Positions 1-64,000 of a DNA stretch of 64,000 bases are shown piece after piece. A program made the position numbers and the translations under genes. Each line of letters opens with the position of its first letter. Position 1 is the stretch's first letter. Source of the stretch: an uncultured Clostridia bacterium (lineage in GTDB: Bacteria; Bacillota; Clostridia; Oscillospirales; Acutalibacteraceae); the NCBI GenBank assembly GCA_944380725.1, contig CALWIK010000020.1, positions 210,066 to 274,065 on the forward strand. Reading direction: 5' to 3'. The notes beneath the pieces were generated by a model, which was not told the DNA's origin, ran no database searches, and was given only the letters and a program-made list of their open reading frames with translations.

Positions 1-590
1 AATTAAAAATAATAAATGATATAAAAAATGGCGTAAAAGGAGCCAGAGAACCTCTCATAATACATAATTTAAGACTTGTTGTTTATATTGCTAAAAAATT
101 TGACTCTACAGGTACAAATGTAGAAGATCTTGTTTCTATTGGAACTATTGGGCTTATTAAAGCTGTCAATACTTTTTGCCCTGAAAAAAATATTAAGCTT
201 GCCACGTATGCGTCAAGATGTATCGAAAATGAAATTTTAATGTATCTTAGAAAGAGCTCCCAAATAAAAAATGATATTTCTATAGATGAGCCACTTAAAG
301 TTGACTGGGATGGAAACGAATTATTACTGTCTGATATTCTAGGTAGTGAACATGATATTGTAAATAAGCGTATAGAGCAAGAAGCAGAAAGTCAAATTTT
401 GCTCAAGGCTATTTCAAAGCTGTCAAACAGAGAAAGAAGTATTATGGAATTACGATTTGGACTTTCTGGCAATCAAGAACATACTCAAAAAGAAGTAGCA
501 GATTCTTTGGGAATATCTCAATCTTACATATCTAGACTTGAAAAAAGAATTTTTCAGCGCCTAAAAAGAGATTTAGAAAGGGTTGGATGA
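1..590 (+). CDS. sigE: RNA polymerase sporulation sigma factor SigE (5' end missing)
   Basis: Partial gene, open from base 3 to the stop at 588-590; the start lies before the window. SigE is the early mother-cell sigma factor of sporulation. The visible part covers region 2 ([10 protein letters not shown], then [18 protein letters not shown], the -10 binding core) and region 4 with the helix-turn-helix [22 protein letters not shown]. The segment [14 protein letters not shown] matches SigE rather than SigK, which has TDKDGN at this point. The pro-sequence that would be removed by SpoIIGA is outside the window. The gene that follows is a convergent recombinase, not sigG, which commonly follows sigE in Bacillus and many clostridia. 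SigE would be expected to drive spoVB- and sigK-type genes also found in this window. Confidence 0.95.
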
Positions 591-606
591 AGCTAAATAA
601 AAAGTA

Positions 607-1575
607 TCATTTTATTTTTGACAAGGGATTAGCGGAGGCTGCTTTTTGCAATTGTTTATTAGAGAGGTGTGTGTAGATTTCTGTTGTTCCAAGGTTAGAA
701 TGACCCAAAATATCTTTTAAAACTCTAATGTCAACATTCCCATATTGATACATTAAGGTTGCCGCTGTATGGCGAAGCTTATGAACAGAATATCCTAAAC
801 TATCTAAGTCAATTTTTTTTAAATATTTTTTTACTATAAATTGAACCGTTTTTGGACTAATTCTTTTATTAAATTTGCTTATGAATAATGCGTTTTTATC
901 CTTTAAATTATTTTTAGGGCGCACTATCATATACTCTGATAGGGCAGATAAGCAAGCTTCGTTTAAATATACGATTCGTTCTTTATTGCCTTTTCCTGTA
1001 AGTTTTAACGTATTATCATTTCTTATATCGGCCAAATTTATTCCTACAAGTTCTGATAGCCTCATACCACAGTTTAAAAATAAAGTAATTATACAATAGT
1101 CACGTTCTTTAAATGGGCCGTTTATACTTTTTAAAAGATCTATGCTTTGTTCTAAAGTTAAAAATTTAGGCAAAGCAGATTTTTTTTTAGGCATATCTAA
1201 ATCTTTTGTTGGGTTTTCTTCTAAAAGCCCCACCTTATTGACAAGGTAATAAAAAAGTGATTTTAAACTAGAAATTTTTCTCGATCTGGTTGCAGCGTTA
1301 TTATTACGTTCAATCAGCAGATAATTTAAATATTCATATATGTCGGTAGTAGTTATTTTTTTTATTATGTCAATTGTTATGTCATTTATGGAAATTTTTT
1401 CAAACAAAATATTTTCTGGAACTAATTTTTTTGAATATTTAATATATCTAAAAAAGGTTCTCAAGTCAATATAATACTCATTTATAGTTTTTGCTGACTT
1501 ACCTTTTACTGTTTGCATGTATCCTAAAAAATCAATTAAAATTTTAGGAGCTTCATAAATTATACTTGTTTTCAT
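607..1575 (-). CDS. Tyrosine recombinase, XerC/XerD family
   Basis: A 322-residue integrase of the size of chromosomal Xer recombinases. The N-terminal SAM-like core-binding domain spans about residues 10-115 and the catalytic domain about 135-310. All catalytic residues are visible: R172 (GMRLSEL), K195, H265 and R268 (HKLRH), H292 (LGHSNLGTT) and the nucleophile Y301 (EIYTH). I place the start at the ATG at 1575 because AAAGGAAT lies upstream and family alignment begins here; an upstream in-frame ATG at 1632 would add 19 basic residues. It is convergent with sigE and faces two perfect inverted repeats (1646-1708). Most likely it is the chromosome dimer-resolving XerC/D type, but a dedicated element integrase cannot be excluded. 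Confidence 0.9.
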   Translation of the reverse strand: MKTSIIYEAPKILIDFLGYMQTVKGKSAKTINEYYIDLRTFFRYIKYSKKLVPENILFEKISINDITIDIIKKITTTDIYEYLNYLLIERNNNAATRSRKISSLKSLFYYLVNKVGLLEENPTKDLDMPKKKSALPKFLTLEQSIDLLKSINGPFKERDYCIITLFLNCGMRLSELVGINLADIRNDNTLKLTGKGNKERIVYLNEACLSALSEYMIVRPKNNLKDKNALFISKFNKRISPKTVQFIVKKYLKKIDLDSLGYSVHKLRHTAATLMYQYGNVDIRVLKDILGHSNLGTTEIYTHLSNKQLQKAASANPLSKIK

Positions 1576-1645
1576 ATATTTTTTAATTCCTTTCAAGCGT
1601 TGTTTTTTATAATTATATTTTATTTTCTTCATAAAATCTAGATTA

Positions 1646-1679
1646 TTAATTATACAAAAGATTTATTTTGTATAATTAA
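1646..1679. repeat. Perfect 14-6-14 inverted repeat upstream of the Xer gene
   Basis: TTAATTATACAAAA at 1646-1659 is exactly complementary to TTTTGTATAATTAA at 1666-1679, with a 6-base centre (1660-1665). It lies in the divergent gap between the recombinase and the small Cys-rich gene. It contains TATAAT-like hexamers on both strands, so it may be an operator or a promoter region. The 6-base spacer between symmetric arms also has the geometry of a tyrosine-recombinase core site, although the arms do not match the Firmicutes dif consensus. Confidence 0.7.
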
Positions 1680-1682
1680 GTA

Positions 1683-1708
1683 GGTAAAATTAATTTTTAA
1701 ATTTTACC
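1683..1708. repeat. Second inverted repeat, 9-bp arms
   Basis: GGTAAAATT at 1683-1691 pairs perfectly with AATTTTACC at 1700-1708 around an 8-base AT-rich loop. It follows four bases after the larger inverted repeat and precedes the small Cys-rich gene. It could be a weak hairpin or a protein-binding site. No T-run typical of an intrinsic terminator follows it. Confidence 0.5.
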
Positions 1709-1791
1709 AATAAAATTTCCCTTCTTTTTCTCGAATATGTATTTGTATTAATACTAAATCTAATTTATATAGATATAGTGAGGTGAATTTT

Positions 1792-1935
1792 ATGTCTTTA
1801 ATTTTTTGCGACAATGATTGTATTTATCAAAAAGATGGATACTGCATTTTAGAAACGCCCACAGTTGTAAGTGAAAATAAAAATTTATGCGAAAATTGCA
1901 TACATTATAAAAGAAATCCAAGTAAAAAAACTTAA
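1792..1935 (+). CDS. Small Cys-rich protein (47 aa), probable metal binding
   Basis: Starts at ATG 1792 with the binding site AGTGAGGTG ten bases upstream and encodes 47 residues ending at TAA 1933-1935. Six cysteines are arranged as C-x3-C, one further Cys after about seven residues, then a C-x2-C pair near the C terminus followed by HY, which suggests a small zinc- or iron-binding fold. Short proteins of this layout occur widely in Clostridia without assigned function; some databases carry a misleading acyl-ACP dehydratase name for them. It stands alone between divergent and convergent neighbours. Confidence 0.65.
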   Translation: MSLIFCDNDCIYQKDGYCILETPTVVSENKNLCENCIHYKRNPSKKT

Positions 1936-1959
1936 AATTAATAAAATAAAATATTATAC

Positions 1960-2574
1960 TTATTTAATTTGAGGGCTTAACTTTTTTATGTTTTCCATAA
2001 TAATTCTACTTGCAGTTCGAATTGATTTACTGCTATCATCCGCAAGATTAAGTCGAGAAATATTTATTGGTTCTCCAATAGAAATTATATTCTTTTTAAA
2101 GAGTTTAACTTTATGCTCTTTTTTTCCGGTTATACAAACAGGAACAATTGATTTGCCTGTCTTATAAGCAATAACTGCACAACCTGTTTTTGGACGCAAG
2201 AATTCATTGTTTTTAGATCGAGTCCCTTCTATAAAAAGTCCCAGTTGTTTACCATTTTTTAATATTCTTTCTGCATTTTCGATTGCAGAGGTATCTCCCT
2301 TGCCTCGATTTACTGGGAAAGCTCCTACAGTTTTAAAAGCTTTTTCTAAAATTTTAAATTTAAATAGTTCTGCTTTTGCCATAAAATAAATTTGCCTTTT
2401 AAAAGTAATTGCAAGTAACACTGGATCTGCGTTTGAAGTATGGTTAGGACAGATAATAATTCCCCCACTATTAGGAAGATTTTCAAGACCATTTATTTCC
2501 AATCTATATAAAATTTTAACCACAGGTCTTATAATAGTTACAATAAACCAATACAATTTACTTTCTTTCATCAT
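1960..2574 (-). CDS. plsC: 1-acyl-sn-glycerol-3-phosphate acyltransferase (PlsC family)
   Basis: 204 residues. It transfers an acyl chain to lysophosphatidate to make phosphatidate at the membrane. Acyltransferase block I is NHTSNADP (the H-x4-D catalytic pair, about residues 43-50) and block III is FIEGTRSKN (about 114-122); a hydrophobic N-terminal stretch is present. The first codons overlap the end of cmk by 17 nt, a pairing (cmk-plsC) seen repeatedly in Clostridia, so the two are very probably co-transcribed and translationally coupled. Either of two adjacent ATG codons (2574 or 2571) could be used. Confidence 0.92.
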   Translation of the reverse strand: MMKESKLYWFIVTIIRPVVKILYRLEINGLENLPNSGGIIICPNHTSNADPVLLAITFKRQIYFMAKAELFKFKILEKAFKTVGAFPVNRGKGDTSAIENAERILKNGKQLGLFIEGTRSKNNEFLRPKTGCAVIAYKTGKSIVPVCITGKKEHKVKLFKKNIISIGEPINISRLNLADDSSKSIRTASRIIMENIKKLSPQIK

Positions 2575-3241
2575 TATCTAATTTTCCTAACTTATCTTTT
2601 ATCAAATTTAGAACTAAATCCACGGATTCTTTAAAGTTATAATTACTCGTATCTAAAATAACAGCATCTGTTGCAGGTTTTAAAGGAGCAACCGGTCTGT
2701 TTGAGTCATTATAATCTCTCTTTATTATATCATTAAGAACTTCCTCATAAGTAACATTACAGTTTTTTTCAATTAATTCTCTATACCGTCTTTTTGAACG
2801 TTCTTCTAACGAAGCCGTAAGAAATATTTTAACTTGAGCATCTGGCAAAATTACGGTTCCAATATCCCTACCATCCATTATGATATTATTTTTTTTTGCT
2901 AGATCCCGTTGTAAATTTAATAAAAACTTTCTTACACTCAAAAAAGCAGAGACTTTTGATGCAGACATGGAAATTTCTGGTGTTCTTATTTTATCTGAAA
3001 CATCTTCATCAAACAAAAATACTTTTTGTTCTCCATTTATAAATCTTAAACTCAGCTTAATCTCGTTTAGTTTTTTCTTAATACTTTCTTCATCGGTGAA
3101 TTCATTTCGTACAACATAAAGGCCAATAACTCGGTACAAAGCCCCAGTATCGACATAAATATACGAAAGTTTTTTAGAAACAGCCTTTGCAACCGTACTC
3201 TTTCCAGCTCCAGCAGGCCCATCTATTGCTATCGAAATCAC
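2558..3241 (-). CDS. cmk: Cytidylate kinase
   Basis: 227 residues, normal length for bacterial CMP kinase. It phosphorylates CMP and dCMP with ATP. The P-loop GPAGAGKST is at residues 8-16 and is followed by VDTGALYR of the CMP-binding region; DGRDIGTVI (about 123-131) and the basic lid RSKRR follow. It is the first gene of a two-gene unit with plsC, and the permease-like gene at 3266-3952 lies just upstream on the same strand. Confidence 0.96.
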   Translation of the reverse strand: MISIAIDGPAGAGKSTVAKAVSKKLSYIYVDTGALYRVIGLYVVRNEFTDEESIKKKLNEIKLSLRFINGEQKVFLFDEDVSDKIRTPEISMSASKVSAFLSVRKFLLNLQRDLAKKNNIIMDGRDIGTVILPDAQVKIFLTASLEERSKRRYRELIEKNCNVTYEEVLNDIIKRDYNDSNRPVAPLKPATDAVILDTSNYNFKESVDLVLNLIKDKLGKLDNDERK

Positions 3242-3265
3242 ATTTTTCTCCTTATCAATAAAAAT

Positions 3266-3952
3266 TTATTTTACAATTAACATATTAGGGTACATTATTT
3301 TTAAAAAATCATCATTATAATTTTGGTCTAAAAATTCAGAAATTAAAGAATTAGACTCAACTCCAAGTGCTCTTTGAGATTGGCGCCAAACAGCCAAAGC
3401 TGAAATACTCATATTTAATATCATATAAATAAAAAGTAACCAAGTCAAAGTTCTTCCAAATTTTGATGATATTTTTTCTATAATATTATAAAGTTTTGGA
3501 TATATAATTTTCAACCAAATAATCCCTAAAATTCCCCAAAAAATAGCAAATAAAATACTTGTTCTACCACCAAAATTATAATCCACTTCGCTATAATCCC
3601 AAGAGGAAGTTTTAAATACAAATTCTTGAAATAAACTGCATAAATATTCGAAACTTGCACCAACAACTGTACAAATTAAAAATATCCAACGATCTTTTAA
3701 AAAGCTTATTTTGCTCAAGCAAACTGTTAATATTAAAGCACCAAAACCATAAATCGGGTTAAACGGACCGTATATAAGTCCCCATCTAATTTCAAATTTA
3801 TGCTGCACAATTAAGCACCATAATGTTTCTACAACAACTCCTAAAAAACTTCCTATAAAGAAAATCCAAAAAAGCTTATAAAAATTTAATCCGTGTGCAA
3901 AGGATCGTTTATTTAGTCTTGTATTTAAAACTTTGTAATACTTTTTCTTCAT
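3266..3952 (-). CDS. Putative ABC-transporter type IV membrane protein (PF06541-like)
   Basis: 228 residues with about five or six hydrophobic segments. The motif GLIYGPFNPIYGFGA (around residues 58-72) is typical of a clostridial family annotated as putative ABC transporter permease (PF06541). The function of this family is not established and no ATPase gene is adjacent. It lies between upp and cmk on the same strand with short gaps, so it may be read with either. Confidence 0.75.
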   Translation of the reverse strand: MKKKYYKVLNTRLNKRSFAHGLNFYKLFWIFFIGSFLGVVVETLWCLIVQHKFEIRWGLIYGPFNPIYGFGALILTVCLSKISFLKDRWIFLICTVVGASFEYLCSLFQEFVFKTSSWDYSEVDYNFGGRTSILFAIFWGILGIIWLKIIYPKLYNIIEKISSKFGRTLTWLLFIYMILNMSISALAVWRQSQRALGVESNSLISEFLDQNYNDDFLKIMYPNMLIVK

Positions 3953-3988
3953 ATTTATCTCCTTTTAGAGAATTAGAGAAAAATTGTC

Positions 3989-4621
3989 TTATTTAGTCCC
4001 AAAAATTCGGTCTCCAGCATCCCCAAGTCCCGGTACTATATATCCATGATCATTCAGTTTTTCGTCCATTGCAGCACAATAAACCTGAACATCGGGGTGT
4101 TTTTCAGTCAATAAACTAACACCCTCAGGTGCTGCAATTATACACATAAATTTAATACTTTTTGGTTTTTCTTTTTTTATAATATCAATTGCATCAACTG
4201 CCGTACCACCGGTTGCCAACATCGGGTCGAGAACAATTACATCGCGATCATCTATATCCGAAGGGAGTTTGCTATAATACTTAACAGGCCTTAATGTCTC
4301 TGGATCCCGATACAAGCCAATATGGCCAATTTTTGCAGCTGGAATCAACTCCATAACACCATCAACCATACCGATTCCAGCTCTTAGAATAGGAATAAAC
4401 GCAATTTTTCTACCTGCAAGAATTTTCGTTTTAGCCACGGCCAACGGAGTTTCGATTTCTACTTCTTTTAATGGCAAATCTCTAGTTGCTTCATAACACA
4501 TTAACATTGTTATTTCGCTTATCATTTCACGAAATTCTTTTACACCGGTAGCTTTGTCCCTTAAAAGAGAAATTTTGTGTTGAATAAGCGGATGATTCAT
4601 AATAAAAATCTGGTTTTTCAT
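3989..4621 (-). CDS. upp: Uracil phosphoribosyltransferase
   Basis: 210 residues. It makes UMP from uracil and PRPP in pyrimidine salvage. The PRPP-binding loop is seen as [14 protein letters not shown] (about residues 128-141) and the uracil-binding C terminus as [17 protein letters not shown]. Length and both motifs fit the family exactly. It follows rpiB by 28 nt, an arrangement common in Firmicutes, which places it in the tsaE-tsaB-rpiB-upp run. Confidence 0.97.
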
Positions 4622-4649
4622 ATCTTATCACACAACCTTTTATATAATG

Positions 4650-5102
4650 TTAGACCTTAAAATTACCTTTTTCTATTTGTTCGATTTGCAAAATTCTCCG
4701 ATAATGTCTTCCGCCATCAAATGGCGTATTCAAAAAAATATCACTTAATAACATTGCTTTATTTTCGTCAATAATTCTGCCTCCAAGACATAGAATATTT
4801 GCATCATTGTGTTTTCTAGACATTTCAGCAGAAAATTCATCTTGACAAACCGCAGCTCTAATTCCACTTATTTTATTTGCAGCAATAGAGACTCCAATTC
4901 CCGTTCCACAACATAAAATACCCTTTTCGCACTTACCTTCTGAAACTGCTTTAGCAACTAAATATGCATACTTAGGGTAATCTACAGTTTTTTCCATGTC
5001 ATCCGTTCCAAAATCCAAGTATTGTAGATTTTTTTGATCCAAATAATTAATTATTGTTTTTTTTAATAAAAAGCCTCCATGGTCACAGCCTATGGCTATC
5101 AT
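4650..5102 (-). CDS. rpiB: Ribose-5-phosphate isomerase B
   Basis: 150 residues of the RpiB/LacAB family, which interconverts ribose 5-phosphate and ribulose 5-phosphate in the pentose phosphate pathway. The N terminus IAIGCDHGGF carries the Asp-His phosphate/substrate site, and GILCCGTGIGVSIAANK contains the active-site Cys (about residue 65) and anion-binding loop. The start overlaps the end of tsaB by 4 nt. Confidence 0.96.
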   Translation of the reverse strand: MIAIGCDHGGFLLKKTIINYLDQKNLQYLDFGTDDMEKTVDYPKYAYLVAKAVSEGKCEKGILCCGTGIGVSIAANKISGIRAAVCQDEFSAEMSRKHNDANILCLGGRIIDENKAMLLSDIFLNTPFDGGRHYRRILQIEQIEKGNFKV

Positions 5103-5815
5103 AAAAGTGTCCCCTTTTTATCATTTACTATATTAAAATTTCTCTCGGCTTGAGATCTTCTTAAATAAACAGGTATTAACTCCGAAGACCCAATAACAGC
5201 AGTTCCATTTAAACAAAATTCATACGCGGCTAAGGCCACACTACTTGCACGTTGATATTGTTTATTTTCGAAAGCCAAATACACTTTTAAATTTTTTTTA
5301 TTTTTATTATAACATAAAACAGCGCCATCTCCAACTAAAATAACTTTTTTTTCTAACTTTTCAATTTCTAAAAACAAATCTTCTATAGAGATTAACCTGT
5401 CTTGAGTTAATCTTGTGATTTTATCTTTAGAAACATCAAAAATTGCGTTGTATACATTATCACATTTAGCATCCATTACTACACATACAATTTTATTTTC
5501 TCCATAAAAATTATATGCTATAGAATATAATGTAGAAATGCCAATGCAAGGTGAATTATTAGCAAAAGCCAGGCCCTTGATTGTAGCGATGCCTATTCTT
5601 AAACCAGTAAACGAACCCGGACCGGTTGAAACAGCAAAGCAGTCAATCTCATTTATATTAAGTTTTAACACTTCTAGAACATCTTCAACCATCGGAGCTA
5701 ATGTTTGACTATGAGTTAATCCATTATTAATAAAAAATTCTCCCAACAGTTTTTGGTTTTCTGATATAGCTACAGAAGCTGATTTAGCTGAAGAATCAAT
5801 AGCTAAAATTTTCAT
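5099..5815 (-). CDS. tsaB: tRNA threonylcarbamoyladenosine biosynthesis protein TsaB
   Basis: 238 residues of the ASKHA fold. TsaB forms the complex with TsaD and TsaE that makes t6A37 on ANN-decoding tRNAs. The N terminus ILAIDSSAKSASVA and the segment STGPGSFTGLRIGIATIKGLA (about residues 64-84) are diagnostic. It overlaps tsaE upstream by 20 nt and rpiB downstream by 4 nt. tsaD itself is not in the window. Confidence 0.95.
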   Translation of the reverse strand: MKILAIDSSAKSASVAISENQKLLGEFFINNGLTHSQTLAPMVEDVLEVLKLNINEIDCFAVSTGPGSFTGLRIGIATIKGLAFANNSPCIGISTLYSIAYNFYGENKIVCVVMDAKCDNVYNAIFDVSKDKITRLTQDRLISIEDLFLEIEKLEKKVILVGDGAVLCYNKNKKNLKVYLAFENKQYQRASSVALAAYEFCLNGTAVIGSSELIPVYLRRSQAERNFNIVNDKKGTLL

Positions 5816-6236
5816 TTATATTTGCTCCTTCAAATCGAAAGATTCTTTGATTTTTACAATTACCATATTCTATAACAATCTTTATTACATTTTGTGGCAA
5901 TATTTTTTCTATATTTTCACTCCACTCAATAATAAAAATTCCAGCGCCAATATAATCAAAAAATCCAGTAGAGTATAGATCATCTAAAGTTTTAACTCTA
6001 TACATATCAAAGTGATAAACTTTATGTCTTCCATTATACTCATTAACTATAGAAAAAGTAGGGCTACAAATATTATTTTTTATATCAAGGCCCAAACAAA
6101 TTCCTTTAGAAAAAGCTGTTTTACCTACACCAAGGTCTCCAAATAGAGCGATAATTTCTGTGCCTAATAGTTTTTGGGCAAATTCTCTTCCAATTTTTTT
6201 AGTCTGTTCGAAAGAGTTGCTTATAATTTTTAGCAA
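5796..6236 (-). CDS. tsaE: tRNA threonylcarbamoyladenosine biosynthesis ATPase TsaE
   Basis: 146 residues. This P-loop ATPase drives the TsaB-TsaD complex. Walker A is GDLGVGKTAFSKG (about residues 34-46), followed by SPTFSIVNEY and the Walker-B-like HFDMYR and IIEWSE motifs that mark the family. It is the first gene of the tsaE-tsaB-rpiB-upp group and lies 28 nt downstream of fhs. Confidence 0.95.
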   Translation of the reverse strand: MLKIISNSFEQTKKIGREFAQKLLGTEIIALFGDLGVGKTAFSKGICLGLDIKNNICSPTFSIVNEYNGRHKVYHFDMYRVKTLDDLYSTGFFDYIGAGIFIIEWSENIEKILPQNVIKIVIEYGNCKNQRIFRFEGANINENFSY

Positions 6237-6264
6237 AATTAAAAATCTCCTTTATTTATTAAAA

Positions 6265-7932
6265 TCAAAAAAGCCCAGTTATTTTTGCGTTTTTATCAAT
6301 ATCTATATAGTTAGCAGCAGGAATTTTAGGTAGCCCAGGCATAGTCATAATATCTCCAGTAAAAACAACAATAAAGCCCGCCCCATTAGAAAGTTTTACA
6401 TCTTTAACTGTTATATTAAAATCTTTTGGCGCACCCAAAAGTTTCGGATTATCAGAAAATGAATATTGCGTTTTTGCTATACATATAGGAAGATTGTCCG
6501 CACCTAGATCCCGTATCATTTTTATAGATTTATCAGCCAAATCTGTATAAACAACATACTCCGTGCCATAAATTTCTTTGCTTATAATTTCTATTTTTTC
6601 TTTTATTGATAAATTATCGTCATATAAAGGTTTAAAATTAGATTTTTTTTCGGCAGCCTTGCATACAATTTTAGCAAGATCTACTCCACCCTCTCCTCCT
6701 TTAGAAAATACTTCAGACAGAGCAAAATCAACACCAAGTTTTGTACAATATTGTTTTACATAATTTAATTCAGCTTCGCTGTCGGTATCAAATCTATTTA
6801 TTGCAACAACTACAGGAATGGAGAATTTTTTCATATTTTCTATATGTCTGCCAAGATTTATGATTCCCTTTTTTAAAGCTTCTAAATTTTCTTTTTTTAA
6901 AAGCTCTTTAGGAATGTTACCATTGTATTTTAACGCACGCACAGTTGCAACTATAACAACTGTGGCTGGGTTCAATCCTGCAATTTTACATTTTATATCA
7001 AAAAATTTTTCTGCTCCTAAGTCTGATCCAAACCCAGCTTCCGTTATACAGTAATCTGCTAATTTTAATGCTAATTTTGTTGCCCTCACAGAGTTACAAC
7101 CATGAGCGATATTGGCAAAGGGGCCTCCATGCATAATAGCCGGAGTTCCTTCTAATGTTTGAATTAAATTTGGTTTAAAAGCTTCTTTCAAAAGCACACT
7201 CATAGCTCCATTTGCATTCAGATCTCTTGCATAAATTGGTTTTTCATCATAACTATAAGCAACTAAAATACGACCTAACCTATCTTTCAGATCAGCTAAA
7301 TTTTTTGCCAAACACAAAATAGCCATAATCTCGCTTGCAACTGTTATAATAAATCCGTCTTCTCGTGGAACTCCGTTAATTTTGCCTTTTAAGCCAATAA
7401 CTATATTTCTCAAAGCACGGTCATTTATATCTAAACAACGCTTTATTAAGATTCTTCCAGGATCAATTTTTAAAAGATTTCCTTGATGAATATGATTATC
7501 TAAAAGTGCACAAAGCAAATTATTTGCGCTTGTTATAGCATGCATGTCTCCAGTAAAATGAAGGTTTATATCTTCCATCGGTACAACCTGAGAATATCCT
7601 CCGCCAGCGGCACCACCTTTTACTCCAAACACTGGGCCTAGCGAAGGTTCTCTTAAGGCGATAATAGCTTTTCTATTGATTTTTGCCATAGCTTGTCCTA
7701 ATCCTATAGTTGTGGTGGTTTTACCCTCCCCTGCTGGAGTGGGATTTATTGCTGTGACTAAAATTAATTTTCCATTTTTTTTATTTTTTAGTTTTTCAAC
7801 AAGTTTATCATTAAGTTTTGCTTTGTACTTGCCATAAAATTCGATTTCTTCTTCGGTTATTTCAAGATCTTTTGCTACTTCATTAATACTTTTTATTCTA
7901 GCTTTTTGTACTATTTCTATGTCTGTTAGCAT
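6265..7932 (-). CDS. fhs: Formate--tetrahydrofolate ligase
   Basis: 555 residues, the usual length. It makes 10-formyl-THF from formate, THF and ATP, feeding one-carbon metabolism and purine synthesis. The ATP-binding loop [17 protein letters not shown] (about residues 65-81) and the long conserved block [20 protein letters not shown] are visible, as is the C-terminal [15 protein letters not shown]. The leader upstream is only about 40 nt to a TATAAT at 7969-7974 and shows no riboswitch. The gene is divergent from the rodA-type gene. Confidence 0.97.
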
Positions 7933-8006
7933 TATATACCATCCTTAAAATAAAAAACAAATTTTAAAAATTATAACACACTTGAATTTAAATTAAAAGC
8001 AGAGAC

Positions 8007-8035
8007 TTGAACTTATATAATAATAATAATATAAT
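8007..8035 (+). promoter_or_regulatory. Promoter of the RodA/FtsW-family gene
   Basis: TTGAAC (8007-8012) and a consensus TATAAT (8030-8035) are separated by 17 bases, 25 bases before the GTG start. It is a vegetative sigma-A type promoter by sequence only. Confidence 0.6.
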
Positions 8036-8059
8036 ATTTAAGTTAGAGAGGGTGAGGTT

Positions 8060-9226
8060 GTGCCTAACTTTTTTTATAAATTTAAAGATTATTTTAAACA
8101 GACTGATATTATTTTTTGGATTATTTCCATTTTTCTATCTGTATTTTCATTACTTCTTTTGCTCAGCGTTTCTAGAACATCGAACTTTAACCATTTTAAA
8201 ACACAATTAATTTCTATTTTTATAGGATATATTAGTGCATTTATTATTACTAAATCCGATTATAGAATCATTGCTAAACACTACGTTATTATTGCTACAG
8301 TTTGCATTTTACTTATATTTTGTACGCTAATTTTTGGAACTGCTATAACAGGAAATTCCGGAATAGATGCTAAAGCTTGGCTAAAACTGCCTGGAGGAAT
8401 TTCTTTTCAACCGTCTGAACTTGCTAAAATCGGATTTATATTAACTTTTTCAAAACATTTATCTATTTTAAAAGAAAAAAATGAATTAAAATCCTTTTTT
8501 AATATTACATTTTTGGGCATTCACGCCTTGGTTCCTATATTTTTAACGCATTTGCAAGGTGATGACGGTGCAGCTATAATTTTCTTTTTTATGTTTTTAT
8601 TTATGTCTTTTGGCGCCGGCATTCAATTAAGATACTTTTTTTCAGTCTTTGCAGGCATCATTCTTTTAATTCCAATTTTGTGGAATTATGTTTTTGCAGA
8701 ATACCAAAAACAAAGAATTATTAATCAGATTAACCCAGAAGCAGATCCGCTTAATTCTGGCTTTCAACAAATTCAAGGAAAAATCTCTATAGGTTCTGGC
8801 AAAATTTTTGGTGAGGGGTTATTTAATGGTTCACGCGTCGGTAACAACTCTGTACCAATACAAGAGAGTGACTTTATTTTCTCTGCTGCCGGAGAAGAAC
8901 TTGGATTTATTGGCTGCATTTTAATTATTGTTTTATTACTTTTTATGTTATTTAGAATATTAAGAATAGCTTCGTTATCATCCGACTTTCTTGGAACATA
9001 CATTTGTTTCGGATTTTTCGGACTAATTGTCTCGCAAACTATTTTTAATCTTGGCATGTGCCTGAGTATCCTTCCTGTAATGGGCGTAACGCTACCTTTT
9101 TTTAGTGCAGGAGGTTCATCTTCTGCATGCTTATATTTAGGAATCGGCCTTGTTCAAAGCGTATTTATGCAACAAAAAGACAATGATCTCAACCATCTTT
9201 TACCTCAAGAAAACAATATGATTTAG
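8060..9226 (+). CDS. FtsW/RodA/SpoVE family peptidoglycan polymerase
   Basis: 388 residues with about ten membrane segments. SEDS proteins polymerise lipid II in the cell membrane together with a class B PBP. The motif LPGGISFQPSELAKIGFI (about residues 110-127) and the C-terminal PVMGVTLPFFSAGGSS are family signatures. Start is GTG 8060 behind GAGAGGGTGAGG. The length and sequence fit RodA for cell elongation slightly better than SpoVE or FtsW, but this cannot be decided without comparison. It is a plus-strand gene in a minus-strand neighbourhood with its own promoter. Confidence 0.88.
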   Translation: MPNFFYKFKDYFKQTDIIFWIISIFLSVFSLLLLLSVSRTSNFNHFKTQLISIFIGYISAFIITKSDYRIIAKHYVIIATVCILLIFCTLIFGTAITGNSGIDAKAWLKLPGGISFQPSELAKIGFILTFSKHLSILKEKNELKSFFNITFLGIHALVPIFLTHLQGDDGAAIIFFFMFLFMSFGAGIQLRYFFSVFAGIILLIPILWNYVFAEYQKQRIINQINPEADPLNSGFQQIQGKISIGSGKIFGEGLFNGSRVGNNSVPIQESDFIFSAAGEELGFIGCILIIVLLLFMLFRILRIASLSSDFLGTYICFGFFGLIVSQTIFNLGMCLSILPVMGVTLPFFSAGGSSSACLYLGIGLVQSVFMQQKDNDLNHLLPQENNMI

Positions 9227-9268
9227 AAATATCTATAATAAACAATGCAGTAAACTTTCTTAATAATT

Positions 9269-9856
9269 TTATTGTTTAACAGATGATTCTATTGCTGCCT
9301 TTAAATTTTCTAATCCCTCGCCACTACTAGACGAAAAAATAATAAAATTAATATTTTCAAAAGGAAAGTTAATTTTTAAATTATTCAAACATTTTTTTCT
9401 TTGAGTTTTATTAAGCTTATCGCTTTTTGTTAAAACAATTATAAATTTTAACTTTCGTTCAATTAAAAAATTTATCATATTAATATCATCTGCGGTTGGC
9501 TTGTGGCGTATATCTATAATCTGTACAACCAATGCAATATTTCGGGCACTATTAAAATATCCTTCAACAAGATCCGCCCAACGCAATTTTTCTTTTTCAG
9601 GTACTTTTGCATATCCATAACCTGGCAAATCCACCAAAATCATATCTTCACTTGCAACATTATAAAAATTTATAGTACAAGTTTTGCCTGGTTTAGAACT
9701 AACTCTAGCAAGCGATTTTCTATTTATTAATTTGTTAATAAGAGATGACTTCCCAACATTAGAACGACCTGAAAAAACTATTTCTTTGCAATTAGATTTT
9801 TTTAATTGTTTTTTTTCTCCATAAGACGTAAAAAATACGGTATCATTAAAATTCAT
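9269..9856 (-). CDS. engB: Ribosome biogenesis GTPase EngB (YsxC)
   Basis: 195 residues of the TrmE-Era-EngA-like GTPase family, needed for 50S assembly. G1 is GRSNVGKSSLIN (about residues 26-37), G3 is DLPGYGYAKV, G4 is TKSD and G5 is SSSSGEG. The ATG at 9856 is preferred because GGAG lies 6 bases upstream; a TTG four codons earlier overlaps that site. The gene follows clpX across a perfect hairpin, in the tig-clpP-clpX-engB order frequent in Firmicutes. Confidence 0.95.
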   Translation of the reverse strand: MNFNDTVFFTSYGEKKQLKKSNCKEIVFSGRSNVGKSSLINKLINRKSLARVSSKPGKTCTINFYNVASEDMILVDLPGYGYAKVPEKEKLRWADLVEGYFNSARNIALVVQIIDIRHKPTADDINMINFLIERKLKFIIVLTKSDKLNKTQRKKCLNNLKINFPFENINFIIFSSSSGEGLENLKAAIESSVKQ

Positions 9857-9889
9857 ACAAAACTCCAATAAATATTCATAGTTTAAAAT

Positions 9890-9915
9890 GACTGTAACAT
9901 TATAATGTTACAGTC
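9890..9915. terminator. Perfect 11-bp hairpin between clpX and engB
   Basis: GACTGTAACAT (9890-9900) and ATGTTACAGTC (9905-9915) are exact complements around TATA. On the plus strand TAAATTTTTT follows; on the minus strand, the direction of both genes, only ATTTT follows. It may partially terminate or attenuate the transcript, or protect the 3' end of the clpX message. Confidence 0.55.
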
Positions 9916-9932
9916 TAAATTTTTTGTTAAGA

Positions 9933-11264
9933 TTACGAAACAAAACTATTTCCTTTTTTAATTTTATTATTTACAGTAATATTAAACGGCACACGATTTT
10001 CATTTCGAATAATTTTTGCATTTTTTTTACTATTAACAGTTTTTTCCGTTATAATAACCCTTTCTATAGTATGGTCCCCAGGGACTTCGTACATTAATTT
10101 AGATAAGATATCTTCCATAATTGCACGTAACCCTCTCGCTCCAGTATTTCTATCCAAAGCTTTTTGAGCCACTGCTTCTAACGCTTTTTCTTCAAATTCA
10201 AGCTCAACCTTATCCAAAGAAAATAACTTTTGATATTGTTTTAATATTGAATCCTTTGGCTCTTTTAAAATCCTTACCAAAGATTTCTGATCTAACCCAT
10301 TAAGAGAAGTAATCACAGGCAACCTTCCAACAAGTTCTGGAATTAATCCATATTTAACTAAATCATGGGGCAATACATCCTTCATCCAATGAGTAGCGTC
10401 AAGCTCTTTTTTAGTTTTTATATCCGCTCCAAAACCTAGTGTAGAAGACCCCATTCTTTTCTCAACAATTTTTTCGAGACCATCAAAAGCTCCTCCACAA
10501 ATAAATAAAATATTTGTAGTATCTATATGAATGAACTCCTGCTGAGGATGCTTTCTTCCTCCCTGCGGCGGAACATTAGATATAGTTCCTTCTAAGATTT
10601 TCAAAAGTGCCTGTTGTACCCCTTCTCCACTAACATCTCTTGTTATAGATGGATTTTCTGATTTTCGTGCAATTTTGTCAAGCTCATCAATATAAATAAT
10701 TCCTCGTTCAGCTTTTTCTATATCAAAATTAGCAGCCTGAATTAGTCTCAAAAGGATATTTTCAACATCCTCCCCAACATAGCCAGCTTCAGTTAACGTA
10801 GTTGCATCAGCAATGGCAAACGGAACATTAAGAGCTTTTGCTAAAGTTTGCGCCAAAAGAGTTTTTCCAACTCCAGTTGGACCAAGCAACAACACATTGC
10901 TCTTTTTTAGTTCAACATCTCCGTGCCTATCAGCATCACCAAAATATATCCTTTTGTAATGGTTATAAACAGCCACAGATAAAGCTACTTTAGCGCTTTC
11001 CTGCCCAATAACATAGTCATCCAATATAGCTTTTATTTCTTTAGGACGTGGTAATTTTACTTCTTCTAAATCGATTTTATCAAACTTATTAGTCTTTGAG
11101 GTTTTCTTTAAAAATTCGTCCTCAAGTATAGACATACATAAAGTGACACATTCATCACAAATATAAACACCAGGTCCCGCAATAAGCTTATTTGCCTGTT
11201 CCTGAGGTTTATTACAGAACGAACAGCAAATATTTTTATCTCTGTTTTCATTCTTAATAGACAT
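9933..11264 (-). CDS. clpX: ATP-dependent Clp protease ATP-binding subunit ClpX
   Basis: 443 residues. ClpX unfolds substrates and feeds them to ClpP. The N-terminal zinc-binding domain shows two C-x2-C pairs (about residues 14-38). Walker A is [12 protein letters not shown] (about 128-139), Walker [12 protein letters not shown], and the sensor region [13 protein letters not shown] is near the C terminus; the ClpP-contacting IGF-type loop appears as LGFGAD. It is 14 nt downstream of clpP, as expected for one transcript. Confidence 0.97.
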
Positions 11265-11278
11265 AATATCACCAATTT

Positions 11279-11884
11279 CTATCTTTTATAAATAACCTTG
11301 TCAACAATCCCATACTCTTTAGCCTCAACAGCAGTCATAAAATTATCACGCTCAGTATCTCGCGCAATTACTTCAATAGGTTGCCCTGTGCGTTCAGACA
11401 ATATTTCATTTAATTTTTTCTTTGTTTTAATAATATGATCCGCATGAATCATAATATCTGTTGCTTGACCTTTAGCACCACCGCTCGGTTGATGGATCAT
11501 AATATCACTATTGGGCAAAGCATAACGTTTTCCTTTTGCTCCCGCAGCCAATAAAAATGCTCCCATACTAGCTGCTAAACCCATGCATATAGTAGATACA
11601 TCACATTTTATATATTGCATAGTATCATAAATTGACAAGCCATCTGTAACTGATCCACCAGGACTATTGATATAAAGACTTATATCTTTAGATGGATCTT
11701 GCCCTTCTAAATATAATAGTTGAGCAACAACCAAACTAGCAGTAGTATTATTTACTTCTTCAGTCAACATAACTATCCTATCATTTAATAGCCTAGAGTA
11801 TATATCGTAAGAACGTTCACCTCGACTAGTCTGCTCAACAACATAAGGCACTAAACTCATTTTTATATTATTATATTTATTCAA
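11279..11884 (-). CDS. clpP: ATP-dependent Clp protease proteolytic subunit ClpP
   Basis: About 201 residues. The Ser-His-Asp triad is visible: Ser in GLAASMGAF, His in IMIHQPSGG and Asp in RDTERDNFM. The classical ClpP N terminus [10 protein letters not shown] begins at ATG 11860, but no ribosome binding site precedes it. A strong GGAGG lies 8 bases before the TTG at 11884, so I take that as the start, giving ten extra residues that would be removed with the propeptide; 11860 is the alternative. Confidence 0.95.
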
Positions 11885-11960
11885 ATAAAAAACCTCCACT
11901 AAAAAACAAGACATTTTTAATAATTAACAAAATTTATAATTTTTATTCAAAGTCTAAAAG

Positions 11961-13241
11961 TTATTTATTAATACAATTTTCTCGCAAAAGGTCAATAGCT
12001 TTTTCCACTGCAATATCTTTTAAAAGATCTTTTTCATTTATTATTTTTTTTACTTTGTCAATATCAGTTTTATACTGTTCCGCAAAAGACTTATATTTCT
12101 CTTCAAGTTCTTCTTGAGTTGCCGATAAATTTTCAAGTTCTGCAATTTTTTCTAGCGCCAGCCTTAGCTTGACCTGACGTTCAGCCTGAGGCCTAAATTG
12201 TTTTTTTATTGCATTATTATCCATAGCAGTATATTTCATATAAGATTCCAGTGTTAATCCTTGAGCATGTAATTTATAAGCAAAATCACGTATAATATCT
12301 TCTAACTTATTTTCAAACATAGCTTCAGGAATATCAGCTTTTAAAAGATCAATTACTTTATTTATCATTTGGTCATCAGCGTCCATATCCGATTCTCTTG
12401 TTTTTAAATCTGTAAGTTGTTTTTTTATTGATTCTTTATACTCATTTAAAGTATTAAATTCGCTAACATCTTTTACAAATTCGTCATCCAAATCTGGCAA
12501 TTCCCGGTGTTTTATCTCATGCAATTTAATTTTAAAAACTGCAGGTTTGCCAGCTAAAGATTTTTCTTGATAATCGTCTGGAAACGTTACATCTATATCA
12601 AATTCTTCTCCTGAATTATGCCCAATTAATTGTTCTTCAAATCCAGGAATAAATTGCCCTTTACCGATAGTTAACGTATAATTTTCAGCTTCCCCTCCAT
12701 CAAAAGCTTTACCATAGATAGAACCTTTAAAATCAAAAATAACAACATCTCCATCCTGAGATTTTCTCTTTTCAACGCTAACAAGACGAGAATTTCGTTC
12801 TCTAATTCGGTTAATTTCTTTATTTATGTCATCTTCCGTAACTTCAATTGGTTTACGTGTTATTTCAATGCCCTTATAATTTTCAATTTCAACCTCTGGT
12901 TTAACGGTTACAGCTGCTTTAAATAAAAGCCCCTCTTTGCCAATTTTCAATATATCAAAATCGATTTTATCATTTATAACATCCAAATCAGTTGCGTCAA
13001 TAGCCTCTTGCAAAGCTTTCGGATAAATTTCATTAACAGCATCTTCATAAAAAACATTTTCGCCATAATATTTTTCAACAAATGATCTAGGAGCTTTCCC
13101 TTTTCTGAAACCGGGAATAGAAATTTTTTTAATATTTTTTTTAAAGGAATTATTTACAGCTTTTTCAAACTCTTGAGCATCAACTTCAACTTCTAATTCA
13201 TAACGATTTTTTTTTATTTTTTTTGATGATTTTAAACTCAT
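11961..13241 (-). CDS. tig: Trigger factor
   Basis: 426 residues. This is the ribosome-bound chaperone and prolyl isomerase. The ribosome-docking signature is seen as GFRKGKAPRSFVEK (about residues 43-56), the FKBP-like PPIase domain covers about 160-245 (GDVVIFDFKG to FKIKLHEI), and the helical C-terminal domain follows. The ATG at 13241 is behind GGGAGG and is preferred over the one seven codons upstream. The gene leads the tig-clpP-clpX-engB cluster. Confidence 0.96.
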   Translation of the reverse strand: MSLKSSKKIKKNRYELEVEVDAQEFEKAVNNSFKKNIKKISIPGFRKGKAPRSFVEKYYGENVFYEDAVNEIYPKALQEAIDATDLDVINDKIDFDILKIGKEGLLFKAAVTVKPEVEIENYKGIEITRKPIEVTEDDINKEINRIRERNSRLVSVEKRKSQDGDVVIFDFKGSIYGKAFDGGEAENYTLTIGKGQFIPGFEEQLIGHNSGEEFDIDVTFPDDYQEKSLAGKPAVFKIKLHEIKHRELPDLDDEFVKDVSEFNTLNEYKESIKKQLTDLKTRESDMDADDQMINKVIDLLKADIPEAMFENKLEDIIRDFAYKLHAQGLTLESYMKYTAMDNNAIKKQFRPQAERQVKLRLALEKIAELENLSATQEELEEKYKSFAEQYKTDIDKVKKIINEKDLLKDIAVEKAIDLLRENCINK

Positions 13242-13325
13242 TATTATCCTCCCGAAGAACACAAGTAATTTAATAATTATAACACAAAAAAATTTTTTTT
13301 TCTACATTTTTATGAAATATCATGG

Positions 13326-14015
13326 TTACGGAACTAAAACAGGAGTAAAATTTATTTGATCACATGAAATCATATTAAAATTTATTCCTTTATAATCGTT
13401 AGTTATTGCTTTACTTCCTATTTTTTTTCCATGAAGATGCCCATAATAGCATTTTTTTACATTATACTTTTGTAGAACATTTAATATCTCTTGGCATTCA
13501 TATCCAGCAAATATTGGCGGATAATGTAAAAAAGCAACAATTTCTTTGTTAAATTTCTTTGCCTGTTCTATAGAATAAGTAAGCCGACCAACCTCTCTGT
13601 TTAAAATTTTAATATCCTCTTTGCTACTACAATCATAAGACCAACCTCTAGTACCACAAACCGCAAAGTTATCAACAATTTCTGCAGAATTAAATAATAT
13701 TGAAATCGAATTAAATTTATTTTTATTTAGATATTCTTCAATTTTTTTTCGAGTTGTCCACCAATAATCGTGATTTCCTTTTAAAAATATTTTTTTCCCT
13801 GGCAAATTTTCTATAAAGGCAAAATCGTTAAAAGTTTGATCTAATTTCATCGCCCAAGAAATATCGCCAGCAACAACTACTGTATCATTGTCTTTTATAG
13901 TAGCTATCCAGTTGCTTTTTAGTTTATTAATATAATTACTCCACCCACCAAAAACGTCCATTGGTTTATTTGTGCCTAAAGATAAATGCAAGTCTGCTAT
14001 TGCATAAAGTGACAT
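13326..14015 (-). CDS. Calcineurin-like metallophosphoesterase
   Basis: 229 residues. Motifs of the metallophosphoesterase fold are in order: ADLHL (D-x-H), VVAGDISW (GD), LKGNHDYWW (GNHD) and GHLHGKKIG (GH-x-H). The substrate cannot be told from sequence. The start at 14015 has GGGAGG seven bases upstream. The gene overlaps or abuts the dipeptidase gene upstream, so both are probably in one transcript. Confidence 0.88.
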   Translation of the reverse strand: MSLYAIADLHLSLGTNKPMDVFGGWSNYINKLKSNWIATIKDNDTVVVAGDISWAMKLDQTFNDFAFIENLPGKKIFLKGNHDYWWTTRKKIEEYLNKNKFNSISILFNSAEIVDNFAVCGTRGWSYDCSSKEDIKILNREVGRLTYSIEQAKKFNKEIVAFLHYPPIFAGYECQEILNVLQKYNVKKCYYGHLHGKKIGSKAITNDYKGINFNMISCDQINFTPVLVP

Positions 14016-14031
14016 TCTTGCCTCCCTAAAG

Positions 14032-14961
14032 TTACCCAAATTTTTTTAAAAAATTAAAAGCATTATTAAAAAATATATCCTCAACTAAGCTTTCTTTATA
14101 ATTATGCTGCAAAAATAGTTCATACAAATTTTCAATAGATTCTATCCCCAAAATCCCTTCTGGCATATCTGCACCATCAAAATCACTTCCAATACAAATA
14201 GTTTTTTCTCCGCCTAAAGATAAAAAATAATCAGCATGTTTTATTATATCATAAGCAGAAGCTTTTTTGTCTTCTATTAAAAAAATATTTGCAAAATTTA
14301 GTCCTACTAAACCTTCTCGAAACTTAATAATATTAAACTGTTCATCTGTTAAGTTCCGTTTGTTATTACAAATCGTTCTAGAATTTGAATGGCTAGCTAC
14401 AATTGGAATATTCACCTCATTTATCACATCAAAAAATAAGTTGTCACTGGCATGCGAAACATCAATAACAATAGATAATTCAGCCATTTTTCTAACAACT
14501 TCTTTGCCAAAGTTAGTTATACCATTTTTTTCTGTAGTTAAAGCGCCTCCACCAACTTCACATTGGCCATTCCAAGTAAGTGTAATTATTTTTACCCCAC
14601 AGTTTTTTAGATAGTCAAGATTATTCAAATCTCCAGCTAATGCAGCACTTCCTTCTACTGTTAAAATTGCCGCGCATTTGCTATTTTTTATAGCATTTAT
14701 TATATCGTCTGAGTTTTTGCAATGAAGAATTAAATTTTGATTTTCATTTATTTCTTTTTCAAACTTTAATTTCGCACATTTAAAAAGATTAAAAGCCGTA
14801 TCTTTTCTATATTCATCAGGCATCCATATGGCAAAACATTGAACCCATTTATCATATCTATTGCCTCTTAATACAGACAAATGACAGTTATTGTCAATAA
14901 TACTTTTATTTTCGTCAAGCGCACGAAACAAAGTATCACAATGCAAATCAAAAAGCTTCAA
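14032..14961 (-). CDS. Membrane dipeptidase (peptidase family M19)
   Basis: 309 residues. Family M19 renal-dipeptidase-like enzymes hydrolyse dipeptides using two zinc ions. The N terminus DLHCDTLFRA carries the H-x-D metal ligands, with VEGSAAL, IDVSHASDN, ASHSNSR and GSDFDG following in the expected order. The start overlaps the end of the yraN gene by 14 nt. Confidence 0.92.
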   Translation of the reverse strand: MKLFDLHCDTLFRALDENKSIIDNNCHLSVLRGNRYDKWVQCFAIWMPDEYRKDTAFNLFKCAKLKFEKEINENQNLILHCKNSDDIINAIKNSKCAAILTVEGSAALAGDLNNLDYLKNCGVKIITLTWNGQCEVGGGALTTEKNGITNFGKEVVRKMAELSIVIDVSHASDNLFFDVINEVNIPIVASHSNSRTICNNKRNLTDEQFNIIKFREGLVGLNFANIFLIEDKKASAYDIIKHADYFLSLGGEKTICIGSDFDGADMPEGILGIESIENLYELFLQHNYKESLVEDIFFNNAFNFLKKFG

Positions 14962-15328
14962 AAAAATCTACTCCTTCAAAAGCATTTTTTATATGATTAA
15001 TTTCTTTTACATTTATTGGATCAATATCAAATAAAACAGCAATTACATCAAATCTAGGCTGTAGATTTAAAGATTTTTCTTTTAAATAAACCATTGCAGT
15101 TTTTATAATTTTTTTCTGTTTAATAACGTCTACCGCTTCAAACGCATTAAAATTTGTGTTTATTTTTCTAGTTTTAACCTCAACAAATATTATGTAATTT
15201 TCTTTTTTGGCAATTATATCAATTTCTCCAAACCGGCTATAATAGTTACGGTTAATAATTTTATATCCATTGTTTGCAAGATATTCAATGGCGATACTTT
15301 CGCCTTTTTTCCCTATATTTGAACTCAT
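14948..15328 (-). CDS. YraN family protein (UPF0102), predicted endonuclease-like fold
   Basis: 126 residues. The N terminus GKKGESIAIEYLANNGYKI and the segment GEIDIIAKKENYIIFVEVKTRK carry the E, D and ExK residues of a Holliday-junction-resolvase-like nuclease fold. The biochemical role is not established. It lies immediately after rnhB, the usual rnhB-yraN arrangement of Firmicutes. Confidence 0.92.
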   Translation of the reverse strand: MSSNIGKKGESIAIEYLANNGYKIINRNYYSRFGEIDIIAKKENYIIFVEVKTRKINTNFNAFEAVDVIKQKKIIKTAMVYLKEKSLNLQPRFDVIAVLFDIDPINVKEINHIKNAFEGVDFFEAF

Positions 15329-15337
15329 GTTTATAGA

Positions 15338-15946
15338 TTATCCACCTAAAATTTTTTTCAAAAAACTTTTTCTATGTATTTTAGAAGGCCCATATTTTTT
15401 TATTAATTCAATATGTAATTTTGTTCCATACCCTTTGTGTTTTTCAAAGCTATATTGAGGGTATTTTTTACTCAGCAATTTCATGAGATTGTCTCTCTCG
15501 ACTTTAGCTAAAATCGAAGCTGCAGCAATCGAGGCAGATAATGAGTCACCTTTTACTATCGCACACGAAGCTACATCTAAATCAGGCATCTTATTGCCAT
15601 CGATCAATATAAAATCCGGCTTAACTTTTAAGCCTTCAACAGCTCTTTTCATTGCAAGTAAGGTTGCATTTAATATATTAATTTTATCAATTTCTTTTTC
15701 GGTTGCCAACGAAATATTATATGCAATAGCTTGACTTTTTATTTTATCGTATAAAACATCTCGTTTTTTTTCGCTCAATTTTTTTGAATCATTAATTCCA
15801 TCTATTACTAAATGATATGGCAAAATAACAGCCGCAGCAAAAACAGGTCCAGCTAAAGGTCCTCTTCCCGCCTCATCTACGCCACAAACTAATTTATGGC
15901 CAGACATATGAGCCAAATTTTCGTATAAAAACCAATTTTTTTTCAT
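15338..15946 (-). CDS. rnhB: Ribonuclease HII
   Basis: 202 residues. RNase HII removes ribonucleotides misincorporated in DNA. The DEAGRGPLAGPV motif near residue 25 carries the catalytic Asp-Glu pair and further Asp residues follow in IDGNK and the ASILAKVERD segment. The ATG at 15946 is preferred because GGAG lies about 11 bases upstream and the family N terminus begins there. It follows rbgA closely, as in many Firmicutes. Confidence 0.96.
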   Translation of the reverse strand: MKKNWFLYENLAHMSGHKLVCGVDEAGRGPLAGPVFAAAVILPYHLVIDGINDSKKLSEKKRDVLYDKIKSQAIAYNISLATEKEIDKINILNATLLAMKRAVEGLKVKPDFILIDGNKMPDLDVASCAIVKGDSLSASIAAASILAKVERDNLMKLLSKKYPQYSFEKHKGYGTKLHIELIKKYGPSKIHRKSFLKKILGG

Positions 15947-15973
15947 TATTCTTAAAACTCCGCATAGCATATA

Positions 15974-16834
15974 TTAAAACGAATCTAGAGTTATTTTACC
16001 TATCTTTGCTTCTCTAAACTCATTTAACAGCATTATCGAGGCTCTTTCCGTATCAACTTTTCCGCCAGAAAGCAACATACCTCTTTTTTGGGCAATAATA
16101 GATAAAATCTCTCTTCCTGTTTTTCCTACCATGGTACAGTTTTCTAGTTTATATCTATCAATTAAATTTGATTGATAATTATCATTTAAATATTCTAGAA
16201 GTCTACACGTAAGATTTTCTGTATCCATAATTTGATCTTTAATTGCTCCGATAAAAGCTAATTTTTCTCCAACATACACGTCATCAAATTTAGGCCATAA
16301 AATTCCAGGAGTGTCTAGCAATTCAATATTTTTATCAATTATAAACCATTGATTTCCCTTAGTAACTCCCGGACGATCTTCTACTTTAGCTTTTTTCCCC
16401 TTAGACAATCTGTTAATAAATGATGATTTCCCAACGTTAGGGATTCCTACAACCATAACGCGTAAAGTTTTTTTTATTCCTTTTGCATTTTTAGCTTCAA
16501 TTTTTTTGTTAAGAATATTTTTTATCTTTGGCACAAATAAATTAATTCCTTTTCCTTTTTTACAATCAACACATAATGTAAAATTTTTTTGTTTTTTATA
16601 AAAATTTATCCATTTTAAAGTGCAATTATTATCAGCAAGATCTATTTTATTTAAAATAATAATTCGAGGCTTTGTTCCAATTAATTTATCCAAAAGTGGG
16701 TTTCGGCTACTTTTAGGAATTCTTGCATCTACCATTTCTGCAACTATATCTATAAGATTTAATTTTTCATAAAGTGCTCGACTAGTTTTTGCCATATGAC
16801 CTGGAAACCATTGAATCACCTGTGCATCATTCAT
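15974..16834 (-). CDS. rbgA: Ribosome biogenesis GTPase RbgA (YlqF)
   Basis: 286 residues of a circularly permuted GTPase required for late 50S assembly. The order of motifs is permuted: G4 LNKIDLAD first, G1 GIPNVGKSSFIN in the middle, then G3 DTPGILWP. The N terminus QWFPGHMAK is the family signature. The ATG at 16834 is preferred over one at 16861 because GGGGGATGG precedes it. rplS-lepB-rbgA-rnhB is a common ribosome/secretion neighbourhood in Firmicutes. Confidence 0.96.
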   Translation of the reverse strand: MNDAQVIQWFPGHMAKTSRALYEKLNLIDIVAEMVDARIPKSSRNPLLDKLIGTKPRIIILNKIDLADNNCTLKWINFYKKQKNFTLCVDCKKGKGINLFVPKIKNILNKKIEAKNAKGIKKTLRVMVVGIPNVGKSSFINRLSKGKKAKVEDRPGVTKGNQWFIIDKNIELLDTPGILWPKFDDVYVGEKLAFIGAIKDQIMDTENLTCRLLEYLNDNYQSNLIDRYKLENCTMVGKTGREILSIIAQKRGMLLSGGKVDTERASIMLLNEFREAKIGKITLDSF

Positions 16835-16880
16835 AAACACCATCCCCCTTATTAATAGCACATTATTAAAAATATAACAT

Positions 16881-16905
16881 AAAAAAAGGACTTTATAAGC
16901 CCTTT
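16881..16905 (-). terminator. Intrinsic terminator between lepB and rbgA
   Basis: On the minus strand AAAGGG and TCCTTT pair around CTTATAAAG and are followed by a run of seven T. It lies just after the lepB stop and would reduce read-through into rbgA. Confidence 0.65.
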
Positions 16906-16923
16906 AATAAATAAGACAAAAAA

Positions 16924-17514
16924 TCAAATAAATTTTAATCTATTCAATGGCCAGTGAATAATAAAAGCACGACCATAGATTTTATTATAGCTAACAAACC
17001 CTATTTCTTCATACCTACTATCCATAGAATGATTACGATTATCTCCCAAAACTATAACATGTTCAGCAGGTACAGTAATTAATTTGTTGCTAGGAATCGT
17101 CCCATCACCCCTAGAAACTGTAGGTTCATTAATATAATCTTCGTTTAAAACTTGACCATTAACATAAACTTCATGTTTATCATAATCAATTTTAAATGTA
17201 TCTCCAGGTGTTGCTATAACACGTTTTATAATGTTTTTTTTCAATTTTTCATTTGTATCTATAGTAATAATATCGCCTTTTTGCGGAGTATACATAAACT
17301 TACTTATTAACAATCTATCACCATCGTGCAATGTTGGTAGCATGGATTTTCCGGAAACTGTAAAAAACATAGTGAAAACAGTAATAAAAAAGCATATAGA
17401 AAACGCAAAAAGCAGTGAGCTGCTCCATTCAAAAACTTCTTTTACAGCTTTAGAGACTTCCTCATTGTCAATATTACCTTTAACAATAAATCCCTTAGAA
17501 TTATAATCTTTCAT
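16924..17514 (-). CDS. lepB: Signal peptidase I
   Basis: 196 residues. It cleaves signal peptides at the outer face of the membrane. One N-terminal membrane anchor (about residues 30-55) is followed by the catalytic Ser in SGKSMLPTL, the catalytic Lys in IKRVIATPGD and the box GDNRNHSMDSR. The single anchor is the Gram-positive form. The ATG at 17514 has GGAGGTG eight bases upstream. It follows rplS across a hairpin. Confidence 0.95.
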   Translation of the reverse strand: MKDYNSKGFIVKGNIDNEEVSKAVKEVFEWSSSLLFAFSICFFITVFTMFFTVSGKSMLPTLHDGDRLLISKFMYTPQKGDIITIDTNEKLKKNIIKRVIATPGDTFKIDYDKHEVYVNGQVLNEDYINEPTVSRGDGTIPSNKLITVPAEHVIVLGDNRNHSMDSRYEEIGFVSYNKIYGRAFIIHWPLNRLKFI

Positions 17515-17535
17515 AAAAACACCTCCACACAAATA

Positions 17536-17568
17536 AACAAAAAGGGACAATCAAAGCCCCTCTTTTTG
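17536..17568 (-). terminator. Hairpin between rplS and lepB
   Basis: On the minus strand AAAAAGAGGGGC pairs imperfectly with GTCCCTTTTT, followed by a short T-rich stretch and the lepB binding site. It resembles a partial terminator that would set L19 output above LepB output. Confidence 0.5.
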
Positions 17569-17580
17569 AAAATAATAAAA

Positions 17581-17925
17581 TTAACGAATTCTTTCTTTTA
17601 CCTTAGCAGACTTACCCATTCTGTCACGCAAATAATAAAGCTTACTCCTACGGACTTTACCATATCGAATGACTTTAATATCTTTTACATTTGGTGAATG
17701 TAACGGAAAAATCCTTTCCACTCCAACTCCGTAAGAAACTCTTCTAACAGTAAAAGTCTCAGCTACTCCACTACTTTTTCGAGCGATAACTGTTCCTTCA
17801 AATAGCTGAATCCTTTCTCTGTCTCCCTCTTTAATATTTACACTTACTCTAACAGTGTCTCCAATATTAAATTCTGGAATTTTGCTCTTAACTGAACTCT
17901 GTGAAATAATTTTTAAAGCATCCAT
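17581..17925 (-). CDS. rplS: Large ribosomal subunit protein bL19
   Basis: 114 residues, normal for L19, which lies at the 30S-50S interface. Diagnostic segments are [43 protein letters not shown] and [13 protein letters not shown] 17925 follows GGAGGATTT. A strong promoter and a leader with a 7-bp hairpin lie upstream. Confidence 0.97.
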
Positions 17926-17947
17926 AAATAAATCCTCCAAAATATAA

Positions 17948-17975
17948 AACAGTCATAAAAAAGTAGAGGACTGTT
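17948..17975 (-). promoter_or_regulatory. Hairpin in the rplS leader
   Basis: AACAGTC and GACTGTT (17948-17954 and 17969-17975) pair perfectly, just before the rplS ribosome binding site. Autoregulatory leaders of rplS are known in Bacillaceae; whether this is the same type cannot be told from sequence alone. Confidence 0.45.
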
Positions 17976-18046
17976 CGTTTTAATATTATACAAAAAACTA
18001 AATATTAAACCCCCACAGATAAAAAACGCCTGCGGCAATTTAAAAT

Positions 18047-18075
18047 ATTATAACATACAAAAAAAGTTATTGCAA
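18047..18075 (-). promoter_or_regulatory. Promoter of the rplS-lepB-rbgA-rnhB cluster
   Basis: On the minus strand TTGCAA (18070-18075) and TATAAT (18047-18052) are 17 bases apart. The predicted transcript has a leader of about 115 nt before rplS. Confidence 0.65.
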
Positions 18076-18080
18076 GAGAG

Positions 18081-20084
18081 TTATTCTCCATTATTTTCAG
18101 AATTCTCCTTATTTCCGTTGGATTCGATAGATTTGCTAAAATCTTCTCCTTGGTTTCCTTCTAACAAAGCTTTAATTGATAGACTAACTCTATGTTTTTC
18201 AAAATCAATATCTTTTATCATAACATTAACTTTGTCGCCAATTGATAATGCATCCTGTGGTTTATTAATTCTTTTTTTCGATATCTGCGAAACATGGATT
18301 AATCCATCCACACCTGGCAAAATATTTGCAAAAGCGCCATAATCTGTTAGCCCAACAATTTTTGCTTCAACAGTTGAACCAATTGGATAGTCATTTTTCA
18401 ATTTCTCCCATGGATTATCCTCGTCTTTTTTATATATAAGTGAAATCTTTCTGGACTCTTTATCAAAACTCTTTACCGAAACTTCTACTTCATCACCAAT
18501 TTTCAAAATTTCTGAAGGATCTTTAATTCTCTCCCAAGACAATTCAGAAATATGGAGCAACCCATCCACAGGGCCCAAGTCAATAAAGGTTCCATAATTT
18601 TTAAATGACTTAACCCTACCTTTAAGAAGTTTTCCAGTATAAAGACTATCAAAAAACTCATTAATAGCAGTGCTTTTTTCGTCAAGCAAAACAGAACGTA
18701 TAGAACCTATTGCTCTTCTACGCCGTTCGTTTACTTCTATAATTCTAAATTTAACTTCATTATTTTTTAGCTCTTCTAAGTCTTTATTTTTAAAATCAGT
18801 AGTCAACGAAGCAGGAATAAAAACTTTAATACCATTAGTTAAAACAACAACGCCAGCTTTCATAACTTCAATAACTTTACCTGTTAAAATTGTATTATTA
18901 TTTTTAGCATCAATTATTTCCTTAAAACCTTTAGCCGCATCAACACGTTTTTTAGACAACATAACTGTTCCATCTTGATCATTAGTCCTCATAATTAAAA
19001 GATCCAATTCGTCTCCGATTTTTACAACGTCTTCTGGTCTAACATTAGGCTCATTCGAAAGTTCAGCTACAGGAATAAAGCCAGCGTGTTTTCTGCCAAT
19101 GTCGACATAAACCTCATTTGGTGCAATTCCAACAACAACACCTTTTACTTCATCATCAGTGTTTAAATTTTTTAAAGACTCCTCCAGCATCTGCTCAAAG
19201 TTTAAATCCTCACCTTGTTCAGCCTCATTATTTTTTAAAATATCCTCCATCTTTTGTTTTACCTCCTCTATAATATCAGCCGGAGTAGATGCACCAGCAG
19301 TAATTCCTATAAATTTAGAATTTTTTATTTCATCAAACTGTAAATCTTCAATTTTTTCAATAAATATAGAACTACAATTTTTTTTACAAATATCAAATAA
19401 TTTAGCTGTGTTAGAACTTTTTTTTCCACCAATCACAACCATTAAATCTGCTTTTTTAGACAAAACTTCTGCTTCACATTGTCTTTTTAAAGTAGCATTA
19501 CAAATTGTATTATAAACAGAAATATTTTTATAATTAGATTTTAATAAATTAAGGCAAGACTTCCATTGCCTTAAACTAAAAGTAGTCTGTGCAACAAATA
19601 AAATATTAAACTGAGACAGTTTTTTATTTTTTTTTATTATATCCAATAATTCGTTATAATCATTAAAAGCAAAAAACTTTGTATTGCAATGGCCTATTAT
19701 TCCTTTAACTTCTGGATGATTTTTATCTCCAGCAATAAATATAATATCCTCATTTAAAGAAGTATTAGCCACAATATTATGTATTTTTTTTACAAAAGGA
19801 CAAGTTGCATCAATACATTTTAAGCCTAGACTTTTTATATTTTCTTCTACATTTCTTGTAACTCCATGCGCACGTATAACCAAAATGGAATCTTTGCTAG
19901 CGTTTTCTGGAGATTCAACTATTTTTACTCCTTTTTTTAACATATCATCAATTATTTGAGGATTATGTATTATAAATCCCAAAGTACAAACATTCTTGCC
20001 CTTACTTAAAAGATCGTAAACAGTATTCACAGCTCTGTTTACTCCAAAGCAAAAACCAGCACTAGAAGCTACTTCTATGTGCAA
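18081..20084 (-). CDS. ispH: Fused 4-hydroxy-3-methylbut-2-enyl diphosphate reductase and ribosomal protein S1-like protein
   Basis: 667 residues with two functional parts. Residues 1-280 are IspH, the last enzyme of the MEP isoprenoid pathway; three cysteines for the 4Fe-4S cluster appear in AGFCFGVNRA, DATCPFVKK and YNTICNAT. After a Glu-rich linker come four S1 RNA-binding domains (starting near residues 305, 390, 475 and 560), each with the GxVxxxxxxGxxVxL pattern, for example GRVKSFKNYGTFIDLG. This fusion is a recognised clostridial architecture. The TTG at 20084 is preferred because GGAGGG is correctly placed before it. A promoter lies at 20127-20155. Confidence 0.95.
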   Translation of the reverse strand: MHIEVASSAGFCFGVNRAVNTVYDLLSKGKNVCTLGFIIHNPQIIDDMLKKGVKIVESPENASKDSILVIRAHGVTRNVEENIKSLGLKCIDATCPFVKKIHNIVANTSLNEDIIFIAGDKNHPEVKGIIGHCNTKFFAFNDYNELLDIIKKNKKLSQFNILFVAQTTFSLRQWKSCLNLLKSNYKNISVYNTICNATLKRQCEAEVLSKKADLMVVIGGKKSSNTAKLFDICKKNCSSIFIEKIEDLQFDEIKNSKFIGITAGASTPADIIEEVKQKMEDILKNNEAEQGEDLNFEQMLEESLKNLNTDDEVKGVVVGIAPNEVYVDIGRKHAGFIPVAELSNEPNVRPEDVVKIGDELDLLIMRTNDQDGTVMLSKKRVDAAKGFKEIIDAKNNNTILTGKVIEVMKAGVVVLTNGIKVFIPASLTTDFKNKDLEELKNNEVKFRIIEVNERRRRAIGSIRSVLLDEKSTAINEFFDSLYTGKLLKGRVKSFKNYGTFIDLGPVDGLLHISELSWERIKDPSEILKIGDEVEVSVKSFDKESRKISLIYKKDEDNPWEKLKNDYPIGSTVEAKIVGLTDYGAFANILPGVDGLIHVSQISKKRINKPQDALSIGDKVNVMIKDIDFEKHRVSLSIKALLEGNQGEDFSKSIESNGNKENSENNGE

Positions 20085-20126
20085 AAAATAACCCTCCAAA
20101 TTTATATAAAATTTTTATTTAAGTTA

Positions 20127-20155
20127 ATTATAAAATATAAAAAATTAAAAATCAA
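20127..20155 (-). promoter_or_regulatory. Promoter of the ispH-rpsA fusion gene
   Basis: On the minus strand TTGATT (20150-20155) and TATAAT (20127-20132) are separated by 17 bases, about 43 bases before the TTG start. Confidence 0.6.
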
Positions 20156-20188
20156 GGATATTTTACTATAGACACAGTAGTGATATTA

Positions 20189-20602
20189 TTATTTTTTATA
20201 ATCAAGATAGCATTGCAAAATAATTGCTGCAGAGACAGCGTCTATAATTTTTTTGCGTTTTTTTCCTCGAGTATTGGTTGCATTTAAAAGATTGTTAGCA
20301 GAAATAGTTGTTTTTCTTTCATCAATCATTAAAACAGGTAATTTTGAGAATTTTTTCAACTCATCTGCAAAATAACGAGCTTTTTGAGCAGCTTCCCCCT
20401 CCGAGCCATTCATATTTTTAGGCAGGCCTACGACAATTTTTTTTATATTTTCATTATAACAAATTTGACATATTTTTTTCACTAATATTTCTAAGTTTTT
20501 CTCTTCGATAACACAAAAAGGTGCGGCTAAAATCTCACTAAAGTCAGAAATGGCAATCCCTGTTCTTGCCAACCCAAAATCGATTCCAAGTATTTTCATC
20601 AA
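20189..20602 (-). CDS. ruvX: Holliday junction resolvase-like / pre-16S rRNA nuclease RuvX (YqgF)
   Basis: 137 residues of the RNase-H fold YqgF family, implicated in 16S rRNA 5' processing. The N terminus ILGIDFGLARTGIAISD holds the first catalytic Asp; VVGLPKNMNGSEG and MIDERKTT follow, and a final Asp lies in KKIIDAVSAAIIL. It lies 29 nt downstream of valS on the same strand. Either of two adjacent ATG codons may start it. Confidence 0.93.
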   Translation of the reverse strand: MMKILGIDFGLARTGIAISDFSEILAAPFCVIEEKNLEILVKKICQICYNENIKKIVVGLPKNMNGSEGEAAQKARYFADELKKFSKLPVLMIDERKTTISANNLLNATNTRGKKRKKIIDAVSAAIILQCYLDYKK

Positions 20603-20631
20603 TAACTCCTTAAGTTTTGTGCTTACAAAGA

Positions 20632-23265
20632 TTAATAATTACTTTTTTTAAGTTTTTCAAGTAATTTTTGTAAATTTATGCACTTTTCTTCCAAATCGTT
20701 AACATTTTTCTTTACATTTTTTACAACTTGCTCAGGTGCTTTGCTCAAAAAATTTTTATTATTTAGCTTAGACAAGTTTTTATTAAGTTCTTTTTGCAAT
20801 TTTTCATACTCTTTATTTAAGCGAGAAAGTTCAAGTTTTTTATCAACAAGGTCATTCATAGGGATAAAGATTTCTGCTTCACTGTTTACTATAATAACGG
20901 TGTCATCCAAATCAAAATGATTAGAAATTTTTATATTTTTAGCATAAGCTAATTTTTTTATAAATAACTCACATTTTTCAAAAAGACCTGCATTTTCTGT
21001 TGCAATAAATAGGTCAGTCTTTATAGAAGGCTTCACATTTTTTTCTGCACGAATATTTCTAATTGATTTTATTGTGTCGATTATAATTTTCATATCTTTT
21101 TCGGCATTATAATCGTAAAATTTTTCAAAAGATTTAGGATATTCAGAAATCGTAATAGATTCTCCATCGCGAGGCAAAGATTGCCAAATCTCTTCTGTGA
21201 TAAAAGGCATAAAAGGATGCAGCAATCGCAATATTTTGTCAATTATATAAACAAGCATGCATCTAGTATTGTATGCAGCATCAGTATCATACTGAATACG
21301 TATTTTAGCAAATTCAATATACCAGTCACAAAAATAGTCCCAAACAAAATCATAAATTTTTTGTGCAGCCAAACCTAATTCAAATTTTTCGATATTTTCT
21401 GTAACATTAAAATTTACAGAATTTAACAAACTTAATATCCATTTATCTTCAATATTTAGTTTTTCAGGAAGTTCATTTTTCACATTATACTCATCTATGT
21501 TCATGTGAATAAACCTTGCGGAGTTCCACAACTTATTTGCAAAGTTTCTGCTAGCATTAACTTTTTCTTCAGAAAAACGCATGTCGTTGCCAGGGCTATT
21601 TCCAGTTGCCAAAGCGAATCTCAATGCATCCGCACCATATCTTTCTATAATTTCAATTGGATCTATTCCATTACCCAGCGATTTAGACATTTTTCTCCCT
21701 ATAGAGTCTCTTACAAGACCGTGAATTAAAACGTTACTAAAAGGAACCTTACCTGTATGCTCTAAAGCAGAAAAAACCATTCTAACTACCCAAAAGAAAA
21801 TTATGTCGTATCCGGTAACTAAAGTATCTGTAGGATAAAAATATTCATATTCTGGAGTTCTATTAGGCCAGCCTAAAGCCGCAAAAGGCCATAACGCAGA
21901 AGAAAACCATGTATCAAGAGTGTCTTCGTCTTGTTTTATTTCGTTAGAGCCACATTCTTCACAAGTTGGCACTGGATTTTTAGAGACCATGAGATGTCCG
22001 CAACTTTGACAATAATAAGCTGGAATCCGATGTCCCCACCAAAGTTGTCGTGAAATACACCAGTCTTTTATATTCTTTAGCCAGTTAAAATATATTTTAT
22101 CAAAACGCGAAGGAATAAAGTTTATTTCTTCGTTTTCTACACATTTTATTGCTGGTTCTGCAAGTGGTTCCATCTTAACAAACCATTGCTCAGATATCCT
22201 AGGCTCGATAATTTCGTTACAGCGATAACAACAACCTACGTTGTGTTTAATTGGTTCAACTTTAACTAGCGAACCAGATAATTTCAAATCTTCTACTATT
22301 TTTTTTCTTGCTAATACACGGTCTAACCCGGAATATTTTCCACCATTTTCATTTATAATAGCATTTTCATTCATAACGTTGATTATTGGCAAGTTGTGTC
22401 TTAAAGCTACTTCAAAGTCATTTTGATCATGTGCAGGAGTTATCTTAACTACACCTGTACCAAAATCCATTTCAACATATGAGTCTGCAATTATAGGGAT
22501 TTCTCGTTCAACGATAGGTACAATAACCTTTTTGCCTATCAATTTTTTATATCGACTATCTTTAGGACTAACTGCAATAGCGATGTCACCTAAAATAGTT
22601 TCTGGACGTGTTGTTGCAATTTCTATAAATCCAGATCCATCAGATATTTGATAATTTAAGTAATAAAAATTACCATTATGTTCTGCAAAATTTACTTCCG
22701 CATCAGATATTGACGTTTTACACTTCGGGCACCAATTAATTATTCTTTCTCCTCGGTATATAAGGCCTTTTTCATAAAGCTTAACAAAAACCTCATTAAC
22801 AGCATTTTTGTTCGCTTCATCCATTGTAAAACGTTCTTTTTCCCAGTCACAAGAAGCGCCTAGTTTTTTTATTTGTTCAATAATTCTTCCACCGTATTTT
22901 TTTTTCCAATCATATGCACGTTTTAAGAATTCATCACGGCCAATGTCTTCTTTTTTTAGGCCTTCTTTTTGCATTTCATTTACGATTTTAGCTTCAGTTG
23001 CAATCGATGCATGATCTGTACCAGGCACCCATAGCGTACTGTATCCTTGCATTCGTTTAAAACGAATTATTATATCCTGAAGAGTTTCATCTAGGGCATG
23101 CCCCATATGCAAGTTACCTGTTATATTTGGAGGAGGCATTACTATTGTGTAAGGTTTTTTATCTTTTTCAACTTTAGCTTTAAAGTAACCATTATTTTGC
23201 CAAAAATCATATATTTTGCTTTCGATTTCGTTTGGCTCATAAAATTTTGGGAGCGGCGTTTTCAT
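20632..23265 (-). CDS. valS: Valine--tRNA ligase
   Basis: 877 residues, usual for bacterial ValRS. The HIGH motif is in PPPNITGNLHMGHAL (about residues 43-57), the KMSKS motif is in GRKMSKSLGNG (about 518-528), and the C-terminal coiled-coil arm characteristic of ValRS is seen at about 810-877. Two CxxC zinc-like pairs (CQSCG, CEECG) lie in the connecting region around residue 415. No T-box leader is seen upstream, only a short leader after a good promoter. Confidence 0.98.
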   Translation of the reverse strand: MKTPLPKFYEPNEIESKIYDFWQNNGYFKAKVEKDKKPYTIVMPPPNITGNLHMGHALDETLQDIIIRFKRMQGYSTLWVPGTDHASIATEAKIVNEMQKEGLKKEDIGRDEFLKRAYDWKKKYGGRIIEQIKKLGASCDWEKERFTMDEANKNAVNEVFVKLYEKGLIYRGERIINWCPKCKTSISDAEVNFAEHNGNFYYLNYQISDGSGFIEIATTRPETILGDIAIAVSPKDSRYKKLIGKKVIVPIVEREIPIIADSYVEMDFGTGVVKITPAHDQNDFEVALRHNLPIINVMNENAIINENGGKYSGLDRVLARKKIVEDLKLSGSLVKVEPIKHNVGCCYRCNEIIEPRISEQWFVKMEPLAEPAIKCVENEEINFIPSRFDKIYFNWLKNIKDWCISRQLWWGHRIPAYYCQSCGHLMVSKNPVPTCEECGSNEIKQDEDTLDTWFSSALWPFAALGWPNRTPEYEYFYPTDTLVTGYDIIFFWVVRMVFSALEHTGKVPFSNVLIHGLVRDSIGRKMSKSLGNGIDPIEIIERYGADALRFALATGNSPGNDMRFSEEKVNASRNFANKLWNSARFIHMNIDEYNVKNELPEKLNIEDKWILSLLNSVNFNVTENIEKFELGLAAQKIYDFVWDYFCDWYIEFAKIRIQYDTDAAYNTRCMLVYIIDKILRLLHPFMPFITEEIWQSLPRDGESITISEYPKSFEKFYDYNAEKDMKIIIDTIKSIRNIRAEKNVKPSIKTDLFIATENAGLFEKCELFIKKLAYAKNIKISNHFDLDDTVIIVNSEAEIFIPMNDLVDKKLELSRLNKEYEKLQKELNKNLSKLNNKNFLSKAPEQVVKNVKKNVNDLEEKCINLQKLLEKLKKSNY

Positions 23266-23305
23266 ATTTTTAAACTCCTTTTATAATTTTTTCAATCTTG
23301 TTTTA

Positions 23306-23334
23306 ATTATCTCATTGCAAAATTTAGTTGTCAA
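23306..23334 (-). promoter_or_regulatory. Promoter of valS
   Basis: On the minus strand a consensus TTGACA (23329-23334) and GATAAT (23306-23311) are 17 bases apart, about 40 bases before the valS ATG. Confidence 0.65.
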
Positions 23335-23387
23335 TAAAAAAGCAATACATAAATTTAGGACTTTGAAAAATTACTCTTTATGTAAAA

Positions 23388-23417
23388 ACTTGTTATCAAT
23401 TTAAAATTTATGGTATA
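23388..23417 (+). promoter_or_regulatory. Promoter of the exonuclease III gene
   Basis: TTGTTA followed after 18 bases by TATAAT, about 25 bases before the TTG start of the exonuclease gene. The -10 is consensus and the -35 is weaker. Confidence 0.55.
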
Positions 23418-23442
23418 ATGCTCTAATAATGGAGGTGCTGAA

Positions 23443-24198
23443 TTGAATATAATTTCGTGGAACGTTAATGGCCTGCGAGCTTGCATAAATAAAGGTTTTT
23501 TAGGCTTTTTTAAAGAAAGAATGGCTGATGTCTTTTGCATACAAGAAACTAAAATGCAACAAGGTCAAGCAGAAATAAATTTACCAAATTATAAACAGTA
23601 TTGGAACAGTGCTAATAAAAAGGGCTACTCCGGCACAGCAATATTTACAAAAATAGAACCGATAAGTGTCTCTTACGATATAAATGTAGATGAACATTCC
23701 CAAGAGGGGCGAGTAATAACACTCGAGTTTAAAGATTTTTATATTGTAAATTGTTATACCCCTAATTCAAAGCGGGGTTTGACTCGTCTTGATTATAGGA
23801 TGAAATGGGAGGATGATTTTAGAAAATATCTCTTAATGTTAGATAAGAAAAAACCTGTAGTTTTATGCGGAGATTTGAACGTTGCTCATAATGAAATAGA
23901 TCTTAAAAATCCAGCATCAAATCATAAAAATGCAGGTTTTTCTGATGAGGAACGTTCAAAAATGACTCAACTTTTATCCTGTGGATTTATTGATACTTTT
24001 AGATATTTGTATCCAAGTAGAAAATCTGCATACACTTGGTGGTCATATATGTTTAATGCTAGAGCTAATAACGCAGGTTGGCGCATAGATTATTTTATTG
24101 TATCAGACAGATTAAAAGAAAAAGTAAAAGACTCAATAATTCATGGCAAAATTATGGGGAGCGACCACTGCCCTGTCGAACTAATTTTAGAGGTGTAG
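23443..24198 (+). CDS. xth: Exodeoxyribonuclease III (AP endonuclease)
   Basis: 251 residues of the exonuclease III/APE1 family for base-excision repair. Visible motifs are SWNVNGLRA, the metal-binding Glu in QETKMQ, the GDLNVAH block, the GWRIDYF segment and the catalytic GSDHCPVEL near the C terminus. The start is TTG 23443 behind GGAGGTG. It begins a plus-strand run that continues through the ABC genes. Confidence 0.95.
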   Translation: MNIISWNVNGLRACINKGFLGFFKERMADVFCIQETKMQQGQAEINLPNYKQYWNSANKKGYSGTAIFTKIEPISVSYDINVDEHSQEGRVITLEFKDFYIVNCYTPNSKRGLTRLDYRMKWEDDFRKYLLMLDKKKPVVLCGDLNVAHNEIDLKNPASNHKNAGFSDEERSKMTQLLSCGFIDTFRYLYPSRKSAYTWWSYMFNARANNAGWRIDYFIVSDRLKEKVKDSIIHGKIMGSDHCPVELILEV

Positions 24199-24202
24199 AG
24201 GT

Positions 24203-24520
24203 ATGAACAGTAAAAATAAAGCTATATTATCATATTTGGGAATGTACTTTACTGGTATATTATTTTTAGCTGCTGAAAAAAAAGATGAATTCGTAAGAAA
24301 ATCTGCGGCACAATCTTTTGTTCTGAATATCGTAGCAATTATTTTTAGAACTTTTTTCTCACTTATTCCTATTATCAGTTCGTACCTTGTTATTGTATTT
24401 GACATTTTTTTTATTATCTTGGTATTATTTTTGATAATAAAAGCATCGCAATATATATATTTCAAATTACCTTTTATTAGTGATTTGTCTGAAAAGTATG
24501 TTTTGGATTGGTTTAAATAA
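24203..24520 (+). CDS. Small membrane protein, DUF4870-like
   Basis: 105 residues with three predicted membrane segments. The pattern AILSYLGMYF, then a charged stretch EFVRKSAAQSFVLNI, then two hydrophobic helices resembles the DUF4870/Tic20-like family of unknown function. It starts a few bases after the exonuclease stop, so it is probably co-transcribed. Confidence 0.6.
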   Translation: MNSKNKAILSYLGMYFTGILFLAAEKKDEFVRKSAAQSFVLNIVAIIFRTFFSLIPIISSYLVIVFDIFFIILVLFLIIKASQYIYFKLPFISDLSEKYVLDWFK

Positions 24521-24547
24521 AGTTTATTATAAAGGAGAATTTGTTAG

Positions 24548-25480
24548 ATGGTTGAAGTTAAAAATTTAAGCAAAAAGTATTGTAATAAGGACGCTTTATG
24601 TGACGTTAGCTTTTCTTTGAATGATGGCGAAGTGCTTGGATTTTTAGGTCCAAATGGAGCCGGTAAGTCTACCACTATGAATATAATTACAGGCTATATA
24701 TCATCATCTAAAGGAACTGTTAAGGTCGATGGTGACGAAATTTTAGAAAACCCTATTGCAGTAAAAAGAAAAATTGGATATTTACCAGAACAACCACCTC
24801 TATATGTTGATATGACTGTTAAAGCATATTTGAGTTTTATGTATGACTTAAAAAAAGTAAAGCTTAATAAAAAGCAACACATTGAAGAAATATGTAAGCT
24901 TGTAAAAATAGATAATGTATATAATAGAATCATTAAACATCTATCAAAAGGCTACAAGCAACGTGTAGGTATTGCACAGGCTTTGTTGGGAAAGCCTAAA
25001 CTGCTTATTTTGGATGAGCCGACTGTTGGACTTGACCCTAATCAAATTGTTGAAATACGAAAATTAATAAAAACTTTAGGAGAAAAACATACTATTATAC
25101 TTTCTTCCCATATTTTGTCAGAAGTGCAGTCAGTTTGTAATAGAATTATCGTTATAAATAATGGCAAAATTGTTGCGGATGATACTACGTCAAATTTATC
25201 AAGCGATTTTTCTACAGAAAATAGATTGATTTTGTCTATTGAGGGAGATGAGTATACGATTCTAAATGAACTCAAAAATATTGCTGGGGTTAAAAATGTT
25301 ACTGTTAATAAATCCGAACCTGATGCGGTTGTTAACTATATAGTTATTTATGATAAAAATAAGGACATTAGAAGTACAGTGTTTTCTAAAATGGCAGAAA
25401 TAAACTGCCCAATAGTATCTATGAGCAATAACAATATGACTCTCGAAGATGTCTTTAGAAAATTAACTAGTGAAAATTAA
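24548..25480 (+). CDS. ABC transporter ATP-binding protein (GldA-like)
   Basis: 310 residues. Walker A is GPNGAGKSTT (about residues 36-45), signature LSKGYKQRVG (about 136-145), Walker B LLILDEPTVGLDP and the H-loop SSHILSEV. The first 215 residues are the nucleotide-binding domain and the remainder is a small C-terminal domain of exporter ATPases. It is followed by a matching permease and a GldG-like protein, the three-part set known from Bacteroidota gliding machines but also widespread in Clostridia, where its cargo is unknown. Confidence 0.9.
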   Translation: MVEVKNLSKKYCNKDALCDVSFSLNDGEVLGFLGPNGAGKSTTMNIITGYISSSKGTVKVDGDEILENPIAVKRKIGYLPEQPPLYVDMTVKAYLSFMYDLKKVKLNKKQHIEEICKLVKIDNVYNRIIKHLSKGYKQRVGIAQALLGKPKLLILDEPTVGLDPNQIVEIRKLIKTLGEKHTIILSSHILSEVQSVCNRIIVINNGKIVADDTTSNLSSDFSTENRLILSIEGDEYTILNELKNIAGVKNVTVNKSEPDAVVNYIVIYDKNKDIRSTVFSKMAEINCPIVSMSNNNMTLEDVFRKLTSEN

Positions 25481-25510
25481 TAAATATATAAAAAATGGAG
25501 GACAAAAATA

Positions 25511-26215
25511 ATGCTTGCAATAATAAAACGTGAGATTTTATCTTATTTTTCTTCGGCAACTGGATATATAATTTTAGCTGCGTTTTATGTTTTTGGTGGA
25601 TTTTATTTTTATATGACTTCACTGGCTTCTAATACGACAGACTTATCTTATACGTTTAGTAGCTTGTTTATTATTCTTATATTTATTATCCCTATTTTAA
25701 CTATGAAATTATTTAGCGAAGAGAAAAAACAAAAAACAGATCAGGCTCTTTTAACAGCACCAATAAGCTTAACTTCGATGACATTAGGTAAATATTTTGC
25801 AGCAATAATTATGTATTTGTTTTGTATTACTATTACTTTGATTTATGCTATTATAGTTTCTTTCTTTAATTCTCCTGACTGGGCAATTTTCGCTAGCAAC
25901 TTTTTAGGAATTTTTCTTTTAGGTTCAGCTTTAATTGCTATTGGAATGTTTTTGTCGTCTATTACAGAAAGCCAAATAATTGCAGCAATAGGAGGCATTG
26001 TTATTGGCGTTTTGATGCTGTTTATAGAATCTATAGCTCATGCTGTATCTGTAGAGTTTATAAGTAAATTTTTGAATAAAATTTCTTTTATGAATTATTA
26101 CGATGATTTTACTTTAGGGATTATAAGCTTAGAGAATGTTGTGTTTTTTTTGAGCGTATGTATATTGTTTGTTTTTTTTACAATTAGAGTTTTTGAAAAA
26201 AAGAGATGGAGTTAG
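25511..26215 (+). CDS. ABC transporter permease (GldF-like)
   Basis: 234 residues with six predicted membrane helices. The N terminus AIIKREILSYFSSATGYII and the segment LTMKLFSEEKKQKTDQALLTAPIS are typical of ABC-2 type permeases paired with GldG-like proteins. It follows its ATPase by 30 nt and has GGAGG upstream. Confidence 0.88.
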   Translation: MLAIIKREILSYFSSATGYIILAAFYVFGGFYFYMTSLASNTTDLSYTFSSLFIILIFIIPILTMKLFSEEKKQKTDQALLTAPISLTSMTLGKYFAAIIMYLFCITITLIYAIIVSFFNSPDWAIFASNFLGIFLLGSALIAIGMFLSSITESQIIAAIGGIVIGVLMLFIESIAHAVSVEFISKFLNKISFMNYYDDFTLGIISLENVVFFLSVCILFVFFTIRVFEKKRWS

Positions 26216-26230
26216 AAAGGAGAAATATAA

Positions 26231-27667
26231 ATGAAAAAAAATAGTAAAATATTTTCTAATTTAAAATCAAGGAAGTTTAAAGTTGGCAGTTTAGCTACAG
26301 CAATAACAATAATAATGGTTGCTATAATTGTTGTTATAAACTTAATTGTGGGTCAAGTTGCAAAGAAATTTAGCTTGAACTTAGACTTAACACAAAATAA
26401 AATCTTTTCTCTTACTGATCAAACTGTTAATTTTATAAAAAATTTGGACAAGGATGTTGAGATAATTCTTTTGAACGATGAAGACTCTTTTGCTAAAACA
26501 AACTCTTATTTTACTCAGGCTAACTCTGTTTTAAAAAAATATACTCTAAACTCCAACAAAATCAAAATTACATACGTGGATGTTGTTAAAAATCCTATGT
26601 ATTTAAATGAATATCAGAACGAAAATTTAAAAGAAAACAGTATTATAGTTAAGTCTGGTAGCAGACATAAAATAATAACCGTACAAGATATATTTGAAAT
26701 CCAAAGAAGTTATTACGGTAGCGCCATTACTGGTTCAAAGGCGGAACAAGAATTAACTTCTGCAATTTTATATGTTACGAGTAATGAGCAAACAAAAATT
26801 GTTTTCTTAAATGGCTATGGTGAACAAGAATCCACTGCATTCTCTGAATTATTAAAAAAGAATAATTTCAATGTTTTGTCAGTATCTCTTTTGAATGAAG
26901 AGATACCTAATGATGCTTCGCTTGCTATAATTTGGGGACCAGAACGTGATTTCGATACATCTTCTATAGATAAATTAGAAAAATTTTTATTATTAGGAAA
27001 CAAAAATTTAATATATGCTATAAATCCAAATCAAAAAAGAGCTCCAAACCTTAATGCTTTTTTAGAGAGGCATAATATAAAAGTCAAAGATGGCCTTGTA
27101 TATGAGAATAACATGAAAAAGGTTGTTTCAAACCCTTTTGAAACAATTAGTGAATATGTAGACGAAGACTACAAAAACGGCCTTAAAAATCAAGACATTC
27201 CGGTATTGATGCCTTATTGTAGGCCAATTGAGGCTATAAGTACCGACAATGTTAAAACTTTAATGCAATTTTCAAAAACATCTGGGATTTTGCCTAAAGG
27301 TGCTAAAAATGATTTTGATTTTTCTAAAAATGTATCCGGACCTATTCCTTCTGTTTTGATTTCAACCATTAAGTCTGACTCTGAAAAAGATTCTAACTTG
27401 GCTGTTATTGGATCTTATGTCGCTTTGTTGCAAGATTATTTATCATCAAACGCACTCAACAATTCTGCCTACTTTATAAATATGATTAATAAAATGACAA
27501 ATAGAGAAGATGTGGGCATAACAATAGAGTCAAAAAGCTTAGGTGGAAATGAACTTGGAATTAGTAAAGCTAATGCAGATACCATAGGCATTGTTATGGC
27601 TGTTATTTTGCCAATAGCTATTTTAATTATTGGTATCGTAGTTTTTTTAAAAAGAAAAAATAAATAA
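26231..27667 (+). CDS. GldG-family protein of the ABC exporter
   Basis: 478 residues. An N-terminal membrane anchor (about 18-42), a large extracytoplasmic domain with FSLTDQTVNFIKNLDKDVEI, and a C-terminal membrane anchor (about 452-472) define the GldG/ABC-type-uncharacterised family. Start at ATG 26231 behind AAAGGAG. It probably forms the external part of the exporter encoded by the two preceding genes. Confidence 0.85.
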   Translation: MKKNSKIFSNLKSRKFKVGSLATAITIIMVAIIVVINLIVGQVAKKFSLNLDLTQNKIFSLTDQTVNFIKNLDKDVEIILLNDEDSFAKTNSYFTQANSVLKKYTLNSNKIKITYVDVVKNPMYLNEYQNENLKENSIIVKSGSRHKIITVQDIFEIQRSYYGSAITGSKAEQELTSAILYVTSNEQTKIVFLNGYGEQESTAFSELLKKNNFNVLSVSLLNEEIPNDASLAIIWGPERDFDTSSIDKLEKFLLLGNKNLIYAINPNQKRAPNLNAFLERHNIKVKDGLVYENNMKKVVSNPFETISEYVDEDYKNGLKNQDIPVLMPYCRPIEAISTDNVKTLMQFSKTSGILPKGAKNDFDFSKNVSGPIPSVLISTIKSDSEKDSNLAVIGSYVALLQDYLSSNALNNSAYFINMINKMTNREDVGITIESKSLGGNELGISKANADTIGIVMAVILPIAILIIGIVVFLKRKNK

Positions 27668-27674
27668 GTATTAG

Positions 27675-28241
27675 GTGATTGCTATGACGAAAAGAAAACA
27701 AAATTTAATAATAGTTACTACTCTACTTGTGTTGTTATTGGTATTATTATTTTTTTTGATTTCACTACCTGCTCCTCAAAAATCTTCTACATCTGATGAA
27801 AATAAAATCGAACTTGAAAATATTATTGACACTAAAGATAAAAAAATAGTTAAAATTTCTCTAAAAAATTCAAATGAAGCTTACGATATCAGTGTAGAAA
27901 ACAAAGATAATAAGTCGGTTTATATTTTATCTGATAACGATGGATCTAACACATCTCAAACTAATGCTAAAGTTTTATATGACAGCTTGATTAATTTAAA
28001 ACCAGATCAAATAATCGAAAATGCAGATAATTTGTCTGTTTATGGCTTAGAAAAACCAGTAGCTAGCTTAACTTTAACTTTTGACAATAACGAGAACGTT
28101 ATCTTGCTTTTAGGCAATGATGCACCTCTTTATAGGGGGGCTTATATGAAAATTGATAATGATTCTAAAATCTTTTTGATAAATCAAACAGATAAAGAAG
28201 TTTTTTTGAATGAAAAAAGTTTTTATCAAGAAAAACAATAG
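27675..28241 (+). CDS. DUF4340 domain protein, apparently short
   Basis: 188 residues. One N-terminal membrane segment is followed by a DUF4340-like region (NIIDTKDKKIVKISLKN to KPVASLTLTFDNNENV). DUF4340 proteins that follow GldG-like genes are usually 300 residues or longer and contain repeated copies of this fold; here the frame stops soon after the first copy (FLINQTDKEVFL). A C-terminal truncation is likely. The preferred start may be the second codon ATG at 27684. Confidence 0.7.
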   Translation: MIAMTKRKQNLIIVTTLLVLLLVLLFFLISLPAPQKSSTSDENKIELENIIDTKDKKIVKISLKNSNEAYDISVENKDNKSVYILSDNDGSNTSQTNAKVLYDSLINLKPDQIIENADNLSVYGLEKPVASLTLTFDNNENVILLLGNDAPLYRGAYMKIDNDSKIFLINQTDKEVFLNEKSFYQEKQ

Positions 28242-28263
28242 TTTTAATATTGAGGAGGCTAGT

Positions 28264-28308
28264 GTGATAATTAAAATTATCATACAAATATCATATGATG
28301 GTAAGTGA
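28264..28308 (+). CDS. Possible 14-codon leader ORF overlapping the M42 gene start
   Basis: GAGGAGG at 28251-28257 is a strong ribosome binding site, but the nearest start after it is a GTG at about 28264. This opens a 14-codon frame whose TGA (28306-28308) lies inside the next gene, starting at 28295 or 28298. The peptide-gene gap also holds the hairpin TGATAATT-AAATTATCA. It may couple translation of the peptidase, or mark the scar of the DUF4340 truncation. Confidence 0.3.
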   Translation: MIIKIIIQISYDGK

Positions 28309-29323
28309 TTTGTTATTTCGTCTTTGTGATACGCTTTCTGGCGCGGGAAATGAAGAAAAAATTGCAAATTTAATAAAAAAAGAAATTCAAAATTTTTCCA
28401 AAGAAATTATAATCGATAAAAATAAGAATGTTATATGTCATTTAAATAATACAAATGCCAAAAAGCATATTTTAATAGAAGCTCATATTGACCAAATAAG
28501 TATGGTTATTACTGCTGTGGATGATAATGGTTTTTTAAATATTTCTTCTTGTGGAGGTGTGGACTGCAGGGTTTTGCCTGGTTCTACAGTGCTTATTTGT
28601 GGCAAAAAAATTATAACAGGAATCGTCTGTACGACACCCCCACATCTAATCGAAAAAAAAGATAAAGACTTTGAAAAAACAGAAAATTTAATTATTGACA
28701 CCGGCATTAGCGGTGAAAAACTAAAAAATATAGTTTCTGTGGGAGATTATGTATACTTTGATGCAAAACCCGAAAAATTACTTGATAACAAAATTACAGC
28801 TCCTGGTCTTGATAACCGGGCTGGAGTGGCAGTGCTAATTCGATGTGCTCAGATGCTAAAAGCTGAAAAAATTGATTGCAGTGTAACACTTTTATTTAGT
28901 GCTCAAGAAGAAATAAATTCTCTTGGCGCAAAAACTGCTATATTTGATTTGGATCCTACTGAAGCTATTGCTGTAGATGTAAGTTTTGCAAAACAACCTA
29001 ATAATTTAGAAGAAAGATGCAGTGACTTGTCACACGGCCCTATGATAGGTATTGCACCCTCTTTATCAAGAAGCATATCAAATAAAATTACAAAATTAGC
29101 AGAGCAAAATAATATCCCATATCAGCTAGAAATTATGAGCTCATTAACTGGAACTACAGCAGATTCGCTTACAGTTTCTAAGGGTGGAATACCTTGTGGA
29201 CTGCTGTCTGTTCCTCTAAGATATATGCACTCTCCAGTTGAGGTTATTGATTGCAATGATATTGAGTTTACAGCCAAATTGTTATGTATGTATATTTTAA
29301 CTGGAGGCATTGATTATGAATAA
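28295..29323 (+). CDS. M42 family metallopeptidase (first copy)
   Basis: 342 residues. M42 aminopeptidases are cytosolic and bind two metals. Ligands are visible as EAHIDQIS (His-x-Asp), APGLDNRAG (Asp), SAQEEINSLGA (Glu-Glu), DVSFA and a late YMHSPVE histidine. It overlaps the second copy by a few bases and shares about 30-35% similarity by eye. Confidence 0.88.
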   Translation: MMVSDLLFRLCDTLSGAGNEEKIANLIKKEIQNFSKEIIIDKNKNVICHLNNTNAKKHILIEAHIDQISMVITAVDDNGFLNISSCGGVDCRVLPGSTVLICGKKIITGIVCTTPPHLIEKKDKDFEKTENLIIDTGISGEKLKNIVSVGDYVYFDAKPEKLLDNKITAPGLDNRAGVAVLIRCAQMLKAEKIDCSVTLLFSAQEEINSLGAKTAIFDLDPTEAIAVDVSFAKQPNNLEERCSDLSHGPMIGIAPSLSRSISNKITKLAEQNNIPYQLEIMSSLTGTTADSLTVSKGGIPCGLLSVPLRYMHSPVEVIDCNDIEFTAKLLCMYILTGGIDYE

Positions 29324-30341
29324 TCTAACGTTACTACAAAAACTTTGTGACACTTATGGCATTTCTGGTGACGAAGCTTGCATTAGAGAGATAATTTTAA
29401 ATGAAATTACCCCATTTGTGACTAGTGTGAATATTGATAACCTTGGGAATATTATTGCTTTTAAGAAGGGTAAAAAAAAGGGTAAGACAAAATTAATGCT
29501 CTCTGCTCATATGGATGAAGTAGGGTTTATTGTAACTTATATTAATAAAGATGGCATGTTAAAATTCGAAGCTGTTGGCGGCATCAATTCAGATGTTGCT
29601 TGCGGGAAAAGGGTTGTAATTGGCAAAAACAAGATTCCTGGCGTGATAGGTCTTAAACCTGTACATCTTTTAAACGCAGAAGAACGTCAGAAAAATATTC
29701 CAATAAAAGATTTATATATAGATATTGCTGCGGCAAGCAAAGATGAAGCTTTAAAGTATATTTCTCCAGGAGATTGCGTATATTTTAGAGCAAATTATAA
29801 ATTTGAAAATAATATGATAAAATCTAAAGCCATTGATAATCGTGTAGGCTGCTTTGTTTTAATTAACTTAATAAAACAAGATTTGCCTTTTGATATGTAT
29901 TTTGTTTTTTCGGTTCAAGAAGAAATCGGGCTGCGAGGAGCAAAAGTTGCTGCTTATGAGGTAAATCCTGATGCTGCTATTGTTGTTGAGGCTACTACCG
30001 CCGCAGATATAAAAGGAACTTCTGACGAAAAACAGGTTTGCAAAATTGGAGGTGGCGCTGTTATTGCTTTTATGGACAAAAACACTATATACGATAGAAA
30101 TTACTATAATTTTGCGTTAGAACTTGCTAAAAAAAATGATATAAAGGTTCAAATAAAATCTCTTGTATCTGGAGGAAATGATTCTGGCGCAATTCATATG
30201 TCGCGCTCTGGTATAAAAACTATTGCTGTTTCTCTGCCTTGCAGGTATCTTCATAGCGCTTGCGGAATGATTTGTATTGATGACTTATGGGCCGTGCAAA
30301 AATTAGTTCAGCAACTTTCAAGCAAAATTTGCAGTGCTTAA
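29316..30341 (+). CDS. M42 family metallopeptidase (second copy)
   Basis: 341 residues, with the same ligand order as the neighbouring copy: SAHMDEVGFI, AIDNRVGCF, SVQEEIGLRGA, VEATTAAD and YLHSACG. This copy keeps the Glu-Val-Gly-Phe signature after the first Asp, closer to canonical YsdC/FrvX proteins. ATG 29316 is preferred, with GGAGG upstream. The tandem pair is probably translated from one message. Confidence 0.9.
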   Translation: MNNLTLLQKLCDTYGISGDEACIREIILNEITPFVTSVNIDNLGNIIAFKKGKKKGKTKLMLSAHMDEVGFIVTYINKDGMLKFEAVGGINSDVACGKRVVIGKNKIPGVIGLKPVHLLNAEERQKNIPIKDLYIDIAAASKDEALKYISPGDCVYFRANYKFENNMIKSKAIDNRVGCFVLINLIKQDLPFDMYFVFSVQEEIGLRGAKVAAYEVNPDAAIVVEATTAADIKGTSDEKQVCKIGGGAVIAFMDKNTIYDRNYYNFALELAKKNDIKVQIKSLVSGGNDSGAIHMSRSGIKTIAVSLPCRYLHSACGMICIDDLWAVQKLVQQLSSKICSA

Positions 30342-30359
30342 TTTTTAAGGAGACTGTTA

Positions 30360-31613
30360 ATGTTTAATGTAAGCAAAAAAATAAAAGATCTATCTCAAAA
30401 AGCAATGATTCTATGTGAAAATGAATTTAAAAATATTGACGAGCAGACAGAATATAATCAGCAAAAGGTTCTAAAAGCCTTTGTTGATAACAAAGTTAGC
30501 GAAACTCACTTTTTTGGTTCTACTGGGTACGGCTACGGAGATGCCGGGCGAGATGTTTTAGACAAAGTCTTAGCACAAATTTTTGCTGCAGAGGATGCTT
30601 TGGTTAGGCATAATTTCGTAAGTGGGACTCACGCATTGACTGTTGCTCTTTTTGGGATACTGCGTCCGGGCGATACTATTCTAAATATAACCGGACAGCC
30701 ATACGATACTTTACAGGAAGTTATTGGCGTTAATAGTAGTAAAAAAGATTTCGGGTCTTTGCGAAATTTTGGAATAAATTACAAAGAAATTTCTTTAACT
30801 GAAAAAGGTTTAGTTAATTTTAAAGAATTAGAAAAAACAATTACACAAAATATAAAATTAGTTTATATGCAGAGATCTCGCGGCTATACTATGAGGCCGG
30901 CTTTATCTATTAACATAATAAAAAAAGCTACGCAAATTATAAAAAAAATTGTACCACAATGTATTATACTTCTAGATAATTGTTACGGAGAATTTGTAGG
31001 TTGCGAAGAACCACTTTTAAACGGAGTTGATTTAATTGCAGGTTCATTAATAAAAAATCCTGGAGGAGGCATTGCTCCAACTGGTGGATATATTGCTGGA
31101 AGAAAAGATTTAATAGAAAAATGTTCATATAGGCTTACAACACCTGGAACAGGTAGAGAAGTCGGCGCAACACTTGGTTTAAATCGAGAGCTTTTTATGG
31201 GGCTTTTTAATGCACCTCGTGTTGTAGGAGAAGCTCTTAAAAGTGCGGTTTTTTCTGCTGCCTTGTTTGAGCTTTTAGGTTATAGAGTTACACCAAAATA
31301 CAATGAGCCTCGTAGCGATATTGTCCAAGTTTTAAAACTTGAAAATCAAGAAGATTTAATTTTGTTTTGTCAAAATATTCAAGCCGTATCTCCAATTGAT
31401 TCATTTGTAAAGCCTGAGCCATGGGACATGCCAGGTTATGAAAATCAAATCATTATGGCAGCAGGAACATTTACGCTAGGTGCTTCAATTGAATTATCTG
31501 CTGATGCTCCACTTAGAGAACCTTATGCTGTTTTTTTGCAGGGTGGAATAAATTTTTATAGTGCAAAAATTGCTATCATGTCAGCTGCTGATAAGCTAAT
31601 AAATAAAAATTAG
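30360..31613 (+). CDS. Methionine gamma-lyase family PLP enzyme (YnbB-like)
   Basis: 417 residues. Members of this family have been annotated as aluminium resistance protein or cystathionine/methionine gamma-lyase-like. FGSTGYGYGDAGRDVLD is the family signature; SGTHALTVALFG and the lysine-containing segment AGSLIKNPGGGIAPTGGYIAGR (PLP lysine at about residue 234) support PLP binding. Substrate is unknown. It lies 19 nt after the second M42 gene. Confidence 0.9.
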   Translation: MFNVSKKIKDLSQKAMILCENEFKNIDEQTEYNQQKVLKAFVDNKVSETHFFGSTGYGYGDAGRDVLDKVLAQIFAAEDALVRHNFVSGTHALTVALFGILRPGDTILNITGQPYDTLQEVIGVNSSKKDFGSLRNFGINYKEISLTEKGLVNFKELEKTITQNIKLVYMQRSRGYTMRPALSINIIKKATQIIKKIVPQCIILLDNCYGEFVGCEEPLLNGVDLIAGSLIKNPGGGIAPTGGYIAGRKDLIEKCSYRLTTPGTGREVGATLGLNRELFMGLFNAPRVVGEALKSAVFSAALFELLGYRVTPKYNEPRSDIVQVLKLENQEDLILFCQNIQAVSPIDSFVKPEPWDMPGYENQIIMAAGTFTLGASIELSADAPLREPYAVFLQGGINFYSAKIAIMSAADKLINKN

Positions 31614-31645
31614 CTTTTATATTTTTTATATTTTTGAGGGATTTT

Positions 31646-32110
31646 ATGATTTTTGATGATAATTATTTTATGAACGAAGCACTAAAACTTGCAAAAATGT
31701 CTTATATTGAGGATGAAGTTCCTGTAGGTGCAGTCATAGTAAAAAATCATAGTATAATAGCAGCAGGAAGAAATAGACGGGAAAAGCAAAAAAATGCACT
31801 AAATCACGCAGAAATCGAAGCTATAAATAATGCTTGTAGAGTTTTAAATGGTTGGCGTTTATTTGAATGTGAACTTTTTGTTACTTTAGAACCTTGTCCT
31901 ATGTGTGCTGGCGCTATTATAAATTCGCGCATTAAACGAGTCGTTTTTGGTGCTAAAGATCTTAAACCGGGTTCATTTGATTCTATTATAAATTTATTAG
32001 AATGTAATAATTATAAAACTCAAATAAAAAGTGGCATTCTTAAAGAAGAATGCTCACAGATATTAATAAATTTTTTCAAAAATCTAAGGTCAAATAAAAA
32101 TTTTATTTAA
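31646..32110 (+). CDS. tadA: tRNA adenosine(34) deaminase
   Basis: 154 residues. It makes inosine at the wobble position of tRNA-Arg(ACG). The zinc site is formed by HAEIEAI and LEPCPMCAGAI. ATG 31646 has GAGGGA upstream. It is the last gene of the plus-strand run; the next gene is convergent. Confidence 0.94.
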   Translation: MIFDDNYFMNEALKLAKMSYIEDEVPVGAVIVKNHSIIAAGRNRREKQKNALNHAEIEAINNACRVLNGWRLFECELFVTLEPCPMCAGAIINSRIKRVVFGAKDLKPGSFDSIINLLECNNYKTQIKSGILKEECSQILINFFKNLRSNKNFI

Positions 32111-32390
32111 CTTCGATATATTCCACAGAAAGATCCTGTAATATATCTAAAAAGTTGCCTGCACCAATACTATTTTCATACATAAAAAGCATTATATTTT
32201 TAGCATCTAATTCATTAATATTTTTGCATAAACATTTTGTATGATAATTATCTTGCGCTTGTATATGTAAAATATTTAGAAAGATATCGTTTAGTAGCGA
32301 GTCTGCAAAATAAATTACTTCATGTTCATCTTGTATTTTTTCAATTTTAGAATAATTTTTTACGTATTTACATATTTGAACTCTTTTCAT
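32103..32390 (-). CDS. Hypothetical protein, 95 aa
   Basis: 95 residues from ATG 32390 (GGAGAG upstream) to a stop that overlaps the tadA stop region by 8 nt. It has no membrane segment or motif that I recognise; it is moderately acidic with an Ile/Leu-rich composition. The ribosome binding site and the codon usage support a real gene. No function can be inferred. Confidence 0.5.
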   Translation of the reverse strand: MKRVQICKYVKNYSKIEKIQDEHEVIYFADSLLNDIFLNILHIQAQDNYHTKCLCKNINELDAKNIMLFMYENSIGAGNFLDILQDLSVEYIEVK

Positions 32391-32849
32391 GATTAATCTC
32401 TCCTTGCACAAAATAAAATTACTCTCTTAAAAGTATAAATTAATGTTGAACTTGTTTTCTGTCGAAGTTTTTAGTGTCTCGTTGACTTTATAAAAAAAAT
32501 ATATTAGAATATTTATGTATATTTATGTATATTTTTGTAAACAAGCCCAATAAAAATAGTTCGATTTGCTTTTTTAAAAATATATTTTTTGAGCATGGAG
32601 CAGGATTTGTAAGATAATAATATAATAGTATGTTTTTGTTTAGCACCCTTTCAATTTGGATTATAATCATAATTACAATTATTTTATGCAAATTTTATTA
32701 CAGATTCCAAAATATGTCAGCTAGTTTTAAGATAAATTTTTGTTTAATTTTGGGAGTCATAATGACTTCCTATTTTTTATATTTTTGATGAGAAATTTTT
32801 TACTCTATTTTTTTATTTGTTTAGATAATTATTTTTCGGTGGTGTAAAA
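32391..32849. other. Gene-free gap with a tandem repeat and a hairpin
   Basis: About 460 bases of very AT-rich DNA between two genes that diverge from it. ATTTATGTAT is repeated in tandem at 32511-32520 and 32521-32530. A terminator-like hairpin lies at 32752-32777. I see no credible coding frame; one 67-codon minus frame (32488-32691) lacks a binding site and has Ile/Tyr-rich composition typical of AT-rich noise. Confidence 0.6.
32752..32777 (+). terminator. Hairpin with T-run upstream of the HTH gene
   Basis: GGGAGTCAT (32752-32760) pairs with ATGACTTCC (32762-32770) with one bulged T, followed by TATTTTTTAT. It lies about 70 bases before the HTH gene, so it could attenuate its transcript or be its operator rather than terminate an upstream gene. 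Confidence 0.45.
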
Positions 32850-33482
32850 ATGTACGAAAATGAATCTAGAATAGATCGAGTTAAACGATTTTCTAAAATT
32901 TGGTGGAAATCTAGAGCTGATGCAGGCAAATCACAAGAATTTATGGCTCTTGGAATTGGTGTTTCAAAAAAGACCATACAGAACTGGGAAAAAGGCCTTA
33001 GTTCGCCAAATTTTTTTCAGGCAACTGAATGGTTTCATCTTCTGGGAATTAATCCTAGAAAATATTTTCTTGAGTTTTTATATCCAAATCTTTTTAGTGA
33101 CAGAAATTCAAATAATGAAATTAAATTAGATGAGATTCTTATAAATATAATAAAAAATTTTAGTATTGCTGAGAAAGAACAGCTTATTCATATTATGACC
33201 GGTAACCATGGTAGTTCTTGGCTTGCGCTTTTACAATTATTTTTGATATACTGTCAAATATCTTTTCAAGCAAGAGCAACTATTGCTAGGAGTATATTAG
33301 AAAATTATGAAATAGAAAAAGCAACTGGACAGCTTGTTAATCCAAATGAAAGTAAAATAGATTTAGACTTATTAGATTCTGCAATTTTGCAATGTAAAAC
33401 TACAGCTAAAAACAAAGATTCAGGCTACTCAACACTTTTTTTTGAAAAAAATAATAATGACTTTTTTAAAAGCAAAAAATAA
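32850..33482 (+). CDS. HTH (Xre-type) transcriptional regulator
   Basis: 210 residues. The N-terminal helix-turn-helix is SQEFMALGIGVSKKTIQNWEKGLSSPN (about residues 28-55; only key parts quoted: SKKTIQNWEKG). The rest is a helical region without a recognised domain. GGTGG precedes the ATG. The gene stands alone between a gap and a decayed VanY gene; its target is unknown. Confidence 0.75.
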   Translation: MYENESRIDRVKRFSKIWWKSRADAGKSQEFMALGIGVSKKTIQNWEKGLSSPNFFQATEWFHLLGINPRKYFLEFLYPNLFSDRNSNNEIKLDEILINIIKNFSIAEKEQLIHIMTGNHGSSWLALLQLFLIYCQISFQARATIARSILENYEIEKATGQLVNPNESKIDLDLLDSAILQCKTTAKNKDSGYSTLFFEKNNNDFFKSKK

Positions 33483-33517
33483 ATGTTTCGAGCCTTTTAT
33501 GCTACATTTTCACGAAA

Positions 33518-34377
33518 TTATTTTATTTTTAAATGAGTAGCGTATTCCTCTAAACACATCGATAAAGTTTTCATCTTACGTGCATGAAGTTGCCCTGCGA
33601 AGCGAAAACATAAGGCTTGCAATCTTTGCCTGTTTTGTCAACTTTATCTGGTGGATATCTTTGTATAAAACCATAGTTTATACAATTATTTATAAGCGTC
33701 TGAATCTAGAAATCCAACATAGTTTTTATTATGAGAAGAAATATCAACCAGTAAGCCGGTTTGATATTCTGATTTACCAGGAGATGAAACAAGTCGTTCT
33801 GTATAAGCTTCTGCCCTAACTATTGTAAAGCCTTCATTTAAAAATTTATTTAATTTTTTATTATAATTATCTTTTATGGTATTTTCTGAAATATATCCTC
33901 TCGAAAGTCTTAATTCATATCCTAAATTTTTTGCTTCATTTAAAAGTTTGTCTAGATTTTTTCTCAAAACTTCATCGCATTCAATTTGCATATAATGAAT
34001 CAAATTGGGTTTATAATTTTTAGGGATAGATGTTTTTGAATTAACAACTAATAAATAATTTTCATTATATTCTTCGTCTTTTAAAAAACATTTTTTTTTA
34101 TTAATATTTTTAGAAGCGTCGGAAACAAATTTTTCTTTTACAGAAGCGCATAACCCTCCAGTTAAAACGGTTACTGCAGTCAAAGGTAATAATATTAATA
34201 GAGATTTTATAAGATTTTTTTACTTGCTTTTCTACAAACTGGTTCATTTCTTTTAAAAAATAATGTAAATATTTTAGATTTTCTTTTCTGACATACAAAT
34301 AATGGTTCTGCAGAAATATCTTCAAAGCGTTTTATGCGTATTGGTAATAAATTTTTATTAAAAACAAATTTTTTCAT
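33518..34377 (-). pseudogene. Decayed VanY-type D-alanyl-D-alanine carboxypeptidase
   Basis: A gene for a membrane-anchored D,D-carboxypeptidase broken by at least three frame changes. The N terminus starts at ATG 34377 and runs to about 34215, where a run of seven A appears to have lost one base; adding it joins to a hydrophobic anchor (LIKSLLILLPLTAVTVL). The middle frame (34183-33686) holds YTERLVSSPGKSEYQTGLLVDIS. The C-terminal part (NYGFIQRYPPDKVDKTGK, then CLEEYATHL) is in other frames, with a TGA near 33575. The first zinc ligand His of SxHQxGxxxD is Tyr here, so decay is real rather than only sequencing error. Confidence 0.75.
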
Positions 34378-34458
34378 TCAATGATTTAACTCCCTAAAAA
34401 AATACATTATTTTTAGTTTACACCCTAAAAAATATGTTTTCAAGAAAAACTTTTAGTA

Positions 34459-34488
34459 TTGATTTTGCAAAATTTAGTATGTTATACT
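34459..34488 (+). promoter_or_regulatory. Promoter of pyk
   Basis: TTGATT (34459-34464) and TATACT (34483-34488) are 18 bases apart, about 45 bases before the pyk TTG start. Confidence 0.55.
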
Positions 34489-34533
34489 ATAGTATTAAAA
34501 ATTTTAAAGAAAAATAAGGAGGTGAAATTTATT

Positions 34534-36276
34534 TTGAGAAAAACAAAAATTGTATGTACTCTTGGGCCTTCTACAGATAACGTGAACATATTAAAAGAAT
34601 TAATGTTAACTGGTATGGATGTTGTAAGAATCAATATGTCTCATCAGAATCATAAAAAACATTTAGAACGAGTAGCGATGGTTAAAAACTTAAGAGAAAA
34701 ACTAGATCTGCCTATTGCGTTAATGCTTGACACTAAAGGCCCTGAGATACGAATCGGGAAATTTAAGACAGATAGAATAGAATTAAAAAAAGGGCAAACA
34801 TTTGTCTTGACTTCTGATGAAATTTTAGGTGATAATTCTGTTGTAAGTGTAAGTTTTAAAAATCTCATAAATGAAGTTATTTCTGGAACTAAAATTCTTA
34901 TTGATGACGGATTAATCGGTCTTTTAGTAAAAAAAATAGAAAAAACAAGAATAATTTGTAAAGTACTCAATAGTGGTTTTTTGTCTGCAAACAAAAGCAT
35001 TAATGTTCCGGGATTAAAACTTTCAATTCCTTTTATTAGTCCAAAAGATGTAGAGGATATAAAATTTGCAGTAGAACAAGGTTTCGATTTTATCGCGGCA
35101 TCATTTACAAGAAGTGCTGATGATATTATAAAAATACAAAAAGAATTGTCAAAATTAGGGGAAAACAACATAAAAATAATTGCCAAAATAGAAAACTCTG
35201 ATGGAATTAATAATATTGACGAAATTATTAAGGTTTCAGATGGAATTATGGTTGCAAGAGGCGACTTAGGAGTTGAAGTCCCACTTGAAAATATTCCTAT
35301 AATACAAAAGCAATTAATAAAAAAAGCTTGCAATGCAGGAAAACACGTAATAACTGCAACTCAAATGCTAGACTCTATGATGAAAAATCCTAGGCCAACT
35401 CGGGCAGAAGTAAATGATATAGCTAACGCTATTTATGATGGTACTGGTGCAATAATGTTGTCGGGAGAAACAGCTGCAGGGTTTTATCCAATCGAAGCAG
35501 TAAAGATTATGGCTTCTATTGCTACAAAAACAGAATCTGATGTAAATTATAAAGAGAGATTTTTTAAATTACCTATTGAGTCCAAAAAGACTATTCCTTC
35601 GGCTGTGTCTCATGCAACTTGTACTACCGCGATTGATTTAGGTGCTGCATCTATATTAACCATAACAAAATCCGGAAAGACTGCTCAATTTGTCTCTAGA
35701 TATCGCCCCAACTGTCCAATAATTGCGTGTTCTACAGAAACTTCCGTAGTGAGACAGATGAATCTTTTGTGGGGAGTCATACCTCTTAAAATAAAAAAAG
35801 AGGGGGAAAATTTAAATCAGCTTTTTAATAATTCTATAAATGCTGCTTACGAGAAAAAACATGTAAAATCTGGCGACTTAGTTATAATAACTGCAGGGCT
35901 TCCGCTTGGTCACGCATATGGTACAAACTTTTTAAAAGTTCATGTTGTTGGCAACCCTCTAATTTGGGGCGACGGAATTAATAACGCTTCTGTAAAAGCA
36001 CGTCTATGCGTGTGCAAGAGTGAATCTGATGTTTTTAAAAAATTTCAGATTGGAGACATCCTGGTTATTCCAGAAGTTTCAAAAAAGCTGGTAAAAATAA
36101 TAAATAATGCTAGCGCTATTATTGTAGAAACATCTCGAGTTGATTTTTATGCGGGCATTTCAAAGATATCATATAACAAGCCAGTTATAACTGGAGCAAA
36201 AAATGCTACAAATATTTTAAAAGACGGCACCCTTGTAACTGTAGATGCTCAAAGAGGGATTGTTTTTGAAGATTAA
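34534..36276 (+). CDS. pyk: Pyruvate kinase, long Firmicutes form
   Basis: 580 residues. It converts PEP and ADP to pyruvate and ATP. The catalytic barrel includes KIVCTLGPS, VARGDLGVEVP and the TATQMLDSMM signature (ITATQMLDSM). After the C-terminal allosteric domain there is an extra region of about 110 residues resembling the PEP-utilising mobile domain (GDILVIPEVSKKLVK), as in Bacillus pyruvate kinase. The start is TTG 34534 behind AAGGAGGTG. Its stop overlaps the convergent ispE stop by 4 nt. Confidence 0.97.
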   Translation: MRKTKIVCTLGPSTDNVNILKELMLTGMDVVRINMSHQNHKKHLERVAMVKNLREKLDLPIALMLDTKGPEIRIGKFKTDRIELKKGQTFVLTSDEILGDNSVVSVSFKNLINEVISGTKILIDDGLIGLLVKKIEKTRIICKVLNSGFLSANKSINVPGLKLSIPFISPKDVEDIKFAVEQGFDFIAASFTRSADDIIKIQKELSKLGENNIKIIAKIENSDGINNIDEIIKVSDGIMVARGDLGVEVPLENIPIIQKQLIKKACNAGKHVITATQMLDSMMKNPRPTRAEVNDIANAIYDGTGAIMLSGETAAGFYPIEAVKIMASIATKTESDVNYKERFFKLPIESKKTIPSAVSHATCTTAIDLGAASILTITKSGKTAQFVSRYRPNCPIIACSTETSVVRQMNLLWGVIPLKIKKEGENLNQLFNNSINAAYEKKHVKSGDLVIITAGLPLGHAYGTNFLKVHVVGNPLIWGDGINNASVKARLCVCKSESDVFKKFQIGDILVIPEVSKKLVKIINNASAIIVETSRVDFYAGISKISYNKPVITGAKNATNILKDGTLVTVDAQRGIVFED

Positions 36277-37151
36277 TTTTGTAGAAGATAACAGCCATAA
36301 CTTAATGGCATTACTAAAAAAACTTCATCATAAATCGTCCTTAATTTATTTGCGCAAAGCTTTGCTTTTTGTATCGTATCAAATATTCCATAAACTGCGG
36401 AACCTGTTCCTGTCATACACGCATTTAGAGCACTGTTTTTAACAAAAAAATTTTTAAGGCTTTTTATCTCTTTAATATCCACTACATTTTCAAATTTGTT
36501 GTAAATATTTTTAGCTGTAGCGAGTAGGTCTTTTGCCTTTAATGCAGAAATTAATCCACCTACAGTTTTATTTTTTTTCCTATTTAAAAAAGTGTCACAA
36601 GCTTGGTATGCAGTTTTTGTTGATATTGAAAAATTAGGCTTTACAATCACTATATAGCATTTCGTAATTTGTGTTATCAAAGAAAGTTTAGTTCCTATTC
36701 CAGAAGCTAACATTGTTCCGCCAAAAAAATTAAAAGGTACATCTGCTCCAACTTTTTCTCCAATAGCTGCCAAATCATTCTTAGAAATTTTGCAATTAAA
36801 TAGTTCATTAAGTCCAATAAGTGTAGCAGCCGCATCGCTACTGCCACCAGCTAAGCCAGAACCAATAGGAATACATTTTTTTATATTTATATTTATTCCT
36901 GGATTTAAAATCTTAGTATATTCAAAAAATTTTTGCGCAGCAATATATACTGTATTTTTTCTTATACTTACTGGAATTTTTTTACTGCTTATTATTTGAA
37001 CATCTTTTTTATCTGTTTTTGTTATAATTATTTGGTCAAATAAGCTTACTGATTGCATTATCATATTAACTTCATGATATCCATCTTTGCGCTTTTTTAT
37101 AACATCTAAATATAAATTAATTTTGGCCGGTGCATTAATTACAACTTTCAT
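36273..37151 (-). CDS. ispE: 4-diphosphocytidyl-2-C-methyl-D-erythritol kinase
   Basis: 292 residues of the GHMP kinase superfamily; it catalyses a middle step of the MEP isoprenoid pathway. The ATP-binding motif is PIGSGLAGGSSDAAA (about residues 93-107) and the N terminus NAPAKINLYLDV is diagnostic. Together with ispH-rpsA it shows that this organism uses the MEP pathway. Confidence 0.95.
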   Translation of the reverse strand: MKVVINAPAKINLYLDVIKKRKDGYHEVNMIMQSVSLFDQIIITKTDKKDVQIISSKKIPVSIRKNTVYIAAQKFFEYTKILNPGININIKKCIPIGSGLAGGSSDAAATLIGLNELFNCKISKNDLAAIGEKVGADVPFNFFGGTMLASGIGTKLSLITQITKCYIVIVKPNFSISTKTAYQACDTFLNRKKNKTVGGLISALKAKDLLATAKNIYNKFENVVDIKEIKSLKNFFVKNSALNACMTGTGSAVYGIFDTIQKAKLCANKLRTIYDEVFLVMPLSYGCYLLQN

Positions 37152-37203
37152 AAATTAACTCCAAAATTCAGAAAATTCAGGTTAATAAATCATAACTTTT
37201 AGA

Positions 37204-38067
37204 TTATCTATTTTTTCCCATAAAGAAAAGTGCAACTGTTCCTGGGCCAGCATGCGCACCAACAACGGAGCCTATAAAATTAACTTTTACTTCTTTAATA
37301 TCAAAACTTTTTAAAACAAGGTCTTTAACAAAATTAGCATCATCAAGGGCATCTCCATGAGATATAAAGACAACATCATCTGGTGTAACTTTAGCGGAAT
37401 TTTTCATATGTTCCACAAGAGAAATTAATGCTGTTTTTCTTCCTCTAACCTTTTCAACAGGAATCAATTTGCCTGCGTTGTCAACATGCAATATTGGTTT
37501 AATACCAAGCATCGTGCCAAATAAGGCTGATGCCGAAGAAACTCTCCCTCCCCTTTTTAGATGAAATAAATCATCAACAGTAAACCAATGGCAAATATTT
37601 AATTTATTTTTTTCAATCCATTCAGATAATTCATTAATAGAAAGACCCTCTTTTCTCTTTTGGGAAGCATAGTATATCAAAAGCCCTTCTCCCATAGAAG
37701 CAGAAAGCGAATCAACAACAATTATTTTCCTTTCTGGATATTTTTCAATAAGCTCTTTTTTAGCAATTTCTGCACAAGAAAATGTTCCACTAAGTGCAGA
37801 AGAAAATGCTATATAAAGAATGTCTTTTTGTTGTTTTAAATAAGGTTCAAATTCTTTAATAAAAGTTTCAGCATTTATTTGACTTGTTGTAACATTCTTT
37901 TTTTCTCTTAATAAGTTATAAAATTCACTATATGACATTCCTGTACCATCATAATAAGAGTTTTCTTCATATATAAATTTGAGCGGAATTACTTTTATAT
38001 TAAGCTTATTCAAATAATCAGCAGTTAAGTCACAAGTAGAATCCGTAATAATAACATAATCTTTCAT
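37204..38067 (-). CDS. DegV family fatty-acid-binding protein
   Basis: 287 residues. DegV (FakB-type) proteins bind fatty acids; some present them to the FakA kinase. ITDSTCDL at residues 7-14, DGTGMSYSEFY, TSQIN and the Ser in FSSALSGTF, together with HLKRGGRVS, fit the family. No fakA gene is adjacent, so the partner is unknown. Confidence 0.92.
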   Translation of the reverse strand: MKDYVIITDSTCDLTADYLNKLNIKVIPLKFIYEENSYYDGTGMSYSEFYNLLREKKNVTTSQINAETFIKEFEPYLKQQKDILYIAFSSALSGTFSCAEIAKKELIEKYPERKIIVVDSLSASMGEGLLIYYASQKRKEGLSINELSEWIEKNKLNICHWFTVDDLFHLKRGGRVSSASALFGTMLGIKPILHVDNAGKLIPVEKVRGRKTALISLVEHMKNSAKVTPDDVVFISHGDALDDANFVKDLVLKSFDIKEVKVNFIGSVVGAHAGPGTVALFFMGKNR

Positions 38068-38094
38068 AAATAAAAACTCCTTTTTAATAGGTAG

Positions 38095-38604
38095 TTAAAT
38101 TTTTACTCCATATATATTATCATAAATTTCTCTTTTGTAGTCAACAAAAGTTTTTTCGTCTATCAGTGTCGGATAACTCATTATCAGCAAATGTTGAGCT
38201 TTTTCGGTTTTTCTTAAAGGCGGTTGTTCATAATAAAATTTATTTAGATTAAACCCAAGTCTTTTATAAAAATTAATCCTTTTTTTAGATATTTCTGAAT
38301 CTGGCGGCTCTACCTCTAAAAATATAAATTTTTTTATATCTTTTAAATTCTTTAAATTATTTTTAATTATTTTTGTTCCGATTCCTTTGCCTCTAAAATT
38401 TTTTGAAACAGCTAGATGCTCAAAAAATACGCAATTTTTCAATATCCAATAAGCTAAAAAACCAACTAAAGCTCCATTGTTGTTATTTTCTACTGATACG
38501 TGATATTTGTCGTTATTTAACAAATTTTTTTGGCCTTCATAAGTTCTCATTTCATTATTAGGAAATGATTCATCCATTATTTTAAAAATTTCATCAAAAT
38601 TCAA
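38095..38604 (-). CDS. GNAT family N-acetyltransferase
   Basis: 169 residues. The acetyl-CoA binding segment is FEHLAVSKNFRGKGIGTKII (V-x-x-x-x-R-G-x-G-x-G motif near residue 70), followed by FYKRLGFN. Substrate is unknown. It lies 27 nt upstream of degV on the same strand and is probably co-transcribed. Confidence 0.85.
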   Translation of the reverse strand: MNFDEIFKIMDESFPNNEMRTYEGQKNLLNNDKYHVSVENNNNGALVGFLAYWILKNCVFFEHLAVSKNFRGKGIGTKIIKNNLKNLKDIKKFIFLEVEPPDSEISKKRINFYKRLGFNLNKFYYEQPPLRKTEKAQHLLIMSYPTLIDEKTFVDYKREIYDNIYGVKI

Positions 38605-38725
38605 AATCTACTCCTCCTTATTTTCTTTATTAGTAATTTTACATTATACTCATAATAATTTCCAGAACATAATAAAAAAATAATCCGCATATACCTAAGT
38701 ATGAAACGGAGTGTAAAATAAATTT

Positions 38726-40306
38726 ATGAAAAAGAAAACTTTTTTAATAAATGTACTAATACTAACCTTAACTTCGCTTATAAACATGTTTATAGGATTA
38801 TTTTTTCGAATATACATGTCTAATAAAATTGGAGCAGAAGGTATAGGAATTTATCAATTAGTCACTGCTGTTTATTTTTTTGCAACAACTTTTTCTACTA
38901 CAGGCATAAGCCTAACTGTAACGCGGCTTGTAACAGACAATATTGCTCAAAAACAATATTCTCAAGCAAAAATGATATTAAAAAAATGTCTTGCTCTAGG
39001 AGTTGGAATAAGTCTTTTTGTAGCTATTTTTATGTTTATTTTTGCAAGGCAAATCGGTATATTTATTTTAAAGGATAATCGTACTATTTTATCATTAAAA
39101 ATTTTAGCATTTAGTTTACCTTTTGTCGCTATTTCATCATGTTTTAGAGGCTATTTTTATGGTGTAAGGCGTGTTATAAAAACCGCCAGCGAGCAATTAC
39201 TTGAACAAATTATTGAGATTATTGTTTTTTTCACTTTAATAGAAAATTTTGTGCCCTGTAAAATTGAACTTGCCTGTGCATCAATAGTTACAGGAACAAC
39301 TTTTGCAGAAATTTTATCTAGTTTATATTCATACATTCTTTATATTTATGACATAAAAAATTTAAAATTTTCTAAAGATGTTAAAACTATTCGAACGAAT
39401 TCAAAAATACTCCCTATTTTTTTGCCATTTACAGCAAGTGCATCACTAAGAGCAGGACTTAGCACTCTTGAAAATATACTTATTCCATTCGGACTAAAAA
39501 GCTACGGAGCCTCAAGCACTAAGGCTTTATCTGTCTATGGATTAATTTTAGGAATGGTTATGCCAATAATTACATTTCCAGCATTGATTTTATTATCTTT
39601 TTCTATGTTATTAATTCCAGAAATGTCAGAAGCCAACTCAATAAACAAGATTTCAGACATTAATTATGTATCTGAAAAAGCTTTAAAGCTTACGTTAATT
39701 TTTTCTATAATGGTAATGAATATTTTTTTATTTTTTTCAAAAGATCTATGTCAAGCTATATATTCAAACCATGAGAGCAATTTTTATTTGAAAATTTTAG
39801 CACCACTTGTTCCACTAATGTATATAGATAAAATTGTAGATGGTATCTTAAAAGGATTGAACCAACAAATTTATTATCTAACATGTAACATAATAGATTC
39901 TTTTATGAGGGTAACTTTAATATTTATCCTATTGCCAATTGCAGGAATAAAAGGATTACTAATTATGATGTTTACAAGCACAATTTTAAATTCTACATTA
40001 AGCCTCTTAAAATTAATTCAAATTACAACTTTAAAAATTAATTTAAAAGAATGCATAATTTTCCCCATAATTTTTTCAGGTCTCTCTACATACTTTTCAA
40101 AACTATTATTTATACATTATAATTTTAGTATTTTAAAAGTTATAATTGAAATTCTTTTTAGCATATTGATATATGGATTAATTTTGCTACTTTTTCATTA
40201 TACTAATCCCTCAAAAACAAAGAATAAAGATACAATCTCTAAAATAATTACATCCAAAATGAAGACTAATTTTAACAAAATAAAAAGAACCCAAAGAAAT
40301 GTTTAA
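38726..40306 (+). CDS. spoVB: Stage V sporulation protein B-like flippase (MOP superfamily)
   Basis: 526 residues with about 14 membrane helices. The N terminus MFIGLFFRIYMSNKIGAEGIGIYQLV (read in part: KIGAEGIGIYQL) is typical of SpoVB/polysaccharide exporters of the MurJ-MATE superfamily. In Bacillus SpoVB is made in the mother cell under SigE and is needed for cortex synthesis. Paralogues exist, so the sporulation role is probable and not proven. Confidence 0.85.
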   Translation: MKKKTFLINVLILTLTSLINMFIGLFFRIYMSNKIGAEGIGIYQLVTAVYFFATTFSTTGISLTVTRLVTDNIAQKQYSQAKMILKKCLALGVGISLFVAIFMFIFARQIGIFILKDNRTILSLKILAFSLPFVAISSCFRGYFYGVRRVIKTASEQLLEQIIEIIVFFTLIENFVPCKIELACASIVTGTTFAEILSSLYSYILYIYDIKNLKFSKDVKTIRTNSKILPIFLPFTASASLRAGLSTLENILIPFGLKSYGASSTKALSVYGLILGMVMPIITFPALILLSFSMLLIPEMSEANSINKISDINYVSEKALKLTLIFSIMVMNIFLFFSKDLCQAIYSNHESNFYLKILAPLVPLMYIDKIVDGILKGLNQQIYYLTCNIIDSFMRVTLIFILLPIAGIKGLLIMMFTSTILNSTLSLLKLIQITTLKINLKECIIFPIIFSGLSTYFSKLLFIHYNFSILKVIIEILFSILIYGLILLLFHYTNPSKTKNKDTISKIITSKMKTNFNKIKRTQRNV

Positions 40307-40327
40307 AATATCTTCGCGTTCTTATAA
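40284..40327. terminator. Bidirectional terminator between spoVB and rplA
   Basis: AAAGAACCC near the end of spoVB pairs with the region ending GCGTTCTT downstream, giving a long stem with two mismatches. T-rich stretches follow on the minus strand (TTCTTTTTATTTTG), so it terminates mainly the rplA transcript. Confidence 0.55.
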
Positions 40328-40346
40328 TTTTAGATTTAAATATAAA

Positions 40347-41042
40347 TTACATTCCAACTTTGTTTGGGTTTAACCTAATTCCTGGTCCCATTGTAGTCGA
40401 AATTGCGCAAGAGCGAATATATTGCCCTTTTGCAGCAGCAGGTTTTGCCTTTACAATAGCTCCAAGCAAAGCATTAAAGTTTTCAATTAACTTTTCCTTT
40501 CCAAAAGAAACTTTTCCTATAGGGCAATGAATAATATTTGTTTTATCTAATCGATATTCGATTTTTCCTGCCTTAGCATCTTTAATTGCTCTAGCAATAT
40601 CAGTTGTAACCGTTCCGGCTTTAGGGTTTGGCATAAGTCCTCTCGGGCCTAAAACTTTGCCCAGACGTCCAACTAACGGCATCATATCCGGAGTTGTAAT
40701 CAAAACATCAAAATCCATCCAGCCATCATTTTGTATCTTAGCAATATATTCATCTGAACCAACAAAATCAGCACCAGAAGATTCTGCCAAATTTACATTA
40801 TCTCCTTTGCATATAGCAAGAATTTTAACCGTCTTCCCTGTCCCATTTGGTAAAACAATAGCACCTCGCACTTGTTGATCAGCATGGCGTGAATCAACAC
40901 CTAATTTAACATGCACTTCAACAGTTTCATCAAACTTAGCTGTAGCTGTTTTTACACAAAGATCTATAGCTTCGTCGTTTTCATATAATTTTGTTTTATC
41001 GACAAGCTTTGCGCTCTCGATATATTTTTTACCATGTTTCAT
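40347..41042 (-). CDS. rplA: Large ribosomal subunit protein uL1
   Basis: 231 residues. L1 forms the mobile stalk at the ribosomal E site and represses its own operon in many bacteria. [21 protein letters not shown] (read in part: [11 protein letters not shown]) is the family signature, and [10 protein letters not shown] ends the protein. ATG 41042 has GGGAGG upstream. The upstream GGAGG-rich 60 bases between rplK and rplA show no clear L1 box. Confidence 0.97.
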
Positions 41043-41100
41043 TGATTTTCCTCCCTCTAAAGTGGTAAAAATCGGATTATTTCCTCCCACCTAGGCCAAA

Positions 41101-41526
41101 TCAGTTAACAACCTCAATGCCCATACTACGTGCAGTGCCCGCAATCATACTAATAGCGCTCTCAACTGATGCTGCATTCAAATCTGGCATCTTTTGTTCG
41201 GCTATTTTTCTTAGTTGCTCACGGGTAATTTTAGATACCTTATTTTTATTAGGCACTCCAGATCCGCTTTCAATACCACAAGCTTTTTTTATGAGCACAG
41301 CAGCCGGCGGAGTTTTAGTAACAAAAGTAAAAGATCTATCTGCATAAACAGTAATAACAACAGGAATAATCAACCCCGCATCATTTTTTGTACGTTCATT
41401 AAACTCCTTAGTAAAGGCCATAATGTTAACACCATGCTGTCCAAGCGCAGGACCAACCGGTGGAGCCGGAGTTGCTTTTCCGGCAGGGATCTGTAGCTTA
41501 ATAAAGCCAGTAACTTTTTGAGCCAT
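41101..41526 (-). CDS. rplK: Large ribosomal subunit protein uL11
   Basis: 141 residues, the standard length. [22 protein letters not shown] (read in part: [13 protein letters not shown]) and the C-terminal RNA-binding [14 protein letters not shown] identify it. It lies between nusG and rplA, as is usual. Confidence 0.98.
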
Positions 41527-41628
41527 TTATTTACACCTCCAAAATTAGTGGTAATTAACGAAACCTTAAAAAGTTTCTTCCACCCGAGATTTTGCTCCCT
41601 CGCAGTAAATTTAATTTACTACTAAAAA

Positions 41629-42153
41629 TTAATCATCCGCCAATTCAACTTGAGACATTTCAAGTTCAACCGGAGTACTGCGGCCAAACATATTCACCAA
41701 AACACGCACATAATTATTTTCTATATCAATAACTTCAACCGTTCCGGTGTTGTTCTCAAGAGGACCCTCAGTAATAACAACCGTATCACCAATTTCATAA
41801 GGAACCTCTACAGAGTTTCTACCTATGCCAAATCGACGAACTTCTTCATCCTTCAATGGAACTGGTTTAGAAGATGGCCCCACAAACCCGGTACATCCTC
41901 TAATATTTCTGACAACATACCATGTTTCATCTGTTAATACCATTTTAATAATAACATATCCAGGAAAAATCTTGCGTTCAACAGTACGTTTTTTGTTATC
42001 TTTCATTTCTGTAACTGTTTCAGTTGGAACAATAACTTCCTGAATTAATTCACCAAGTCCTCTATTTTCTATAGTTTTTTCAAGATTTGACGCAACTTTA
42101 TTTTCATATCCCGAATAAGTATGCACAATATACCATTTAGCTTCTTCTGGCAT
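41629..42153 (-). CDS. nusG: Transcription termination/antitermination protein NusG
   Basis: 174 residues. The NGN domain begins WYIVHTYSGYENKVA and contains FPGYVIIKM; the KOW domain near residue 125 is GDTVVITEGPLENNTGTV. It joins transcription with translation and Rho. Operon position is secE-nusG-rplK-rplA. Confidence 0.97.
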   Translation of the reverse strand: MPEEAKWYIVHTYSGYENKVASNLEKTIENRGLGELIQEVIVPTETVTEMKDNKKRTVERKIFPGYVIIKMVLTDETWYVVRNIRGCTGFVGPSSKPVPLKDEEVRRFGIGRNSVEVPYEIGDTVVITEGPLENNTGTVEVIDIENNYVRVLVNMFGRSTPVELEMSQVELADD

Positions 42154-42171
42154 GATTTTCCTCCCAGATAA

Positions 42172-42402
42172 TTAATTGGCAATATGCATTATAGTACCAA
42201 GAAGTTTAGTCAATCCAAAGTCCAAAGCACCCACAAATATTGCACTAATAATAATCGACGATAATACAACACCAGTATTTTTAAAAGTGGATTTAACTGT
42301 TGGCCAAACTATTTTTTTGAGTTCATTCTTACAATCAATAAAAAAGCTACATATTTTTTGAAAGATATTCATTTTACCATCAACATTTTTCTTTTTTGCC
42401 AT
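42172..42402 (-). CDS. secE: Preprotein translocase subunit SecE
   Basis: 76 residues with one C-terminal membrane helix (about 45-70). The amphipathic segment ELKKIVWPTVKSTFKNT is the SecE signature. It precedes nusG by 18 nt. Confidence 0.96.
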   Translation of the reverse strand: MAKKKNVDGKMNIFQKICSFFIDCKNELKKIVWPTVKSTFKNTGVVLSSIIISAIFVGALDFGLTKLLGTIMHIAN

Positions 42403-42425
42403 AGTTTTACCCCTTTCCGTCCAAT

Positions 42426-42575
42426 TTACTTAGTTTCTTTATGCACAGTATGCTTTTTGCAGAACCTACAGTATTTATTCATTTCTAATCTGTCAGGATC
42501 ATTCTTTTTGTTTTTCATAGTGTTATAATTACGTTGTTTGCACTCAGTGCAGGCTAATGTAACTTTTACTCTCAT
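42426..42575 (-). CDS. rpmG: Large ribosomal subunit protein bL33
   Basis: 49 residues from ATG 42575 (GGAGGTG upstream) to TAA 42426-42428. Two pairs, CTEC and CRFC, form a zinc ribbon, so this is the zinc-binding L33 form. Its place before secE-nusG is typical of Firmicutes and Clostridia. Confidence 0.97.
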
Positions 42576-42638
42576 AGCGGCACCTCCAGGAACGTCGGAA
42601 TTTTTTTAGCCTCCCTCTAAAGGATACAAAAATAAAGC

Positions 42639-42650
42639 CCTCTTAAGAGG
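42639..42650. repeat. Perfect 12-bp palindrome at the operon start
   Basis: CCTCTTAAGAGG lies just downstream of the -10 hexamer, at the predicted transcription start of rpmG-secE-nusG-rplK-rplA. It could be an operator or a 5' cap hairpin. Confidence 0.5.
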
Positions 42651-42657
42651 TATATAT

Positions 42658-42687
42658 ACTATAGCATAGAAATAAACATACAGTCAA
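42658..42687 (-). promoter_or_regulatory. Promoter of rpmG-secE-nusG-rplK-rplA
   Basis: On the minus strand TTGACT (42682-42687) and TATAGT (42658-42663) are separated by 18 bases, about 80 bases before rpmG. Confidence 0.65.
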
Positions 42688-42696
42688 GCAAATTTA

Positions 42697-43479
42697 CTAA
42701 TTTTTTTGCGATGCATTCAGAGTATCCGAGATAAATATACTTTTTTTCTTTATTTTTTCCGGTTTTATTTTTTTCCCTTTCAATTTATAAGCCTCTTTCA
42801 TAGCTATTTTTAATTCATTGCTAACGGTAGCCGCAATATTTTCTCGTGCCAAAACATTTTCGATTTCATTTAAAAATACAATAGTTATTATAGCTTTTGT
42901 ATCGAGATTTCCAGCAGAATACGAGTTGCTAAAAATTGTACATAATTTTTTAAATTTGTCTTTAGGTTTTCCATTGATTAAAATTTCTTTAATTATTGGT
43001 AAAATATTTGTTCTAGAAAAGGTTACATACCTAAAGTTTTGATAATTTTCTTTTTCTTCCTGAATAATATCTTTCAGTTCTGGAAAAACATTTGCTATTC
43101 TATTTATTAAGAAAAGCGGTGTTGTATTATTGTCATCATCAGATTTTTTCCCATTTTTAGTGTTTTTTTTGCAAGCTATCTTAGAAGAATCAGCAACAGT
43201 TATAACAAAATCTGCAGCAATATCCTTAGCTTCTTTTTCAGTATCATTTTGAGGGTCAAAAAGCCACGTGGATAAAACTTTTTTTGAGATTATCTCTTTA
43301 TTCTCCAACATGCAGTAAAACAACTCAAAATTATTTTTAGTCTGATTAAAATTTATTCCATAAGCATTTTTTTCTTTTACAAACAATATATTATTTTCAT
43401 TTATAATCTTCTCAAATCCTTTTTTTATTAATAGTTCACTCAATTTTTCGTCTATTATTTTAAAGGCTTTATTTATCAA
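42697..43479 (-). CDS. Hypothetical protein, about 261 aa
   Basis: I do not recognise the family. The frame is open for 274 codons; TTG 43479 is the likely start because GGAG is ten bases before it. The protein is lysine-rich, without membrane segments, with a poly-Asp/Asn patch near the middle (KSDDDNNTT) and a basic C terminus (KGKKIKPEKIKKKS). It may bind nucleic acid, but this is only a composition-based guess. It is not clearly operonic: the rpmG promoter lies just inside its 3' flank, and ddl is divergent. Confidence 0.7.
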   Translation of the reverse strand: MINKAFKIIDEKLSELLIKKGFEKIINENNILFVKEKNAYGINFNQTKNNFELFYCMLENKEIISKKVLSTWLFDPQNDTEKEAKDIAADFVITVADSSKIACKKNTKNGKKSDDDNNTTPLFLINRIANVFPELKDIIQEEKENYQNFRYVTFSRTNILPIIKEILINGKPKDKFKKLCTIFSNSYSAGNLDTKAIITIVFLNEIENVLARENIAATVSNELKIAMKEAYKLKGKKIKPEKIKKKSIFISDTLNASQKN

Positions 43480-43623
43480 AACATATTCACTCCTAAAAAA
43501 TTTATAAAAACATTTTAACACATTTTTCTAACTCTTGTCATTAATGTTTAATAAATAAAATTTGAACTATCTTGCACCATATGTTTTAATGTGATAATAT
43601 TACATTATTATAGGAGGTTTTTT

Positions 43624-44700
43624 ATGAAAAAAAAAGTAATCGCTATTTTATTTGGAGGCGCTTCTTCTGAACATGAAATTTCTAGACTTTCTGCCTCATC
43701 AATTATAAAGAATATCTCTAAAGAAAAATACGAGCTTATCTTGGTCGGAATTACAAAAAACAGTGAATGGTTCTTATATACAGGTGATATTGAAAATGTT
43801 GCTAACGGTGAATGGGAAAGTGACAATACAAACAAAAAACCTGCCTTTATTTCACCGGATTCTTCGATTAGAGGTCTAATTATATGTGAGAATCAAAAAT
43901 ATTCAATAATTAAAATCGATGCTGTCATTCCTGCTCTTCACGGCAAAAATGGTGAGGATGGAACTATTCAAGGGTTGCTACAGCTTGCACGAATTCCATT
44001 TGTAGGCTGCGATACATTTTCTTCTGCTGCTTGTATGGATAAAATAACAACAAACATTACTTTAAAATATGCTGGAATAAAAAAAGCAAATTTTGCCTTT
44101 ATAACAAAAAACTACTTTTATTCTAATAAAGAAAAGTGCATAGAGTATATTGAAAAAACTTTACCATTCTTTCCACTATTTGTAAAACCATCAAATGCAG
44201 GATCCTCTGTAGGAATCAGCAAAGTTTATTCTCAAGACGATTTGATTAAATCTATAGAAACCGCTTTGCTTGAAGATAATAGAGTATTGATTGAAGAAGG
44301 TATTAATGGGCAAGAAGTCGAGTGTGCAGTCTTAGGCAACGATGATCCAATTGCGTCCATCTGCGGAGAAATTGTTCCTTCAAATGATTTTTATGACTAT
44401 GAAGCAAAGTACATTAGTAATAATTCTAAACTATATATTCCAGCACATATAGATGAAGAAATTTCTAATAAAATACGCAAAATAGCTTTAAACGCGTATA
44501 AGATAATTGGCTGTAGTGGCCTTGCGCGAGTTGATTTTTTTGTTGAAAAAAATACTAATGAGATTTATTTAAATGAAATAAACACTTTTCCTGGATTTAC
44601 TAATATTAGTATGTATCCTAAATTATTTGAACATACGGGCATCTCTTATTCAGATTTGATTGATAAATTAATTAATCTTTCTTTTGAAAGGGCAAAATAA
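43624..44700 (+). CDS. ddl: D-alanine--D-alanine ligase
   Basis: 358 residues. It makes the D-Ala-D-Ala end of peptidoglycan stem peptides. FGGASSEHEIS is the N-terminal signature, LHGKNGEDGTIQGLL follows, and the ATP-grasp part has VKPSNAGSSVGI and EINTFPGFTNISMYP. ATG 43624 follows AGGAGG. murI begins 1-2 bases after, so both cell-wall D-amino acid steps are co-expressed. Confidence 0.97.
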   Translation: MKKKVIAILFGGASSEHEISRLSASSIIKNISKEKYELILVGITKNSEWFLYTGDIENVANGEWESDNTNKKPAFISPDSSIRGLIICENQKYSIIKIDAVIPALHGKNGEDGTIQGLLQLARIPFVGCDTFSSAACMDKITTNITLKYAGIKKANFAFITKNYFYSNKEKCIEYIEKTLPFFPLFVKPSNAGSSVGISKVYSQDDLIKSIETALLEDNRVLIEEGINGQEVECAVLGNDDPIASICGEIVPSNDFYDYEAKYISNNSKLYIPAHIDEEISNKIRKIALNAYKIIGCSGLARVDFFVEKNTNEIYLNEINTFPGFTNISMYPKLFEHTGISYSDLIDKLINLSFERAK

Positions 44701-44701
44701 A

Positions 44702-45547
44702 ATGAATAACAAAGCTATCGGAGTTTTTGACTCTGGCCTTGGTGGGCTTACTGCGGTTAAAGAATTGATGAAGGTTTTGCCCAACGAGAATATTGTTTAT
44801 TTTGGCGATACTGGGCGAGTTCCTTATGGTGATAAAAGCCGGCAGACTATTCTGAAGTACGCCCTTCAAGATATAGAATTTTTAAAATCTCTTAATGTAA
44901 AAATGATCTTAGCTGCATGCGGGACTGTAAGTTCTATAATAGAAGAAAGTAATGTAAATATTGATATTCCATTTACAGGTGTAGTAGCGCCTACTGCAGC
45001 CACTGCTGCAAGTGCCACTAGAAATAATAAAATTGGAATAATAGGGACTACAGCAACTATTAAAAGTGGAGCTTATAAACGAGAACTTCTTAAAATTAAT
45101 TCAGAATTACAGATATTTGAGCAAGACTGTCCTTTATTTGTACCGCTGGTTGAAAATGGATTTATCGAAAAAGATAACAAAGCAACATTGATTATTGCAG
45201 AGAAATATCTTACTGGTTTGCGGAATAAAAAGGTTGATACGTTAATTCTTGGCTGTACACATTATCCTATTATTAGTGAAATTATCTCTAGAGTTATTGG
45301 CTCAGATGTCAAGTTGATTGATTCTGGCAAAGAAGCTGCTATGTTTGCTGCAAACGCTCTTAGCTTTTCTGAATGCTTAACTGAACGAAAAACTAATGGT
45401 TCTTGCACATTTTATGTTAGTGATACTGTTAATAGTTTTTCTAAAAGTGCAGGGCTATTTTTACAACAAAACGTATCTCAAAAAGTAAAAATGATTGACA
45501 TTGCAAAATATTCGACTAATCTTGAAATAATTAATGATTGTGGATAA
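44702..45547 (+). CDS. murI: Glutamate racemase
   Basis: 281 residues. It makes D-glutamate for peptidoglycan. The two catalytic cysteines are in AACGTVSS (about residue 73) and LGCTHYP (about 184). GVFDSGLGGLT is the N-terminal signature. ATG 44702 directly follows the ddl stop. Confidence 0.96.
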   Translation: MNNKAIGVFDSGLGGLTAVKELMKVLPNENIVYFGDTGRVPYGDKSRQTILKYALQDIEFLKSLNVKMILAACGTVSSIIEESNVNIDIPFTGVVAPTAATAASATRNNKIGIIGTTATIKSGAYKRELLKINSELQIFEQDCPLFVPLVENGFIEKDNKATLIIAEKYLTGLRNKKVDTLILGCTHYPIISEIISRVIGSDVKLIDSGKEAAMFAANALSFSECLTERKTNGSCTFYVSDTVNSFSKSAGLFLQQNVSQKVKMIDIAKYSTNLEIINDCG

Positions 45548-45548
45548 A

Positions 45549-45974
45549 ATGTATTTTATAACTATATTTAGCACAATACAGACAAATAATAAACAAATAA
45601 GTAAGTCCCAAATTACTGTCCCTTGTGAAGTTGAATTTAGAAATAAACCTTATTTAATAGCCTACAAAGAAATTATCGATGGCAGTCTATCATCACATTC
45701 TGTTATAAAAATTTATAGCGATAATTTAATTATTATTTCTCGAAGCGGCGATCATTTGGTTGATTTTATTTTTGAAAAAGATAAAAATCATAAATGCAGC
45801 TATATTACAAAATTTGCTCTGATTGAACTGAAAATTTTTACTCACAAAATTATATTTAAAATTGAAAAAGATTCTTGTTACATAGAACTTGTTTATTCTA
45901 TTAGTTCGAATGGATTAATTTTTAGTAAAAATAAAATTGTTATAAACGTCAAGGAGGAAAATGATAATGTCTAA
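45549..45974 (+). CDS. DUF1934 domain protein
   Basis: About 141 residues from ATG 45549. It resembles the small calycin-like beta-barrel DUF1934 (YwiB) family, usually found beside argS in Firmicutes. The role is unknown. The start overlaps the end of murI and the stop overlaps argS by several bases, so it is translationally coupled to both. An alternative start five codons upstream at 45534 is possible. Confidence 0.82.
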   Translation: MYFITIFSTIQTNNKQISKSQITVPCEVEFRNKPYLIAYKEIIDGSLSSHSVIKIYSDNLIIISRSGDHLVDFIFEKDKNHKCSYITKFALIELKIFTHKIIFKIEKDSCYIELVYSISSNGLIFSKNKIVINVKEENDNV

Positions 45975-47664
45975 AATAGTGCCTAAATTAATTGATGATT
46001 TAAAATCTATGATTGATCTAGCTATTAGTAATGCGATAAATGCAGGAGAACTTCCTAAGATTTCTGAAAAAGTTGATTTTAATGTTGAAATCCCTGCTGA
46101 CCATCAAAATGGTGATTTTGCTAGTAATGTGGCTATGGTAAATGCAAAAAAATTAAAAATGCCTCCTATAGAGATTGCAAATGCAATATGTAAAAATTTA
46201 AAATTAAATAACAAAATGATTGATCAATTTAAGATTGCTGGTCCCGGATTTATAAATTTTTTTCTTTCTAAACATTTTTTTTCTTCTGTTATGAATGAAA
46301 TTCTTGAGTTAAAAGAAGCTTATGGGCATTCAAATTTTGGCAAAGGTCAAAAGGTTATGGTAGAGTTTGTTTCTGCAAATCCTACTGGACCTATGCATAT
46401 GGGTAATGCTAGAGGTGGCGCGCTTGGAGATTGTTTGGCATCAATACTTGATGCAGCTGGATATAATGTTAAAAGAGAATTTTATATAAATGACGCTGGA
46501 AATCAGATAGATAAATTTGCTATGTCGCTTGAGATTAGATATCTTCAATTATTTGGTGGAGAAGAAAAATATCCTTTGCCAGAAGATAGCTATCATGGTG
46601 AGGACATTAAAGATTTAGCTAAAGAGTTTATGGCTATAAATGGCAATAGTTATTTAAATGTTGACTCTGAAATCAGAAAAAAAGCGTTAATAGATTTCGC
46701 CCTTCCTAAAAATATAAATAAAATGAAATCTGACCTTGAAAAATATAAAATCAAATTCGACCGATGGTTCCATGAAATCGATTTGCACAATGACGGTGAA
46801 ATAAATGAAACTATACAGATTTTAAAAGACAATAATATGACTTATTATTTGGATGGTGCACTCTGGTATAAGGCAACTAAATTTGGATCCGAAAAAGACG
46901 AAGTTTTAATTCGTCAAAATGGTACCCCTACCTATTTTGCGGCTGATATTGCTTATCATAGAAATAAATTTGTTAAACGAGGATTTGATATCTGTATAGA
47001 TATTTGGGGAGCTGATCATCATGGTCATGTTGCTAGGATGAAAGGTGCTATGGAAGCTATAGGTCTTGATGGAAACAAACTCGATATTATTTTAATGCAA
47101 CTTGTTAAGCTTGTTAAAGACGGCAAAGTTGTCCGTATGAGCAAACGGACTGGAAAAACTATTCAGTTGGCCGACCTTTTAGACGAGGTTTCTGTGGATG
47201 CTGCAAGATTTTTATTTAATATGCGTGAGGCTAGTTCTCAAATGGATTTTGATCTTGATCTGGCCGTTAAAGAAGATGCTCAAAATCCAGTTTATTATGT
47301 TCAATATGCACACGCAAGAATATGTAGTATTTTAAAAACTCTAAAAAAAGAAAATATTATCCCTAAAATTTGCTCAGATAAAGAGGTTTTTCTTCTTAAC
47401 TCAACAGAAGAAATTGATTTAATCCGACATCTTTCTCTTTACACTACAGAAATAATTAATACTGCTAAAAGTTATGATCCAGCTAAAATTATTCGTTATG
47501 TTATTACCTTAGCTACTTTGTTCCATAAATTTTATAACTTTTGTCGTGTAAAATGCGATAATGAGGATTTAATGTATGCGCGAATTAACCTTTGCCTTTG
47601 TGTAAAAATAGTTATATGTAATATTTTAAATATGCTTAAAATAAGCATTCCGGAAAGTATGTAA
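45967..47664 (+). CDS. argS: Arginine--tRNA ligase
   Basis: 565 residues, usual length. The HIGH motif is HMGNARG inside VEFVSANPTGPMHMGN, and a KMSK-like loop is VVRMSKRTG. The N-terminal Add-1 domain and C-terminal anticodon domain (DALRF-like variant DAARFLF) are both present. The second of two close ATG codons (45967) suits the GGAGG spacing better. Confidence 0.97.
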   Translation: MSKIVPKLIDDLKSMIDLAISNAINAGELPKISEKVDFNVEIPADHQNGDFASNVAMVNAKKLKMPPIEIANAICKNLKLNNKMIDQFKIAGPGFINFFLSKHFFSSVMNEILELKEAYGHSNFGKGQKVMVEFVSANPTGPMHMGNARGGALGDCLASILDAAGYNVKREFYINDAGNQIDKFAMSLEIRYLQLFGGEEKYPLPEDSYHGEDIKDLAKEFMAINGNSYLNVDSEIRKKALIDFALPKNINKMKSDLEKYKIKFDRWFHEIDLHNDGEINETIQILKDNNMTYYLDGALWYKATKFGSEKDEVLIRQNGTPTYFAADIAYHRNKFVKRGFDICIDIWGADHHGHVARMKGAMEAIGLDGNKLDIILMQLVKLVKDGKVVRMSKRTGKTIQLADLLDEVSVDAARFLFNMREASSQMDFDLDLAVKEDAQNPVYYVQYAHARICSILKTLKKENIIPKICSDKEVFLLNSTEEIDLIRHLSLYTTEIINTAKSYDPAKIIRYVITLATLFHKFYNFCRVKCDNEDLMYARINLCLCVKIVICNILNMLKISIPESM

Positions 47665-47691
47665 AAAGGACTAATTTAATTTTTTTATTAA

Positions 47692-47730
47692 AATTGCGCC
47701 GTGGCTACATATCACGGCGCTTCAATTTTT
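47692..47730 (+). terminator. Strong intrinsic terminator after argS
   Basis: GCGCCGTG (47696-47703) and CACGGCGC (47713-47720) form an 8-bp GC-rich stem with flanking A/T pairing, followed by TTCAATTTTT. Confidence 0.9.
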
Positions 47731-47732
47731 AT

Positions 47733-48160
47733 TTATTTGCTATAATTTCCTTCTACAAAATTTTGCAATTTGTCATCTTGACCTTTATAAACTTTTATAA
47801 AACTTATTTCATTTTCAGAATCTACTAAACTTTTAGACCATTCAAAGCAGTTATATCTTTTATATTGGGAGCAATTGTGTATACTATTACTTTTTTATTT
47901 TTAAATTATGTAATTCCCTAATACCAGAGAAAATCTACCGATATAAACAGCAGAGCCAAATACTATTATATCGTACTCGCTTAAAATATAATATCGTTGG
48001 CTGATAGATAATAAGAGCAAATTTTTGGGCCCATTGCCTACTATTTTTATCATCAGTAACACGCGTAATATTCAATATTTTTAAATTATTCTTTAACCAA
48101 AAAGAAACAATAAGTAAGCAAGAATAAAAAAGCGAAAAATAATAAGCCTAAAAATTCCAT
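47733..48160 (-). pseudogene. Decayed flavodoxin-like gene
   Basis: No single frame is open across this gap, but coding-like pieces lie in order on the minus strand. From left to right in protein order: a hydrophobic stretch from ATG 48160, a piece with TRVTDDKNSRQWAQKFAL, then LSEYDIIVFGSAVYIGRFS, which is the central FMN-loop pattern of flavodoxins, then KKVIVYTIAPNIKD and SENEISFIKVYKGQDD. The frame changes at least three times. The family match is by pattern only. The N-terminal FMN phosphate loop is not found, so identity of that end is unsure. Confidence 0.55.
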
Positions 48161-48193
48161 TTTTATCGTCTTCAAAAATATTCACATACAAAA

Positions 48194-48583
48194 CTACTTT
48201 GCTTTTTTCACAAGAGCTTTCATAGTAAAATATTGTATGTCAACTATTTTTCTTTCATGAATTCCAGCACCCATAACTCCAAAAGGGTCCAATGCTTTCA
48301 CTTCAAAAGTTAAAGTTTTGCCATCCATTTTTATAAGTTCCGATTCGAATTTTACAACGGTTCCAACGGGTGTCGGACAAAAGTGTTGTATATTCATCGA
48401 TTTTCCAACTGTGGATAGCCCACTTTCAAGATAATTCGCCAAACTTTTACATGCAGTAGATTCCATTAAAGCAATCATTGCAGATGTTGCAAAAACATCT
48501 AATCCGCCTGTACACATAGCTTTAGCAGTATCTTTATCTTGTACTGTATAAGTTAATTCTCCTTTTATACCTAAATTCAACAA
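48194..48583 (-). CDS. Hotdog-fold thioesterase, fluoroacetyl-CoA thioesterase-like
   Basis: 129 residues. The Thr-Glu-containing segments DVFATSAMIALMESTACKS and PTPVGTVVKFESEL are typical of the FlK-like hotdog thioesterase family in Firmicutes. The natural substrate is unlikely to be fluoroacetyl-CoA and is unknown. It stands alone next to the flavodoxin-like remnant. Confidence 0.85.
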   Translation of the reverse strand: MLNLGIKGELTYTVQDKDTAKAMCTGGLDVFATSAMIALMESTACKSLANYLESGLSTVGKSMNIQHFCPTPVGTVVKFESELIKMDGKTLTFEVKALDPFGVMGAGIHERKIVDIQYFTMKALVKKAK

Positions 48584-48772
48584 AACAATCCCTCCTCACA
48601 CGTACAATTATTAGATAATTACAACAATTTTTCAATCAAATAAACATATAAATTATATAACAATCAAATGAATCTGTCAACAAAAAACTCTTAAGGTATA
48701 TTAATTTTTTGTATAAGCATTTGCTAAAGTTTGTTCTTAAGCTTTTTAATATATGATTACAAATATATTTTC

Positions 48773-49144
48773 TTAATCATATAAACGTTTCAAACAATTA
48801 ATTCCCTCTTCGATTTCACTATTAGAATAATTATACTTAGACAAAACTTCATCACTAAACTGATGTGCTTCATTAAAAAAATTTAAAGCGAGTTCAAAAC
48901 GTCGTATAGTTTTTTCTTTTTCTATAGCATTAAAAATAAGATTTTCAGCCGCATTAAAATTTTTTTCAGATAAATATTTTTTTGTCATGCGTTCTAAAAT
49001 ATCATCTTCCATCTGAGTTTCGCCACTTTCTTCTTCATCCATTTCAAGAATAGACTTCACTTTATCCTTGCCAAATAATATAGCCGCAAATGTGTTTGAA
49101 ATTGCCTCAATTTGGCGCTCCATCCAATCTTTTTTTATACTCAT
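48773..49144 (-). CDS. DUF6483-like protein, 123 aa
   Basis: 123 residues, highly charged and helical. The N terminus DWMERQIEAISNTFAAILFGK (read in part: MERQIEAISN) fits a small clostridial family (DUF6483) of unknown role. It lies 12 nt downstream of the topoisomerase A subunit gene and is probably in its operon. Confidence 0.65.
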   Translation of the reverse strand: MSIKKDWMERQIEAISNTFAAILFGKDKVKSILEMDEEESGETQMEDDILERMTKKYLSEKNFNAAENLIFNAIEKEKTIRRFELALNFFNEAHQFSDEVLSKYNYSNSEIEEGINCLKRLYD

Positions 49145-49155
49145 TTTTATTCTCC

Positions 49156-51399
49156 TTATAAAGATAATTGTTCAAATTTAATATCATCCATATTTGGTAA
49201 ACTTCCTGCTGCAGGTAAATTTTTAGGTCTATATCTTAGATTATTTTTTAAATCGTCATGTTGCAGTTCAGACACTTTTATGACACGTTGTCCTTTTTTT
49301 AAACTCATAACAGATACACCTAGAGTCGTCTTTGTTGATTTAGTCTTAAGTATTTCTGTATTAAAAATTAATATTCTTCCCGCTGAGGAAGCCAATAATA
49401 CATCTTTTTCTTTGTTAAAATATTTTATACACACTAATTTTGATTTATCAGAATATGCACTAATAAGTTTTTTTCTATTTGCTTTTGTTTTATAAGACTC
49501 AAGAGATATTTTTGCAACCTTTCCATTTTCAAAGAAAAACAACATATTTCCAGAATAATCCTCTGTTGCAAGCATATACAATATAGATTCATCGTTATCT
49601 ACATCAAGTTTAGCTGGCATAAATTCTCCCAGCACACTTGCCTTCATATCTTGAAATTCATAAACTTTTGATTTATAAACTTGCTGTTTATCTGTAAAAA
49701 ATAATAAATCAGATTTGTTACTTGAGTCAATAGTCTGAACAACTTTATCTCCATCTTTTAATTTTTGGTCACTATTCATTCTTAGCGATTGCGGCGTAAT
49801 CTTTTTTAAATACTTATGCTTAGTAAATAGCAGACATACAGGATAATCAGAAATTTCTTCAGTCAAAAAAGATTCTTCCATATCCTCTTTATAAAGTAAC
49901 ATAGTTTTTCTAGGTTTACCATATTTTTCAGAAATATCTGAAAGCTCCTGTGTAATAATTTTTTTTATTTTAATCTCATCATTAATAATTGACTCTAATT
50001 TTTCTATTGACTCTTCTAGTTTTTTTATTTCATCAATACGATTTAAAATATATTCTCGATTTAAATGTCTTAATTTTATTTCAGCCACATAATCAGCTTG
50101 AACTTCATCTATATAAAAGCCATCCATCAAATTTGGAACAACCATAGCCTCTTCTTTGGTATTTCTAATAATTTCTATTGCTTTATCTATATCGACAAGA
50201 ATTTTCTCTAAACCTCTTAACAAATGCAACTTATTTTTTTGCTTATCTAGTTCGAACTTAGTCCTTCGTTTAACACACTTTATTCTAAACTTTATCCACT
50301 CACAAATTAATGATTTTATTCCCAAAACCTTTGGCACACCATCAATAAGAACGTTAAAATTACAAAAAAAAGAATCTTCAAGAGGTGTTAACCTATAAAG
50401 TTTTTGTATTAATCTTTCTAAATTTGCACCTCTTTTTAAGTCTATTGTAATTTTTAATCCATCTATTCCTGTTTCATCCCGAATATCTGAAATTTCTTTT
50501 AAAGAGCCTTTTTTTATTAATTCAATTACTTTATCTATGATAGCTTCAGAAGTTGTCGTTGGAGGTATACTACTAATATCTATACAATTTTGTGTTTTAT
50601 CATATGTATACCTAGCTCGTACTCTTATGCTTCCTCTTCCTGTTTTATAAATATCAGCCATAACATTTGCATCATATATAATACTTCCACCACCGGCAAA
50701 ATCAGGAGCTAAAAGTATTTTATTAATATCTGCATCAGGATTTTTAATAAGCATGGCTGTCGCTTTGCAAATTTCTCTAAGATTAAAAGAACAAATAGAG
50801 CTTGCCATACCAACGGCTATCCCAGTATTAGCATTAACTACAATCGATGGGAACCTTGCAGGCAATAAAACAGGTTCTTTTAATGTATTATCATAATTAT
50901 CGACAAAATCCACAGTATCTTTATCTATGTCTCTAAACAACTCTTCACAAATATTATCTAAGCGTGCTTCAGTATATCTTGAAGCTGCGCACATCATATC
51001 TCTAGAATAGAACTTTCCGAAATTACCTTTAGAATCAATATATGGATGCAACAATGCTTCGTATCCGCGACTTAACCGAACCATAGTATCATAAATTGCA
51101 CTATCTCCATGAGGATTAAGTTTCATTGTTTGTCCTACAATATTTGCAGATTTAGTTCTCGCAGAAGCAAGAAGCCCCATTTTATACATAGTATATAGCA
51201 GCTTTCTATGCGAAGGCTTAAATCCATCTATTTGCGGAATCGCCCTGGACAAAATAACGCTCATTGCATAAGGCATATAATTTTGTTCTAACGTACTTAA
51301 AATTTTTTGTTCTACAATTTCTCCGGCACCATTAATAACACCGTGATTTTTCCCAATATTACCTACATTATTTGAAGAAGTTTTTCTTTTGGGCGTCAA
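49156..51399 (-). CDS. parC: Type IIA DNA topoisomerase subunit A (ParC/GyrA-like)
   Basis: 747 residues. The catalytic Tyr is in AASRYTEARL (about residue 127) and LSRAIPQIDGFKPSHRKLLY is the breakage-reunion start. The C-terminal domain is short and no clear GyrA-box (QRRGGKG) is visible, which points to a decatenating topoisomerase IV-like rather than a supercoiling role. The B subunit gene lies just upstream, 34 nt away. Confidence 0.92.
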   Translation of the reverse strand: MTPKRKTSSNNVGNIGKNHGVINGAGEIVEQKILSTLEQNYMPYAMSVILSRAIPQIDGFKPSHRKLLYTMYKMGLLASARTKSANIVGQTMKLNPHGDSAIYDTMVRLSRGYEALLHPYIDSKGNFGKFYSRDMMCAASRYTEARLDNICEELFRDIDKDTVDFVDNYDNTLKEPVLLPARFPSIVVNANTGIAVGMASSICSFNLREICKATAMLIKNPDADINKILLAPDFAGGGSIIYDANVMADIYKTGRGSIRVRARYTYDKTQNCIDISSIPPTTTSEAIIDKVIELIKKGSLKEISDIRDETGIDGLKITIDLKRGANLERLIQKLYRLTPLEDSFFCNFNVLIDGVPKVLGIKSLICEWIKFRIKCVKRRTKFELDKQKNKLHLLRGLEKILVDIDKAIEIIRNTKEEAMVVPNLMDGFYIDEVQADYVAEIKLRHLNREYILNRIDEIKKLEESIEKLESIINDEIKIKKIITQELSDISEKYGKPRKTMLLYKEDMEESFLTEEISDYPVCLLFTKHKYLKKITPQSLRMNSDQKLKDGDKVVQTIDSSNKSDLLFFTDKQQVYKSKVYEFQDMKASVLGEFMPAKLDVDNDESILYMLATEDYSGNMLFFFENGKVAKISLESYKTKANRKKLISAYSDKSKLVCIKYFNKEKDVLLASSAGRILIFNTEILKTKSTKTTLGVSVMSLKKGQRVIKVSELQHDDLKNNLRYRPKNLPAAGSLPNMDDIKFEQLSL

Positions 51400-51432
51400 A
51401 ATTTTTCACCTCCATATGCTTTAAATAAACTA

Positions 51433-53415
51433 TTAACTAACATCTGCAACATCCATATACAGATGTCCATACTTTATAATAAAGTCCTTTCTTCCGGTTA
51501 TATTATCTCCCAACAAAACATCAAACATTTGCGCTGTTTTTTGAGCTTGTTCTGACATAATTTTTATTAGTCTACGTGTTTTCGGGTTCATCGTAGTTAA
51601 ATTCATCATATCAGGTTCGTTTTCTCCTAACCCCTTTGAGCGCTGTATAGTATACTTTTGATTCCCAATTTTTTCAATAAAATCATTTTTTTCTTTTTCA
51701 GTATAAGCAAAATAAGTTTCGTTTTTAGTATTTATTTCATATAATGGCGACTCCGCTATAAAGATTTTTCCGTCTTCGATAAGCCTCGGCATCAATCTAT
51801 ATATCATTGTAAGCAAAAGCGTTCTTATCTGAAACCCATCAACATCCGCGTCCGTGCATAAAATAACCTTGTTCCATCTGAGAAGTTTTATATCAAACGA
51901 ATCCAAATCTTTATTAGCTTTTGATTTAAGTTGAACTCCACAACCCAAAACTTTTATAAGATCCGTAATGATATCACTTTTAAAAATTTTATTATAATCC
52001 GCTTTTAAACAATTTAATATCTTGCCACGTATCGGAATAATAGCTTGAAAATTTGGATCACGTGCCTGCTTACAAGCGCCTAAAGCTGAGTCTCCTTCAA
52101 CAATAAAAAGTTCTCGTTCATTAACATCTCTGCTCCTACAATCCACAAATTTGGCAACACGATTAACCACATCCATATTGCTTGATAATTTCTTTTTTAT
52201 ATTAAGTCGAGTTTTTTCAGCATCCTCACGGCTTCTTTTATTTATAAGCACCTGATTGGCAATTTTTTCTGCATCGGAAGGATTTTCTATAAAATAAACT
52301 TCTAACGCATGTCTGAACATATCAGCCATAGCATCTTGAATTCCTTTGTTTGTTATAGATTTTTTTGTCTGATTTTCATACGAAGTAACGTTTGAAAATG
52401 ACGAAACCACTATCACCAAACAATCTTCAACATCGGCAAAAGTTATTTTACTTTCATTTTTATTATATTTACCAGTTCGTTTCAAATAAGCATCTATCTG
52501 ATAGACAAATGCATTTTTAACGGCTTTTTCTGGAGCTCCACCATACTCAAGCCAGCTAGAATTATGATAATATTCTGACAAACTTATTTTATTTGAAAAA
52601 GCAAACGCAACATTTATTTTTGTTTTATAAAAAGGCTTATCTTCACGATCTCTAACCTTTTTTTCATCAGACCAAAACTGAACTGAAGTTAAATAATCTT
52701 CCCCCACCAGTTCTTTCACATGATCCATAATACCATTTTCGTATTTAAATTCTATTACATCAAAAGATTCTCCAACTTGATTTTTAAAAACAAACTTTAA
52801 TCCAGCATTAACAATAGCCTGACGTTTTAACGTATCCAAAAAATATTCTGATTTAACATCTATATCTGTAAAAACGTCAATATCAGGCTTCCAATGAATC
52901 TTAGTTCCGGTGTCATTTTTATAATAAGGTTCTTTTTTTAACCTTCCGACATTCTCACCTTTTTCAAAATGCAAAAAATAAATACACCCATCACGCTTTA
53001 TTTCAACATCCATATATTCAGCAGCATACTGGGTTGAACATAGCCCCAGCCCATTTAAACCTAAAGAATATTCATAATTTTGTTCTGAATTATTATTATA
53101 TTTTCCTCCTGCATACAATTCACAAAAAAGCAATTCCCAATTAAATTTATTTTCATTTTTATTAAAGTCAACAGGAATCCCTCGTCCATGGTCTTCTATT
53201 TCAATCGAATTATCTTCAAATAAAGTTACAATTATTTCGCTGCCAAAACCTTCTCGTGCTTCGTCTATAGAATTAGACAAAATTTCAAAAATTGAGTGCT
53301 CACATCCTTCTATTCCATCAGATCCAAATATAACCGCAGGTCGTTTGCGGACTCGCTCAGCTCCTTTTAGTGAAGAAATGCTTTCATTTCCATAAGATTT
53401 AGCTTTTGACTCCAT
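51433..53415 (-). CDS. parE: Type IIA DNA topoisomerase subunit B (ParE/GyrB-like)
   Basis: 660 residues. The GHKL ATPase has EILSNSIDEA (Glu-Asn box) and IEDHGRGIPVD, with the transducer following; the TOPRIM part shows IVEGDSALG and LCTDADVDG. The C terminus ends with MDVADVS, close to the family ending. With the A subunit it forms the tetramer. A good promoter (TTGACA, 18, TAGGAT) is upstream. Confidence 0.93.
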   Translation of the reverse strand: MESKAKSYGNESISSLKGAERVRKRPAVIFGSDGIEGCEHSIFEILSNSIDEAREGFGSEIIVTLFEDNSIEIEDHGRGIPVDFNKNENKFNWELLFCELYAGGKYNNNSEQNYEYSLGLNGLGLCSTQYAAEYMDVEIKRDGCIYFLHFEKGENVGRLKKEPYYKNDTGTKIHWKPDIDVFTDIDVKSEYFLDTLKRQAIVNAGLKFVFKNQVGESFDVIEFKYENGIMDHVKELVGEDYLTSVQFWSDEKKVRDREDKPFYKTKINVAFAFSNKISLSEYYHNSSWLEYGGAPEKAVKNAFVYQIDAYLKRTGKYNKNESKITFADVEDCLVIVVSSFSNVTSYENQTKKSITNKGIQDAMADMFRHALEVYFIENPSDAEKIANQVLINKRSREDAEKTRLNIKKKLSSNMDVVNRVAKFVDCRSRDVNERELFIVEGDSALGACKQARDPNFQAIIPIRGKILNCLKADYNKIFKSDIITDLIKVLGCGVQLKSKANKDLDSFDIKLLRWNKVILCTDADVDGFQIRTLLLTMIYRLMPRLIEDGKIFIAESPLYEINTKNETYFAYTEKEKNDFIEKIGNQKYTIQRSKGLGENEPDMMNLTTMNPKTRRLIKIMSEQAQKTAQMFDVLLGDNITGRKDFIIKYGHLYMDVADVS

Positions 53416-53448
53416 AACTTTACTCCAATTTTACATATTTACTTTATA

Positions 53449-53478
53449 ATCCTATCGCAAACGTCCAAGTTTTGTCAA
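53449..53478 (-). promoter_or_regulatory. Promoter of parE-parC
   Basis: On the minus strand TTGACA (53473-53478) and TAGGAT (53449-53454) are 18 bases apart, about 35 bases before the parE start. Confidence 0.6.
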
Positions 53479-53488
53479 GTTTAAGCTG

Positions 53489-53520
53489 CAAAAAAGATTC
53501 CCTAAATATTAAAGGAATCT
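53489..53520 (-). terminator. Intrinsic terminator after manA
   Basis: On the minus strand AGATTCC and GGAATCT pair across a 12-base loop and are followed by six T. Confidence 0.8.
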
Positions 53521-53545
53521 CTAATGATTAAAAACTTTTTAATAT

Positions 53546-54490
53546 CTAAACCTGAGTAATTAACAAGTCACATTGACCTTTTACATAATAACTTTTGATA
53601 TTTGCTGGAATAAAAAAAGTGTCTCCTAAATTTGCATTATAATAAATATTGTTATAAACAATATCCCCTTCGCCAGAAATAAATTGAAGAACATCAAAAG
53701 TGTCTATGCTTTTATTAAAAACCATATCTGTACGAATTTTTATCTTTTTAACCTTAAAATATTCGCATTCAAAACTAGAAAAATTCTTCTTTAACCGTAA
53801 ATCCTCATCCGTTCTTTTAAAGTTTAAAACCTTCACTGCTCTTTCTATATGTAGATCTCTTAGCTTACCATTACAATCAAATCTATCATAGTCATAAATT
53901 CTAAATGTAGTATTAGAATTTTGCTGTATTTCTGCCACTAAGGAACCTTTTCCCAACGAATGTATTGTTCCAGCTGGAATATAATACGCCTCTCCTTTTT
54001 TTATATTTATTTTATTAAGAATGTCACAAATAGATTTTGTTTTTACTCTGTTTATAAATTCTTTTTCAGAAATATTCTTCTTAAATCCGTAATATATGTA
54101 AGAATCTTCATCGCAATCTATTACATACCAAAATTCTGATTTAGCTGATTCCCTCCTACTTGCATCAGCAGTGTGTTCGGATGGATGCACCTGAATAGAA
54201 AGGTCCTTTTGAGCATCTATAAATTTTACAATTATAGGAAACACAGCATTATTTTTTCCTAAAAAATCTAATTTAGAAAGATTCACGATTTCCTGCAAAG
54301 TTTTTCCTCTAAAAATACCGTTTGACACTGTAGTAAGTCCTGAACTATTGCAAGATATTTCCCAACTTTCAGCAATATTAGCGGAATCATTTATCTTATT
54401 GAACTGTTTTAACCTATTTCCTCCCCAAATATAGTTTTTATAAACAGGCTGCATTTTCATTGGATAATAGTATAATTCTTTTTGTTTCAT
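53546..54490 (-). CDS. manA: Mannose-6-phosphate isomerase (class I)
   Basis: 314 residues. It interconverts mannose 6-phosphate and fructose 6-phosphate. The zinc site is built from IQVHPSEHTA and the later PAGTIHSLGKG and conserved Arg region. It lies downstream of a glycosyltransferase gene with a terminator-like hairpin between, so it may feed a mannose-containing glycan, but this is inference. Confidence 0.93.
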   Translation of the reverse strand: MKQKELYYYPMKMQPVYKNYIWGGNRLKQFNKINDSANIAESWEISCNSSGLTTVSNGIFRGKTLQEIVNLSKLDFLGKNNAVFPIIVKFIDAQKDLSIQVHPSEHTADASRRESAKSEFWYVIDCDEDSYIYYGFKKNISEKEFINRVKTKSICDILNKINIKKGEAYYIPAGTIHSLGKGSLVAEIQQNSNTTFRIYDYDRFDCNGKLRDLHIERAVKVLNFKRTDEDLRLKKNFSSFECEYFKVKKIKIRTDMVFNKSIDTFDVLQFISGEGDIVYNNIYYNANLGDTFFIPANIKSYYVKGQCDLLITQV

Positions 54491-54519
54491 ATTTAATACT
54501 CATTTCATTAAAATATATA

Positions 54520-54547
54520 AGCCAGCCGTTTAAGCTGACTTTTAAAA
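54520..54547 (-). terminator. Hairpin after the glycosyltransferase gene
   Basis: On the minus strand AGTCAGC and GCTGGCT pair (one G-T) and TATATATTTT follows. Confidence 0.5.
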
Positions 54548-54548
54548 A

Positions 54549-55508
54549 TCATATATCATACTTTTTTCTAATTTCATTAAGATAATCTGTTTTAGCAGCA
54601 TATTGTAACCACAAGTCTTGATTATGCGCATTCCCATTATTCCACCAAGGCTTCCAAATACAATGTAATATTGCTGGATGCTCAAACGCATCTTGCAATT
54701 CATTTTTTGTGTATCTTTCAGAAGCTTTTAAAATATCAGCATATTCTTTTGCTTTTTCTAAATTTGCAAAATTAAAGATCCCATATTTTGCAGGCAAAAC
54801 ACCAATATTTTTATAGCAAAGCAAATTTATAACCGTTTGATCATGCTCAACAAGTCTGTCATTATTTTCTTCTATAAATTTTTCGAATTTATTAACCATA
54901 TTATCCTGTCTTAATTTTTCTAAATTTACAAGCATAACACCAGAGCATATGTAATGATCATCTTCTATTCCGAACTCAGCAAGTCCATCAACACTATAAT
55001 CTAAAAATCCCTTATAATAAAAGTTATTCATATCTATATTAAACAAATCCGCCAAATCCTCAAAAATCAATGTGTCACAATCAAGCCAAATAACTTTTTT
55101 TTCACTTGGCAATACATCTGATAAAGCAAGACGGTAGTAAGCTGGAGTAGTTATATGTCCCTTGTCATTTGCATTTCTATAGCGATCTTGCATATCTATT
55201 AAAGTAATTCTACATCTATTTTCATATTTTCTTTGCAAGCTTAATATTTTTTGTTTATTTTCCTCCTCGAAATTTCCAGGAATCATAATATAAACGTCAT
55301 AACATGTATCATCCTTAGAATTTGTCATCAATGAGGTTATAGATACTATTGTAGGGTAAGTATAATTGTCGTCAGCCGCCATTGCAACTGAAATATTATT
55401 TTGAGCCTTTGTTTCCTTCACATAAAAAAAAGAAAGTCCCATAATAGTCAAAAAAACAAAACAAACTAAAATTGGAAGCCAAAGTTTAAACTTATATGAT
55501 TTTTTCAT
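54549..55508 (-). CDS. Glycosyltransferase family 8 protein, membrane-anchored
   Basis: 319 residues. An N-terminal membrane segment (about residues 8-30) is followed by a GT8 domain: VAMAADDNY, TPAYYRLALSDVLP, and the D-x-D motif in VIWLDCDTLIFEDL. C-terminal AILHCIWKPWW resembles the HxxGxxKPW metal-binding motif. The anchor directs the catalytic domain outward, which is unusual for GT8 enzymes using nucleotide sugars in the cytoplasm, unless orientation is inside. Confidence 0.85.
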   Translation of the reverse strand: MKKSYKFKLWLPILVCFVFLTIMGLSFFYVKETKAQNNISVAMAADDNYTYPTIVSITSLMTNSKDDTCYDVYIMIPGNFEEENKQKILSLQRKYENRCRITLIDMQDRYRNANDKGHITTPAYYRLALSDVLPSEKKVIWLDCDTLIFEDLADLFNIDMNNFYYKGFLDYSVDGLAEFGIEDDHYICSGVMLVNLEKLRQDNMVNKFEKFIEENNDRLVEHDQTVINLLCYKNIGVLPAKYGIFNFANLEKAKEYADILKASERYTKNELQDAFEHPAILHCIWKPWWNNGNAHNQDLWLQYAAKTDYLNEIRKKYDI

Positions 55509-55554
55509 ACAATCAAGCTCCTACTAATTTTAAGTTTAATAATAAAATTTTTAT

Positions 55555-55647
55555 TGGCGGAGAGATGGGGATTCGAACCCCAGAAACCGCTTTAACGGTT
55601 TACACGATTTCCAATCGTGCTCCTTCGGCCAGCTCGGACATCTCTCC
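55555..55647 (-). tRNA. tRNA-Ser(GGA)
   Basis: On the minus strand acceptor GGAGAGA pairs with TCTCTCC, discriminator G is followed by an encoded CCA. The anticodon arm CACGA-TTGGAAA-TCGTG gives anticodon GGA; the long variable arm (around ACCGTTAAAGCGGT) and the T-arm GGGGTTCGAATCCCC are typical of type II serine tRNA. Confidence 0.97.
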
Positions 55648-55753
55648 AAAATAATAGCTTAATTATAAATAACCCAAATATAAAAGTCAAGCTAAAAATC
55701 ACCAAAATAAAAATTAATAAAACTAATAATAAATATGTCTTGTACCTCAATTT

Positions 55754-56977
55754 TTAACATCTTTTTTTTCGCAAATATGCTCCAGGTTTTATATCCTTTT
55801 CTGCAGGAATAAAAAGTTTTTGCATCGCATGTGGTGCAGATTCCATTTCATTTCCCCATTCATCTAAAATTTTTTCAACTTTTATGTTAAAAGGCTTATT
55901 TTGGGGATCTAAAACGTCCAAAATATCTCCCTTTAAAAATTTATTACGTTGAGATACTTTTATTATTCCATTTTTATAGCCATCACATACCGCAACCACA
56001 TCATATTTTCGTATATATCCTCCATTAGAATATACCTGACCTGGTTCATTGCCAAAAAAGAAGCCTGTACTGTATTCTCTGTGGCTGATTTTTCCCAATT
56101 CTTCACTAATCCATGATTCAAATGGTTTATTATTAATAGCCAGATCTCGTGCATATTTATAGGCTTTTGTTGTAACTGCAACATAATATGCCGACTTAGC
56201 TCTACCTTCAATTTTAAAGCTCGAAGCGCCAGCTCTTATAAGTTCAGAAATATGCTCTATCATACAAAGGTCACGCGAATTTAATAAATATGTACCACCA
56301 TTTTCTTCTATAATCGGAAAAATTTGATCTTTTCTATTCTCTTCAACCAAATTATATTTCCAACGACAAGGCTGTGCACAATCCCCCCTGTTAGCATCCC
56401 TACCGGTTAAATAACTAGATATCAAGCATCTTCCTGAAAAAGACACACACATAGACCCATGCACAAATACTTCTAATTCTAATTTTTTATCAGTTTTTGC
56501 TCTAATTGTAGCAATATCATCCAAAGTTAATTCTCTTGCAAGAATTACTCGCTTTGCTCCAAGATCGTATAATGTTTGTGCAGTTAAATAATTAACTACC
56601 CCAGCCTGAGTAGAAATGTGAATCTCCATTTCTGGTGCATATTTTTTTACAATTTGCATCACACCGATATCAGCAACAATAATAGCATCCACGCCAGCCA
56701 ATTTTACATGCTCAATAAAATCAGGAAGTTTATCTATTTCTTCATTTATTGGCAAGGTGTTGCAAGTTAAATATACTTTTACATTATTTTTATGTGCAAA
56801 ATTTACAGCTTTTACAAGTTCATCTTGAGTAAAGTTGCTTGGTGAGGTTCTCATTCCAAAGCTACGGCCTGCAAGATAAACAGCGTCCGCACCAAAATTC
56901 ACAGCAGTAGTTAATCTTTCCATATCCCCAGCCGGAGATAATATTTCTGGTTTTATGCTTAAAAATTTATCTTCCAA
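55754..56977 (-). CDS. U32 family peptidase / tRNA hydroxylation protein-like
   Basis: 407 residues. EILSPAGDMERLTTAVNFGADAVYLAG (read in part: LSPAGDMERL) and the cysteine-rich block SGRCLISSYLTGRDANRGDCAQPCRW identify family U32. Members work as proteases or in prephenate-dependent tRNA 5-hydroxyuridine formation; four Cys here fit an Fe-S cluster. It lies downstream of mltG, as in many Firmicutes. Confidence 0.93.
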   Translation of the reverse strand: MEDKFLSIKPEILSPAGDMERLTTAVNFGADAVYLAGRSFGMRTSPSNFTQDELVKAVNFAHKNNVKVYLTCNTLPINEEIDKLPDFIEHVKLAGVDAIIVADIGVMQIVKKYAPEMEIHISTQAGVVNYLTAQTLYDLGAKRVILARELTLDDIATIRAKTDKKLELEVFVHGSMCVSFSGRCLISSYLTGRDANRGDCAQPCRWKYNLVEENRKDQIFPIIEENGGTYLLNSRDLCMIEHISELIRAGASSFKIEGRAKSAYYVAVTTKAYKYARDLAINNKPFESWISEELGKISHREYSTGFFFGNEPGQVYSNGGYIRKYDVVAVCDGYKNGIIKVSQRNKFLKGDILDVLDPQNKPFNIKVEKILDEWGNEMESAPHAMQKLFIPAEKDIKPGAYLRKKRC

Positions 56978-57005
56978 AATAATCCTCTTTCTTACTCTAA
57001 AATAG

Positions 57006-58295
57006 TCAAGACAGTCCAGCTTTTTTTAAATTCACACCATGTTCAGCAAATGTCTTAGCAAAAAAAGTCTTTCCTTCCTTGTTATGGCAATAAAAATAAT
57101 ACGGTGTAGACTTATGATTAAGAACAGCTTCTATTGCCGCCAACCCAGGATTACAAATTGGCCCCTTAGGCAAACCACTAAACTTATACGTGTCATAAGG
57201 GCTTTCATAATTTTCTAAAATGTCTTTCGGAACTTTTTCCCTGTTTCTATAAGGATACCAAATAGTAGCATCTACCGCCAAACAACCGTTTATTGCATCT
57301 CCAAAATTAGACTTCCCACCATTTTTTGAAGTACTTAACCTATTTTCTAAAACAGAAGCGATTTCAAGCATATCCGCATCATTTGAAGCTTCTGCCTGAA
57401 TCAACGAGGCTAAATTTATTAAATCTCCCAAAGAAATAGACTTTTTATCTGCAGAAGTCATCACACTAACTTTCTCGTTAGATTCATTTGTAATTAACTT
57501 TTTTGAAATTTTATTATTAAAATTATTTAAAAATTTTTTTATTACATATCTTGGCTCAATATTTTTGTAAAAAGTGTAGGTATCTGGAAACAAGTACCCC
57601 TCTAATTTATAAATTACATCATCAAACTTTATATCTTTAAAAAAAACATAATTTTTTTCGAATTCGTTAGAGCTACAAGCAATCGTAAATTCATCCACTG
57701 AACAAATTTGATTATCTTCAAGGATCTTTGCTATCTCTAGCACATTTTTACCTTCAGGAATCGTTACATCAACTACATCCGAATCAAGCCTATTTGCATT
57801 AGATTGCAAATAATTAACTATCGCTTCATAATCAAGATTAGTTTTTATCTCAAACTTACCCGGAATAAACTTTTGAGATCCCTTAGTCAAAAATAAATAT
57901 AATTTAAAAAACGTTGGCTGAGTTATAATTCCATTCTCATACAAAATATTAACCACATCTAATTTTTTTGCACCTTTAGGTATTTCTATAGTAAAAAGCT
58001 TGTCCTCTCTAGTAACAGCCAGCATGTCCAGTGTTCCAAACACAACAAACTGGCCTAACATTAAGCACGCTGCAAAAATCATAGCAATCCAAATTGATTT
58101 AAAAAATTTTTTGTTTTTTGCTGATTTTTTTACTTTTATAATATTTTTATAATAACGATGGACGTTCTTATTATTACTATAACTCATAATATCATTTTTG
58201 TTTTTTTCATTACCATATTTATGATCAATATTAAGTTCGAAATTTTCGATTTTACTTTTTCTTCCATTGTAATCAAAGTCTTTGTCGTCTTGCAT
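57006..58295 (-). CDS. mltG: Endolytic murein transglycosylase MltG
   Basis: 429 residues. A polar N terminus (about 60 residues), one membrane helix (about 66-88) and an extracytoplasmic YceG domain that holds the catalytic Glu in ASLIQAEASNDADM. The end AVLNHKSTPYYFYCHNKEGKTFFAKTFAEH (read in part: YYFYCHN) is diagnostic. It cleaves nascent glycan strands in the cell wall. Confidence 0.94.
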   Translation of the reverse strand: MQDDKDFDYNGRKSKIENFELNIDHKYGNEKNKNDIMSYSNNKNVHRYYKNIIKVKKSAKNKKFFKSIWIAMIFAACLMLGQFVVFGTLDMLAVTREDKLFTIEIPKGAKKLDVVNILYENGIITQPTFFKLYLFLTKGSQKFIPGKFEIKTNLDYEAIVNYLQSNANRLDSDVVDVTIPEGKNVLEIAKILEDNQICSVDEFTIACSSNEFEKNYVFFKDIKFDDVIYKLEGYLFPDTYTFYKNIEPRYVIKKFLNNFNNKISKKLITNESNEKVSVMTSADKKSISLGDLINLASLIQAEASNDADMLEIASVLENRLSTSKNGGKSNFGDAINGCLAVDATIWYPYRNREKVPKDILENYESPYDTYKFSGLPKGPICNPGLAAIEAVLNHKSTPYYFYCHNKEGKTFFAKTFAEHGVNLKKAGLS

Positions 58296-58337
58296 TTTCT
58301 TAACCTCCTTTTTTTATCTCTTAACACTTTTAATAAA

Positions 58338-59006
58338 CTAAATAATGCTTTGTATTTTTTCTTCAATCATATAATTTATTTCTTCAATCGGTTTTGGCTT
58401 TTTATTCTCGCTACAAGAGATATTTTTCCAACCTAATTTTTCAGAAGTGTACTTTGCGGCTTCTCTGCATTTTTTTAAAAAATCCACATTCTTTTCATAT
58501 AAATCTTTTTTACTTTCGTTTCCATTATAACGATTATAAATTAACTTTTGCGAAATTTCTATAGGCATATCAAGATAAATAACAACGTCTGGTTTTGGTA
58601 ATTCGAGTTTATTATATTCATAATCTTCAAGCCAAATCAAATAACTATTCCACATTTGCCTTGGTAGTCTACAAAGCTGATATATCGCATTAGAGGTTGT
58701 GTATCTATCTGTAATTATAATTTCTCCCTTTTTATAATTATCCTGCCAAAACTTTTTATAGCTTGCATACCTGTCCACAGCAAAAAAAGATGTTGCTGCA
58801 TAAGCACTTACTTCATTTAAAGATTTTCCAAATTCTCCATTTAAATACATTTGTGCAAGCACACTAGATGGCTCATTATAATCTGGAAAGCTAAGTTTAC
58901 AAAATTTTTTATTTTTTTGTTTCAATTTTTCACAAATTAATTCTATCTGAGTTGCTTTTCCACTACCATCCAAACCTTCTAAAACGATCAATTTTCCATT
59001 TTGCAT
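58338..59006 (-). CDS. tmk: Thymidylate kinase family protein
   Basis: 222 residues. P-loop GLDGSGKATQ (residues 10-19), a DR-type motif in VDRYASY and ITDRYTTSN, and the YLDMPIEIS strand fit dTMP kinase/deoxynucleoside kinase. The gene starts at the thyX stop (TAATG), linking dTMP synthesis to its phosphorylation. Sequence differs a little from the Tmk consensus, so deoxynucleoside kinase activity remains possible. Confidence 0.87.
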   Translation of the reverse strand: MQNGKLIVLEGLDGSGKATQIELICEKLKQKNKKFCKLSFPDYNEPSSVLAQMYLNGEFGKSLNEVSAYAATSFFAVDRYASYKKFWQDNYKKGEIIITDRYTTSNAIYQLCRLPRQMWNSYLIWLEDYEYNKLELPKPDVVIYLDMPIEISQKLIYNRYNGNESKKDLYEKNVDFLKKCREAAKYTSEKLGWKNISCSENKKPKPIEEINYMIEEKIQSII

Positions 59007-59779
59007 TATACTTCTCCCTTTATTACAGAAAAAGCCTTTCGCACTCTAATCTGCTCCCCACAAGACATCTTCCCTTCTGGACAAGCTCCATTAAGACATC
59101 TTGGTCCAGCCTTTTTAAAAACATTTGGTGCAACCTTACATACCTCACGTAACATTTCTGTAGCAAGATTTCGAATTTCCCACTGTGCACGGTTACAACA
59201 TCTGTGTGAGAAAAAATTCAATAAACTTCTAGCATTAAAAGTACAAATTAGTTTTGTTTCACAGGCATTTGGTAATACATAGCGAGCATCCTCAATAGCT
59301 TTTTTTTCTGCCATTTTTTCTGCAATTTTTTCATCTTTACCACTCTTTAAAAAAGTTTCTTTATGTTTTTTCTTCAAAATATTAACCAAAGCTTCATAAT
59401 GTTTTATATCCTCATCCATTGCACGCAAAAATTCTTCTCTAGCCTCATCAATTAAATCTATCTCCGGAGGCATCACAAATTCAAAATACTTCGTTTTAAC
59501 ATATCTTTGGCTCTGAACACTATAAGAAGCAATTCTATGTCTTGTTAATTGAGCAAGCAGAGAACGAGATATTCCTTCAATAGCAAAAGTAAAAGTAATA
59601 TGTTCAATAGGGCTTTCATGGCCAATTTCTGCTAACATATTAACAAAATTACTAACTTTTTCATCTGTTAAGCCATCTTTTATTTTTTTTGCTCCAATAT
59701 CAGAATAACAAAGTTTTGCCGCACAAGCAATTAATTTTTCTGGGTCTTGTGTATAAGAAATCAAATCTACCTTTAGCAA
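59006..59779 (-). CDS. thyX: FAD-dependent thymidylate synthase
   Basis: About 257 residues. The ThyX motif RHRIASYSVQSQR matches RHRxxSxxxxSxR, and ISYTQDPEKL and ESPIEHITFTFAIE fit the fold. It makes dTMP with FAD and methylene-THF, replacing ThyA. The start is uncertain among GTG 59788 and TTG 59779; I favour 59779 from the spacing of AAGGAT. Confidence 0.94.
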   Translation of the reverse strand: MLKVDLISYTQDPEKLIACAAKLCYSDIGAKKIKDGLTDEKVSNFVNMLAEIGHESPIEHITFTFAIEGISRSLLAQLTRHRIASYSVQSQRYVKTKYFEFVMPPEIDLIDEAREEFLRAMDEDIKHYEALVNILKKKHKETFLKSGKDEKIAEKMAEKKAIEDARYVLPNACETKLICTFNARSLLNFFSHRCCNRAQWEIRNLATEMLREVCKVAPNVFKKAGPRCLNGACPEGKMSCGEQIRVRKAFSVIKGEV

Positions 59780-59813
59780 AATCAACACATCCTTAAATTT
59801 AAAATTTTAATTT

Positions 59814-60200
59814 TCACTTAACTTTTTCAAAATGTTTCCTTAGGGTCAATAAAGATTTTTTTTCTATTCGAGAAACGTATGATCTTGATATGTTTAGTTT
59901 TTCAGCAACTTCCCGTTGTGTTAAGGGAACTTTTCTATCGAGTCCATATCTCATTTTAATAATCACTTTTTCTCGTTCAGACAAATCTTCTTCTATGTAT
60001 TTATACAGTTGTTCAGATTTAATTTTTGTATCGAGTTCATCTACAATTAAGTCCTCAGTTGCCATTATGTCCATCAAAACTAGCGCATTTCCATCTTTGT
60101 CAGTATCTATCGGTTCATTCATAGACACATCCTGTGCCGACTTTTTACAATTTCTAAAAAACATCAGTATTTCATTTGCTATCCTTGCGTTGTGGCTCAA
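59814..60200 (-). CDS. sigK: RNA polymerase sigma factor SigK, C-terminal half (split gene)
   Basis: The frame gives 128 residues from TTG 60200. After ANEILMFFR it reads NCKKSAQDVSMNEPIDTDKDGN and ends with region 4 REVAEKLNISRSYVSRIEKKS, matching SigK (TDKDGN) and not SigE. Regions 1-2 of SigK are missing: upstream of the pentamer AATGA (60172-60176) the sequence belongs to the recombinase gene. This is the state expected before excision of a skin element; the N-terminal half must be beyond base 64000 on the same strand. An AAGGAG four bases before the TTG might allow expression of the fragment. thyX follows in the same direction. Confidence 0.92.
   Translation of the reverse strand: MSHNARIANEILMFFRNCKKSAQDVSMNEPIDTDKDGNALVLMDIMATEDLIVDELDTKIKSEQLYKYIEEDLSEREKVIIKMRYGLDRKVPLTQREVAEKLNISRSYVSRIEKKSLLTLRKHFEKVK
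60172..60176 (-). repeat. AATGA crossover pentamer of the sigK intervening element
   Basis: AATGA on the minus strand spans codons for Asn-Glu in sigK. From memory of the B. subtilis work, its skin element recombines at an AATGA repeat at the same place. The last three bases, TGA, are also the stop of the recombinase gene. The second copy should lie past base 64000. Confidence 0.7.
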
Positions 60201-61869
60201 AATCTCCTTGTCTAATAATGTTTAAATTTGCATCATCACTACCAAATAAGTATATGTGCACATTTTCTCCATCCCAAACTATCTTCCTTATAAATGTCTT
60301 TAATGCATTACGTTTTTCTTCAATACTCATTTGTTCAAACATCTTGCTAAAAGATAACATCATATTTTTTACATTTTCAAAACCTGCCTCAGAAAAATTT
60401 TGTTGTTCTGCAAAGTCATTCAAATTTTTTATTCTTTCTTCAATCTGAACTTTTTTAGCATCAAGCTTTTCTATTTCTTCAATAATATACTTTTGGGAAG
60501 TCTCATTCAATGCTGTACACAAGGATTTTACTAAAGTTTTAATATCTTTTTCCAATTGATTTAACGATTTGGTTAACCCTAATAGCTCATCTTCGTAACT
60601 TTCGTTTTGCCTAAATAAATTATTTTTTATCTTCTCTAATTGAGCCGAAAATTCAGATTTATCCTCCGTAAGTTTCTTTATTTCTTCGCATACAGCTTTA
60701 TCTAATGTATTACCGTTTGGATTTTTCATTTGGCAATTATGCAATCGGCTCTTTTCTTTTGTCTGGCAAAGGTAACTATATATATTCTCACCCTGTGCAT
60801 TTTTTCTCTGGCTTAATTTTGGCCTCATATAATCTCCGCAGCTGCCACAAAATAACAAACCCGAAAGCAAAGCAACATTACTTTTTGGCTTATAATAAGA
60901 TTTTGATGAATTTTGTAACAATTGTTTTCTAACTTTAAGCCAATCATCAGATGATATTATGCCCTTGTGTTTTCCAACCGAAATTATCCAATCTTTCATA
61001 TCACGAACGCAATTATGTTTTCCTTCTTTTTGAAGGGTTTTATTATATGCCATTACAGCGTATTCCCCATTAAAGTTTTCCTTAAAGTTAGTATCTTCAG
61101 AAAACTCAACACCATTTTTCAAAAAAAAGTCAAGCGCATTTTCGTCTGCAACCATATATACTGGATTCGTTAATATATTTCTTATTGTAAATCTGCCAAA
61201 ATTTTTTCCATTTTTAGTTTTTACATTATTCTGTAATAAGTATGTTTCTACTTTTGTAAGAGAGTTTGTTTCAAGAAACTTTTTAAATATTGTTTTTATT
61301 ATTTCAGCTTCCTCTGGAACTATTTTTAATTTAAACATTTGTTTTGATTTTCCATCTACAACTATTTGCTCAACTTTTTCTGATTTATATCCTGTCGGAG
61401 CTATTCCACCGAGCCATCTTCCTGTCTTTGCCAACATTAGCATATTATCTCTTATTCTTTCTGCAATAGTTTCTCGCTCAAGTTGTGCAAAAACAGACGA
61501 TATATACATCATAGCTCTGCCCATAGGTGTACTTGTATCGAATTGCTCTTTTACAGAAACAAAATCTATTCCCCTGTCAATCAAATCTGTTATTAATGAG
61601 GAAAAATCACTCACATTTCTGCTTATTCTGTCAAGGCGGTAACACACGATGCATTTAACCTTATACTTTTTTAAGTCTTGCATCATTTGCCTGAACATTG
61701 GCCTTTTTAAGTTTTTGGCCGAAAAACCTTCATCTTCATAGATTACAATATCTTCGTCTTTAACATTTTTATTATGTGCTAAAATATATTCTTTGCACAT
61801 TTCTACTTGGTTTTCTATCGACTCACCTTTCCCAGTATATCTAGATTTTCTACTATAAATATAATACAT
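60172..61869 (-). CDS. Large serine recombinase, SpoIVCA-like, excisionase of the sigK element
   Basis: 565 residues. The resolvase domain (1-145) has the nucleophile Ser9 in YSRKSR, then GESIENQ, DRISRN and FAQLERETIAERI; a recombinase domain follows near 155-290 with GGIAPTGY; a zinc ribbon (FCGSCGDYM and a later pair of Cys, about 335-385) and a coiled coil (about 395-490) complete the large-serine-recombinase plan. Its stop TGA lies in the AATGA pentamer, and its last 29 bases overlap the sigK fragment frame. It is co-oriented with sigK and adjoins the 3' half. By analogy with SpoIVCA it excises the element in the mother cell. The RHH gene ends two bases before its ATG. Confidence 0.92.
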   Translation of the reverse strand: MYYIYSRKSRYTGKGESIENQVEMCKEYILAHNKNVKDEDIVIYEDEGFSAKNLKRPMFRQMMQDLKKYKVKCIVCYRLDRISRNVSDFSSLITDLIDRGIDFVSVKEQFDTSTPMGRAMMYISSVFAQLERETIAERIRDNMLMLAKTGRWLGGIAPTGYKSEKVEQIVVDGKSKQMFKLKIVPEEAEIIKTIFKKFLETNSLTKVETYLLQNNVKTKNGKNFGRFTIRNILTNPVYMVADENALDFFLKNGVEFSEDTNFKENFNGEYAVMAYNKTLQKEGKHNCVRDMKDWIISVGKHKGIISSDDWLKVRKQLLQNSSKSYYKPKSNVALLSGLLFCGSCGDYMRPKLSQRKNAQGENIYSYLCQTKEKSRLHNCQMKNPNGNTLDKAVCEEIKKLTEDKSEFSAQLEKIKNNLFRQNESYEDELLGLTKSLNQLEKDIKTLVKSLCTALNETSQKYIIEEIEKLDAKKVQIEERIKNLNDFAEQQNFSEAGFENVKNMMLSFSKMFEQMSIEEKRNALKTFIRKIVWDGENVHIYLFGSDDANLNIIRQGDFEPQRKDSK

Positions 61870-61871
61870 TT

Positions 61872-62027
61872 CTAATTTTTTACCTTTCTATCCATATAGT
61901 CTGAAATTATCTTCGCACAAACTTTAGAAACAGAGCTTTCTTCCTTTTTAGCTATGTTTATAATTCTCTCCTTTAGGTCTTTGCTTACAGTTAATATTAT
62001 CCTAGAATTATTTTTAGAAATCGCCAT
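61872..62027 (-). CDS. Ribbon-helix-helix (CopG/Arc-like) protein, 51 aa
   Basis: ATG 62027 is nine bases after GGAG; an ATG at 62036 overlaps the binding site and is less likely. The protein reads as one strand SRIILTVSKDLKERI, then helices with IAKKEESSVSKVCAKIISDYM, the usual RHH plan. Its stop is two bases before the recombinase start, so the two genes are coupled. It may repress the recombinase or act as a directionality factor. Confidence 0.7.
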   Translation of the reverse strand: MAISKNNSRIILTVSKDLKERIINIAKKEESSVSKVCAKIISDYMDRKVKN

Positions 62028-62111
62028 ATTTTTCATCTCCAATCGTTATACACAATTATAATATGGTGACTCACTAAAGTCAAGTGCTCTAAAATAAAAA
62101 GGTATTTTAAT

Positions 62112-62267
62112 TTACTTTTTCAATATTTCTGTTAGTAATTGTATTTTTTGATTTTTGCTGCATTTCAATTTGTCCAAATATTTTTTAACACTTTGTGCAT
62201 GTATTTTTGCTATTTCTACTTCGATTTTATTAGATTCATTCTCAGGTTTATGTATATATATTTTCAT
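62112..62267 (-). CDS. Hypothetical protein, 51 aa
   Basis: ATG 62267 with CAGGTGAT upstream, to TAA 62112-62114. The sequence is lysine-rich and predicted helical (KIEVEIAKIHAQSVKKYLDKL). No family is recognised. It lies just upstream of the RHH gene on the same strand, so all three could be one transcript. Confidence 0.55.
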   Translation of the reverse strand: MKIYIHKPENESNKIEVEIAKIHAQSVKKYLDKLKCSKNQKIQLLTEILKK

Positions 62268-62707
62268 AAATCACCTGGCCTCTATATATTATATTAATTT
62301 ATATTGAAAGATAGTTTTAAATATAGCCTATTCATTTTTATAAAATATCTCAGCCTGCTGTTGGTATACAGCATCACACGAATTTCACGTTCCCCACACT
62401 GGGACTGCACTCTGGGACCTAACCTCGACTATGGACAGGAGTATCATTATCGACTGCTGGATTCATTGCGGATTTGCCACCACGCAAATTTTATATCTGG
62501 ATGTTTGTCGCTCTCTCTAAATGAGGTCATCGCGCATTCGATAAAACGCTCGTCCAACAGCTTAACGTTACTGAGATATTAATATTCTTTTTTCAATGTT
62601 CAAAGAGAGATTTGGAAAATTATCCCTCTATATATTTAAGAGTCTTTTGGCAGTAATTTTTATAAGCATTTTTTAAGTTTTTTTAAAAAAACTTTTCGAC
62701 AATATTT
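62268..62707. other. Gap holding the structured segment and a palindrome
   Basis: About 440 bases without a credible protein gene. It holds the structured segment (62344-62580) and the palindrome AAGTTTTTTTAAAAAAACTT at 62675-62694 next to the sigma-like gene end. Weak -35/-10-like pairs exist on both strands and do not settle transcription direction. Confidence 0.6.
62344..62580. ncRNA. Candidate structured RNA (237 nt), strand unresolved
   Basis: GC content is about 45%, against about 25-30% around it. The ends AATATCTCAG (62344-62353) and CTGAGATATT (62571-62580) are perfect 10-bp complements; inside them GCTGTTGG (62357-62364) and CCAACAGC (62554-62561) are perfect 8-bp complements. Further local hairpins are CCCA-CAC-TGGG near 62393-62404, ACG/CGT near 62378-62389, TTGCG/CGCAA near 62466-62487 and ATCG/CGAT near 62529-62542. 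A 92-codon plus-strand frame covers it but has no binding site. Such closed multi-helix RNAs are typical of riboswitch-size or larger ncRNAs, for example the raiA motif; a family cannot be assigned by eye. Confidence 0.55.
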
Positions 62708-63097
62708 TTAAATATTTTTTTTCAAAGTCTTTATGAGTTTGTCAAATCTTTGGCATATTGCAGATTGCGTTACCTTATATTTTGTGGAGAGCTCACCTTG
62801 TGTTTTACATTCTTTGATTATGTAACTTATGAAAATCTGGTCTTCGATAGGTAGGCTTTTTACCGCTTTATATAACTTTTGATTCTCGATCACTTCAATC
62901 CAGCCCAGCAAATTTTGTTCTTCTAAATGCTTGTCCATGTTTTCATCAACAGAAAATCGGTTATACAAAATTTCATCTAGTGATCTTTCGTACTCATTTA
63001 TTTTTGATTGCTTAATAAAGTCTTTTTTATCCATATTTTTTATGACTTTATAAAAATAAGCTAATTCATCTCTTATGTTTTTTCGCTGTTTTTTCAT
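62708..63097 (-). CDS. Sigma-70 region 4-like DNA-binding protein, 129 aa
   Basis: ATG 63097 with GGAGGAAG is preferred over a longer frame starting at 63205. The C terminus has LPIEDQIFISYIIKECKTQGELSTKYKVTQSAICQRFDKLIK (key part: TKYKVTQSAICQRF), a region-4-type helix-turn-helix. No region 2 is seen, so it cannot act as a complete sigma factor; similar short proteins occur in clostridial conjugative and phage elements. It is preceded by a terminator-like hairpin (63198-63234). Confidence 0.65.
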   Translation of the reverse strand: MKKQRKNIRDELAYFYKVIKNMDKKDFIKQSKINEYERSLDEILYNRFSVDENMDKHLEEQNLLGWIEVIENQKLYKAVKSLPIEDQIFISYIIKECKTQGELSTKYKVTQSAICQRFDKLIKTLKKNI

Positions 63098-63197
63098 TTT
63101 ACTTCCTCCAAATTGTTGACTTTTTAACAGTTCGGAGTTTTTTATGGATATCTGATGTAATAAAAGAAAAATCGCTGCATCGATGTGAGCAAAAATT

Positions 63198-63234
63198 AAA
63201 AGCAAGACTTGAATTCCTTCAAAATCTTGCTTTT
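63198..63234. terminator. Bidirectional intrinsic terminator
   Basis: AAAAGCAAGA (63198-63207) pairs perfectly with TCTTGCTTTT (63225-63234); T-runs follow on both strands. Confidence 0.8.
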
Positions 63235-63471
63235 TTCCTTTCTTGAATCGTCACAAATTTTCAAAATATTGCCACAAATACTCTTGCCATTTATTATAGC
63301 TTTTAAGCGTAATCAATATTTCTTAACTTTTTGCGACGTCAAATTAAATATTTTCTTATTCACATCTAATTTTATCCAGTTCTTCCCAATTGATATGTCG
63401 GCTGTTGAATGAGATTTATTGTTGATATAATGCTATTTATTACGGTTTTTATTCAATTTTTAAAAATAAAA

Positions 63472-63508
63472 AAGAAAAAGATACTGCGCAAAAATTTGCG
63501 CAATACCT
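63472..63508 (-). terminator. Intrinsic terminator downstream of the Xre remnant
   Basis: TGCGCAAA and TTTGCGCA pair (63485-63502), with further weaker pairing outside, followed on the minus strand by TCTTTTTCTTTTTT. Confidence 0.8.
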
Positions 63509-63578
63509 TAAATTTACTCTTTTACTTCCAAGAAAACCCTATCTTTTGTTAATGCTTTCTTTAGTTTTTAATTTTCTA

Positions 63579-63650
63579 TTATAAATTTTTAGCAACTTCA
63601 AATGCTGTAATAAACGACACTGCGAATTTTTCTCGCTTTGCTTTGTCCAT
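63579..63650 (-). CDS. Possible 23-aa peptide
   Basis: ATG 63650 with a GGGG-type binding site; encodes KREKFAVSFITAF-type sequence ending at TAA 63579-63581. It lies between the Xre remnant and its terminator. It may be a genuine short peptide or a coding remnant; the evidence is weak. Confidence 0.3.
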   Translation of the reverse strand: MDKAKREKFAVSFITAFEVAKNL

Positions 63651-63660
63651 TATTTCCCCA

Positions 63661-64000
63661 TCATATAACACCTTCTTGTTCTTTCTTATTTCTTTTTATA
63701 AATTCAGATAAAAATTCGTCTATTTCAGGCGATATGCTAACGCTATAGATTTTAATAAAGAAGAAACTTTAGTGGACTGTCCTAAAAATTTTACCGTGCG
63801 GAACTTAAATTTTTTGTCCAGGCCTAAAACGTCATCTGGCTCTGTATTCAGTTCTGTGCACATCTTTAAAAACGTCAAAAAATCTGGTTCACGCCAGCCT
63901 TGCTCGTACATTCCTATTGTAGACGGCAAAACATTTACAGCCTTTGCCAATTCTGCCTGTGCAATTCCTTTTTTATATCATTAGTTTTATTATTGCGAAA
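63661..64000 (-). pseudogene. Xre-family repressor with two frameshifts (5' end outside)
   Basis: The HTH reads KGIAQAELAKAVNVLPSTIGMYEQG and then WREPDFLTFLKMCTELN in one frame (63720-63950). Its N-terminal part (RNNKTNDIK) is in a second frame, joined if one A is added to the A6 run near 63967. Its C-terminal part (SPEIDEFLSEFIKRNKK) is in a third frame, joined if one A is added near 63744. Both changes are single-base losses in A-runs, so either decay or sequencing error may explain them. It resembles the repressor of a phage or conjugative element. Confidence 0.6.

Follow-up and report, generated by a model that had tools for sequence, protein, structure and literature searches.

A skin-type element that splits sigK in an uncultured Acutalibacteraceae bacterium appears to carry its attachment site within its own recombinase gene

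In Bacillus subtilis, the skin element interrupts sigK between an Asn and a Glu codon. At the end of a 64,000-nucleotide stretch of DNA from an uncultured Acutalibacteraceae bacterium (hereafter, the window), the 3′ part of sigK begins abruptly at the same codon pair beside a large serine recombinase gene, which raises the question of whether sigK is split here by an element of the same class and, if so, how that element comes and goes. The NCBIfam SigK models were matched by positions 59814-60200(-) from model position 109-111 onward, as expected for a C-terminal part, and the 3′ half proper (59814-60173, minus strand) starts with the Glu of ..CIEN|EILM... The window ends where the assembly contig itself ends (C20:274065), so the element runs off both. 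The original prediction placed the N-terminal part of sigK beyond base 64000, followed by AATGA. A profile search of the genome located that part on a second contig in the expected orientation (C21:1811-2173, minus strand; SigK residues 2-122), but it is followed by AAATTC. This half lies beyond the attachment core and extends to L010:2176, and its orientation fits the order C20 end, gap, C21 start. The element thus occupies 60174-64000(-) of the window and continues over the gap to C21:1-1844, its middle being absent from the assembly.

Since the two halves lie on separate contigs of a metagenome-assembled genome (MAG; 23 contigs, 3.17% contamination) and repeats are present at the contig end, C21 might not belong with C20, in which case the split gene would be an artefact of assembly or binning. 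The terminal sequence of C20 is a repeat that recurs on C18 and C19, there is a 36-nucleotide overlap with C13, and the element ends carry repeats that are also found in other prophage-like elements of the genome. An artefact is nevertheless highly improbable, given that the genome of a sister species (G116) has the same two half-genes and junctions and that 8 relatives and 9 further named loci carry both sigK halves on a single contig.

The reading frame is broken precisely between the Asn and Glu codons, and joining the halves there yields a complete SigK that scores 301 bits against PRK05803 (cutoff, 252) and 292 bits against TIGR02846 (cutoff, 298.65). Its N terminus looks like a pro-sequence. 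The core shared by the two junctions is short, AAAT in this genome (60174-60177) and AAT in the sister species, and differs from the B. subtilis core. AATGA, proposed originally, was rejected as the repeated core; it is present at the 3′ junction only, the sequence at the 5′ junction being AAATTC, and the two have only (A)AAT in common. On the element side, the attR core and arm (GAGCC..GATAGC) span 60174-60200(-). Set against its attL counterpart on C21, this arm is mirrored at 11 of 20 positions. Across loci, the arms of the predicted attP match their mirror image at 12.9 of 20 positions (shuffled, 5.3; attB, 5.5), i.e., attP is dyad symmetric. The sigK motif was uninterrupted in 29 of the 30 loci that came back as the best full-length matches. 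A complete sigK elsewhere would have spoken against the split gene being the functional one, but the SigK profile search of the genome found none. The one candidate, and the only other match spanning most of the profile, proved to be SigE, whose gene adjoins spoIIGA. Its sequence organization marks the insertion as a mobile sigK-intervening (skin-type) element, as the original prediction had it: the halves rejoin exactly, they are under purifying selection (see below), and the site is occupied in relatives.

The recombinase expected beside the sigK fragment is a 565-residue protein (60172-61869, minus strand) with Resolvase, Recombinase, and Zn-ribbon domains. Its gene ends at the attachment core, running into the sigK 3′ half, and the last part of its TGA stop codon comes from the sigK side. 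Directly upstream lies a small ribbon-helix-helix or Arc-like repressor gene (61872-62042, minus strand; RHH_5, 2.9e-5, below the cutoff; phrog_582 Arc-like repressor, 6.1e-6), and the pair is preceded by a sigmaA-like promoter, read by eye as TTGACT-N17-TATAAT (62055-62083, minus strand). Farther along the minus strand are a conserved small protein of 51 residues (62112-62267), a weakly sigma-factor-like open reading frame (ORF) (62708-63205; TIGR02937, 7.7e-5, below the cutoff; phrog_351, 0.0081), and an HTH_3-like ORF near the contig end (63720-63950; HTH_3, 3.2e-4, below the cutoff). The sigma-like ORF is common to other prophage-like elements of this genome, with repeat copies on C18 and C4. 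The C21 side encodes a Sak-type annealing protein and, at the attL end before the core and the sigK 5′ half, an ORF with a double helix-turn-helix (HTH) (L010:1248-1844). The annealing protein and the sigma-like ORF make "phage-like genes" a fair description of the element's content; profile scans of the element ORFs available, the middle being missing, found no capsid gene.

We consider the small protein a candidate recombination directionality factor. Of the 80 named loci, 63 carry a match to the profile of this ~55-residue family. Its AlphaFold model is a helical hairpin (pLDDT, 88) that drew three poor matches in a structure search; the protein had no Pfam or PHROG match, and its profile gave seven matches to PDB sequences up to an E value of 1 (best, 9hnh_A, 2.8e-4). 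After removal of near-identical upstream regions, a loose sigmaE-type pattern preceded the small gene in 18 of 43 relatives (shuffled mean, 3.1) and a strict one in 13 of 43 (shuffled mean, 0.65). A combined sigmaE/SpoIIID motif was present in 21 of 45, an excess that is partly circular, as the motif was written after those regions had been viewed. The positive control, the sigK promoter, was weak (sigmaE-type pattern, 17 of 69; combined motif, 7 of 69), and no sigmaE/SpoIIID-like motif was seen upstream of the small gene in the genome under study.

These observations also bear on whether the element is simply a prophage that uses sigK as its attB in a host that no longer sporulates, with no programmed excision. 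Such a prophage would account for the phage-type genes, and the MAG is small; one hit (L237) is labelled Faecalibacterium prausnitzii, a species whose genus is not known to sporulate. Against it, strong purifying selection acts on both halves of sigK (omega relative to the sister genome, 0.04 and 0.12), the regulators Spo0A, SpoIIID, and SigE are retained, each above its cutoff, and the sigmaE-type pattern precedes the small gene in relatives. We regard this prophage explanation as improbable. M50 peptidases are also present in the genome.

When attL and attR were used to predict the excised circle, attP appeared to lie inside the recombinase gene. The double-HTH ORF continues in frame from the recombinase in 67 of the 72 loci compared and is open in 66 of them, and, of 28 places compared on the recombinase side, 25 keep the recombinase frame in phase and open as far as the core (L103 and L277, both counted, are one locus). 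The exceptions are G191, G092, G126, and G141 where both ends were read; L224, L102 (the same as G092), and L250 on the recombinase side; and 6 of 72 on the HTH side (L229, L250, L275, L276, L281, and L286). The segment that would link the two parts has a pN/pS of 0.39 (99 nonindependent pairs), and a viral contig (L200) encodes a recombinase-HTH fusion as a single ORF. Given that the catalytic, Recombinase, and Zn-ribbon domains are left whole in the integrated form, integration probably does not cost the enzyme its activity.

We somewhat favor the view that the element is a reciprocal gene-splitting switch: when it is integrated, sigK would be broken and the recombinase short, and when it is excised, sigK would be whole and the recombinase would gain a beta-sheet and double-HTH domain. 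Such enzymes would be serine integrases of bacteria that carry the attachment site in their own gene, are spread at one sporulation locus across Clostridia and Negativicutes, and still move between species. The HTH ORF could instead encode an independent regulator or directionality factor that is made when the element is integrated, on a transcript that begins at the sigmaE-dependent promoter of sigK and also covers the sigK 5′ half. That the frame is open across attP would then be a side effect of constraint on the att arms or of a frameshift on leaving sigK. In 72 of the 80 loci, the ORF does come right after the sigK 5′ half and in the same orientation, and a start codon falls between the core and a conserved Trp in 39 of 66, including this genome, where a possible ATG lies five codons past the core. 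However, 22 of the 66 lack ATG, GTG, or TTG in that interval (another 5 have no Trp in the range searched), and 11 of these 22 also lack an upstream start, yet the segment is constrained at a pN/pS of about 0.4. The first start in those 11, at codon 24-61, could still yield the HTH domains alone. No canonical slippery heptamer was seen by eye at the core, and a recombinase-HTH fusion does exist in L200. An independent HTH protein seems to us possible but doubtful.

Further searches relevant to the proposed switch, by attP pattern and by HTH match throughout the order, turned up no sigK-type recombinase gene still joined to its HTH part. In viral contigs, a first attP pattern scan had 0 hits and later scanning had 4, none with a recombinase or HTH. 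Of 394 genomes of the order, 24 had HTH matches (at most eight candidates scored per genome), which fell in frames of 83 to 352 residues. The HTH protein had no match at an E value of 1e-5 in phage and plasmid collections. Terrisporobacter phage TPELB_ph1 carries a 39% identical recombinase in a 1,584-nucleotide gene followed by a 312-nucleotide ORF, and in L128 and L129 the HTH follows an apparent terminase gene (by eye) rather than sigK or a recombinase. A structure search with the HTH model gave no match at an E value of 0.001, the 50 matches listed being mostly single HTH domains; the HTH profile had 26 PDB sequence matches, mostly named HTH regulators or antitoxins.

Among 200 genomes of the family, 22 have sigK split at the same site, as do 72 of the 80 named loci retrieved with the HTH protein; the eight loci without both the sigK 5′ half and the HTH were left out of the comparisons above. 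In a recombinase tree that omitted sequences with fewer than 430 matched residues, identical sequences, and unlinked sequences more than 90% alike, one clade (support, 0.955) held 23 of the 24 tips linked to a sigK 3′ half, plus L232. The suggestion that the element is an independently organized member of its class is borne out by the place of its recombinase in this sigK-linked clade and by the gene running into the sigK 3′ half. Between the two sister genomes, the element side of the core is identical over 300/300 bp at one junction (full overlap, 2482/2507) and over 699/699 bp at the other, whereas the host sides agree at only 89/100 and 86/100. Synonymous divergence is likewise 0.03 for the recombinase versus 0.5 to 0.6 for sigK, and therefore the element was transferred between the species after they diverged. 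Judging from these near-identical ends within far more diverged sigK genes, the element is still mobile between species.

We consider it likely that the locus as a whole works as a mobile skin-type element with excision in the mother cell and short and long recombinase forms, the excision, the circle, and the fusion protein being inferred from sequence. Under this scheme, the recombinase would be made in growing cells from the sigmaA promoter. In the mother cell, the ~55-residue candidate directionality factor would be induced, through a promoter of the sigmaE/SpoIIID type in many relatives, and would turn the recombinase toward excision. By a crossover at the AA of A-AA-T, sigK would be restored and the element released as a circle in which attP lies within the recombinase gene, such that the enzyme would regain its C-terminal beta-sheet and double-HTH domain. 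The long form would serve on entry of the circle into a new cell and the short form in the integrated state, and the integrated copy would be passed to spores because excision is restricted to the dying mother cell.

Relative to C. difficile, whose SigK lacks a pro-sequence, the SigK here differs in having an N terminus that looks like one. In skinCd of Clostridioides difficile, the sigK 3′ part is immediately preceded by the recombinase gene CD1231, an arrangement like that found here, and CD1231 is constitutively expressed; both sigmaE and SpoIIID control the directionality factor CD1234; skinCd is reported to occupy a site other than that of skinBs, in the opposite orientation; and SigK has no pro-sequence (PMC5025042). 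In B. subtilis, the skin element, with its recombinase SpoIVCA, splits sigK and excision joins the halves, with the 64-residue directionality factor Skr under sigmaE (PMC6957869); the element described here shares the split sigK, a large serine recombinase, and a small protein that is a candidate directionality factor. In contrast, spoIVCA lies downstream of the sigK 5′ part (PMC10747680), while the recombinase gene here runs into the 3′ half. In the element described here, the double-HTH ORF is in frame across the predicted attP. The predicted attP within an integrase gene recalls the "suicidal" archaeal tyrosine integrases of SSV1, pTN3, and pT26-2, whose gene is split on integration (PMC8371274), but the enzyme here has serine recombinase domains, placing it outside that family, and its catalytic part stays whole, only the C-terminal domain being lost. 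In mycobacteriophage BPs and its relatives, attP lies in a reading frame and integration alters the C terminus of the protein, a mode of integration-dependent immunity in which the repressor gene is cut (PMC4557955), whereas here the recombinase gene is cut, before the HTH domain. Phages phiS63 of Clostridium perfringens and MMB025 of Alicyclobacillus are also inserted in sigK and are reported to be infectious (PMC13141910), unlike the element here, in whose scanned ORFs, the middle being missing, there is no capsid gene.

If the fusion is real, a single integration event would split sigK and the recombinase together, and the integration state would be written directly into the recombinase protein, a form of directionality control for which our literature search found no serine-integrase case and which might offer a design for one-way genetic switches. 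More broadly, these results suggest that sigK interruption is a recurrent and still mobile lifestyle in clostridia, many of them sampled from the gut, and no mere oddity of a handful of model species. Cultured hosts such as Massilioclostridium coli (L219, with the whole element available) and Ructibacterium gallinarum (DSM 107454, L232) carry such elements. In the bacterium described here, the element would have to be excised, restoring sigK, before spore formation could be completed.

The C-terminal half of SigK lies at positions 59814 to 60200 on the minus strand of the window and matches the SigK profile from position 109/111 to its end; directly upstream and overlapping it on the same strand is a gene for a 565-residue large serine recombinase. 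The original prediction placed both features here. The source genome (G000; 1.08 Mb in 23 contigs) has this window as the final 64 kb of contig C20, and a whole-genome profile search located the SigK N-terminal half on contig C21. An order running from the end of C20, through a middle whose sequence is lacking, to the start of C21 fits the orientation of the two halves. A sigK 5' half was thus recovered beyond the window as anticipated, without the expected AATGA: it ends ..SYAARCIEN followed by SIITQWL-stop, and the 3' half begins EILMFFRN. Since AATGA is found only on the 3' side and the halves share AAAT, the proposed AATGA core had to be abandoned. Joining the halves at AAAT gives a 230-residue protein scoring 301 bits against PRK05803 (cutoff, 252) and 292 bits against TIGR02846, just under its cutoff of 298.65; its N terminus resembles a pro-sequence. 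A complete sigK elsewhere, which together with a missing N-terminal half was to have spoken against a split gene, was also sought, and the only other match in G000 covering most of the profile was SigE, encoded beside spoIIGA.

Spo0A and SpoIIID score above their cutoffs in G000, which also has M50 peptidases; one of 211 residues matched no NCBIfam model and could be a SpoIVFB candidate. The genome is very small, yet it retains Spo0A, SigE, and SpoIIID, and additional sigma-70 genes were matched. It also holds several homologous prophage-like elements or pieces (window 62432 to 64000, C4, the end of C10, C14, C15, the start of C18, and C19), its contig ends carry repeats common to these elements, and contigs C6, C9, and C11 are N throughout.

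A SigK search of 200 family genomes, 46 of which were re-searched, revealed, as read from match tables, at least 22 genomes (G000 and 21 others) in which a half-length SigK match has its end or its start at the site; G157 and G188 were included because a contig ends there. Both halves lie on one contig in G191, G030, G031, G125, G126, G092, G045, and G021, as well as in ten named loci, one of which is G045 again. The complete elements measured (n = 17) span 6.9 to 34 kb. By-eye inspection of the ORFs listed, with no family searches, shows cargo that includes transporter-like ORFs at one extreme and sugar-catabolism-like ORFs at the other, so several elements do not look like whole prophages. 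In G078, G189, G190, and G082, SigK matches begin only at residues 57 to 66, which may reflect either an additional insertion site or breaks between contigs. When named genomes were scanned with the double-HTH protein encoded first in the element beyond attL (the sigK 5'-half side), the best 80 of 96 relatives gave 80 loci labeled mostly as Clostridia or groups below it, the remaining labels being Sporomusaceae, Pelosinus, Holdemania, and one Alphaproteobacteria; the sigK 5' half lies directly upstream in 72/80. One contig with a split 5' half and the HTH ORF (L237, 9636 to 10483) is labeled Faecalibacterium prausnitzii APC923/61-1, a member of a genus not known to sporulate.

A recombinase tree of 86 tips includes 24 that are linked to a sigK 3' half. 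Of these, 23 group in one clade (support, 0.955), joined there by L232, for which the 3' half falls outside the locus; G013 is the sole linked recombinase outside the clade. The recombinases adjoining the 5' half in G126 and L134 belong to other lineages, so sigK has been invaded more than once. The gene seems to be cut again near codon 46 (..KK|YYA..) in L239 (1062 to 2926), in L269 (1400 to 1600), and where the contigs of L262 and L288 begin. The end of a different serine recombinase overlies this point in L239, where sigK would be in three pieces.

Of 28 places where a recombinase adjoins the sigK 3' half, 25 have the recombinase frame in phase and uninterrupted as far as the core (one locus, L103 = L277, is counted twice; the misses are L224, L102, and L250). 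In 20 of the 25, sigK sequence at the core completes a TGA stop, and in 5 the frame continues into sigK. Across attP, the site restored in the predicted circle, the HTH ORF would continue the recombinase frame in 67/72 loci and is open in 66/72. Both att ends were available for 15 genomes; in 11 of these, no stop interrupts the frame leading from the core to the HTH ORF, including G038 and G186, whose recombinases are off the contig (the G186 contig ends after 46 codons). Among the misses, G141 was open to the contig end, G191 was open for 65 codons without an HTH, the recombinase of G092 is degraded, and the layout of G126 is different. The simplest reading would place attP inside the recombinase gene. 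Alternatively, later starts could yield the HTH domains as a separate product, as may happen in G000 itself. A Trp lies 22 codons past the core in 53/66 loci (12 codons past in G000); a start codon lies between the core and the Trp in 39/66, no ATG, GTG, or TTG does in 22/66, and 5/66 have no Trp within the searched range. Eleven of the 22 start-less loci also have no start upstream before an in-frame stop. For codons 9 to 42 past the core, pN/pS was 0.39 (99 non-independent pairs) and 0.40 among start-less pairs. AlphaFold predicts a three-stranded sheet (residues 14 to 40) followed by HTH helices (pLDDT, 89), and Pfam finds two HTH stretches. On viral contig L200, with phage-like surroundings by eye, recombinase, linker, and HTH region form a single 703-residue ORF with one HTH_3 stretch (Pfam), weak homology to the second HTH, and, by eye, an inverted repeat in the linker. 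This fusion was unique among 113 loci scanned; an unsplit recombinase-HTH form of the sigK type was looked for and none was found, which counts against an attP within the gene. Separately, L128 (4271 to 6585) carries the HTH ORF and attP arm after a terminase-like gene, with no sigK or recombinase found adjoining, and in L153 (7480 to 7720) an HTH ORF follows the recombinase and, read in a different frame, overlaps its stop where eight A residues occur in succession; programmed slippage may explain this, or else a mistake in the assembly.

Self-splitting of the recombinase, predicted here, may distinguish this element from the Bacillus subtilis skin element. The nearest precedents are archaeal suicidal tyrosine integrases, described as exclusively archaeal in a 2021 review (PMC8371274), and mycobacteriophage BPs, where attP lies within the repressor gene (PMC4557955) rather than, as predicted here, the recombinase gene. 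A search of published, mainly open-access papers found neither a self-splitting serine integrase nor an account of sigK elements spread over these families.

On the element side, the attL arm matches the mirror image of the attR arm at 12.9/20 positions on average in 16 elements (11 in G000). Shuffled arms gave 5.3, and the attB arms, compared in 15 elements, gave 5.5. The A-AA-T center, together with the known serine recombinase mechanism, suggests AA as the probable 2-bp crossover.

A protein of 51 to 60 residues recurs in 79 of 123 sequences searched and 63 of 80 named loci (some of them one contig under two identifiers), including layouts with other recombinases (L101 and L134). A sigmaE-type consensus pattern, fixed before looking, lies upstream of 13/43 non-redundant small genes when strict and 18/43 when loose (shuffled means, 0.65 and 3.1). 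A combined sigmaE and SpoIIID-like pattern, written after viewing the regions and thus partly circular, matched 21/45 small genes, 6/389 other ORFs, 0/12 recombinases, and 7/69 sigK genes; the weak sigK result suggests that the scan misses real promoters or that sigK promoters differ. Among skin directionality factors, Skr (64 aa) is under sigmaE control (PMC6957869) and CD1234 under sigmaE and SpoIIID (PMC5025042), so the small protein is the best candidate for a putative directionality factor. In G000, its gene is collinear with that of the recombinase, for which a sigmaA-like promoter is present, and no sigmaE/SpoIIID-like motif was seen upstream of the small gene. Judged from sequence, the element would work like the B. 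subtilis and Clostridioides difficile skin elements, although its layout differs from that of B. subtilis; the skin-class features testable here were found apart from mother-cell control of the directionality factor, for which a sigmaE-type pattern was seen in relatives (the loose 18/43) and not in G000.

The sister species, G116, has sigK split in the same way, and narrows the core from AAAT to AAT. In the end portions compared (about 3 kb), the element sides are identical over 300/300 bp before attR (the 3'-half side) and 699/699 bp after attL, with 2482/2507 positions identical across the whole attR-side overlap; host-side identity falls at the core to 89/100 and 86/100. The recombinase has a dS of 0.03, compared with 0.64 and 0.51 for the two halves of sigK. 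Low omega in both halves (0.04 and 0.12) indicates that selection maintains sigK as a functional gene. The identity step, together with the dS contrast, indicates that the element moved after the two species diverged and is still mobile.
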